NCBI GenBank assembly: GCA_030682715.1
Contig: JAUXNQ010000064.1
Span: 1-37,490 of the forward strand
Source of the DNA: Methylotenera sp.
GTDB taxonomy: Bacteria > Pseudomonadota > Gammaproteobacteria > Burkholderiales > Methylophilaceae
DNA length: 37,490 nucleotides
Direction of reading: 5' to 3'
Each line of letters starts with the position of its first letter. The first letter of the stretch is position 1. Made by a program: the position numbers and the translations under genes. Shown piece after piece: positions 1 through 37,490 of the stretch. The notes under the pieces were generated by a model, which did not search any database, was not told the DNA's origin, and worked only from the letters and a program-made list of their open reading frames with translations.

Positions 1-77
1 GCAGGTGCGCCGCTAGCAGCTCCCATGTGTGGTCATTGATGTCATGTCTTCTCAATGCTGATGTGGTCATTAATTTG

Positions 78-97
78 GACTTCGTTGTTGCGAAGTC
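78..97. other. Stem-loop near the left edge, possible weak terminator
   Basis: A perfect 7-bp inverted repeat (GACTTCG / CGAAGTC) with a 6-nt TTGTTG loop lies just beyond the stop of the minus-strand gene at 134-436. No clear T-run follows on either strand, so a terminator role is only inferred from position. The rest of 1-133 shows nothing else I can support. Confidence 0.35.
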
Positions 98-133
98 TTG
101 ATTATCTCATAATTTTTCAATCTCGTGACGACA

Positions 134-436
134 CTATCTAATCTCATCAGAAAATGTTTCATTGCTTAGAAGCCTATATCGATATTCAGCAAAAGGCTCA
201 GACACTTTCAGCCCAGACAACTCACCAATACTAGGCAATGAAATAACATGCGTAAAATCGGGTTCAATTACTCTAATTAGCTCAGAGAATTCGCGCCAAT
301 AATCAAACACCTCTTTAAGCTTGGCATTACGCAAAGCAAGCGAATCAGCACTTAGTTTGACTTGATTGTTTTTTTCTTCAAGCGACTGTTGCGCTTGAAG
401 TTTCATTTGCCCTAACAAACTCATGGATTCACCCAA
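134..436 (-). CDS. Conserved-looking small hypothetical protein, possibly truncated
   Basis: This is a 100-residue soluble protein that I cannot assign to a named family. The N-terminal half is rich in Leu, Gln, Lys and Glu and looks helical, perhaps a coiled coil. The second half has a defined character (a FDYWREFSELIRVIEPDF segment, then LPSIGELSGL), which reads like the start of a globular domain rather than a complete one. Translation ends abruptly at a TAG after SDEIR, so the gene could be a shortened version of a longer family member. An in-frame Met at residue 5 is an alternative start. It lies 31 bp downstream of leuA on the same strand and could be co-transcribed with it. Coding status is supported by strand agreement and reasonable amino-acid composition only. 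Confidence 0.55.
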   Translation of the reverse strand: MGESMSLLGQMKLQAQQSLEEKNNQVKLSADSLALRNAKLKEVFDYWREFSELIRVIEPDFTHVISLPSIGELSGLKVSEPFAEYRYRLLSNETFSDEIR

Positions 437-467
437 CTTAGCTACAACAACACATTTAGATTAAAAA

Positions 468-2006
468 CTACACTTGAGGGTGTGCGCGCTCAAATTTGCT
501 ATGCAACTTATTTAAACCATTCAAATAAGCTTTCGCAGAGGCCACAACGATATCAGTATCAGCACCCTGCCCGTTAACGATACGCCCACCTTTTGAAAGG
601 CGCACAGTGACTTCACCCTGTGCGTCTGTACCGCTAGTGATGTTATTGACTGAGTAAAGTAACAATTCAGCGCCGCTATTCACAATAAGCTCGATTGCCT
701 TAAACGATGCATCTACAGGACCACCGCCATCAGCTTCCGCTTTTTTCTCACTACCGTTGTCGCTCACTGTAATCAAAGCGTGCGGCACCTCTCCTGTTTG
801 CGATGCTACTTGCAAATACACCAACTTATAATTCTCGGTGGCTTCTGAAATAAACTCATCACTCACCAAAGCATGCAAGTCTTCATCAAAAATTTCAGAC
901 TTTTTGTCCGCCAAATCTTTAAAACGTGCGAACGCTGCATTTAACAAATCTTCAGTTTCAAGCTCTATGCCCAATTCCTTCAAGCGTGTTCTAAACGCAT
1001 TGCGGCCAGACAACTTACCTAAAGTTAATTTGTTTGCGTTCCAGCCCACATCTTCCGCACGCATAATTTCATAAGTCTCACGGTGCTTTAACACGCCATC
1101 TTGATGAATCCCTGATTCATGTGCAAAGGCATTCGCACCTACAATTGCCTTGTTAGGCTGCACAGGGTACCCAGTAATTGAAGAGACTAATTTGCTGGTT
1201 GGTACGATTTGGGTAGTATCAATGCTTGTTGTTAAATTAAAGATGTCACTGCGTGTTTTCACCGCCATGACAACTTCTTCCAAGCTTGCATTCCCTGCAC
1301 GCTCACCCAAGCCATTAATGGTGCATTCAACTTGGCGCGCACCGCCCATTACCGCTGCCAATGAATTTGCGACCGCCATACCAAGGTCATTATGGCAATG
1401 TGTTGACCACACCACTTTATTACTATTAGGTACGCGCGCAATCAACTCACGCATACGTTCGCCCCATGGCGCAGGAATAGAATAGCCTACGGTATCTGGC
1501 ACGTTAATCGTTTTTGCACCCGCCTGAATCACAGCATCAAACACGCGAATCAAGAAGTCCATCTCTGATCGCACCGCATCTTCAGCGGAGAACTCAACAT
1601 CATCTGTATATTCCAACGCCCATTTTACCGCCTGCACAGCACGCTCGACGACTTGGTCTTCTGTCATACGGAGTTTATTTTCCATATGGATTTTACTGGT
1701 CGCAATAAATGTATGAATACGGCCCTTTGCCGCAGGCTTAATTGCCTCACCAGCACGGCGCACATCGTTCTCGCTAGCACGCGCTAATGAGCAGACTGTT
1801 GAGTTTTTAATAATTTTTGCAATTTCGTGAATCGCATCAAAATCACCTGGGCTCGCCGCAGCAAAACCAGCTTCAATCACGTTGACGCCCAACTTTTCAA
1901 GCTGGCGTGCAATACGGATTTTTTCCTCTTTAGTCATTGAAGCGCCTGGGCTCTGCTCGCCATCACGCAATGTCGTATCAAAAATTATAATTTGGTCTTG
2001 TGTCAT
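468..2006 (-). CDS. leuA: 2-isopropylmalate synthase (LeuA)
   Basis: This enzyme condenses acetyl-CoA with 2-ketoisovalerate to give 2-isopropylmalate, the first committed step of leucine biosynthesis in the cytosol. The 512 residues match the usual length of the short bacterial type. The HMGL-like TIM barrel opens with [12 protein letters not shown] (residues 10-21). The metal-binding HCHND is at 203-207 and NGLGERAGN at 231-239. The region after about residue 390 fits the C-terminal regulatory domain that binds leucine for feedback inhibition. The start is supported by an AAGG ribosome binding site about 9 nt upstream. A leucine-rich leader ORF with its own promoter lies upstream (2135-2242), which suggests attenuation control. 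leuB/C/D are not adjacent in this window. Confidence 0.97.
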
Positions 2007-2033
2007 GATAATTACCTTAGTTTTATTTTATTC

Positions 2034-2151
2034 AGCCTATCACCGCTTTAAATAACAGGCTAGTTGCTGACAATTCACTTAAATAGTGAATGCGCGAAGT
2101 AATACTTAAATTTTGAGTGTGTTTAGTCTGCGCACTAGCGCAGAAAACTAA
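2034..2151 (-). promoter_or_regulatory. Structured leader between the leu-rich leader ORF and leuA
   Basis: Reading on the minus strand, three inverted repeats follow one another. CTGCGC/GCGCAG (2128-2143) has the leader-peptide stop codon in its loop and is extended by flanking TTAGT/ACTAA out to 2123-2151. TTCACT/AGTGAA is at 2074-2090. AGCCT/AGGCT (2034-2061) sits just upstream of the leuA ribosome binding site. None is followed by a clean T-run, so an intrinsic terminator is not evident. The arrangement could serve translational or Rho-linked attenuation. Confidence 0.4.
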
Positions 2152-2242
2152 GAAGACGTAACGCTGATAAATTGCGTAGCAGATCCGCACTTGCATGATG
2201 ATGAAGTGCGTTTTGAATAAATGTAATATTTAAATTGAACAT
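2135..2242 (-). CDS. Candidate leucine-rich leader peptide of leuA (attenuator ORF)
   Basis: This 35-codon ORF (ATG at 2242, TAG at 2137-2135) begins MFNLNITFIQ. Its C-terminal half reads ADLLRNLSALRLLSFLR. Nine of 35 residues are Leu, concentrated in the last 15 codons, and they include tandem CTG-CTA and CTT-CTT pairs. A run of three His codons lies in the middle. A 7-bp hairpin (CGCACTT/AAGTGCG, 2186-2210) is internal. The stop codon falls in the loop of another hairpin. Leu-codon clusters upstream of leuA are the hallmark of leucine attenuators in other proteobacteria, and the role here is inferred from that. The ATG lies only 9 nt downstream of a good -10 box, so the mRNA would be nearly leaderless. 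The alternative is a chance ORF. Confidence 0.55.
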   Translation of the reverse strand: MFNLNITFIQNALHHHASADLLRNLSALRLLSFLR

Positions 2243-2251
2243 AGTGATAGC

Positions 2252-2280
2252 AATATAATGTTTTTTAAGGCATTTCGCAA
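2252..2280 (-). promoter_or_regulatory. Candidate sigma-70 promoter for the leu leader/leuA
   Basis: On the minus strand, TTGCGA (2280-2275) and TATATT (2257-2252) are separated by exactly 17 nt. The expected +1 falls at about 2245, three nucleotides before the leader ATG. It is correctly placed and oriented to drive the leader ORF and leuA. Confidence 0.6.
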
Positions 2281-2296
2281 GTGCTTAAGATTTGAA

Positions 2297-2321
2297 TTTG
2301 CTTATCGTGATGATAAGCAAA
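2297..2321 (-). terminator. Perfect 10-bp stem-loop downstream of pssA
   Basis: TTTGCTTATC and GATAAGCAAA flank a 5-nt loop, 20 bp past the pssA stop and before the leuA promoter. The stem is AT-rich and no long T-run follows on the minus strand. It may be a weak terminator or a processing/stability hairpin separating pssA from leuA. Confidence 0.45.
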
Positions 2322-2340
2322 CCTTACGCACTATTACCAA

Positions 2341-3147
2341 TTACTTGGGCCCTGAAGCAGACTTAAACTTGCCTCGTAACCACATTGCATAACCAGAGAG
2401 CGCATACAGGGCCATAATCAAAAATAACACCTCTGGCGGGCTGTATGAAATAAGCACAAACGCTAACATGATGCCTAGAATCACAAAAAATGGCACACTG
2501 GCTTTTAAATTAATATCTTTACCGCTGTAGTAACGCAGGTCACTCACCATAGAAGCCCCAGCAAACACAGTGATACACCACGCCATCCACTTCATTTTAA
2601 GCACACCAAAAAACACATCACGACCACTTACGCCATATTCATAAGACACCCACACAAAGCCTGCTAACAAGGCAGCAGCGGCAGGGCTAGGAAGGCCTTG
2701 GAAATAGCGCTTATCTTGATTAACATCATCAAGCTTAGTGTTGAACCGCGCCAATCGAAGTGCCGCACAAGCGCAATAAATAAAAGCAGCTATCCAACCC
2801 AATTTACCTAAAGGCTTAAGCGCCCATACGTATAGAATAAGTGCTGGTGCTACACCAAATGACACCATATCAGACAAGCTATCGTATTCCGCACCAAAAG
2901 CACTCTGTGTATTGGTCATACGTGCAACACGACCATCCAAGCCATCCATCACCATCGCAATAAAAATTGCAATCGCAGCGAGTTCAAAGTTCCCGTTCAT
3001 TGCCTGCACAATGGCGTAAAATCCAGCAAATAGGGCAGCCGAAGTGAATAAATTAGGCAGTAAATAAATGCCTCGCTCACGCAAAGATGGCGAATCTGTA
3101 TTACGACGAGATGGTTTTTGCTTAGATTCAATCATGTTTTGTATCAT
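2341..3147 (-). CDS. pssA: CDP-diacylglycerol--serine O-phosphatidyltransferase
   Basis: This integral membrane enzyme makes phosphatidylserine from CDP-diacylglycerol and L-serine, feeding phosphatidylethanolamine synthesis. The CDP-alcohol phosphatidyltransferase signature is complete: D68, D71-G72, A75-R76, G85, D89 and D93. It is followed by hydrophobic helices, consistent with the PssA family rather than the soluble E. coli-type enzyme. The 268 residues are typical. Two starts are possible, Met1 (AAAGG almost abutting it) and Met5 at 3135, for which the same AAAGG sits about 13 nt upstream. The difference is four residues. pssA next to leuA recalls the ilvC-psd-pssA-leuA neighbourhoods seen in other beta/gammaproteobacteria. 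Confidence 0.95.
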   Translation of the reverse strand: MIQNMIESKQKPSRRNTDSPSLRERGIYLLPNLFTSAALFAGFYAIVQAMNGNFELAAIAIFIAMVMDGLDGRVARMTNTQSAFGAEYDSLSDMVSFGVAPALILYVWALKPLGKLGWIAAFIYCACAALRLARFNTKLDDVNQDKRYFQGLPSPAAAALLAGFVWVSYEYGVSGRDVFFGVLKMKWMAWCITVFAGASMVSDLRYYSGKDINLKASVPFFVILGIMLAFVLISYSPPEVLFLIMALYALSGYAMWLRGKFKSASGPK

Positions 3148-3296
3148 ACCTTTATATATGATAATTCTTTAATTTTGATTAGTATAACAAAGCCTACAGC
3201 GATACTTGAAATCAAATTTGGGTTAACCCTTGAAAGAAACTCAACTTCACCCCCCACTTTAACACTCACTCATCCTCTAAAAATTATAACCAGCCA

Positions 3297-3328
3297 AAAC
3301 AAAGCCGGCATATTCGCCGGCTTTGTTT
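3297..3328 (-). terminator. Strong bidirectional-looking intrinsic terminator
   Basis: A perfect 13-bp inverted repeat, AAACAAAGCCGGC / GCCGGCTTTGTTT, flanks a 6-nt loop (ATATTC). A GC-rich core is bordered by T-runs on either strand. It sits 45 bp past the stop of the OmpA-like lipoprotein gene, which it most likely terminates, and it insulates pssA upstream. Confidence 0.88.
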
Positions 3329-3372
3329 AGTACTTCAACGATCAATATTTGATCAAAAGGCCAAATTGACCG

Positions 3373-4023
3373 TTAATTGGCTGGTTCTGCAACAAAAATC
3401 TCTACGCGACGGTTTTTTGCTCTATTCGCAGCAGTGTCGTTCGCCACCAAAGGCTCACGAGAACCTCTGCCATCAATCACGATCCGAGATGACTGCACAC
3501 CACGCGTCACTACATAGTCACGAACACTCGCAGCACGATTTAACGACAATGGGTTATTAACCGCATCGCTACCTGTACTATCGGTATGCCCAATAATGGT
3601 CACGTTACTTGCAGGGTTATTTACTAAACTAGTCGCAAAAGCATCAAGCACAGTTCTAAAGTTGGATTTGATATCTGAACGGCCCACATCAAAAGAAACA
3701 TCGCTAGGAATATCAAGTTTTAGGCGATTATCTGCAGTTTGCGTTACACCCACACCAGTTCCAGCTGTAGCCTCTTCCATTTGCCTTTTTTGTTCTTCTT
3801 GGCGTTTAGTCCAGACGTTACCTGCTACAGCACCCACACCAGCGCCCACTGCAGCACCAATCGCAGCACCTTTACCTTTACCAGCAATCGCACCCACAAC
3901 AGCACCAGCACCAGCGCCAATTGCAGCACCCTTAGCAGTACCTTTTTGCGTCTCAGTCATGCTAGCGCAACCCCCTAGTACAAACGCCAATAAGCATGAA
4001 CCTAAAATCATCGTATTTTTCAT
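3373..4023 (-). CDS. OmpA-family lipoprotein with glycine-zipper region (YiaD-like)
   Basis: The product is an outer-membrane lipoprotein that probably anchors to peptidoglycan. I place the start at 4023 because GGAGG lies 6 nt upstream and the protein then begins with a lipoprotein signal peptide (MKNTMILGSCLLAFVLGGC, lipobox LGGC with the Cys at 19). An upstream in-frame ATG at 4086 would add 21 residues without a signal-like start. After the lipobox comes a Gly/Ala-rich glycine-zipper stretch (about residues 28-70), a short charged linker, and an OmpA/MotB C-terminal domain with the GHTDSTGSDAVNN and NRRVEI motifs. Total length is 216 residues. The gene is monocistronic, with a terminator at 3297-3328, and is divergent from tgt. 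Confidence 0.9.
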   Translation of the reverse strand: MKNTMILGSCLLAFVLGGCASMTETQKGTAKGAAIGAGAGAVVGAIAGKGKGAAIGAAVGAGVGAVAGNVWTKRQEEQKRQMEEATAGTGVGVTQTADNRLKLDIPSDVSFDVGRSDIKSNFRTVLDAFATSLVNNPASNVTIIGHTDSTGSDAVNNPLSLNRAASVRDYVVTRGVQSSRIVIDGRGSREPLVANDTAANRAKNRRVEIFVAEPAN

Positions 4024-4113
4024 ATATCCTCCATTATTTGGTTTACTACTTTCGCTTGGAGTATATTCTATTAAATTAGTTTTCACTAAGACTCAAATAT
4101 AAATGATTTAATA

Positions 4114-4155
4114 TTGTAGGCTTGTATGCCCATACACCAACAGGCGACCCTACAA
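4114..4155. promoter_or_regulatory. Nested inverted repeats in the lipoprotein/tgt divergent spacer
   Basis: TTGTAGG (4114-4120) and CCTACAA (4149-4155) enclose a second palindrome, TGTATG-CC-CATACA (4123-4136). They lie between divergent genes, upstream of both starts. This could be an operator or an RNA hairpin in the tgt leader. No regulator is identifiable. Confidence 0.35.
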
Positions 4156-4174
4156 ACTAAACATATTATGTTAG

Positions 4175-5311
<1,137 letters not shown>

Positions 5312-5389
5312 TTTCACTGAACTCATATCTGCACCATCTGCATTCAAATAGAGTATGTGCTAGAATTGAAGGCTAATTTTTACCTTAAT

Positions 5390-5543
5390 CCTAAGGAAAC
5401 GCGAAATAAGTCGCCGAGCGAGATAAAGTGCAAAGCGCACGGAACGCAGAAGCCGAGATGCTATGCGGTATACAGCAAGGTTGCGAGTACCGCACAACGC
5501 AGCAATTTGCTTGCGTAGGCTCTTAATTCCGCATTTCCCTAAG
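5390..5543. repeat. 154-bp element with imperfect terminal inverted repeats
   Basis: The arms at 5390-5410 (CCTAAGGAAACGCGAAATAAG) and 5522-5543 are inverted copies differing at about four positions. The interior holds further hairpins, including TGCGGTA...TACCGCA with a nested GCAA/TTGC and a GTGC/GCAC pair. It fills most of the 273-bp tgt-yajC spacer and is more GC-rich than the AT-rich flanks. It has no ORF. It looks like a MITE/REP-type intergenic repeat or a structured RNA. Nothing in the window repeats it, so mobility is inferred from structure alone. Confidence 0.55.
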
Positions 5544-5584
5544 TTTATTCATTTTTAAGTTTATTTTTTTAAGAGAGTTATATC

Positions 5585-5899
5585 GTGTTTATTTCAAATG
5601 CTTATGCTGCAGCAGCGCCTACAACAGACTTCACTAGCTTCTTACCTTTGATCGTGATTTTCTTGCTGTTCTTCTTCATGATTATTCGCCCTCAAATGAA
5701 ACAAGCTAAAGAGCAACGCAATATGATTGCCGCCTTGCAAAAAGGTGATGAAGTGGTCACTTCTGGCGGCATTGTTGGCAAAATCACTAAAGTCACTGAC
5801 ACTTTTGTTACTGTAGAGATTGCACCGAACATTGAAATTACCGTTCAAAAGCATGCAATACAAAGCGCATTGCCAAAAGGTACGATTAAAAGCATTTAA
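5585..5899 (+). CDS. yajC: Preprotein translocase subunit YajC
   Basis: YajC is a small single-span inner-membrane protein of the SecDF-YajC accessory complex, which aids late steps of Sec-dependent export. The 104-residue protein has one hydrophobic helix (about residues 17-37), the MIIRPQMKQAKEQ segment and a basic, beta-rich cytoplasmic domain (GDEVVTSGGIVGKI). Translation begins at GTG with GAGAG about 8 nt upstream. secD follows 83 bp downstream, and the conserved order supports the assignment. Confidence 0.96.
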   Translation: MFISNAYAAAAPTTDFTSFLPLIVIFLLFFFMIIRPQMKQAKEQRNMIAALQKGDEVVTSGGIVGKITKVTDTFVTVEIAPNIEITVQKHAIQSALPKGTIKSI

Positions 5900-5982
5900 T
5901 CAAAAGTATCTGCCTACAAATTTATTAAACAATTTGCACCCTGCTATATAAAGTAATGCAAACCGTTGATTAGAGCCTGACT

Positions 5983-7812
5983 ATGAACCGCTACCCGCTG
6001 TGGAAAAACATTTTTGTTGTCTTCATGATTTTGATGGGGCTGATTTACGCCATCCCTAATATGTTTGGCGAGTCGCCTGCGGTTCAAGTCACGCCTGCAA
6101 AAAGCACAAGTAAAGTTGACCCTGCCTTACTGGCACAAGTAGAGCAGATTCTTCAACAAGAAAAAATCGCTTACGATGGCATTTATTTAGATGCGCGCGG
6201 TGTAAAAGCACGCTTTGCTAACACCGACACACAAATTAAAGCCAAAGACTTACTGCAAGCCAATCTAAGTAATGACTACACGGTAGCACTTAACTTACTA
6301 TCACGCTCACCAGACTGGTTGCGTAGCCTAGGTGCTAAACCAATGTACTTAGGTTTAGATTTACGAGGCGGCGTGCACTTTCTTTTGCAAGTGGATATGA
6401 AAGCTGCTTTAGACAAAGCTGCTGAGCGTTTTGTAGGTGACTTTAGAACAGCTTTACGTAAAGAACGTGTATCTTACGCAGGTGTAACGCGTGAAGGCCA
6501 AACAGTACAGATTCGCTTTACCAGTGCTTCTGAATTAACTAAAGCAAAGAAAATCATTAGCAATCAATATCCAGACCTCACGCTTAAAGACAGCGTTGAT
6601 GGTGAAGATATCATCCTAAGCGCTTCTCTTAATGCCGTTGAGCAAAAGCGTATCCAAGAGTTTGCACTAAAGCAAAATATTCAAACATTGCATAATCGTA
6701 TTAACGAGCTAGGTGTTGCTGAGCCAATTATTCAACAACAAGGTGCAGACCGCGTAGTTGTTCAACTACCTGGTGTACAAGACACAGCGAAAGCGAAAGA
6801 GATATTAGGTCGCACCGCTACGCTTGAAATCCGTTTGGTCGATGAAGAAAAATCAGACGCCATGACCTTAGAAAAAGCAGCGCAAGGTCAAGCGCCAATG
6901 GGTACTGACGCATTTAAAGACCGCGAAGGTGGCGTCATCTTGGTGAAAAAGAATGTTGTGCTCACAGGTGATTACATCACCGATGCAGGTCCTGGCGTTA
7001 ATAATCAAACTGGGCAATCTGTCGTCAATGTCACGCTTGATGCTCGTGGTGCGCGCGTGTTCCAACAAGTGACACGTGAAAACGTGGGCAAGCGCATGGC
7101 TATTTTACTGATTGAAAAAGGTAACACTGAAGTAGTCACGGCGCCTGTAATTAACGAAGAAATTGGTGGCGGTCGTGTACAGATATCTGGCATGGCAAAC
7201 ACACAAGAAGCGACGGACATCTCTTTACTACTACGTGCTGGTGCATTAGCAGCACCAATGGACATTATTGAAGAACGTACTGTAGGCCCTAGCATGGGTG
7301 AAGAAAATATCAAACGCGGTATGAATTCCACCTTGTGGGGCTTTGCAGCGATTGCCGTATTCATGGTTATTTACTATTTGATATTTGGTGGGATTTCAGT
7401 ATTAGCACTCGGCATCAACTTACTGTTGCTGGTTGCAGTATTGTCCATGCTACAAGCAACCCTAACGTTACCTGGCTTAGCTGCGGTAGCCCTAACTCTG
7501 GGGATGGCGATTGATGCTAACGTATTGATTAATGAACGAATTCGAGAAGAACTGCGCAATGGCAACACACCTCAAGCTTCAATACATGTAGGTTATGATC
7601 GCGCGTGGGATACGATTCTTGACTCGAACGTCACCACAATGATTGCTGGTATTGCGTTGTTCCTATTTGGCTCAGGTCCAGTTAAAGGCTTTGCAGTCGT
7701 GCATGTGCTTGGGATTCTGACTTCGATGTTCAGTGCGGTGGTCGTTTCACGTGCGATTGTTAACTGGATTTATGGAAGCCGCCGCAAAACAACACACCTT
7801 TCAATTGGTTAA
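5983..7812 (+). CDS. secD: Protein translocase subunit SecD
   Basis: SecD is an inner-membrane RND-type component that uses proton flow to pull secreted proteins through SecYEG from the periplasmic side. The protein has an N-terminal membrane helix (about residues 8-25), the DLRGGVHFLL motif near 125, a large periplasmic domain, and five C-terminal membrane helices after about residue 445. GMAIDANVLINERIREE includes D511, which matches the aspartate implicated in proton conduction. Its 609 residues are typical. It sits in yajC-secD-secF, with secF 48 bp downstream. Confidence 0.97.
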   Translation: MNRYPLWKNIFVVFMILMGLIYAIPNMFGESPAVQVTPAKSTSKVDPALLAQVEQILQQEKIAYDGIYLDARGVKARFANTDTQIKAKDLLQANLSNDYTVALNLLSRSPDWLRSLGAKPMYLGLDLRGGVHFLLQVDMKAALDKAAERFVGDFRTALRKERVSYAGVTREGQTVQIRFTSASELTKAKKIISNQYPDLTLKDSVDGEDIILSASLNAVEQKRIQEFALKQNIQTLHNRINELGVAEPIIQQQGADRVVVQLPGVQDTAKAKEILGRTATLEIRLVDEEKSDAMTLEKAAQGQAPMGTDAFKDREGGVILVKKNVVLTGDYITDAGPGVNNQTGQSVVNVTLDARGARVFQQVTRENVGKRMAILLIEKGNTEVVTAPVINEEIGGGRVQISGMANTQEATDISLLLRAGALAAPMDIIEERTVGPSMGEENIKRGMNSTLWGFAAIAVFMVIYYLIFGGISVLALGINLLLLVAVLSMLQATLTLPGLAAVALTLGMAIDANVLINERIREELRNGNTPQASIHVGYDRAWDTILDSNVTTMIAGIALFLFGSGPVKGFAVVHVLGILTSMFSAVVVSRAIVNWIYGSRRKTTHLSIG

Positions 7813-7860
7813 GCGCTCCAGTTAACTAGCGCCCTCAGTCAAAAAAATAGAGCAAACACT

Positions 7861-8826
7861 ATGGAATTTTTTAGAGTAAAAAAAGACATCCCGTTCATGA
7901 GCTATGGCCGTCTAACAACCGCCATCTCAATGATTACATTCATCCTTGCCATCGTTTTTCTGGCGACAAGAGGTTTGAACTTTGGCGTGGACTTCACTGG
8001 CGGCACCATGATTGAAGTGAACTACCCACATGCGGCTGACTTGAATAAGATTCGCAAGACGGTTGATGGCATCGGTTTAAAAGATGCTACTGTGCAAAAC
8101 TTTGGTACTAGTCGCGATGTGCTTATTCGCCTACCAGTAAGAGCTGGGCTTACAGGCGCACAACTTTCTGACAAAGTACTGGATTCACTTAAAGAAGTAG
8201 ACAGCTCAGTACAAATGAACCGAATTGAGTTCGTCGGCCCACAAGTGGGTGCCGAACTGTATGAAAAAGGCTCATTGGCTTTACTCTTAGTCATTGCTGG
8301 CATCATGATTTATCTAGCGATGCGTTTTGAATGGCGCTTTGCTGTGGCAGCTATTATTGCAAACATGCATGATGTGATTATCATCTTAGGCTTTTTCGCA
8401 TTCTTTCAATGGGAATTTAACCTCACAGTACTGGCCGCGGTACTAGCAGTATTAGGTTACTCTGTTAATGAGTCTGTGGTGGTGTTTGACCGAGTACGTG
8501 AGAACTTTCGTAAAATGCGTAAAGCTAGCGTGACGCAAGTGATTGATAATGCGATTACACGTACTATGTCTCGTACCGTTATTACCCACTTCTCAACGCA
8601 ACTCATGGTGTTATCTATGTTGCTATTTGGTGGTGAAGTGCTACATAACTTTTCACTAGCGCTTACTATTGGCATTTTGTTTGGTATCTACTCTTCAGTA
8701 TTGGTTGCTTGCCCAATCGCCATGTGGTTAGGTATCAACCGTGCAAACTTGATGAGCGATGTTGAAAAGAAAGAGGGCGAGAAAAAAGACGCTGTGACTG
8801 AACCAGACCCATCAGAATTTGCTTAA
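7861..8826 (+). CDS. secF: Protein translocase subunit SecF
   Basis: SecF is the partner of SecD in proton-driven late translocation. The 321-residue protein has one N-terminal membrane helix, the DFTGGTMIEV motif (about residues 44-53), a short periplasmic domain and five C-terminal helices. NESVVVFDRVREN contains D210, the equivalent of the conserved SecF aspartate. The tail is Lys/Glu-rich and cytoplasmic. It is the last gene of yajC-secD-secF, with a candidate terminator directly downstream. Confidence 0.97.
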   Translation: MEFFRVKKDIPFMSYGRLTTAISMITFILAIVFLATRGLNFGVDFTGGTMIEVNYPHAADLNKIRKTVDGIGLKDATVQNFGTSRDVLIRLPVRAGLTGAQLSDKVLDSLKEVDSSVQMNRIEFVGPQVGAELYEKGSLALLLVIAGIMIYLAMRFEWRFAVAAIIANMHDVIIILGFFAFFQWEFNLTVLAAVLAVLGYSVNESVVVFDRVRENFRKMRKASVTQVIDNAITRTMSRTVITHFSTQLMVLSMLLFGGEVLHNFSLALTIGILFGIYSSVLVACPIAMWLGINRANLMSDVEKKEGEKKDAVTEPDPSEFA

Positions 8827-8840
8827 AACAACCCTAATAT

Positions 8841-8887
8841 CCGCTACAGCGTCTTAATGTTTCTAAAGTTAAGAGTTGTAGCGGTTT
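8841..8887 (+). terminator. Candidate terminator after secF
   Basis: CCGCTACA (8841-8848) pairs with TGTAGCGG (8877-8884). An inner CTTAA/TTAAG pair extends the structure, and a short TTT follows. It lies 15 bp past the secF stop. The T-run is short, so efficiency is uncertain. The remaining spacer to 9058 shows nothing else clear. Confidence 0.6.
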
Positions 8888-9058
8888 AAATCATCTGCCC
8901 TTACGATTCAAAACTACAGCAAGATATAATAAGTGATGCTAAGCTCATTCAGCAACCTATCAGGAATCTACAATGAGAAGCCTGAGTAATTAGAACACTT
9001 GCCTCTAACACCCCATCACGTATACACTACATACTCGTAGTAACCACCAAATAATACT

Positions 9059-10330
9059 TTGAACAATATACCTATTTCATGGCAGCTTGGCGCGCTTGCC
9101 GTTCTGCTTTTAATTTCTGGATTCTTCTCACTGGCTGAAACCAGCCTGATGTCTGTCAATCGCTATCGTTTAAAACATTTAGCAAACCAAGGGCATAGAG
9201 GCGCTCGGCTCGCCACACTTTTGCTACTTAAAACTGATAAGCTGTTAGGCGTCATTTTGCTGTGCAATAATTTTGCCAATGCAGCATCGGCCACCTTAGT
9301 CACCATTATCGTCGTAGAGCTGTTTGGTGAAGGTGAATGGACGCTGATGTTTGGCACAATGACAGTGACATTTGCTATTTTAGTGTTTAGTGAAATCTCA
9401 CCCAAAGTGATTGCGGCAGCATACCCAGAGAAACTCGCATTCTTTTGCAGCTACATTTTGTACCCACTGCTGAAAGCGCTGTACCCAATCGTATGGTTTG
9501 TTAACTTATTCGTTGTTGGCTTATTGCGCGTACTCAGAGTCAAGGTGAACTTTGAGGGACCAACACAATCACTCACCATGGATGAACTACGTAGCATAGT
9601 GACTGATGCTGGCCATTTTATGCCTAAGAAACATCGTACGATTTTATTAAACTTATTTGAGCTAGAAAAAATCACGGTAGATGATGTCATGACGGCTCAC
9701 ACCATGATTGAAAGCATTAACTTTGACGCATCAATCGATGATATTTTGAATCACATCACTAATACACACCATACACGCCTACCTGTTAGACAAGGCGAAT
9801 CTGAAGAAATCATTGGTATTTTGCAAGTGCGTAAGGTCATCAGCCAGTTACGAGAGCACCACCAAAGAGACGAGTTTGATAAAGCCGCATTACTTGAAAT
9901 AATTGACGACTCGTATTTCATTCCATCAGGCACGCCATTATTTACGCAAATTCAGCAGTTCCAAGAAAATCAGGAACGTATTGCCTTGGTGGTGGATGAA
10001 TATGGTGAATTAAAAGGCTTAGTCACACTAGAAGATATTTTAGAAGAGGTCATTGGCGACTTTAGCACTCACCTGCCTTCTCGACTTGGTAGCTACCATC
10101 AAGAAGAAGATGGCAGTTGGTTGGTGGATGGCACCAGCACATTACGCGACCTGAATAAAAAATTAAATCTTGATTTACCATTAGATGGTCCACGTACGCT
10201 CAATGGCTTGATTCTGGAACATTTTGAAGATATTCCCGAGCCTAATACCAGCTTTAAAATTGGCGAACACCGACTCGAAATATTGCAAACTCAAGACAGA
10301 ATTGTAAAAAGCGTCAAAATATTCCCTTAG
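9059..10330 (+). CDS. HlyC/CorC-family (DUF21-CBS) membrane protein, YfjD/CorB-like
   Basis: The product is a 423-residue inner-membrane protein of the CNNM/CorC family, linked to Mg2+ or Co2+ homeostasis in characterised members; the ion is not known here. It has an N-terminal DUF21 domain with several membrane helices (about residues 8-165), two CBS domains (about 195-330, including VDEYGELKGLVTLEDILEEVIGD), and a C-terminal CorC_HlyC transporter-associated domain. The chosen start is TTG; it places the first helix right after a short N terminus (NNIPISW), as expected, but no strong ribosome binding site is visible. It is followed after 90 bp by clpS and is probably a separate transcription unit. 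Confidence 0.9.
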   Translation: MNNIPISWQLGALAVLLLISGFFSLAETSLMSVNRYRLKHLANQGHRGARLATLLLLKTDKLLGVILLCNNFANAASATLVTIIVVELFGEGEWTLMFGTMTVTFAILVFSEISPKVIAAAYPEKLAFFCSYILYPLLKALYPIVWFVNLFVVGLLRVLRVKVNFEGPTQSLTMDELRSIVTDAGHFMPKKHRTILLNLFELEKITVDDVMTAHTMIESINFDASIDDILNHITNTHHTRLPVRQGESEEIIGILQVRKVISQLREHHQRDEFDKAALLEIIDDSYFIPSGTPLFTQIQQFQENQERIALVVDEYGELKGLVTLEDILEEVIGDFSTHLPSRLGSYHQEEDGSWLVDGTSTLRDLNKKLNLDLPLDGPRTLNGLILEHFEDIPEPNTSFKIGEHRLEILQTQDRIVKSVKIFP

Positions 10331-10420
10331 TCCATCCAATTGATTGTTGCGGCTACGTAGCACGATCACATCAAATTACACTTGAATTTTTTACAGTTTG
10401 GCTCAAAATAGATTCATACT

Positions 10421-10732
10421 ATGGCAAATAAACCGCATGAAAGTAACACAGCACTGAAACCTGAGGTTGCAAAACCAAAATTGCCCCCCATGTTTAAGGT
10501 GCTACTGTTAAATGATGATTACACACCGATGGAGTTCGTCGTTGAGGTCATTGAGCATTTTTTTAACAAAAGCCGTGAACAAGCAACGCAAATTATGCTC
10601 AAAGTACATACTGAGGGCGCTGGTGTATGTGGTGTATATCCACAAGACATTGCAGAAACAAAGATGAATCAAGTAATTAGCCATGCGAGAACATCGCAAC
10701 ATCCATTACAGTGCATCATTGAAATGGCATAA
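10421..10732 (+). CDS. clpS: ATP-dependent Clp protease adaptor ClpS
   Basis: ClpS binds N-degron substrates and delivers them to ClpAP. At 103 residues it has the usual flexible N-terminal tail followed by the fold signature [20 protein letters not shown] and the substrate-pocket region around [19 protein letters not shown]. clpA starts 38 bp downstream, the standard clpS-clpA pair, which supports co-expression. Confidence 0.98.
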
Positions 10733-10770
10733 GTGTAAGAAAGATACATAAAAGAAAGTTAGGTACCGAG

Positions 10771-13044
10771 ATGATAGCGCAGGAATTAGAAGTTAGTTTG
10801 CACATGGCGTTTATGGACGCAAGACAAAAGCGTCACGAGCTCATCACGGTTGAGCATTTGCTACTCGCAATGATTGATAACCCAACCGCGGCAGAAGTCT
10901 TGCGTGCGTGCGGGGCTAAATTAGAAACATTACGTACCGAACTAAACCAATACATTGAAGAACACACCCCAACGGTGATTGGGCAAGATGATGTTGATAC
11001 ACAACCGACACTAGGTTTTCAACGTGTGATTCAACGTGCAATGTTGCATGTTCAGTCATCTGGCAAAAAAGAGGTGACTGGTGCCAATGTACTGGTGGCT
11101 ATTTTTGGTGAAAAAGATTCACATGCCGTGTTCTTCTTGCATCAACAAGGCATTACTCGCCTAGACATTGTTAACTTTATTTCTCATGGCGTTTCAAAAG
11201 TAGGTGAAACAGCTAAACCTGAGGGTGGTGAGCAGGAAGCTGATACAGAAGCTCCACCAAATGGCGCACTTGAAAACTATACACTGAACCTGAACTTACA
11301 AGTGGTTGCAGGTAAAATCGACCCGCTTATTGGCCGTGCATCTGAGCTAGAGCGTGTTGTACAAACCTTATGCCGTCGCCGTAAAAACAACCCGCTACTT
11401 GTAGGTGAGGCTGGCGTTGGTAAAACTGCGATTGCTGAAGGCCTAGCTCGCCGTATTGTAGAAAAAGATATCCCTGACGTACTTGCTAATGCCGTCGTGT
11501 ACTCACTTGATATGGGTGCATTGCTGGCTGGCACAAAATACCGTGGCGACTTTGAACAACGCCTAAAAGCGGTAATGAAACAATTAGAAGAAAAGCCAGA
11601 GGCTATTTTATTTATTGATGAAATTCATACGCTTATTGGTGCAGGGTCGGCTAGTGGCGGCACACTGGATGCCAGCAATTTATTGAAACCAGCATTATCT
11701 AATGGCTCACTCAAATGCATCGGCGCAACCACTTACCAAGAGTATCGTGGTATTTTTGAAAAAGACCATGCGCTATCTCGCCGTTTCCAAAAAGTGGATG
11801 TGGTTGAGCCTAGTGTTGCTGAGACCATCGAGATTCTTAAAGGACTGAAATCACGCTTTGAATCACACCATAGTGTGAAGTACACTGCTGCGGCGTTAAG
11901 TACAGCTGCTGAATTATCAGCCAAATATATCAATGACCGTCACTTACCAGACAAGGCAATTGATGTGATTGATGAAGCTGGTGCAGCGCAACGCATTTTG
12001 CCGAAATCTAAACAGAAAAAAGTGATTGGCAATAAAGAAATTGAAGACATTATTGCCAAAATTGCGCGCATTCCGCCAAAAAATATTTCTTCAGACGATC
12101 GTAACGCACTCAAAACCTTAGAGCGCGACTTAAAAGCCGTGGTATTTGGTCAAGATAAAGCCATCGAGGCGCTGTCTTCTGCCGTTAAAATGGCGCGTAG
12201 TGGCTTGGGTCAAAACAACAAACCGATTGGTAGCTTCTTATTCAGTGGCCCTACTGGTGTGGGTAAAACAGAGGTTGCAAAACAACTGGCTTACATTATG
12301 GGCATTGAGCTGATTCGCTTTGATATGAGTGAATACATGGAGCGCCATGCGGTATCACGTTTGATTGGTGCGCCTCCAGGCTATGTAGGCTTTGAGCAAG
12401 GCGGTCTAATGACTGAGGCAATTACCAAGCACCCATATTGCGTGTTGCTATTGGATGAAATTGAGAAAGCACACCCAGACATCTTCAATATTTTATTGCA
12501 AGTGATGGACCACGGTACACTGACAGATAACAATGGCCGTAAAGCAGATTTCAGAAACGTGACGATCATCATGACCACCAATGCAGGTGCGGAAGGTCTT
12601 TCTAAATCAAGCATGGGCTTTACGACAGCGAAGCAAGCTGGAGATGAACAAGCAGACATCAAACGCCTATTCTCACCTGAGTTCCGTAACAGATTAGATG
12701 CTACTGTTTCCTTCACGGCTTTATCACAAGATATTATTATCCGTGTTGTGGATAAGTTCTTAATTCAGCTTGAAGATCAATTGCATGAGAAAAAAGTTGA
12801 AGCAACATTCAGCGATGCACTTAAAGCGCACCTCGGTAGAAAAGGCTTTGACCCGCTCATGGGCGCGCGCCCAATGGCAAGGTTGATTCAAGACACTATT
12901 CGTAAGGCGCTTGCCGATGAATTACTGTTTGGCAAGCTGTCGAATGGCGGTAACGTACATGTTGATATTGATGACAAAGATGAAGTTAAGCTTATATTTG
13001 AAGAAAACAATCAAAACGAAGCTAAGGATTTAGCAACGACTTAA
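10771..13044 (+). CDS. clpA: ATP-dependent Clp protease ATP-binding subunit ClpA
   Basis: ClpA is a hexameric AAA+ unfoldase that feeds substrates to ClpP. It is 757 residues long with a Clp N-domain (about 1-145), a first AAA+ module with Walker A GEAGVGKT at 212-219 and Walker B LFIDEIH, and a second module with Walker A GPTGVGKT at 493-500 and LLLDEIEKAHPD. The ClpP-docking loop, IGL/IGF in most members, appears as M615-G616-F617 in a SSMGFT context. clpS lies immediately upstream. clpP is not in the window. Confidence 0.98.
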   Translation: MIAQELEVSLHMAFMDARQKRHELITVEHLLLAMIDNPTAAEVLRACGAKLETLRTELNQYIEEHTPTVIGQDDVDTQPTLGFQRVIQRAMLHVQSSGKKEVTGANVLVAIFGEKDSHAVFFLHQQGITRLDIVNFISHGVSKVGETAKPEGGEQEADTEAPPNGALENYTLNLNLQVVAGKIDPLIGRASELERVVQTLCRRRKNNPLLVGEAGVGKTAIAEGLARRIVEKDIPDVLANAVVYSLDMGALLAGTKYRGDFEQRLKAVMKQLEEKPEAILFIDEIHTLIGAGSASGGTLDASNLLKPALSNGSLKCIGATTYQEYRGIFEKDHALSRRFQKVDVVEPSVAETIEILKGLKSRFESHHSVKYTAAALSTAAELSAKYINDRHLPDKAIDVIDEAGAAQRILPKSKQKKVIGNKEIEDIIAKIARIPPKNISSDDRNALKTLERDLKAVVFGQDKAIEALSSAVKMARSGLGQNNKPIGSFLFSGPTGVGKTEVAKQLAYIMGIELIRFDMSEYMERHAVSRLIGAPPGYVGFEQGGLMTEAITKHPYCVLLLDEIEKAHPDIFNILLQVMDHGTLTDNNGRKADFRNVTIIMTTNAGAEGLSKSSMGFTTAKQAGDEQADIKRLFSPEFRNRLDATVSFTALSQDIIIRVVDKFLIQLEDQLHEKKVEATFSDALKAHLGRKGFDPLMGARPMARLIQDTIRKALADELLFGKLSNGGNVHVDIDDKDEVKLIFEENNQNEAKDLATT

Positions 13045-13066
13045 ATCTGATAAGCTGTGTTCTAAC

Positions 13067-13102
13067 AAGCTGCATCGTCTAATATAATTCACGATACAGC
13101 TT
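13067..13102 (+). terminator. Candidate terminator after clpA
   Basis: AAGCTG-x-ATCGT (13067-13078) pairs with ACGAT-x-CAGCTT (13091-13102), an 11-bp stem with one mismatch, 23 bp past the clpA stop. A T-rich stretch follows, with a TTTTTT run only after about 25 nt. Confidence 0.5.
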
Positions 13103-13215
13103 AGTTCGTTTAATATTTGCTTTTTTAACGCTAGGTTTATTAACACAAGGTTCATATATCGCTTGGTTGATTTAAGCTTAGCTCAGCCACCACTTGTGAT
13201 TAAGGTTTCGCATCT

Positions 13216-13857
13216 ATGGTTGATGTCAACGCATCTACATTACAAGTGGTGATTGAGATTTGTGCAACATCAGCTTTTGCACTTTCTGGTCTCATTGCAG
13301 GTGCCAGAAAAAAACTAGATGCTTTTGGTGTGTTTGTTGTGACTGGCGTAGCCGCTTTCGGTGGCGGAACGTTGCGAGATGTACTACTTGATCGACGTCC
13401 ATTTTTTTGGGTAGATCATGCCAACTGGATATGGCTGATGCTGTTTTTATGCATGCTGGCTATGCTGTTTATGCGCAATAAACATATTCAGCTCACAGAG
13501 CGTGCCATTCTTATCCCTGACGCACTTGGCTTAGGTTTATACGCAGCACTAGGTACCCAAATCGCATTACAGCAACAGTTACCTGTGATTGTCTGCACAT
13601 TAATGGGGGTGATGACTGCGGTATTTGGCGGTGTACTGAGAGACATCTTTTGCAACGAAATCCCCAAAGCGTTTAGTGACTATCAACCATATGCAGTGAT
13701 TGCTTTCTTAGGAGGGCTGCTGGTGTTGTTACTTAACCAATTTAACCTCACACCGTGGGTTTGCATCTTTATCCCCGCGTCACTCATGACATTGCTAAGA
13801 ATATTAGCAATTTACTTCGAGTGGCGTCTGCCAGGCTGGAAAATTGAATCAAATTAA
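13216..13857 (+). CDS. TRIC-type (UPF0126) membrane protein
   Basis: This 213-residue polytopic membrane protein of the bacterial TRIC cation-channel family (formerly UPF0126; YicG/YadS type) is expected to form a trimeric monovalent-cation channel. Two internally duplicated halves are visible, each with a glycine motif: FGGGTLRDVLLDRRP near residue 50 and FGGVLRDIFCNEIP near 138. About seven hydrophobic helices fill the rest. It stands alone on the plus strand between clpA and a convergent glutathione S-transferase gene. The short convergent spacer (13858-13891) holds only a weak ACGCT/AGCGT pair. Confidence 0.88.
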   Translation: MVDVNASTLQVVIEICATSAFALSGLIAGARKKLDAFGVFVVTGVAAFGGGTLRDVLLDRRPFFWVDHANWIWLMLFLCMLAMLFMRNKHIQLTERAILIPDALGLGLYAALGTQIALQQQLPVIVCTLMGVMTAVFGGVLRDIFCNEIPKAFSDYQPYAVIAFLGGLLVLLLNQFNLTPWVCIFIPASLMTLLRILAIYFEWRLPGWKIESN

Positions 13858-13891
13858 ACGCTGTTGATTCGTAATGTTGATGAGCAGAGCG

Positions 13892-14512
13892 TTAATTCAC
13901 AGCATCTAAATAAACTGGATGTTTGTTCATAATGCTATTAAATAACTCAGATTCAGCCAGCAAACGCAACCAAGCTTTCAGCTTGATATATTTGGCAGAT
14001 TCAAACCAATCAGCATCTACCGCAGAGAATTGGCGAATAAAAGGGAAAATTGCGATATCCGCCAAACTCATTTGTTCACTCACTAGAAAACCTGTTGGAA
14101 CTAACAGCTGCTCCAGCTTAGCCAAAAAAACTTCACCTTGTAACCGATAGTCCTCCACTGATTGCTCAGGAAACCGAATCGCATATTTATAACGGTCTAA
14201 AGCTTGTTTAAAACTTGTATCGTTCTCTGTAATAAGTTGCTGTGTTTGCTCACTGTCGGCTAGCATCCATCCGTCAATGTCATTTTGCTGTAAAGCCCAA
14301 TACATAATATCTAAGCTTTGCTCAAGCACAGCGCCATCTGGCAACACAAGTACAGGCACAGTAGCCTTGGGAGATACTTCTAATAAGTGTGCTGGCTTAT
14401 CTCGTAATGAGATTTCACGTATTTCTATTGCAATACCAGCATACTTCAATGCCATACGCGCACGCATGGCGTAAGGGCAGCGCCGATAAGAATATAAAAT
14501 AGGTAATTTCAT
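13892..14512 (-). CDS. Glutathione S-transferase family protein
   Basis: This is a 206-residue soluble protein with an N-terminal thioredoxin-like domain (residues 1-75) carrying C12-P-Y-A in YSYRRCPYAMRARMAL, followed by an all-helical C-terminal GST domain. A Cys in place of the Tyr/Ser of classical GSTs suggests omega/glutaredoxin-2-like thiol-transferase chemistry; the substrate is unknown. The VPVLVLPDGAVLEQSLDIMYW segment matches the glutathione-binding cis-Pro and ES-type region. It lies 21 bp downstream of pyrD on the same strand, so the two are probably co-transcribed. Confidence 0.9.
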   Translation of the reverse strand: MKLPILYSYRRCPYAMRARMALKYAGIAIEIREISLRDKPAHLLEVSPKATVPVLVLPDGAVLEQSLDIMYWALQQNDIDGWMLADSEQTQQLITENDTSFKQALDRYKYAIRFPEQSVEDYRLQGEVFLAKLEQLLVPTGFLVSEQMSLADIAIFPFIRQFSAVDADWFESAKYIKLKAWLRLLAESELFNSIMNKHPVYLDAVN

Positions 14513-14533
14513 GCTAAAACAAAAGCTAGATGA

Positions 14534-15550
14534 CTAACCAAGCGCCTGTGCTACATCATGAATCAGTTGTGGACCTTTGTAGATTAATCCGCTATATAAC
14601 TGCACTAAGCTAGCGCCAGCCGCAATTTTCTCTATCGCATCAGTACCGCTCAAAATACCGCCCACACCGATAATTGGCAATGCCCCTTGCAGACGCTGTG
14701 ATAATTGTTGAATCACTACAGTCGATTTATCTCGCACTGGCGCACCAGACAAACCACCTGTTTCCGCAGCATTTGGTAGCCCTTGCACAGCTTCACGCGA
14801 CAACGTGGTGTTAGTTGCAATGACCGCATCAATGTTATGCGCCATCAACAAATCTGCAATTTCATTCACCTGTGCTAGCTCTAAATCTGGTGCAATTTTT
14901 AAAGCAACAGGCACGTAACGGCCAAATTGTTCAGCCAATTTCAATTGCTCGGCTTTTAATGTACCAAGCAAATCAGACAGCGCCTCTTTTTCTTGCAAAG
15001 CGCGTAAGTTTTTAGTGTTAGGTGAGGAGATATTGACAGTAATATAACTCGCATATGCATACACTTTACGCATGCAAATCAAATAATCATCCACTGCTTT
15101 TTCATTTGGCGTATCAAAGTTTTTACCGATATTAATGCCCAGCACACCTTTATATTTAGTCGCTTTAACATTTTCTATCAGGTTATCTACACCTAAGTTA
15201 TTAAAACCAAATCGGTTAACAATCCCTTGCGCCTCTGCCACGCGGAACAAACGTGGCTTAGGATTACCTAGTTGTGGCCTAGGCGTGACAGTACCCACCT
15301 CAATAAAACCAAACCCCAATGCCGCCATTCCATCAATCACCGCAGCATTTTTATCTAAGCCAGCCGCCAAACCAACCGCATTAGGGAATGTTATCCCCAT
15401 AACTGTCCGAGGCTGACAAATAGGTGGAGATGCACACAACTTTAAAACCCCCAACCGCTCAGCAGTTTTTAAGCTTTTTAAAGTAAAGTCGTGAACAGAT
15501 TCAGCATCAAACTGAAATAATAAAGGACGTGCAAGAGAGTAAATATTCAT
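14534..15550 (-). CDS. pyrD: Dihydroorotate dehydrogenase (quinone), class 2
   Basis: This FMN enzyme oxidises dihydroorotate to orotate in pyrimidine synthesis and passes electrons to membrane quinone. It is 338 residues long. An N-terminal amphipathic segment ([20 protein letters not shown]) fits the membrane-binding helices of class 2 enzymes. The barrel shows [11 protein letters not shown] (59-69), the catalytic Ser175 in [13 protein letters not shown], the LKIAPDL strand and the FMN phosphate site VGGI. Length and motifs closely match the E. coli protein. It heads a two-gene unit with the GST gene. Confidence 0.97.
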
Positions 15551-15603
15551 AACGTGATTTTACTGCATTACCCGCTATCTCCAAAGTTCATCAAAGCCAC
15601 TGG

Positions 15604-15623
15604 ATTCCCGCATGCGCGGGAAT
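15604..15623. repeat. Palindromic ATTCCCGC...GCGGGAAT repeat
   Basis: ATTCCCGC and GCGGGAAT flank a 4-nt ATGC loop and are bordered by CTGG and GACGG. The motif resembles short dispersed GGATTCCCGC/GCGGGAATGAC repeats common in beta/gammaproteobacterial intergenic DNA. A diverged, expanded relative (ACTGGATTCC...GGAATGAC) occurs at 23775-23860. Confidence 0.6.
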
Positions 15624-15686
15624 GACGGAACTGAGAGAGTTAAGAATATAACAAGCAACGATAGAACATCACCTGTTTTTGACGTT

Positions 15687-15905
15687 ACCCCCTTGCTACC
15701 GCGCCGAGTATCACATCCTTAACAGGAGCTTTAGGCAAGCGGCTGTTTGAACGAAGTGAGTTTCCGATTGCCGCCCATAGAACTGCGCAGCACAGGAAAC
15801 AAGCGGGAGGGGGTAGCCTTTTCTTTGGTTTCTTTCTTTTGGCTAAGCAAAAGAAAGAAACTCGGGTGTCGCGCGAAAGCGACCACTTAACACAGCATAA
15901 AGGCT
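15687..15905. repeat. Dispersed-repeat-like spacer with long hairpins
   Basis: The region opens with CCCCCTTGCT and about 120 bp later has AGCGGGAGGGGG, an imperfect inverted pair. A perfect 13-bp stem follows at 15829-15860 (TTTCTTTCTTTTG / CAAAAGAAAGAAA, loop GCTAAG). Sequence of this type (translating to FFLLAKQKKE) is familiar to me as an intergenic repeat in Betaproteobacteria; that recognition is from memory. I see no credible gene in 15551-15906. Confidence 0.55.
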
Positions 15906-15906
15906 G

Positions 15907-16803
15907 TTAAACCTTATTTAATTTATATGTGCTATATGCTAAATATATAAATAATAGTAAATGCATTAACAACAATAGCCAAACTATTGGATGTTGTTGC
16001 GTTCCGTTAATAAACTTTGAAACTAAAATTTCAGATGTTGTGATTGAAAAAAGAACAAAAATATATGCATTATTGATATTTGGTAAAACATTAACTTTTA
16101 CTTTTTTAGCAATATATAGGGGTATTATAAAAAGGAAATACTGTAAGACTAAAAACCAAAGTACGCCTTTTGTACCGAAAGCCACTTCAACTTGTAAATA
16201 ATCAGTCATATTGGCATTATTTTCCCAATACTCATTAGGGCTAGAATAAACCTTTAACTTAGTTGCAACTATCCTTCCATCCCATATAAAGTCTGAATCT
16301 TTAATATCTGCTTGGTCTTGAGAAAGGTTACGAACGACCATTATCATGCAACCACCTTCTTCTGAATTTAATAGTTCTGGCTCCAACTCCCAACCTTGTT
16401 TAGATTTAGACCAGTTAAACTGGGGGCCGCTTACCTGAGACATTTCCTTTAGTTCTTTTTTATTTATACAAGAACTAACTAAAAGAATTTCAAAATCGGA
16501 ATTTCTGGACTTGACGCTAATTTTCTTTATAAAATCATCTGCTTTTAGATGCAGGTTAGACGTATTATGAATATAAAAATACCTATAATACAAATTGTCT
16601 AAATTTGACGTTTCACCTTCAATAGTAAATTTTATTTTGGTATCAGGAAAATACTCACTCAGGTGAGCGAATTTTTCAGTTGGTATTATTGAGACTTCGT
16701 TTGACTTCGAATTGGAAAGGCTTAGAAAAATACCAATAATCGCAATAAGAACACCTAACCCTTGCCAGACAGGATTGCTCAAAAAATCTTTTAGTTTTCT
16801 CAT
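15907..16803 (-). CDS. Unrecognised AT-rich membrane protein with periplasmic domain
   Basis: This is a 298-residue protein I cannot place in a family. One membrane helix lies near the N terminus (about residues 13-30). Then comes a hydrophilic region of about 170 residues with aromatic- and Asn-rich beta-type sequence. Three hydrophobic helices close the protein (about 212-235, 243-262 and 270-292). This suggests an inner-membrane protein with a large extracytoplasmic domain. The gene is notably richer in A/T-ending codons (Asn, Lys, Ile) than its neighbours and adjoins a repeat-rich spacer, which points to recent acquisition. It ends in LNKV. A weak ACAGC/GCTGT hairpin overlaps the stop. 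Coding status rests on the long uninterrupted frame and membrane topology. Confidence 0.75.
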   Translation of the reverse strand: MRKLKDFLSNPVWQGLGVLIAIIGIFLSLSNSKSNEVSIIPTEKFAHLSEYFPDTKIKFTIEGETSNLDNLYYRYFYIHNTSNLHLKADDFIKKISVKSRNSDFEILLVSSCINKKELKEMSQVSGPQFNWSKSKQGWELEPELLNSEEGGCMIMVVRNLSQDQADIKDSDFIWDGRIVATKLKVYSSPNEYWENNANMTDYLQVEVAFGTKGVLWFLVLQYFLFIIPLYIAKKVKVNVLPNINNAYIFVLFSITTSEILVSKFINGTQQHPIVWLLLLMHLLLFIYLAYSTYKLNKV

Positions 16804-16914
16804 GTCCTTATTATATTCATAAGTTATGCAAACAAATAACTAATAATCAATTTTGAATATAAATAGCTACTAGGACATGAATATTTTCCAACTCTAATAA
16901 CATAGCTACCTTAT

Positions 16915-19050
16915 TTACCCCAAAGCCACCTCCACCAAATTATCACTAAACGTAGTCGAGTGCCCCATATCACCAAACTCCGCTGAACTAATACAATTCA
17001 CCGTCCCATTATTCAACTGCCTCCAATAACCAAGCGTAGCCACCACAATCCCTGCATTCACATCATCAGATATCCTCGCCAGCCCCTCAAACGCACCACG
17101 GTCATTAAACACCTTCACCACGTCGCCTTCTTTAATATTACGTGCGGTAGCATCTAGCTGATTAATCATCACAAACTGCTCGCCTTGACCCTTAATTTTC
17201 TCTGTGACGTTGGCATAGCATGAGTTTAAAAAGCCATGGCTCTTAGGTGAAATAATATTTAGTGGATATTTAGCTGCTAGCTCAGGATTAGTTGCTGGCG
17301 TTTCACGTGATGGCACGTAATCTGGCAAGCTATCTAAATCTTCACCTGGTTGAAAACCGTCATACATTTGGCGGAAAGGCCCTGCGACAAAGTTTTTTGC
17401 GCCCTCCACCAAGAAGTGGCATTTGCCAGTAGGGGTAGGAAATTCACCTTTAGCATGTCGTGCGCGTGTATCTTTATCACCGAAAGCTTTTAATCGTGCA
17501 AAGCCGTGCTGGCGTAGATAATCTAAATCTATACCCTCACAGGTAGGTGAGTTCCAATCTACATAATTTTCTAAGCACTCGGTATCATTCCACTGGAAAT
17601 TATCATCGGTATAGCCCATACGCTTGGCTAGTTGTCTAAAAATTTCATTATTGGGGATGGCTTCACCTGGCGGGTCTATACATTTTTCATTGTAGGTCAG
17701 GTACAAATGCCCCCATGAGAGCACCATGTCTTCCATCTCCGCACCCATTGCGGCTGGCAATAGAATATCTGCATAGGCGGCGGTGTCAGACATAAAATGC
17801 TCAGCGACCACTAAGAACAGGTCTTCACGCTCCAAGCCTTTGACTATTTTGTCAGTCTCAGGCGCTTGCGTGAGCGGATTAGTATTCCATACCATCATCG
17901 ATTTAATCGGCGTTATAAGGTCTAACTCACCTGTAAGTGCGCGCCCTAGTTGCAGGTTATTCACCACAGGCGTTCCTTCAGGAATTAAATCTGGACGTGA
18001 AATCACGTCAAATTTATAAGGATGCTCCCATACTGGAAACTGTAACGCTCCGCCACCTACATGACGCCATGCGCCGATTAACGCAGGCAAACTTGTCACA
18101 GCACGAATGGCTTGGCTACCACCGTAACTTCTTTCCAGCGCAACGCCTAGGCGGATTGCTGCTGGCGGTGTCGTTGCGTATTCGCGTGCAAACTTTCGAA
18201 TATCATCAGCAGAGATGCCTGTAATTTCCGCCGCCCATTCTGGCGTTCTAGTTTTAGCACGCTCAGCGAGTTCTTGATAACCCACGGTGTACTGATCTAT
18301 GTAGTCTTGGTCTGTTAAACCTTCACTGATAATCACATTCATCATGGCCATGGCTAACGCACCATCAGTGCCAGGTTTCGGTGCAATGTGCCAATCGGCT
18401 TCTTTGGCGGTTTTAGATGCATAAGAATCCACCACCACAACTTTAGCGCCTCGCTTTTGTGCCTCATGAATGATGTGCCAATGATGTAAGTTAGTACTCA
18501 CTGAGTTGCACGCCCAGATAACAATGTACTTAGCGTGAGCAAAGCTTTCTGGGTCCACCCCCGCTGTAGGCCCTACCGTTAGTAACCATGCGGTACAGGA
18601 GCCCTCGCCACAGAACGTACGCTCACACACCGTTGCACCCATGCGATTAAAAAATGCATCACCCCCGTTTAACCCATGCACCAAGCCTTGGTTGCCTAAA
18701 TAACTATTAGGCATAATGGCATGCGGGCCATCTGTATCAATAATCGCTTTCCACTTACTCGTAATCTCATCTAACGCCTCATCCCAAGTGATACGCTTAA
18801 ATTGTTTACTGCCCTTAGGGCCAGTACGTTTTAACGGATAAAGTAAACGGTCTGGGTGATAGTGGCGCTTTTCGTAATCTTTTAATTTCACACACAAACC
18901 GCCGCGCGTCATCGGGTGAGTTTTATTACCCGTCACAGAAATTAGCTTTTTATCTTTAACCGTGTACACCATTGAGCAGGTGTCTGGGCAATCATGCGGG
19001 CATCCACCATGAAATGTTTGAACAGAAGAGTCAGTAGGAGCGTTCATCAT
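16915..19050 (-). CDS. Molybdopterin-dependent oxidoreductase (DMSO reductase superfamily)
   Basis: This 711-residue catalytic subunit has an N-terminal 4Fe-4S motif C17-x3-C21-x3-C25-x27-C53, followed by the three molybdopterin domains. A C-terminal molydopterin dinucleotide-binding domain (from about 605) carries DATARNIKEGDVVKVFNDRG. The likely metal-ligand loop is VCERTFCGEGSCTAW (141-155), where a Cys or Ser could bind Mo/W. There is no Tat signal peptide, so it is probably cytoplasmic. No electron-transfer or membrane-anchor subunit, chaperone or cofactor gene is adjacent. Substrate is therefore unassignable; formate-dehydrogenase-like, nitrate/oxyanion or sulfur-compound reductase roles are all open. 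AAGGA upstream supports the first of two adjacent Met codons. The AT-rich membrane-protein gene lies downstream. Confidence 0.88.
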   Translation of the reverse strand: MMNAPTDSSVQTFHGGCPHDCPDTCSMVYTVKDKKLISVTGNKTHPMTRGGLCVKLKDYEKRHYHPDRLLYPLKRTGPKGSKQFKRITWDEALDEITSKWKAIIDTDGPHAIMPNSYLGNQGLVHGLNGGDAFFNRMGATVCERTFCGEGSCTAWLLTVGPTAGVDPESFAHAKYIVIWACNSVSTNLHHWHIIHEAQKRGAKVVVVDSYASKTAKEADWHIAPKPGTDGALAMAMMNVIISEGLTDQDYIDQYTVGYQELAERAKTRTPEWAAEITGISADDIRKFAREYATTPPAAIRLGVALERSYGGSQAIRAVTSLPALIGAWRHVGGGALQFPVWEHPYKFDVISRPDLIPEGTPVVNNLQLGRALTGELDLITPIKSMMVWNTNPLTQAPETDKIVKGLEREDLFLVVAEHFMSDTAAYADILLPAAMGAEMEDMVLSWGHLYLTYNEKCIDPPGEAIPNNEIFRQLAKRMGYTDDNFQWNDTECLENYVDWNSPTCEGIDLDYLRQHGFARLKAFGDKDTRARHAKGEFPTPTGKCHFLVEGAKNFVAGPFRQMYDGFQPGEDLDSLPDYVPSRETPATNPELAAKYPLNIISPKSHGFLNSCYANVTEKIKGQGEQFVMINQLDATARNIKEGDVVKVFNDRGAFEGLARISDDVNAGIVVATLGYWRQLNNGTVNCISSAEFGDMGHSTTFSDNLVEVALG

Positions 19051-19122
19051 TAATAATCCTTAAAAAAAATATAGCGATGATTCGAGATACTAGATTGCAA
19101 CAGAATGGTTTATTTTTACATT

Positions 19123-19152
19123 TTGTCACTAATATATACTCACCTGTATAGT
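19123..19152 (+). promoter_or_regulatory. Candidate promoter for the RoxA-like gene
   Basis: TTGTCA (19123-19128) and TATAGT (19147-19152) are separated by 18 nt. They lie in the divergent spacer about 45 bp before the start at 19199, correctly oriented. Confidence 0.4.
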
Positions 19153-19198
19153 AATGCAATGGCATAATTATCGACTGAGTTATTAATTAAAACTGCAC

Positions 19199-20392
19199 AT
19201 GAACAATCACAACCAACCCCTACAAATACTTGGCGGCATCTCGGCGACTGAATTTTTAACGCACTACTGGCATAAAAAACCTTTACTGATTAAAAATGCA
19301 ATTCCAAACTTTAAAGGTCTATTAAGCCCAGAAGAGCTCGCGGGTTTAGCATGTGAAGAAGAAGTGCAATCACGCATCGTAGAAGAAATTAAAGGAAAAT
19401 GGCACGCAAAACATGGTCCATTTGATGAAAATGACTTTGCAAACCTACCTGAAAAACCAGACCCTAAACACCGCTGGACCTTGCTAGTACAGAGTGTGAA
19501 CCATCACTTACCTGAGGCAACAGAGTTGCTAAGCCAGTTCAATTTTATTCCGCATGCGCGGCTAGATGACCTCATGGTAAGTTACGCACCAGATGGCGGT
19601 GGTGTAGGCCCACACTTTGATAGTTACGATGTCTTTTTGTTACAGGGCCAAGGTAAAAGGTTATGGCGGATTAGTGAGCAAACCGATTTAAGTTTAGTAG
19701 AAGGTGCGCCGCTACGCATTTTAAAAAACTTTGACACAGCACAAGAATGGCTAGTTGAAGCAGGCGATCTGCTTTACCTACCTCCGCACCTAGCACACTG
19801 GGGAATTGCCGTATCTGATGGTGATACAGACTGCATGACTTACTCTATTGGATTTCGTGCTCCTAAAGTACAAGAACTAGCTACTGAGTTTCTTGGCTTT
19901 ATGCAAGACACGCTCAATAAAGAAGGCAATGCTTTAGCTGGCATCTATCAAGATGCTGACCTCACGTTGCAAGAACACCCTGCCGAAATCAGCAGCAGTA
20001 TGATTAGCAAAATAGCCAACCTATTAAAAACCATTCAATGGTCTGAGCAACATGTGGCAGCCTTTTTAGGCACTTATTTATCTGAACCCAAAGCAGATGT
20101 TATTTTCAACCCTAATAAAAAAATATCTTTGCCAAAATTTAATGAGCGCCTAATGCAGTACGGCATTAGCTTAGACTTAAAAAGCCAAATGCTATTTGCT
20201 GATCACTGTTTTTACTTAAACGGCGAATCTATAAGTGCTTCAGCCAAATCAGCATCACCATTAAGAGCACTGGCTGATTACCGAACCATAAGCGCAGAAG
20301 AGATTAAGCAATTGGGCGAAATTGATACAACACTAATCGCACAACTGCATGATTGGTATATGGCAGGCTACCTTTACTTTAACAAAGCATAG
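19199..20392 (+). CDS. roxA: Cupin/JmjC ribosomal oxygenase (RoxA/YcfD-like)
   Basis: This 397-residue Fe(II)/2-oxoglutarate oxygenase is of the ROX family. Its E. coli member YcfD hydroxylates an arginine of ribosomal protein uL16. The JmjC double-stranded beta-helix contains the metal triad H139-x-D141 (GPHFDSYD) and H200 (HLAHWG). The spacing between the first and last histidines is nearly that of YcfD. RLDDLMVSYAPDGGGVGPHFD is characteristic. The helical dimerisation and winged-helix regions follow from about residue 220. It is divergent from the Mo-enzyme gene; the downstream gene begins 17 bp later. Confidence 0.9.
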   Translation: MNNHNQPLQILGGISATEFLTHYWHKKPLLIKNAIPNFKGLLSPEELAGLACEEEVQSRIVEEIKGKWHAKHGPFDENDFANLPEKPDPKHRWTLLVQSVNHHLPEATELLSQFNFIPHARLDDLMVSYAPDGGGVGPHFDSYDVFLLQGQGKRLWRISEQTDLSLVEGAPLRILKNFDTAQEWLVEAGDLLYLPPHLAHWGIAVSDGDTDCMTYSIGFRAPKVQELATEFLGFMQDTLNKEGNALAGIYQDADLTLQEHPAEISSSMISKIANLLKTIQWSEQHVAAFLGTYLSEPKADVIFNPNKKISLPKFNERLMQYGISLDLKSQMLFADHCFYLNGESISASAKSASPLRALADYRTISAEEIKQLGEIDTTLIAQLHDWYMAGYLYFNKA

Positions 20393-20409
20393 CGATTACT
20401 ATTAAAACT

Positions 20410-20907
20410 ATGGACGATAACCACACACTGACGCCTAATCAAATCATCGTTGGGGAGAATTTGTATCATGAGGCAATTAATCTCATCATGCAAAGTGCCG
20501 AACATGAGCTTTTAATTTTTGACCAAGACCTAAGCCACGGCAACTTCTCTAGCGTAGCCACCTATGAACTATTGCAAAAGTTCTTGAGTCAAAATATCGC
20601 TAGCCATTTATCAATTATCTTGCAAGATACCGCCTATTTTCAGCATAAATGCCCCAGGCTACTTAGCCTAATTAAAACCTTTGGGCACAAGATGAGCGTG
20701 CATGTGACTAATCAATCAGCAAAGCACGCAAAAGACTGCTTCATCTTAGCGGATGGCAAACATTACATTAAGCGCATTCATATCGACCAAGCGCGCTTTA
20801 AATACGCCTATGATGATGCTGTCAGTGTTAAAGCCTTAAGAACACGGTTTGATGAATTAAAAGAAGCGATTGAAGACGTTGTTAGCATTTCACCATTAGG
20901 TTTATGA
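20410..20907 (+). CDS. DUF7931-like protein
   Basis: This 165-residue soluble protein resembles the DUF7931 domain, a phospholipase-D-fold-like module often joined or adjacent to GNAT acetyltransferases. The family call is from memory and moderate. Visible features are an acidic LLIFDQDLSHGNF segment near residue 35, a hydrophobic strand LSIILQDT, a HKMSVHVTNQSAKHAKDCFILADGKHYI stretch, then basic and acidic helices. Catalytic HKD motifs are not evident. It follows the oxygenase gene by 17 bp and probably shares its transcript. No Shine-Dalgarno is obvious. Confidence 0.65.
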   Translation: MDDNHTLTPNQIIVGENLYHEAINLIMQSAEHELLIFDQDLSHGNFSSVATYELLQKFLSQNIASHLSIILQDTAYFQHKCPRLLSLIKTFGHKMSVHVTNQSAKHAKDCFILADGKHYIKRIHIDQARFKYAYDDAVSVKALRTRFDELKEAIEDVVSISPLGL

Positions 20908-20913
20908 GGCAGA

Positions 20914-20944
20914 TTTGTGAGGACATCGATTTTGTGAGGACATC
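20914..20944 (+). repeat. 17-bp tandem duplication carrying a Shine-Dalgarno
   Basis: TTTGTGAGGACATC occurs at 20914-20927 and again at 20931-20944. The second copy places GAGGA about 9 nt before the ATG at 20949. The first copy lies over the end of the previous gene's downstream context. Confidence 0.65.
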
Positions 20945-20948
20945 AATA

Positions 20949-21779
20949 ATGATATGGAAATTCACCTTCAAGCATATTTTACCGTTGCTAATTATGCTCA
21001 GCGCTTCACTGGCAAGTGATGCCGCGTCAGAGTTCAAAATATTCACACTACAGCACCGTTTTGCAGAAGATATCTTACCCACCATTCAAGCTATCGTAGG
21101 TAGTAATGGCACAAGCTCTGCCATACAAAATCAACTCATCGTGCGTACAGATAGCCAGACGATGATTGAGGTAGAGCAAACCATCGCGAAACTTGATACC
21201 GCACGTGATAATTTAAAAATCAGGGTTAAACGTCAAGGCAACATGACAGAATCATCCAACAATGCTTCTATTAGAGGACGCACCCGCATCGGTAACGCAA
21301 CAATAGTAACGGGTAATGATTCCAGACATAGTAGAGACGGCGTTAATATAAATTTAGAAAACAATCAAACCAGATCACTGCAAAGTAGCGAACAGTTTAT
21401 TCAAGTCTTAGATGGCGCGCCCGCTTATATCAGCGTAGGCGAATCTGTGCCATACACCAGCGAGTGGGTATTACTTACTCAGCGCTATGCCGTTACGCAA
21501 ACTAACACAGAGTTTATTGAAATAGGCACAGGATTTACTGTACGCGCACGTAGTTTAGGCAGCCGAGTTGAGCTTGATATTACGCCTACCTTTTCAAAGC
21601 TTAAACAGCACGGCCGATTAGAGTTCGAACAACTGACTTCCACTGTGATGGTAAATCGTAATGAATGGGTGAATATAGGCGGCATTATGCAAGAAAATGA
21701 TGACGTCAGCCGAACCATTTTAAGTAGTAAAAATGGACGCGCTTACGAAAATAATCAAATTTTCATCCGCGTTGAATAA
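20949..21779 (+). CDS. Short secretin-like periplasmic/outer-membrane protein
   Basis: From the ATG at 20949 (GAGGA about 9 nt upstream) the protein has 276 residues, with an N-terminal signal peptide or anchor (MIWKFTFKHILPLLIMLSASLASDA). An upstream in-frame start at 20904 would bury the signal. The segment EFKIFTLQHRFAEDILPTIQAIVGSNGTSSAIQNQLIVRTD matches a secretin N (NolW-like) domain. The rest resembles the beta-rich start of a secretin core (SSEQFIQVLDGAPAYISVGESVPY; ELDITPTFS). The full pore-forming C terminus of type II/IV secretins is shorter here. No pilus or secretion genes are nearby, so the role is unknown. It is in a likely unit with the two preceding genes. Confidence 0.7.
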   Translation: MIWKFTFKHILPLLIMLSASLASDAASEFKIFTLQHRFAEDILPTIQAIVGSNGTSSAIQNQLIVRTDSQTMIEVEQTIAKLDTARDNLKIRVKRQGNMTESSNNASIRGRTRIGNATIVTGNDSRHSRDGVNINLENNQTRSLQSSEQFIQVLDGAPAYISVGESVPYTSEWVLLTQRYAVTQTNTEFIEIGTGFTVRARSLGSRVELDITPTFSKLKQHGRLEFEQLTSTVMVNRNEWVNIGGIMQENDDVSRTILSSKNGRAYENNQIFIRVE

Positions 21780-21964
21780 TCATTTTTGAAAAACATCAAA
21801 AAAAGCAGGAACTTTTTACTATATTTGAGGTTAATCTTTGAAATGTAGTGTTTTTTTTTTTAAATCCTGCTAGAATTTGCGCCACTCGATATAGCTAATT
21901 AGTCAATTTTTGAGTAGTATCGAAAACAGTTTTTTAACCAGTTAAACTCTTAAGGAAATTTAAA

Positions 21965-22165
21965 ATGACACGTTCTATTTTATTAGCTGCATTGTTGGCT
22001 CTTGCTGTTACTGCTTGTGGCGAAAAAGCTGCTGAAGAAGCTCCTGCTGTTGAAGCACCAGCTGTTGAAGAAGTTGCACCAGCTGTTGAAGCTCCAGCTG
22101 CTGTTGAAGCACCAGCTGCTGATGCTGCTGTTGAGGCTCCAGCTGCTGACGCTGCTGCACAATAA
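21965..22165 (+). CDS. Tiny Ala/Pro/Glu/Val-repeat lipoprotein
   Basis: This 66-residue protein has a clean lipoprotein signal (MTRSILLAALLALAVTAC, Cys18) and a mature part that is almost entirely EAPAVE, VEAPAA and ADAAVEAPA repeats. The mature sequence is acidic and low-complexity, probably disordered, and may act as a periplasmic spacer. AAGGAAATTTAAA upstream provides a ribosome binding site, and a strong terminator follows at 22196, so this is a compact single-gene unit likely to be well expressed. Similar short lipoproteins are frequent in Methylophilaceae-type genomes as far as I recall; none has a known function. Confidence 0.8.
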   Translation: MTRSILLAALLALAVTACGEKAAEEAPAVEAPAVEEVAPAVEAPAAVEAPAADAAVEAPAADAAAQ

Positions 22166-22195
22166 TTTATTGTTAATTCAATAAGTAATAAAAAT

Positions 22196-22217
22196 GCCGA
22201 CGCAAGTCGGCTTTTTT
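22196..22217 (+). terminator. Intrinsic terminator of the tiny lipoprotein gene
   Basis: GCCGAC-GCAA-GTCGGC is followed directly by TTTTTT, 30 bp after the stop codon. The stem has 6 GC-rich pairs with a GNRA loop. Confidence 0.93.
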
Positions 22218-22274
22218 ATGTCTGGAATTTTTACAATACCACGTATCAGCATCAACACCATACGACAACTCAAA

Positions 22275-22432
22275 TATAGCTATTCTATAATATAGCTGTT
22301 CTATCAAACAATCCGATTATAGCCAAGTAGCCTCGATGTAATGCAATGGAATCGAGGGGTTATGTTACATCGCCCTTGATTTCGCTACGCCTGTCCTTAG
22401 CCTGTCTAAGTGGCTGTATCAAGGCTACAGAG
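22275..22432. repeat. Repeat cluster: 16-bp tandem and GTAGCCTCGAT inverted-repeat element
   Basis: Imperfect 16-bp tandem units TATAGCTATTCTATAA / TATAGCTGTTCTATCA lie at 22275-22306. CAAACAATCCGAT then follows, a block that recurs in direct orientation at 23572-23606. From 22328 an element starts with GTAGCCTCGAT and ends with ATCAAGGCTAC at about 22432, an 11-bp terminal inverted repeat with one mismatch. An internal CCTCGAT/ATCGAGG hairpin is at 22331-22357. This resembles dispersed intergenic repeats of beta/gammaproteobacteria. No ORF is apparent. Confidence 0.6.
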
Positions 22433-22444
22433 TGGATACCAGCC

Positions 22445-22655
22445 TTTCGCGGCTTCCACTTAGCACTTTAGTGCTTAGTGGAGTGGTGATGCCAAATACT
22501 GGTACAGCGCATATATTCTGTGGGAAGACCTTTACGATCTTACTGGCTTATCGCACCCAACCTTGTCGCTTGAGTTGCTTAGATTGATGGTGATGCTCTT
22601 TACGTAGTAAATTGGGGAAACCAAGCACTCTGGCTCAAGGTCTCGCTGGCATCAC
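22445..22655 (+). repeat. Left copy of an inverted repeat pair flanking the MBL-fold gene
   Basis: The block from TTTCGCGGCTTCCACTTAGC to GGTCTCGCTGGCATCAC has an inverted, shorter copy at 23621-23748. Both ends align well (about 80-90 percent by eye), and the middles differ by insertion or deletion. A near-perfect hairpin CCACTTAGCACT/AGTGCTTAGTGG sits at 22456-22481. Together with the previous repeat it accounts for most of the 22218-22685 spacer. Confidence 0.6.
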
Positions 22656-22685
22656 GGATAGTTTAGTGAATAGCTATAGTAAAAT

Positions 22686-23459
22686 CTAGCTAATCTGTCT
22701 CCAGTCAAACCCCATCACCTGATCTGCCACACCAATCCAATCAAGCTCACACCCTGAAGCATTAGCCAGCGCAGACTTTGCCAACAATGGTGTATTATTT
22801 TTTGCACTTAAATGTGCGGCAATAATATGTTGTAATTTAGAGCGATCTAGCTTGGCGAGTAACTCGGCAGCGGCTGAATTTTCTAAATGTCCCCACTCAC
22901 CTCCTACCCGTTGCTTTAGAGAGCTAGCGTAAGGTCCATTACGCAACATAGTGCCATCATGATTACATTCGAGCACCAGCGCATCACAAGCACTAAGCTG
23001 CTGTTCAATATGCACAGTTGTCCGCCCAACGTCCGTCAATACACCTAAGCGATGATGACCATTACTAAATACAAATTGGACTGGCTCACGTGCGTCATGC
23101 GGTACTGGGTATGGTTGCACTTCAATATCAGCAATATTAAATGCATTATGGCTATCAATCACATTAAGTTGCAGCTTGTGTTGATTCGGGAAATAGCGCT
23201 CAGCCATTTTGAGCGTGCCATAAGTTAGCCAAACGGGGATATTATGTTTTGCAGCAAATTTGAAAGCACCACTGGCGTGATCATCATGCTCGTGCGTGAT
23301 CACTACACCAGCAAAGCTCTCAGGACTTAAATCTAGTCGAGCTAAGCGGCTAGTGGCTTCTTTAATGCTAAATCCGCAATCAAGCATTAGCCGCGTATTA
23401 TTCACTTCAACGACTAGCGCATTGCCAGCGCTACCGCTACCGAGCGAAGCAAAACGCAT
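22686..23459 (-). CDS. MBL-fold metallo-hydrolase (YycJ/WalJ-like)
   Basis: This is a 257-residue metallo-beta-lactamase-fold hydrolase. It opens with MRFASLGSGSAGNALVVE, typical of the YycJ-like group, which includes proteins with 5'-exonuclease activity; the function is not established for this branch. The dinuclear metal motif H56-E57-H58-D59-D60-H61 is intact. Further ligands are plausible in VLTDVG, LECNHD and AAHLS. The gene is monocistronic and is bracketed on both sides by repeat DNA in inverted orientation (22445-22655 and 23621-23748). Confidence 0.88.
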   Translation of the reverse strand: MRFASLGSGSAGNALVVEVNNTRLMLDCGFSIKEATSRLARLDLSPESFAGVVITHEHDDHASGAFKFAAKHNIPVWLTYGTLKMAERYFPNQHKLQLNVIDSHNAFNIADIEVQPYPVPHDAREPVQFVFSNGHHRLGVLTDVGRTTVHIEQQLSACDALVLECNHDGTMLRNGPYASSLKQRVGGEWGHLENSAAAELLAKLDRSKLQHIIAAHLSAKNNTPLLAKSALANASGCELDWIGVADQVMGFDWRQIS

Positions 23460-23571
23460 TTTTAGACTTTCTTAAATAAACGCACACGAATAAAAAAAGG
23501 CCAGTGAGGAACAAAGCAAACAAAATAAGAAAAAGTAACAGAGACACTACTTTTTTATAGTCATATTTTTT

Positions 23572-23606
23572 TATAGCTGCTCCATCAAACAATCCGATGC
23601 TATGCC
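23572..23606 (+). repeat. Second copy of the TATAGCTG...CAAACAATCCGAT block
   Basis: This block matches 22291-22324 in direct orientation with only a few mismatches, on the far side of the MBL-fold gene. Confidence 0.6.
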
Positions 23607-23620
23607 CATCGCACAAAATC

Positions 23621-23748
23621 GTCATACCGACGAGACCGTGAGCCAGTACTTGGCTCCCCCAATTTGCTATGCCAGTAAACTGGCAAGCAAAGTGTGAAAG
23701 GTCTTCACCGCTCCACTAAGCACTAAAGTGCCAGGTGGAAGCGCGAAA
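23621..23748 (-). repeat. Right, inverted copy of the repeat flanking the MBL-fold gene
   Basis: Its reverse complement matches the two ends of 22445-22655, sharing CTTTAGTGCTTAGTGGAG and GGTCTCG with the left copy, and lacks part of the left copy's middle. The flanking sequence to about 23865 contains more hairpins: GGAATCCAG/CTGGATTCC, ACCAGC-TTCA-GCTGGT, and a GTGAAG/CTTCAC palindrome. Confidence 0.6.
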
Positions 23749-23912
23749 AGTCGGAATCCAGAGTCGTTAAGTCACTGGATTCCGTGTCAGACCGTGAAGG
23801 TCTTCACCGTGGAATATACCAGCTTCAGCTGGTTATTCACACGCGAAAGCACGGAATGACTAGGTAGTAGGGTATTTAGTGGAGTAGCTATATATATGAT
23901 AGTCAAACCACT

Positions 23913-23941
23913 AAAAAAATAGGCGACTTATAACAGCCGCC
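23913..23941 (-). terminator. Intrinsic terminator of bamC
   Basis: On the minus strand, GGCGGCT pairs with AGTCGCC (one G-U pair) around a 6-nt loop and is followed by TATTTTTTT. It starts 10 bp past the bamC stop. Confidence 0.88.
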
Positions 23942-23951
23942 CATCGTTTAT

Positions 23952-25247
23952 TTATCGCAACTGCTCATACATTAAAGCAATAATTCTATTGGCAGTTGTG
24001 GTGCGTACGCGCGCGCCATCTTTATCTACAACGGTGACTTCTGCACCTGACTCAGCCTCTTCCACTTTAATACGATACTGTCGCTCAGGATTAGTTTTCT
24101 GTTTGTCATCGCTACCCCAGAACTTCAAGCTATCGATAACGCTTTTATCTTCTTTTTTAGCAGCTGACTCAGGCTGTTTTGAATCATCGTCACCCCAGAA
24201 TTTAAGCGTTTCAAATAAACCCTTTTTCTTCTTAGGCGTGTCATCAATATCAATATCTGCATATCGAACAAAGAACAGACCTTTTGAACGATCTCTGTCT
24301 TCAATCACAAAACCAACTCGGTCCAACGCTAAACCAACACGACGCCACGCACGATCAAACGGATCGCTTACTAACAATCTTGCGCTACCATCAGACTCTT
24401 TAACCACTTCAGCACGCTTAGTCGTTGCAGCATCAGCAAGAATCGTTTGGGATTTTTGCTCCTCCACGCCCAACTTCACCATCAAGCGGCGTAATAGTTC
24501 AGCATCTAACTCGGCATCAAATGCATCACCTCTAGGGTTGGTTGCAGTTTCTGCTTTATAGCCAGTTTCAATTTCACCTAGCTGGGTTCTAATGCGATTT
24601 TTGCCATCATCAGGAGCACCAACCACAGAACGGTGTGTCATAAAAATCTCAGTTGTTCCTGAATCAGCGCCATGCTCTAATCGAGTACGGAATTTCTTCT
24701 TGTCGGCAAAGCCTGATAATTTATCTAGCCATTTATCAAATTTATTCAGTGCGCCAATAGTTTCATCTTTTTTAATCGCTTCAGAATCAATCCACTCTGT
24801 TTCCATGACACCGATTTGTGGGTTTTCTACACGAACAGCAAAGCCCATTTCTGTCCAGAAATCACGAATGACAGGCCATATTTTTTCTGCTGGCGCATTC
24901 ACAACCAACCAGCGCTGTGTGCCTGATTTTTCCATCCGTACACCATCTGGTGTCTGTAATACCTTTTCAACACCCGCTTCTTGTCCTTCTTGCGCTTGAC
25001 TATAACTTGAATAGCTAGCACTACCAGGAATAGCATAAGCATCACTCACTGGGCTTGCCGTTAAATCTGGAGGAACTTCGAGCGGACGTGAACGACCTGC
25101 CCCCTTATAGTCGGATGTGTTATCTATAAACGGAATCGAATCACATGCACTTAAACTTGCCATTAAAATTAAAGGCAACATCACAGACTTTGCTTTACGC
25201 ACCATACTTAGACGATAAGCGCCCGAGTTAAAATTCACTTGTTTCAT
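23952..25247 (-). CDS. bamC: Outer membrane protein assembly factor BamC (NlpB)
   Basis: BamC is a lipoprotein accessory of the BAM complex, which folds beta-barrel proteins into the outer membrane. The 431-residue product has a lipoprotein signal with lipobox LSAC (Cys35). It continues with the unstructured DNTSDYKGAGRSRPLEVPPDLT segment, which in BamC contacts BamD. Two helix-grip domains follow (about 100-235 and 280-431). It is longer than E. coli BamC, partly through charged insertions (KKEDKSVIDSLKFWG) that occur twice in similar form. GAGG 7 nt upstream supports the first Met over Met15. It lies 30 bp after dapA, the conserved dapA-bamC pair. Confidence 0.93.
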   Translation of the reverse strand: MKQVNFNSGAYRLSMVRKAKSVMLPLILMASLSACDSIPFIDNTSDYKGAGRSRPLEVPPDLTASPVSDAYAIPGSASYSSYSQAQEGQEAGVEKVLQTPDGVRMEKSGTQRWLVVNAPAEKIWPVIRDFWTEMGFAVRVENPQIGVMETEWIDSEAIKKDETIGALNKFDKWLDKLSGFADKKKFRTRLEHGADSGTTEIFMTHRSVVGAPDDGKNRIRTQLGEIETGYKAETATNPRGDAFDAELDAELLRRLMVKLGVEEQKSQTILADAATTKRAEVVKESDGSARLLVSDPFDRAWRRVGLALDRVGFVIEDRDRSKGLFFVRYADIDIDDTPKKKKGLFETLKFWGDDDSKQPESAAKKEDKSVIDSLKFWGSDDKQKTNPERQYRIKVEEAESGAEVTVVDKDGARVRTTTANRIIALMYEQLR

Positions 25248-25277
25248 TCAAACCTCATTTTAAAACTCTATTGTTCG

Positions 25278-26153
25278 TTATAAAATTTGTGCAGGCTTAC
25301 ATGCCTGGCGCAAAACTTCATGATATTGAGATGATAAAGTTACCATAGGCAATCGAATGCCAGTTTTAATCATGCCCATCTCTGACAATACCCATTTAAC
25401 AGGAATTGGATTTGCTTCAACAAACAGCTTTTGATGTAAGGCAAACAGTTTAGCATTAATTTCACGTGCAACTTTTACATCACCCGCTAATGCTGATACA
25501 CACATTTCATGCATCAGTTTAGGCGCTACGTTTGCTGTCACTGAAATAACACCATGCCCGCCCAACAACATTAAAGACAAGGCTGTTGCATCGTCTCCAC
25601 TGTAAATGGCAAATTCTTTAGGCGCACGCAACAGTAAATCTGTTCCACGTTCAATACCGCCAGTAGCATCTTTAATACCAACAATATTAGCGTGTGTCGC
25701 TAAACGCAATACCGTGTCATTACTGATATCACAGCCTGTGCGACCAGGTACGTTATATAGGATTTGTGGAATATCTACAGCATCGGCTACTGCTTTAAAA
25801 TGCTGATACAAACCCTCTTGTGTAGGCTTGTTGTAATAAGGTGCAACGAGAAGGCAGGCATCTGCACCTAACGCTTTGGCCTTTTGAGTTAGCACGATGG
25901 CTTCTTTTGTGGAATTAGCGCCTGTACCTGCAATCACTGGTACACGACCATTCACCTGCGTGACGGCTGTTTGAATCAGCAAGCAATGCTCTTCAAAATC
26001 TACAGTTGGAGACTCCCCTGTAGTGCCAACAATCACAATACCATCTGTCCCTTGATCAATATGATAATCAATCAATGTTTTTAAAGATGGGATATCTAAA
26101 CGCCCGTCTTCAAACATGGGCGAAACAATAGCAACTAAACTGCCTTGCAACAT
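25278..26153 (-). CDS. dapA: 4-hydroxy-tetrahydrodipicolinate synthase
   Basis: DapA condenses pyruvate with aspartate semialdehyde in lysine/diaminopimelate synthesis. It is 291 residues long. The Schiff-base lysine K161 is in GIKDATG; Y133 and R138 are in YNVPGRTG, and T44-T45 are in GTTGESPT. These match E. coli DapA positions. The order dapA-bamC on one strand is standard in beta/gammaproteobacteria. Confidence 0.98.
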
Positions 26154-26327
26154 AGGAAATCTACCTGATTCATAATGTTATATTTTAACCCGAATGTTCT
26201 ACAATTTTCTTTATTTATTAAGCACAATTTTGATTTGTCGATGAAATTGCATAAACATTACCCTGCTACAACTTCAATATAAAGCCTATAGCCAATCATT
26301 TCAAAGCGTTACAATACATAATGGATC

Positions 26328-26344
26328 AAAAAAAAGGGGGGGGG
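26328..26344. repeat. A8G9 homopolymer tract
   Basis: Eight A are followed by nine G in the 433-bp dapA-rnfA divergent spacer, about 175 bp upstream of the dapA start and 240 bp upstream of the rnfA start. Such tracts are prone to slippage and also to sequencing error. Apart from this tract and the promoter region below, I see nothing definite in 26154-26586. Confidence 0.7.
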
Positions 26345-26520
26345 TGGGCTTAGATGTTTACTCGCCAAGCCTACGCTAGAACCGTGACAAATTCATTAAA
26401 AACTAACGCTTAATTAAACATATGACACCCCAACTCAATATTGGTCAGTGGCACAAAAAGTTAAAGTTAAAACTAATTGCGTTATTTATCAATCCAAGAC
26501 TTATCAAGTGAGGCTTTTAC

Positions 26521-26550
26521 TGTTTGTCAGCGCAACAAACACGGTATAAT
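26521..26550 (+). promoter_or_regulatory. Candidate rnf operon promoter with overlapping inverted repeat
   Basis: A perfect TATAAT (26545-26550) is preceded by TTTGTC/TTGTCA at 15-16 nt spacing. TGTTTG (26521-26526) and CAAACA (26536-26541) form an inverted repeat over the -35 region and spacer, suggesting an operator. rnfA starts 36 bp downstream. Confidence 0.6.
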
Positions 26551-26586
26551 CTTAAAAATTACCGTTGGAAAACCCATACTTAGAAT

Positions 26587-27180
26587 ATGTCTTTTGATTT
26601 TCATCACTACATTATGATTTTAGTCGGCACCGTGTTTGTCAATAACATCGTGCTGGTGAAGGTTCTTGGCTTATGCCCATTCATGGGCGTTTCTAAAAAA
26701 CTAGAAGCTTCTATTGGCATGGCAGGGGCTACTGCGTTTGTTCTTAGTATCGGCTCGATGACCAGTTGGGGCATTAACTATTATCTACTTGAGCCTAATG
26801 GCCTATTCTATCTCCGTACACTATCTTTTATCGTGATTATTGCTGGCGTGGTTCAGTTTACAGAAATGGTCATGGAAAAAAACTTCCCTACCCTTTACCA
26901 AGGCTTAGGTATTTTTCTACCGCTCATCACAACGAACTGCGCAGTACTTGGCATCCCATTACTAAATGCACAAGCAAGCCATAGTTTTATAGAGTCTTTA
27001 TTTTTTGGGCTAGGCGGCGCGCTTGGTTTTTCATTAGTGCTCATTTTGTTTGCTTCTATGCGAGAGCGATTAGAAGGTGCAGACGTGCCTGCTGCATTTA
27101 AAGGTTCTGCGATTGGGATGATTACGGCCGCACTCATGAGCTTGGCATTTATGGGCTTTATGGGGCTAGATAAGTACTAG
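26587..27180 (+). CDS. rnfA: Electron transport complex subunit RnfA
   Basis: RnfA is an integral membrane subunit of the Rnf complex, an ion-motive ferredoxin:NAD oxidoreductase (in E. coli also RsxA, acting on SoxR). The 197-residue protein has six hydrophobic helices with inverted symmetry to RnfE. Characteristic motifs are [20 protein letters not shown] and [12 protein letters not shown], whose Cys residues ligate the intramembrane iron-sulfur centre. It is the first gene of rnfABCDGE. Confidence 0.97.
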
Positions 27181-27250
27181 CCAGTCACAATAGATAAACA
27201 CTCAATTATTAAGCAATTTTATTTAACTAAAATAATCAAAAATTAGCGAT

Positions 27251-27829
27251 ATGTTATTAACTTCCATCTACATCATGCTTGGGCTGGCTTTAGTGCTCGG
27301 CATTTTGTTAGGCATTGCAGCATTACTTTTTAAAGTAGAGGGCGATCCGTTGGTCGCGCGTATTGATGCCATACTCCCTCAAACGCAATGTGGCCAATGT
27401 GGCTATCCTGGCTGCAAACCTTACGCAACCGCCATTGCTAACGGTGAGGCAGATATCAACCAATGCCCACCTGGCGGCGATGCAGGTGTTCATGCATTGG
27501 CTGACTTACTTGGTGTAGAGTACAAACCGCTCAACGCTGAGCATGGTCTACCCAAACAAAAATCTGTGGCCTTTATTGATGAGGCTACTTGTATTGGTTG
27601 CACTTTGTGCATACAGGCATGCCCTGTTGATGCAATTTTAGGTGCAGCTAAACATATGCATACGATTATTGCCTCAGAGTGTACTGGCTGCGAACTATGC
27701 TTAGCGCCCTGCCCTGTTGACTGCATCACGATGGAGCCTGTGGCGGAAACACCCGATAACTGGAAATGGAAATATCCAGTATTTCCAATCAAGGCATTGC
27801 CTGCGAATCAAGGCAAGGCATCATCATGA
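27251..27829 (+). CDS. rnfB: Electron transport complex subunit RnfB (ferredoxin-type)
   Basis: RnfB is the electron-entry iron-sulfur subunit, anchored by one N-terminal helix (about residues 5-27). A 4Fe-4S domain (CGQCGYPGC and a later Cys in QCPPGG) is followed by two ferredoxin motifs, [14 protein letters not shown] and [14 protein letters not shown]. The 192-residue length is typical. Its stop overlaps the rnfC start (ATGA), indicating translational coupling. Confidence 0.97.
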
Positions 27830-29757
27830 ACAATATCATTCAATTTGCTAGCAAGCTCATTAAAGGCCTCACCTCAGACAATGCAAATGAAGTGTATAAA
27901 TTTCATGGTGGTGTGCATCCTGATGGGCACAAACATGAATCAACAACGCACCCAATTTCACAACTTGCGATTCCAGAAACGCTGACCTTGCCACTACGTC
28001 AACACGTAGGCTACATCCCAAAAGTAAAAGTAAAAGTAGGCGATTATGTTTTAAAGGGCGAGATGATTGCAGAGGCAGAAGGTACTGTGTCTGCGGCCAT
28101 CCATGCATCGACCTCTGGCACGATTACCGCCATTGAGGAGGCTATCATTCCGCATCCCTCTGGCCTGCCAGATATGTGCGTGACATTAGCCCCCGACGGC
28201 AAAGATCAATGGACACCGCTCAACCCGATTGATTGGAAAAACACCCCTATCAACGAGTTGATTACTAGCTTACGCTCATCTGGCATCGTAGGTTTAGGTG
28301 GGGCTACATTCCCCACACACATTAAACTACGCAAAGATGGCACTTCAGGCATCCATACATTAATCATTAATGCAGCAGAATGCGAACCTTATATCACCTG
28401 TGATGACATGCTCATGCGAGAGCGTGCTGATGAAATCATCAAAGGTATCGAGATTGTCCAGCACTTACTTGGTGCCACTAAAGTGATGATCGGCATTGAA
28501 GACAACAAACCTGATGCGACTAGCGCGATGACCTCCGCTAGCCAGACATTAACCAATGTATCAATAAAAACAGTGCCAACACTATACCCAAGTGGCGATG
28601 CACGTAGGCTTATTCATCTATTATTAGGCGTAGAAGTACCGCACCACAAGCGCTCAACTGAGGTGGGAATCCAAGTATTTAACGTGGCAACCGTGTTGGC
28701 TATTTATCGTTATTTCACATTTGGTGAACCTAGCGTCAGTCGCGTTGTAACGGTGACAGGTAATGTTGAAACCCCTCAAAACTTTGAAGTTTTGCTGGGC
28801 ACGCCTGTACCGCTACTCATTGCTGCCGCCGGCGGCGCTAAAACAGACACCACCCATTTTGTGATGGGCGGCCCGATGATGGGTTTTGACTTACCAAGCA
28901 CTGATGTACCAGTCACAAAAGCGGCTAACTGCATCATTGCTGCAAGCCCAAGCTTATTTGCACCACCACCGCCTGCGCTGCCCTGCATACGTTGCACTCG
29001 CTGTGCAGATGCCTGCCCAGTGAATCTGCAACCACAAGAGCTTTACTGGTTTGCTAAGTCAGATAATCTAGAAAAGGCGCGTGATTACCATTTATTTGAT
29101 TGTATTGAGTGCGGTTGCTGCACTTATGTATGTCCAAGTAATATTCCACTAGTGCAATATTATCGCTACGCAAAAAGTGAGATTATCGCAGCGGATAAAG
29201 CACAAGAAGCCGCCGACATAGCGCGTGAACGCAATGAGTTTAGATTAGCCCGCATCGAACGCGAAAAACTGGAACGTGCGCAAAAACATGCAGAGCGTGC
29301 CGCCAGCACAAAAAATGATGAAGCCAAAGCTGATTCAGTAAAAAGTGCTGATTCAGTGAAAGCAGAGAAAGAAAGACCTGCAAGTAGTGCTGAGGCAGAT
29401 GATGCCAAAAAAGCAGCGATTGCGGCTGCCGTAGCGCGTGCAAAAGCACTTAAACTAGCCGCTACGCAGTCTGACGCAACAAAGACTGGCAGTGAAGAGG
29501 CGCCCGCACCAGCAATTGTCGAAAATAAAACTGAGCCTACGGCTACAGTCAATGATGAGCAGGCTAAAAAAGATAAACAAGCATTGATAGCCGCGGCCAT
29601 TGAGCGCGCTAAGGCTCAAAAACTAGCAGCGGCTCAAGCAGGCGTTGCGCCAAAAAATACGGACGATCTCAGCCCTAAAGTCAAAGCTGAAATCACTGAA
29701 ATTGAAACCATACGCGCAAAAGCAAAACAGATGGTTGAAAATAAAGACCCCGACTAA
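27826..29757 (+). CDS. rnfC: Electron transport complex subunit RnfC
   Basis: RnfC is the peripheral subunit that binds FMN and NADH and carries two 4Fe-4S clusters. I place the start at 27826 ([11 protein letters not shown]), where the ATG overlaps the rnfB stop; the frame also stays open upstream within rnfB. The 643-residue protein shows the HPIS...LPLRQHVG barrel-sandwich region, [13 protein letters not shown] (FMN/NADH binding), and cluster motifs [17 protein letters not shown] and [18 protein letters not shown]-terminal Ala/Lys/Glu-rich, probably coiled extension follows from about residue 460, with repeats of the form [13 protein letters not shown], as in many gammaproteobacterial RnfC proteins. 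Confidence 0.96.
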
Positions 29758-29774
29758 TGGCTATACTTATTAAA

Positions 29775-29819
29775 TTGTTATTAGCTCAATTGTTGCTAGC
29801 TCAACTATTATTAGGATAA
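29775..29819 (+). repeat. 15-bp tandem repeat before rnfD
   Basis: TTGTTATTAGCTCAA and TTGTTGCTAGCTCAA are consecutive, followed by a degenerate third unit CTATTATTAGGATAA that supplies the AGGA for the rnfD TTG start. It fills the 67-bp rnfC-rnfD gap. Confidence 0.65.
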
Positions 29820-29824
29820 AACGC

Positions 29825-30844
29825 TTGAACCGCTCACCTTACATTACCAACGCGCCTACCGTTAGCGTCATTATGCTAAAAGTACTACTCGCGCTCGTGC
29901 CTGGCATCATTGCTTATGTATGGGTTTATGGCGCTGGCATTTTAGTGACACTTTCACTAGCCACGGTAACTGCGCTAGTGACTGAAGCCGCGATTCTAAA
30001 AATCAGGCAGCGCCCTATCTCACCCAGCCTCGCAGATATGAGCGCTGTTGTGACAGCATGGCTGTTAGCACTTGCTCTGCCGCCACTAGCACCGTGGTGG
30101 TTAGTGGTGGTAGGGTCGTTCTTTGCAATCGCCATTGCTAAGCAACTTTATGGTGGGCTAGGCTATAACCCATTTAACCCTGCGATGGTGGGTTATGCCG
30201 TGCTGCTGATTTCTTTTCCAGTCATCATGACTAAATGGCCTGCGCCGTTAATGCTTGCTGATGCGTCTTTAAGTGCGTTCGACCAATTAAAATTCATCTT
30301 TAACCATGCATTACCTGTAGGCGTTCAGTTAGATGCGGTGACCTCAGCAACGCCCTTAGATTATCTAAAAACACAATTGATGCTTAAACACGAAATTGCA
30401 GACATTACACAAGCCCCTATTTTTGGTCAGTTTGGTGCAAAAGGCGGAGAAATGGTGACAGCTGGCTATCTATTAGGTGGCCTGTATTTAATCCAGCAAC
30501 GTATTATTTCTTGGCACCTGCCCACTGCATTTATTGCTACGCTGGCTTTGATTTCCTTAATATTTAATATTACGGACCCTACGCACTTCACCAACCCAGC
30601 ATTTCATCTAATGACTGGCGCATCTATGCTTTGTGCTTTTTTTATTATTACAGATCCAATCAGCGGTCCAACCACACCTAAAGGCAAGCTGTACTTTGCG
30701 GCTGGCGTTGCTGTACTCACTTATTTAATTCGCGTATATGGCGGCTACCCTGATGGCGTGGCATTTGCGGTATTAATCATGAACATGTGCGTACCCTTGA
30801 TAGATGCTTATACGCAACCACGTGTATTTGGACATAAGCATTAG
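29825..30844 (+). CDS. rnfD: Electron transport complex subunit RnfD
   Basis: RnfD is a membrane subunit with a covalently bound FMN. The 339-residue protein is highly hydrophobic (about nine to ten helices). It contains the flavinylation-type motif DAVTSATPL (170-178; acceptor Thr probably T176) and the conserved YNPFNPAMVGY and TDPISGPTTPKGK segments. The start is TTG with AGGA about 9 nt upstream. Confidence 0.95.
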   Translation: MNRSPYITNAPTVSVIMLKVLLALVPGIIAYVWVYGAGILVTLSLATVTALVTEAAILKIRQRPISPSLADMSAVVTAWLLALALPPLAPWWLVVVGSFFAIAIAKQLYGGLGYNPFNPAMVGYAVLLISFPVIMTKWPAPLMLADASLSAFDQLKFIFNHALPVGVQLDAVTSATPLDYLKTQLMLKHEIADITQAPIFGQFGAKGGEMVTAGYLLGGLYLIQQRIISWHLPTAFIATLALISLIFNITDPTHFTNPAFHLMTGASMLCAFFIITDPISGPTTPKGKLYFAAGVAVLTYLIRVYGGYPDGVAFAVLIMNMCVPLIDAYTQPRVFGHKH

Positions 30845-30852
30845 GAATACAA

Positions 30853-31515
30853 ATGTCAGACACTCTATTTAAACACACCTTTAAAACAGCGAGTACGCTC
30901 ACTGCATTTTCACTGGTTGGCACTGCAATACTTGCTTATATTTTCATCATTACGCGCGCACCGATTGAAGCGAGTGAAGCTGAAGCACGTTTGGCGCTTT
31001 TTTCACAAATATTACCGCATGACGTGTACGACAATGAGTTATTGAAAACCGAACTGCTTATTCCACCTAACACACTTCTTGGTAATCTAGTGCCTAGCAA
31101 AGCTAACATTGCCAAATTAGGCAATGAGCCTGTGGGTGTTATTTTAGAAGCGATTGCACATGATGGCTATGCAGGCGACATTAAATTGCTCATTGCCATT
31201 CGTGCTGATGGCTCCATTAGTGGCGTGCGTGTGCTTACCCATAAAGAAACACCTGGCCTTGGCGATTATATTGAGATCGAACGTAATGATTGGATTGCTC
31301 AATTCAATGATGAATCTTTAGTTAAAACAGCTGCCAAAGATTGGGCAGTGGTAAAAGACGGCGGAAAGTTTGAATATATGGCGGGTGCAACCATTACACC
31401 TCGCGCAGTGGTAAAAGCCGTTGCAAAAGCACTACAATTTTTTAATGAGAACAAATTAAGATTATTAGAAAATAATATTGCAGATAAAGCACTACAAGGT
31501 AAGGACAACCCATGA
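30853..31515 (+). CDS. rnfG: Electron transport complex subunit RnfG
   Basis: RnfG is an FMN-binding subunit with one N-terminal helix (about residues 15-36) and a periplasmic flavin domain. THKETPGLGDYIE and the flavinylation motif A-GATIT (T182 as the probable attachment site) are present; the usual leading Ser of SGAT is Ala177 here. At 220 residues it is typical. Its stop overlaps the rnfE ATG. Confidence 0.95.
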   Translation: MSDTLFKHTFKTASTLTAFSLVGTAILAYIFIITRAPIEASEAEARLALFSQILPHDVYDNELLKTELLIPPNTLLGNLVPSKANIAKLGNEPVGVILEAIAHDGYAGDIKLLIAIRADGSISGVRVLTHKETPGLGDYIEIERNDWIAQFNDESLVKTAAKDWAVVKDGGKFEYMAGATITPRAVVKAVAKALQFFNENKLRLLENNIADKALQGKDNP

Positions 31516-32210
31516 GCATTTATAAAGAAATCACCCTTAATGGGATTTGGAAACAAAATCCTGGCGTTGTCCAACTACTAGGTCTTTGTCCAACGCTGGC
31601 TGTCACCACGTCTGTGGTGAATGGTGTGAGCCTTGGCTTAGCAACTGTCTTGGTAATGGCGGCGGCAAATGGTGCAATCTCACCTGTGCGTAAATATGTA
31701 CCGAATGAAATTCGGGTACCTGTCTTTATTTTGGTCATTGCAGCGCTCGTTACCATCATCGACTTATCCATCAATGCATTTGCACACCCATTGCATAAAG
31801 TTTTAGGGATTTTCATCCCGTTAATCGTGGTCAATTGTATCGTGCTAGCCCGTGTTGAATCATTTGCAGCTAAGAACGCGCCAATCCCCTCTATTCTTGA
31901 TGGATTTATGATGGGGATGGGGCTAACTTTAGTCCTGGCACTACTCAGCGGAATGCGTGAAATTGTAGGCAAAGGCACTTTATTCTCTGGTTTAGATTTA
32001 GTATTTGGGCCATCAGCCAAGCAGTTTATGCTCACGGTTATTCCTGATTACCATGGCTTTTTATTAGCGGTCTTGCCTCCTGGCGCATTTTTAGGTTTAG
32101 GCATGCTCATCGCTGCACGTAACTGGATAGAGATAAGAAACAAAGCTAAAGACAGCACTCACGATAATCATGTGATAACACCTGAAGCTCAACCCGCGCT
32201 TAACGCTTAG
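31512..32210 (+). CDS. rnfE: Electron transport complex subunit RnfE
   Basis: RnfE is a six-helix membrane subunit, homologous to RnfA in inverted topology. The 232-residue protein shows NPGVVQLLGLCPTLAVTTSVVNG and IPLIVVNCIVLARVE with the cluster-ligating Cys. A short hydrophilic C-terminal tail follows. It is translationally coupled to rnfG, and nth starts 17 bp later. Confidence 0.96.
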   Translation: MSIYKEITLNGIWKQNPGVVQLLGLCPTLAVTTSVVNGVSLGLATVLVMAAANGAISPVRKYVPNEIRVPVFILVIAALVTIIDLSINAFAHPLHKVLGIFIPLIVVNCIVLARVESFAAKNAPIPSILDGFMMGMGLTLVLALLSGMREIVGKGTLFSGLDLVFGPSAKQFMLTVIPDYHGFLLAVLPPGAFLGLGMLIAARNWIEIRNKAKDSTHDNHVITPEAQPALNA

Positions 32211-32227
32211 CCTGTCAGGCGCCTCAT

Positions 32228-32893
32228 ATGAATGCAGAAAAACGCTTAGAAATATTTAAACGTCTAAAGCTAGCGATTCCTAACCCAGTGACAGAACTTA
32301 ACTACAGTAGTCACTTTGAGTTACTGATTGCGGTGATGCTCTCTGCACAAGCAACCGACAAAAGCGTTAACCTTGCAACCGACAAACTTTTTGCAGTCGC
32401 CAATACACCAGAAAGCATGTTGGCACTAGGCTTGGCTAACTTAGAAAGCTACATTAAAACGATTGGCCTGTATCACGCCAAAGCCAAAAATGTTTTAGCC
32501 ACCTGCCAGATACTCATCCATCAACATCAATCCCAAGTACCACACTCACGCGTTGCTTTAGAAGCATTGCCAGGCGTTGGCCGCAAAACAGCTAATGTTG
32601 TTTTAAATACGGCATTTGGTGAACCCACCATTGCTGTGGACACACATTTATTTAGACTAGGCAACCGCATCAAGCTGGCTGTGGGCAAAACCGTTCTGGA
32701 AGTAGAAAAGAAATATATTAAATCGATTCCAACAGAATTTATGCAGGACGCACATCATCTACTAATACTGCATGGCCGTTACGTATGCATTGCGCGCAAA
32801 CCAAAATGTGCAGAATGTTGCATAGAAGACTTATGTGAATATCAGGCAAAAGAATATCACTTGCCACAGTTGACTGTATCAGCACAAAGATGA
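32228..32893 (+). CDS. nth: Endonuclease III
   Basis: Endonuclease III is a DNA glycosylase/AP lyase for oxidised pyrimidines in base-excision repair. The 221-residue protein has the helix-hairpin-helix LPGVGRKTA with catalytic K120, D138 in VDTHLFRLGNR, and the 4Fe-4S loop C187-x6-C194-x2-C197-x5-C203, all at E. coli numbering. nth directly after rnfE is the conserved gammaproteobacterial order. Its stop overlaps the next start (ATGA). Confidence 0.98.
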   Translation: MNAEKRLEIFKRLKLAIPNPVTELNYSSHFELLIAVMLSAQATDKSVNLATDKLFAVANTPESMLALGLANLESYIKTIGLYHAKAKNVLATCQILIHQHQSQVPHSRVALEALPGVGRKTANVVLNTAFGEPTIAVDTHLFRLGNRIKLAVGKTVLEVEKKYIKSIPTEFMQDAHHLLILHGRYVCIARKPKCAECCIEDLCEYQAKEYHLPQLTVSAQR

Positions 32894-33969
32894 AAGTCGC
32901 TACCAGCATTGTACTAGGCCGCCAAGCTTTACCCGCGCTGGCTAGTCAAGCCGTTAACAATGCAATGAGCAAAGCAGGCATTACGACAGCCAATGGTGTT
33001 TTATTGCTGCTGACTTCTGAATTTGCAAGCAACCCCCAAGCCGCAATTATGGCTGCGGCAAAAGCGGCTGGTTGTACGCAAGTAGCTGGTTGTTCAGCAA
33101 CAGGTATATTTACTGAAGAAGATTGGGTGCTCGATACGCCTGCCGCTGCCGCGATGGTGTTTGGCGGCGACATCCAGTTAGCACTGGCTCAAGATAATGA
33201 GGCTGGACAACCGCTGCTTACAATGGCCGCTCCCAGCGCGATTAATAGCACATGGCTTAATCATCATATTCGTTATGGTGGTATATCTGGCGACGCTACA
33301 GGGCATGGGCCATTTTCAGTATGGCAAAATGCAAAAGGTGATGTAAAAGGTCATATCGAGATGTTTCTATCTGGTGTAAAAATGGCAACAAAAGCCTCTC
33401 ACGGCTTAATGTTACTCGGCACACCAAAGCAAGTTAATGCAAGCAAGCAGTTTGATCTGGAAATATTAGGTCAACAAAAAGCGCTAATCTCATTAGAAAA
33501 AGTTTGGAAGAATCATCATCAAACCGAAGAGCCGTTTCCTCTACATTTAATGATGGTTGTTTATGCCGAGAGTGCAGAGGCAATTGCTCAGGGGAGCTAT
33601 CATCAAACCTCCATCATTAGCTATGATGGAGAAAATGGTAGCATTACACTCGCTCATGCACTGCCTGTTGGTCACTATGTAAGCTGGGCGTTGCGCGATG
33701 CCAACACGGCTGAAGCCGACATGGCACTCACAACAGACATCCTAGCAAATGAGCTGGGTAGCACGCCAGACTTTGGATTGTTATTCTCTTGTTTAGGTCG
33801 CGGTCCATATCTGTATAACGGAGAAGACCTCGACCTAAAAGTCATTACGCAGAGGTTTCCAAATATGCCATTATTAGGCTTTTACGGTAATGGTGAAATT
33901 ACCTGTATTGATGGGCAAAACCAACTGCTGCCTTACTCTACCGTTCTTTCATTATTTTCAGCACGATAG
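32890..33969 (+). CDS. FIST domain sensory protein
   Basis: This 359-residue soluble protein has FIST N (about residues 20-210) and FIST C (about 215-345) domains, a module thought to bind small ligands such as amino acids and usually found in signalling proteins. Motifs include the glycine-rich AAGCTQVAGCSATGIF, GGISGDATGHGPF and the C-terminal LLGFYGNGEI. No output domain (kinase, GGDEF, MCP) is fused, so it acts alone or by interaction. It overlaps nth by 4 bp and precedes a DUF1841 gene by 7 bp, within the same run as the sigma factor. Confidence 0.85.
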   Translation: MKVATSIVLGRQALPALASQAVNNAMSKAGITTANGVLLLLTSEFASNPQAAIMAAAKAAGCTQVAGCSATGIFTEEDWVLDTPAAAAMVFGGDIQLALAQDNEAGQPLLTMAAPSAINSTWLNHHIRYGGISGDATGHGPFSVWQNAKGDVKGHIEMFLSGVKMATKASHGLMLLGTPKQVNASKQFDLEILGQQKALISLEKVWKNHHQTEEPFPLHLMMVVYAESAEAIAQGSYHQTSIISYDGENGSITLAHALPVGHYVSWALRDANTAEADMALTTDILANELGSTPDFGLLFSCLGRGPYLYNGEDLDLKVITQRFPNMPLLGFYGNGEITCIDGQNQLLPYSTVLSLFSAR

Positions 33970-33976
33970 GTACTTT

Positions 33977-34414
33977 ATGAGTTTATACAACCCCAGCCGC
34001 GACCAAGCCAGACAATTTTTGTTTGACGCGTGGGCCAAGTTTAAACAGCACTCACCGCTTTCTGACTTGGAAAAAATCGCAGTTGAAGTCATGCAAATGC
34101 ACCCTGAGTACCACACAATACTAGATGCGCCTGAGCGCTATATGCAACAGCAGTATTTTCCCGAACAAGGTGAAACAAACCCATTTTTGCATTTGAGCTT
34201 ACATTTATCGGTCATTGAGCAAATATCGATTAACCAGCCAATTGGCATTGGCCAGATTTATGAAAAGCTCAAACTGAAACATAGTGATCAGCACATGGCA
34301 CAACACGATATATTAGAGTGCCTTGCAGAAACTATTTGGCAATCTCAACGCAACAACACACCATTAGATTCAGCACACTACTTGGGCCTTTTACAGCAAA
34401 GGGTAGCGGCTTAA
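33977..34414 (+). CDS. DUF1841 family protein
   Basis: This 145-residue soluble protein of unknown function matches the betaproteobacterial DUF1841 type (MSLYNPSRDQARQFLFDAWAKF at the start; EMQMHPEYH-like and NPFLHLSLHLSVIEQI segments in the middle). I start at 33977, since the AGGT just upstream and the family N terminus agree; the open frame extends upstream into the FIST gene. Its stop is one base before the sigma factor ATG, so the two are probably translated from one message. Confidence 0.8.
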   Translation: MSLYNPSRDQARQFLFDAWAKFKQHSPLSDLEKIAVEVMQMHPEYHTILDAPERYMQQQYFPEQGETNPFLHLSLHLSVIEQISINQPIGIGQIYEKLKLKHSDQHMAQHDILECLAETIWQSQRNNTPLDSAHYLGLLQQRVAA

Positions 34415-34415
34415 T

Positions 34416-34973
34416 ATGAGTAACAATGTCAACGATTGGCTCAACGAACATGGTGACTATTTGTATCGCTTTGCCCTAGCGCGTCTAAAAGACACCCACC
34501 AAGCTGAAGATGCCGTACAAGAAACCATGCTCGCAGCCATCAAAAATAATAGCTTTGAGGGCGACTCATCTATACGCACATGGCTAACAGGCATACTCAA
34601 ACATAAAATCATTGATATGCAGCGGAAACTCATACGCGAACAGCCTGTATCAGACATCATCGACCTAGATGCGGTTAATGAAAGCATGGATGATTTCTTT
34701 GACAAAACTGGCCATTGGCTAGACAAACCACAATCTTTTGACATGCCCGACCATGCATTAGAGCAGAGTCAATTTTTAAGCGTGTTGGATGCATGCATGC
34801 AAAAACTACCCAAGAAGCTGAAAGCTATTTTCATGCTACGAGATGTGCATGAAATGGAAAATGAAAATATTTGTAAGGAACTAGATATTACCCCGACCAA
34901 TGCTTGGGTAATGTTATATAGAGCTAGGATGGGGCTAAGAAAATGTTTAGAGATGAATTGGGTTAAGGGTTAG
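34416..34973 (+). CDS. ECF-type RNA polymerase sigma factor
   Basis: This 185-residue sigma-70 family factor has only regions 2 and 4. Region 2 spans about residues 8-75 (YRFALARLKDTHQAEDAVQETMLAAIKN, then the DNA-binding RTWLTGILKHKIIDMQRK). Region 4 spans about 120-180 (LDACMQKLPKKLKAIFMLRDVHEMENENICKELDITPTNAWVMLYRARMGLRKCL). It is immediately followed (9 bp) by a small zinc-type anti-sigma and then the hvf/buf operon, which is its likely target. Comparable sigma/anti-sigma pairs control bufferin-type operons elsewhere. The inducing signal (copper, other metal, or oxidant) cannot be read from the sequence. Confidence 0.92.
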   Translation: MSNNVNDWLNEHGDYLYRFALARLKDTHQAEDAVQETMLAAIKNNSFEGDSSIRTWLTGILKHKIIDMQRKLIREQPVSDIIDLDAVNESMDDFFDKTGHWLDKPQSFDMPDHALEQSQFLSVLDACMQKLPKKLKAIFMLRDVHEMENENICKELDITPTNAWVMLYRARMGLRKCLEMNWVKG

Positions 34974-34982
34974 GATTATCAT

Positions 34983-35240
34983 ATGCTTACCTGCAAACAA
35001 GCTAGTCAACTTATCTGTCAATCTTTAGACCATCCTTTATCTTGGTATGAACTTATGCAACTTAGACTGCATCTTATGATGTGCGGTGCATGCAACCGAT
35101 TCAGGAAACAATTGAATATATTGCTGATTGGATTGTGCAAGATTAGAACCAATATAGAAAATGATAGCGCTATTCAGCTCCCATTAGATGCAAAAACGAG
35201 AATCGTTGAAAAAATAAAGTCTGATCAACATGCTCAATAA
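34983..35240 (+). CDS. Soluble zinc-finger (ZAS/zf-HC2-like) anti-sigma factor
   Basis: This 85-residue protein has C4, H30, C34 and C37 in a C-x25-H-x3-C-x2-C arrangement (HLMMCGAC), the zinc-binding anti-sigma signature. There is no membrane helix beyond a modest hydrophobic stretch (LNILLIGL), so it is probably cytoplasmic and could sense metals or thiol oxidation directly. Position 9 bp after the ECF gene supports partnership with it. A similar small zinc anti-sigma partner (MseR) is known for Neisseria sigma-E. Confidence 0.85.
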   Translation: MLTCKQASQLICQSLDHPLSWYELMQLRLHLMMCGACNRFRKQLNILLIGLCKIRTNIENDSAIQLPLDAKTRIVEKIKSDQHAQ

Positions 35241-35296
35241 TGTTCGTTGGTGTAAAACACAGTAAGTATTAACTCTTTAATTTAAAGGAAACTATA
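35241..35296 (+). promoter_or_regulatory. Presumed sigma-responsive promoter region of hvfA/bufA
   Basis: This 56-bp gap is the only sizeable spacer between the anti-sigma and the peptide gene. It contains TGTAAAAC (35251-35258) and an AT-rich stretch, then AAAGGA as a strong ribosome binding site 7-8 nt before the ATG. The ECF -35/-10 elements cannot be fixed from one sequence. Confidence 0.35.
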
Positions 35297-35623
35297 ATGA
35301 ATAAAACACACAAAACACTTTCACTTGCTATTGGTGGCGCATTAGCACTTTCAGTTGCAGCAACAACGGTGAACGCAGCTGAAAACCCATTTGCATTAAA
35401 ATCACTCGCAAGTGGCTACCAAGTTGCAGATGCACATGATGCAAAAGCAGCCGATGGCAAATGTGGCACTGGTAAATGTGGCACAGCTGAAAAAGCTAAA
35501 GAAATGAAAATGAAAGATGGTAAATGTGGTACTGGCAAATGCGGCAGTGCAGAAAAAATGAAAGAAGGCTCATGTGGCGGTGAAAAAGCCAAAGAAGGCT
35601 CATGTGGCGGTGAAAAGAAATAA
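35297..35623 (+). CDS. hvfA: HvfA/BufA-like cysteine-repeat RiPP metallophore precursor
   Basis: This 108-residue secreted peptide is a likely substrate of the MNIO enzyme encoded next. A Sec signal peptide (MNKTHKTLSLAIGGALALSV, cleavage after TVNA, residue 27) precedes a linker and a Cys/Lys/Gly-rich C-terminal half. Six Cys (56, 61, 77, 82, 93, 103) are each followed by Gly. Two copies of DGKCGTGKCG-(T/S)-AEK (53-66 and 74-87) precede two copies of KEGSCGGEK (89-97 and 99-107). In Haemophilus HvfA, EGKCG cysteines become oxazolone/thioamide groups that bind copper; the same chemistry is inferred here. The unmodified alternative is a metallothionein-like periplasmic peptide. The symbol follows that analogy. 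Confidence 0.85.
   Translation: MNKTHKTLSLAIGGALALSVAATTVNAAENPFALKSLASGYQVADAHDAKAADGKCGTGKCGTAEKAKEMKMKDGKCGTGKCGSAEKMKEGSCGGEKAKEGSCGGEKK
35561..35616 (+). repeat. 30-bp coding tandem repeat in hvfA
   Basis: AAAGAAGGCTCATGTGGCGG plus GTGAAAA-type sequence occurs at 35561-35586 and identically at 35591-35616. It encodes the last two KEGSCGGEK units. Confidence 0.85.
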
Positions 35624-35647
35624 GCACAACTCAATTTAATATTACGG

Positions 35648-36550
35648 ATGGTGAATCGTAATCAAATTCATGGTGCAGGTCTGGGGTTGAAGCGAGCGCT
35701 AATACCCCAGATTCAATCACTGTATAAGCAACCATTAATCTCAAATATTCAATTTGTTGAAATAGCGCCAGAAAACTGGATTGAAGCTGGCAGCAAAGCA
35801 ACAAAGCAGTTAGATTGGTTTGCGGAACGCTACCCTATCGTATGTCACGGGCTTTGCTTATCACTAGGCGGCATCAGCCCACTCAATATTGATTTTTTAC
35901 ATCAAGTTAAGCAGTTCTTAAACCACTACAACATTGATATCTACACAGAACATTTAAGTTACTGCACAGACGCCTACCAAGGTAAACAAGGTTATTTGTA
36001 TGACCTGCTACCGATTCCCTTTACTGAAGAAGCCGTGCATTACGTTGCAAAGCGCATCCGTCAAACGCAAGATATACTTGGTCGGCGCATTGGCATAGAG
36101 AATGCCTCGTTTTATGCAGCCGCACCTATCTCAGAAATGAGCGAACTTACTTTTCTTAACGCGGTATTAAGCGAGGCGGATTGTCTTTTACACTTAGACA
36201 TTAATAATATTTACGTCAACAGCGTGAATTTTAATTTTGATCCGCATGCATTTCTGCGTGGCATTCCACATGAACGGATTATTTACAGCCACATCGCAGG
36301 GCATTATCAACAATCGCCAGATTTACTGATTGATACGCATGGCGAGAATGTCATTGACCCAGTTTGGGCGCTACTTGAAGATGCCTATGATTTATTTGGC
36401 GTGTTCCCTACATTACTTGAACGCGACAGCAACATTCCTGCATTAGATGTATTAATGGCGGAAGTGAACAAAATTGCAAGCTTGCAGCATCAGGCGGCTC
36501 AACGCACAGTCAGAACCAACCCTCAAACATTAGCCCAGCGCTCACTTTGA
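35648..36550 (+). CDS. hvfB: DUF692 multinuclear iron oxidase (HvfB/BufB)
   Basis: MNIO enzymes (DUF692) use two or three non-haem irons and O2 to convert precursor Cys into oxazolone/thioamide or thiooxazole. This 300-residue TIM-barrel-type protein has GAGLGLKR at the start (residues 9-16), VEIAPENW, H67 in CHGLCLSLG, E101-H102 in TEHLSYC, E151-N152 in GIENASF, D184-N186-N187 in DINNIYVNS, H215 and H219 in SHIAGH, D229-H231 in DTHGENV, and E258 in LLERD, so all usual iron-ligand positions appear filled. It lies 24 bp after hvfA. The final 25 residues are hydrophilic and not obviously part of the fold. Confidence 0.93.
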   Translation: MVNRNQIHGAGLGLKRALIPQIQSLYKQPLISNIQFVEIAPENWIEAGSKATKQLDWFAERYPIVCHGLCLSLGGISPLNIDFLHQVKQFLNHYNIDIYTEHLSYCTDAYQGKQGYLYDLLPIPFTEEAVHYVAKRIRQTQDILGRRIGIENASFYAAAPISEMSELTFLNAVLSEADCLLHLDINNIYVNSVNFNFDPHAFLRGIPHERIIYSHIAGHYQQSPDLLIDTHGENVIDPVWALLEDAYDLFGVFPTLLERDSNIPALDVLMAEVNKIASLQHQAAQRTVRTNPQTLAQRSL

Positions 36551-36568
36551 CGTAATTGGAACCTTGCG

Positions 36569-37345
36569 ATGACCGATCATCTACTCAGCTTCCAACGCTA
36601 CCAACAAGCATTCACGTCACGGATACGCGACCCGCATAATCAGCCCATTCCTGCTGGCGTCGCGCCTGAACGCATGGCGGTTTATGACGAAATTGTGTTT
36701 AACAACCTGTTTGAATCTGCCTCGGCATGCTTTCCTGTCGCCAGAAAAACAGTTGGCAAACGCATTTGGTTAAAACTAGTGCAATCTTTTTTAAAAGATT
36801 ACGCCACTGACACCCCGCTTTTTCGTAAAATCCCGCAAGAGTTTTTAACTTTTTTACAGCAAACTAATCTAGCCTCACCTCAACAACTACCTGTTTACTT
36901 ACAGGCTCTATGCCATTATGAATGGATAGAACTCTATCTCAGCACTTTTCCGAGCATGGCAGATAATGCCAGTAACATCAATCCAAATGGCGACCTAGCA
37001 AAACACAGCATTGTATTTACCAACACCATGCAACTGCTAGAATATGATTACGCGGTGCATAAGATTTCTCCAAAACACAAACCTAATGCTAAAGAACCTA
37101 CTCAGCTGTTAGTGTATCGAAACCCTGAATACGATATTAAGTTTATGGAACTAAACCCGATTACCTTTAGATTACTGACGCTATGTCAGCAAGAAAGTAT
37201 GACCGCAGAGCAAGCCCTGACAATGCTTGCGGAGGAATTAAAGCATCCCCAACCAGAGCCAATCATACAATTTGGATTAGGGATTTTAGAAGATTTAAGA
37301 GGCCAAGGGGCGATTCTTGGCACCGCTCGTTCACATCTAACATAA
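36569..37345 (+). CDS. hvfC: DUF2063 partner protein (HvfC/BufC)
   Basis: This 258-residue cytosolic protein pairs with the DUF692 enzyme and is thought to recruit the precursor peptide. The N-terminal DUF2063 domain (about residues 5-105) includes RIRDPHNQPIPAGVAPERMAVYDEIVFNNL and CFPVARKTVG. A second domain follows with LQALCHYEWIELYLS and LLVYRNPEYDIKFMELNPITFRLL. It lies 18 bp after hvfB. No DoxX-type gene follows; instead an IS30-like transposase begins 53 bp downstream. Confidence 0.92.
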   Translation: MTDHLLSFQRYQQAFTSRIRDPHNQPIPAGVAPERMAVYDEIVFNNLFESASACFPVARKTVGKRIWLKLVQSFLKDYATDTPLFRKIPQEFLTFLQQTNLASPQQLPVYLQALCHYEWIELYLSTFPSMADNASNINPNGDLAKHSIVFTNTMQLLEYDYAVHKISPKHKPNAKEPTQLLVYRNPEYDIKFMELNPITFRLLTLCQQESMTAEQALTMLAEELKHPQPEPIIQFGLGILEDLRGQGAILGTARSHLT

Positions 37346-37370
37346 CCACGGCGCGCTCAAAAACCAATTG

Positions 37371-37396
37371 CAACACCTAGAGAGGTTAAGGTGTTG
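37371..37396 (+). other. Stem-loop at the presumed left end of the IS30-like element
   Basis: CAACACCT (37371-37378) and AGGTGTTG (37389-37396) form an 8-bp stem with a 10-nt loop, immediately before the transposase ATG. It may be part of the IS terminal region or sequester the transposase start. The terminal inverted repeat cannot be defined without the right end. Confidence 0.45.
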
Positions 37397-37398
37397 GG

Positions 37399-37490
37399 AT
37401 GGAAAGAACAAGAAAGCAATACAAGCATTTGAGTGCTGAAGAACGTGCGACGATTATGTTGATGCAACGAGAAGGAAATAACATGCGTGA
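37399..37490 (+). mobile_element. IS30-family transposase, 5' end only (cut by window edge)
   Basis: The frame starting at 37399 reads MERTRKQYKHLSAEERATIMLMQREGNNMR and runs off the window. The HLSAEERATI...REG pattern is the N-terminal helix-turn-helix of IS30-family transposases. The insertion lies within about 50 bp of the hvfC stop. The DDE catalytic domain, the right inverted repeat and target duplications are outside the window. Confidence 0.8.

Follow-up and report, generated by a model that had tools for sequence, protein, structure and literature searches.

Closest described systems

The sigma/ZAS/hvf module is already known from two organisms. In Neisseria meningitidis, the sigmaE-MseR operon (NMB2140-NMB2145) combines an ECF sigma factor and a soluble ZAS anti-sigma factor, MseR, with a DoxX-like gene and three genes that are now seen as hvf-type and lie 5′ of rpoE-mseR (PMC2893595). 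The sigmaE regulon is small: its own operon, which has its promoter ahead of the first gene and in which the sigma factor is autoregulated, and the methionine sulfoxide reductase MsrAB; the promoter consensus is GTMAGBWTT and CGTCTAAH, 12-13 bases apart (PMC2893595). In Haemophilus influenzae, RpoE2 and the small ZAS protein HrsE control msr and a precursor/MNIO/DUF2063/DoxX cluster that lies away from the sigma gene; RpoE2 activates its own promoter slightly, HvfB carries out 5-thiooxazole chemistry, and the precursor is described as having three AEGKCGEGKCG motifs (PMC7907618, PMC13419390).

Two further groups share the enzymology. Captophorins (fontiphorin, from FonABC, and gonophorin) have a repeated G-K-C-G core and an MNIO with a PME1/DUF2063 partner (PMC12668002). 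Bufferins Buf1 and Buf2 likewise combine an MNIO, a DUF2063 protein and a secreted Cys-rich precursor; Buf1 clusters may include sigma genes, with NrsF anti-sigmas reported, and the section of that survey on EGKCG clusters names no sigma factor (PMC12452194). The gig (bufferin) genes of C. metallidurans adjoin an ECF gene, rpoQ, for which no part in their expression has been proven; this weighs against the model below, though the anti-sigma of rpoQ is membrane-bound and of a different type from the soluble ZAS here (PMC10304878).

The Methylotenera locus

The window, that is, the whole stretch of DNA analysed, covers 37,490 nt of contig JAUXNQ010000064.1 from Methylotenera sp. (GCA_030682715.1). 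The locus at 34416-37345 encodes, in this order, an ECF sigma factor, a ZAS, an HvfA-like precursor, HvfB and HvfC:

33977-34414, forward strand: DUF1841 gene (PF08897, 191.6 bits), immediate 5′ neighbour of the sigma gene after a 1-base gap
34416-34973, forward strand: ECF sigma gene of the TIGR02943 family, 185 aa (Sigma70_r2 and r4_2 in Pfam; TIGR02943 198 bits, cut-off 162)
34873-34901, forward strand: putative sigma-dependent promoter, with -35 GTAAGGAAC (34873-34881), a 12-base spacer and -10 CGACCAAT (34894-34901)
34983-35240, forward strand: soluble ZAS anti-sigma, 85 aa (zf-HC2; NF052368 65 bits, cut-off 50)
35297-35623, forward strand: HvfA-like precursor, 108 aa (NF050137 30.9 bits, cut-off 19.5)
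35648-36550, forward strand: HvfB-family MNIO maturase (NF003818 395 bits, cut-off 360; PF05114 331 bits)
36569-37345, forward strand: HvfC partner protein, DUF2063 plus NGO1945_C (NF050145 251 bits, cut-off 142; PF09836, PF22106)
about 37399-37490, forward strand: transposase-like ORF fragment resembling HTH_38 (E 0.0011, under the Pfam cut-off), stopping at the contig end

The last of these, presumably an IS30-type transposase, is outside the hvf operon. Given the single base between the DUF1841 and sigma genes, basal sigma-gene expression therefore probably derives from transcription of the DUF1841 gene. Cys4, His30, Cys34 and Cys37 of the ZAS stand at the same positions as in MseR (PMC2893595). 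A search against solved structures returned no match for the anti-sigma; the closest solved structure to the MNIO is 3bww.

With these models above their cut-offs, the original prediction of an intact MNIO with a DUF2063 partner, preceded by an ECF sigma factor and an 85-residue zinc anti-sigma, is borne out. Among the Methylophilaceae hvf loci fetched, 49 of 57 have a full-length ECF gene and a ZAS gene directly 5′ of the precursor gene, and because the layout is kept to this extent it is not due to chance. It differs from the known arrangements: in the meningococcus the hvf-type genes precede rpoE-mseR, here sigma and ZAS come first (PMC2893595), and the cluster adjoins the sigma gene rather than lying apart from it as in Haemophilus (PMC7907618, PMC13419390).

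Peptide class

The precursor has an N terminus that by eye resembles a Sec-type signal peptide, then an NPF...GYQV segment, two DGKCGTGKCG units and two EGSCG units; its cysteines, at 56, 61, 77, 82, 93 and 103, are each followed by Gly, so that the predicted signal and six C-G dipeptides were both recovered. The two core-motif types noted originally are real and common, with two Cys contexts in 43 of 58 family precursors; the KEGSCG motif is EGKCG with a single residue change. Mixing of DGKCG/TGKCG pairs with EGSCG distinguishes this precursor from captophorins; other family members also carry Cys-Ser and Cys-His, for which the FonBC position-5 data do not predict processing (PMC12668002). 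The HvfA equivalog model NF050188 gives 27.3 bits, below its cut-off of 95, and the precursor is therefore labelled HvfA-like, not HvfA itself.

Judged by sequence, the operon is of the oxazolin/captophorin (HvfABC) type. A bufferin identity, which had been offered alongside, was dropped: the precursor has no Pfam match (DUF2282 is absent) and the MNIO reaches 262 bits with the BufB model NF050167 (cut-off 310), so that precursor family and MNIO model both differ from those of bufferins (PMC12452194). Methanobactin was rejected as well (MbnB-type model TIGR04159, 29.8 bits on the MNIO, cut-off 325). The operon also differs from its meningococcal relative in having no adjacent doxX (PMC2893595): none (DoxX-like HvfX) was found from hvfC to the contig end, and in five close relatives the longest ORFs within 1.6 kb 3′ of hvfC are by eye not DoxX. 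The genome has one DoxX copy elsewhere. Loss of doxX through an insertion element is unlikely, as the gene is missing here in close relatives too.

A candidate promoter inside the sigma gene

The best promoter candidate is inside the sigma gene, not intergenic. This putative element, GTAAG-N16-CGACCAA, overlaps codons 153-162, which encode the helix-turn-helix of region 4.2; it went unmentioned in the original prediction, whose proposal that the adjacent sigma factor controls the operon it would support. It represents a variant form of the sigmaE promoter of Neisseria, agreeing with that consensus at 13 of 17 positions (PMC2893595). It is the sole pattern match in the window (100 shuffles gave none) and, under a tight pattern with 0 mismatches, the sole site in its own genome. 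The 56-base ZAS-hvfA gap was rejected as a promoter location: GTAAGTATT at 35262-35270 has no visible -10 partner, and by eye the gap is unconserved, with no conserved motif seen in the gaps of relatives. Sigma-70 promoters and terminators were at or under chance level.

Literature searches found no promoter conserved inside sigma recognition-helix codons, and one precedent for an internal anti-sigma promoter, PrshA of Corynebacterium. RshA is a ZAS-type anti-sigma. PrshA is a sigma-dependent promoter in the sigH coding region of Corynebacterium glutamicum that drives rshA; it comes from a different phylum, has a different sequence and yields a monocistronic transcript, whereas the promoter here would also drive the peptide operon, lies in helix-turn-helix codons and is widely conserved (PMC3489674).

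We put at about 0.78 the probability that a stress switch of the sigmaE/MseR type operates here and drives an HvfABC-type peptide operon through the promoter inside the sigma gene, with msrP as a co-target. The soluble zinc-thiol anti-sigma would hold the sigma factor until thiol-reactive stress, presumably an oxidant, hypochlorite or copper, opened it. The freed sigma factor, with RNA polymerase, would then initiate from this promoter (34873-34901), towards the 3′ end of the sigma gene, so that the anti-sigma and hvfABC are transcribed and the sigma gene itself is spared; with sigma left out of its own transcript, negative feedback without self-activation would therefore be expected. In the meningococcus, by contrast, the promoter ahead of the first gene makes sigma autoregulated (PMC2893595). 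From a near-identical promoter the same sigma factor would switch on msrP, which encodes a periplasmic methionine sulfoxide reductase. Before Sec export, HvfB and HvfC would turn cysteines of the precursor into 5-thiooxazoles that bind metal, copper being the presumed metal.

Motif copies at msrP and other genes

The sigmaE/MseR-type features that can be read from the DNA are a TIGR02943 sigma adjoining a ZAS, and the motif ahead of both the hvf genes and msrP. The tight pattern with up to one mismatch has two sites in the genome, inside the sigma gene and before msrP (control 0), and none 5′ of the sigma gene; at one mismatch the control pattern matches in many relatives as well. With a pattern fixed in advance and up to 2 mismatches, 24 of 30 Methylophilaceae carry the motif no more than 300 bases from msrP (the 30 of 49 genomes with MsrP that yielded a locus; 19 gave none), against 0/30 for the reversed pattern even at up to 3 mismatches and 2/600 for base shuffles. 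A long form of the motif gave 26 sites in 300 genomes (3 in the control): 11 inside ECF genes, 4 before msrP, 1 before doxX, 1 before trx-ccdA and 9 other. The motif thus recurs ahead of msrP, doxX and trx-ccdA genes. A looser pattern gave 5 sites in the genome versus 2 in the control, and four of the five were set aside as inside or antisense to genes or pointing away from one. Here the repair gene marked by the motif encodes MsrP, and in the meningococcus the repair enzyme is MsrAB (PMC2893595); MsrB was rejected as a target, with no PF01641 match in the genome. The original description of the operon as self-contained holds for its own sigma/ZAS pair and fails for exclusivity, since the motif also stands before msrP here and in most relatives examined.

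These sites bear on whether the operon buffers copper, with a sigma factor that senses copper directly and has no connection to oxidative protein repair. The copper binding reported for a 5-thiooxazole peptide (PMC12668002) fits such a role, but the sites before msrP, doxX and trx-ccdA genes do not, and hypochlorite induction of the Haemophilus hvf/doxX cluster needs RpoE2 (PMC7907618); we consider a copper-only function unlikely.

Motif and gene arrangement

Taking as MNIO any tblastn match to the window's HvfB at E <= 0.01, the motif is present in 23 of 27 loci with the MNIO 3′ of the ECF gene, and in 18/18 where that MNIO is at least 49% identical to the window's; the four that lack it have MNIOs of 37-41% identity and no copy elsewhere in the vicinity. 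With the MNIO 5′ of the ECF gene it is present in 0/8, loci that represent about four origins and include six whose MNIOs share just 30-35% identity with it and may belong to other systems. Where the MNIO is on the opposite strand, 5 of 9 loci have a reverse-strand motif 35-104 bases 5′ of the ECF gene. Flanks were about 1.5 kb for L129-L155, where distant MNIO genes were possibly missed, and about 2.5 kb for later loci. In one locus (L050) the motif is missing from inside the ECF gene and lies instead between genes, ahead of the ECF operon, of trx-ccdA and of hvfA.

The element could instead be a roadblock or pause site at which sigma-polymerase represses the sigma gene, with hvf transcripts starting on the DUF1841 side or at a housekeeping promoter ahead of hvfA. 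The one-base DUF1841-sigma gap and a TTAACT-18-TATAAT match at 35269-35298 are compatible with this, and sigma sites within genes can be transcriptionally silent (PMC10771440). Sigma-70-like matches are nevertheless at chance level (9 versus 10.8 expected), the ZAS-hvfA gaps appear unconserved, and the absence of the element where the MNIO is upstream, together with its reversal opposite divergent MNIO genes, fits a productive promoter; we regard a roadblock as improbable.

Codon-level constraint

The promoter reading also draws on the coding sequences themselves, which carry a codon-level constraint on the motif. Of 54 Methylophilaceae ECF genes, 46 have GTMAG-N16-CGWCYAA at these codons, against 2.8 +/- 1.5 (maximum 8 in 1000) in synonymous shuffles that preserve protein and codon usage; this test is in-sample, the pattern having been refined partly on Methylophilaceae loci. 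In other ECF genes of the order it occurs in 66 of 107 (shuffles 7.2 +/- 2.4, maximum 16) and is missing in 41, and 29 of the 36 families sampled include at least one motif-bearing gene. Beyond the order, 12 of 28 ECF genes from elsewhere in the class contain it. Nowhere else in, or antisense to, the 161 ECF genes does the pattern occur. Lys154 is encoded by AAG in 111/111 and Gln154 by CAG in 21/22; Cys153 is TGT in 138/156, although elsewhere in these genes Cys is more often TGC (273 versus 169 TGT). An unbiased codon scan of 172 residues ranks 160, 154 and 153 second to fourth; residue 61 (Leu61) ranks first. Codon counts exclude loci with a partial ECF gene (L068, L069, L084) or none (L045, L085, L086, L087, L096, L097); within the 54, L094 and L038 are one contig. 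The 107 were fetched from 140 listed non-Methylophilaceae ECF matches, the 33 left out being mostly the weakest, and the 28 are matches with a locus id.

That the promoter match is coincidental, the codons reflecting protein constraint together with biased codon use or with some other signal in the nucleic acid (for translation or RNA structure), agrees with the conserved C-K/Q-x-L-x-I-x-x-T-N residues and the still stronger bias at Leu61, but is very improbable given the shuffles and the occurrence of both blocks, equally spaced, before msrP, doxX and trx-ccdA genes.

Implications

Evenly balanced, in our view, is a broader proposal: that in a large gammaproteobacterial ECF family the DNA encoding the helix-turn-helix with which the sigma factor recognises -35 elements is at the same time a promoter for that sigma factor, the allowed residues (Lys/Gln 154, Thr/Ser 161) tracking the allowed bases (M in GTMAG, W in CGWC), and the anti-sigma and metallophore being hard-wired to a sigma factor that is itself spared. 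If true, a promoter and the codons for the domain that recognises it would overlap, and this overlap would be widely conserved. SigmaE/MseR and RpoE2/HrsE have so far been studied in organisms with different gene order, and the sigma-first order predicts another circuit, in which the inhibitor and the metal-binding peptide are driven from inside the sigma gene. The motif sites tie thiooxazole peptides to msrP (methionine-oxidation repair), doxX and thioredoxin-CcdA genes. This link bears on the question of what these peptides do: they seem to belong to a periplasmic response to oxidants, and not to copper storage alone.

Composition and class of the operon

By gene calls and profile searches the window, contig C38 of a 2.45-Mb genome, has five genes at 34416-37345, all on the plus strand; a consensus scan adds one element:

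34416-34973, plus strand: ECF sigma factor gene
34983-35240, plus strand: soluble zinc anti-sigma (ZAS) gene
35297-35623, plus strand: Cys-repeat precursor gene
35648-36550, plus strand: MNIO maturase gene
36569-37345, plus strand: DUF2063 protein gene (hvfC)
34873-34901, plus strand: putative promoter GTAAGGAAC-N12-CGACCAAT, from the neisserial-consensus scan

Against NCBIfam models, the MNIO clears the HvfB cut-off and its DUF2063 partner that of HvfC, and the precursor scores above the cut-off for the KCGExKCG domain model and below that for the HvfA equivalog model. The MNIO is 88-94% identical to those of Methylotenera, the named relatives, and its closest solved structure is 3bww. Because the HvfB, HvfC and KCGExKCG models pass while those for BufB and MbnB both fail, the operon is classed by its sequence as oxazolin/captophorin-like, not bufferin. 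The original prediction of a RiPP metallophore/bufferin operon with ECF sigma and zinc anti-sigma thus holds for the HvfABC-type genes and the sigma/ZAS pair, both found by the models, and falls for bufferin.

Similar systems have been described. In N. meningitidis, operon NMB2140-2145 combines rpoE and the ZAS anti-sigma gene mseR with a DoxX-like gene and three genes unknown at the time; msrA/msrB belong to the regulon as well, and its promoters follow the consensus GTMAGBWTT, 12-13 bases, CGTCTAAH (PMC2893595). Haemophilus RpoE2 (anti-sigma HrsE) drives msrAB and, under hypochlorite, also the doxX/hvf cluster (PMC7907618). Given these two systems, the predicted locus is an additional member of an already known layout. 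The chemistry reported for this peptide class is formation of 5-thiooxazole (PMC12668002; PMC13419390). For C. metallidurans, control of gig by its neighbouring ECF gene is reported as unproven (PMC10304878).

Conservation in Methylophilaceae

Among 57 Methylophilaceae hvf loci (L032-L087 and L090), 49 carry a full-length ECF and ZAS gene immediately 5' of the precursor gene, the ECF match is merely partial in three, no ECF is present at the locus in four, and in one (L050) a thioredoxin-CcdA pair intervenes between ECF/ZAS and the precursor gene. At L045, L085, L086 and L087, hvfABC lies 3' of DUF1841 and ECF/ZAS is absent from the locus. In some relatives, e.g. L050, doxX follows hvfC; inspection by eye of five close relatives found none there. 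The single DoxX of this genome is on a different contig, and a genome scan found no occurrence of the tight promoter pattern at its gene. In the window's anti-sigma (34983-35240), position 12 is Cys (Ser in most relatives), and the C-terminal half contains a further Cys at a residue that is Arg in close relatives.

Precursor peptides

The precursor had been said to mix two core-motif types, and both contexts are real: GKC[GS] and G[SAN]C occur together in 43 of 58 Methylophilaceae precursors, the window's included. Their 331 Cys are preceded mainly by Lys (191), Ser (89), Ala (28) or Asn (14) and followed by Gly (172), Ser (120) or His (20); in 20 precursors of other gammaproteobacteria, all 153 Cys stand before Gly and 146 after Lys. 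In much of Methylophilaceae, e.g. L054-L062, Cys-Gly is replaced by Cys-Ser or Cys-His cores (EGSCS, EGSCH). FonBC modified DGKCG completely in assays and tolerated Ala, Arg or Thr at position 3; at position 5, in a double-variant panel, Ala was the only residue accepted besides Gly (PMC12668002). By analogy, the window's EGSCG sites are therefore plausible substrates for modification, whereas processing at the Cys-Ser and Cys-His sites found in relatives would call for an enzyme tuned differently. C-terminal to the signal peptide, NPF (58/58) and GY[QM]V (56/58) mark a candidate recognition segment.

Some other peptides lie near ECF/MNIO genes. L242 and L243 encode tiny Cys-rich peptides (43-45 aa) starting 49-62 bases 3' of the promoter motif, with a KCGxCGG core and then a hydrophobic stretch; a similar-looking small protein lies 5' of the ECF gene at L050. 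L242 also encodes a secreted-looking 72-aa protein with repeated NPCAAKNPC motifs, 592 bases past a reverse-strand motif, possibly another MNIO precursor type under the same sigma.

A conserved element within the sigma gene

The fetched loci were scanned with the neisserial consensus, allowing two mismatches. Where the ECF gene is complete, a match almost always falls some 440-460 bases into the ECF hit, in most cases 100-170 bases 5' of ZAS. The window element lies 82 bases 5' of the ZAS start and agrees with the neisserial consensus at 13 of 17 positions. As GTMAG-N16-CGWCYAA it is the only match in the window (0 in 100 shuffles). The codons it covers, 153-162 (C-K-E-L-D-I-T-P-T-N), fall inside the region-4 match of Pfam; in ECF factors they correspond to the region 4.2 helix-turn-helix, where a SigW alignment also places them.

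Such a position raises the question of protein conservation, and codon usage argues that this alone does not account for the element. First, among 54 Methylophilaceae ECF genes Cys153 is TGT and Lys154 is AAG in 53/53 each, though AAA is the commoner Lys codon and other Cys codons are even (TGC 58 vs TGT 57). Among 107 further genes of the order, residue 154 is AAG in 58/58 Lys and CAG in 21/22 Gln, and Cys153 is TGT in 85/103 (other Cys codons: TGC 215 vs TGT 112). Second, when synonymous codons are shuffled within each gene, 2.8 +/- 1.5 motif carriers are expected in Methylophilaceae and 46/54 observed, and 7.2 +/- 2.4 in the other genes of the order, with 66/107 observed (41/107 lack the pattern). 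At least one gene with the motif occurs in 29 of the 36 families sampled from the order, and 12/28 genes from other orders of the class carry it; elsewhere in the gene or antisense, the motif occurs in 0 of 161 ECF genes. Third, in an unbiased scan of third-base bias over 172 columns, residues 160, 154 and 153 come second to fourth, in that order. Leu61 ranks first (third base C in 96/161 genes vs 23.7 expected), and codons 57-63 (34584-34604) show unusually strong bias.

The two halves are kept or lost jointly (Fisher p 6e-8 in a prior count using the narrower CGAC form, uncorrected for phylogeny). A tree of the 161 genes requires about 26 state changes vs 42 with shuffled labels, so the motif is clustered by descent. 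Since the pattern was partly refined on Methylophilaceae loci, the independent tests are those at the level of the order, the class and msrP.

Among the open-licence papers listed on promoters located within ECF/anti-sigma genes, on ECF13 promoter motifs and on MsrP with sigma/anti-sigma, no report of this element was seen. A sigma-dependent promoter within a sigma gene, serving its anti-sigma, is described for C. glutamicum (PrshA; PMC3489674). The Caulobacter ECF gene sigV has its promoter within the preceding gene, an overlap different in kind from an element inside the sigma's own gene (PMC13171946).

Sequence evidence for a putative promoter function

GTAAGGA-N14-CGACYAA at up to one mismatch has two sites in this genome, in the sigma gene and 118 bases 5' of msrP, the periplasmic methionine sulfoxide reductase gene (control 0); a looser pattern gives 5 sites vs 2 in the control, 4 of the 5 looking meaningless. 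Sites with up to two mismatches precede msrP in 24 of 30 Methylophilaceae scanned (out of 49 genomes with MsrP); the reversed pattern gives 0/30 even at three, and base shuffles 2/600. A PF05114 protein is present in 23 of the 24 genomes with the site and absent from four of the six without (G020, G030, G037, G049); of the other two, G053 has only a lower-scoring MNIO and G018 has hvf. Over 300 genomes the long form gives 26 sites vs 3 in the control: 11 within ECF genes, 4 before msrP, 1 before doxX, 1 before thioredoxin-CcdA, and 9 before small peptides, unknown genes or a response regulator, or without clear target. With one mismatch allowed, background in relatives is non-negligible.

Gene arrangement also matters. 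The internal motif is present in 23/27 loci with an MNIO gene 3' of ECF and in 18/18 where that MNIO shares at least 49% identity with the window's; the four exceptions have MNIOs 37-41% identical. It is present in 39/63 with no MNIO within reach, and in 0/8 with MNIO 5' of ECF (about four origins; 6/8 MNIOs only 30-35% identical), among which L173 and L190 each show a forward copy some 400 bases ahead of MNIO. With MNIO on the opposite strand, 4/9 have the internal motif and 5/9 (L166, L181, L214, L225, L230) a reverse-strand copy 35-104 bases 5' of ECF. At L050 no internal motif is present; intergenic copies precede trx-ccdA and hvfA, and a further one, at a single mismatch, lies before the ECF operon. 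L225 and L230 have ZAS-hvf genes that are divergent in their turn and no internal motif, which argues that the motif adjoins ZAS-hvf rather than serves sigma. Three lines of sequence evidence, from msrP, the 300-genome sites and gene arrangement, say that the internal element is a putative promoter of this sigma.
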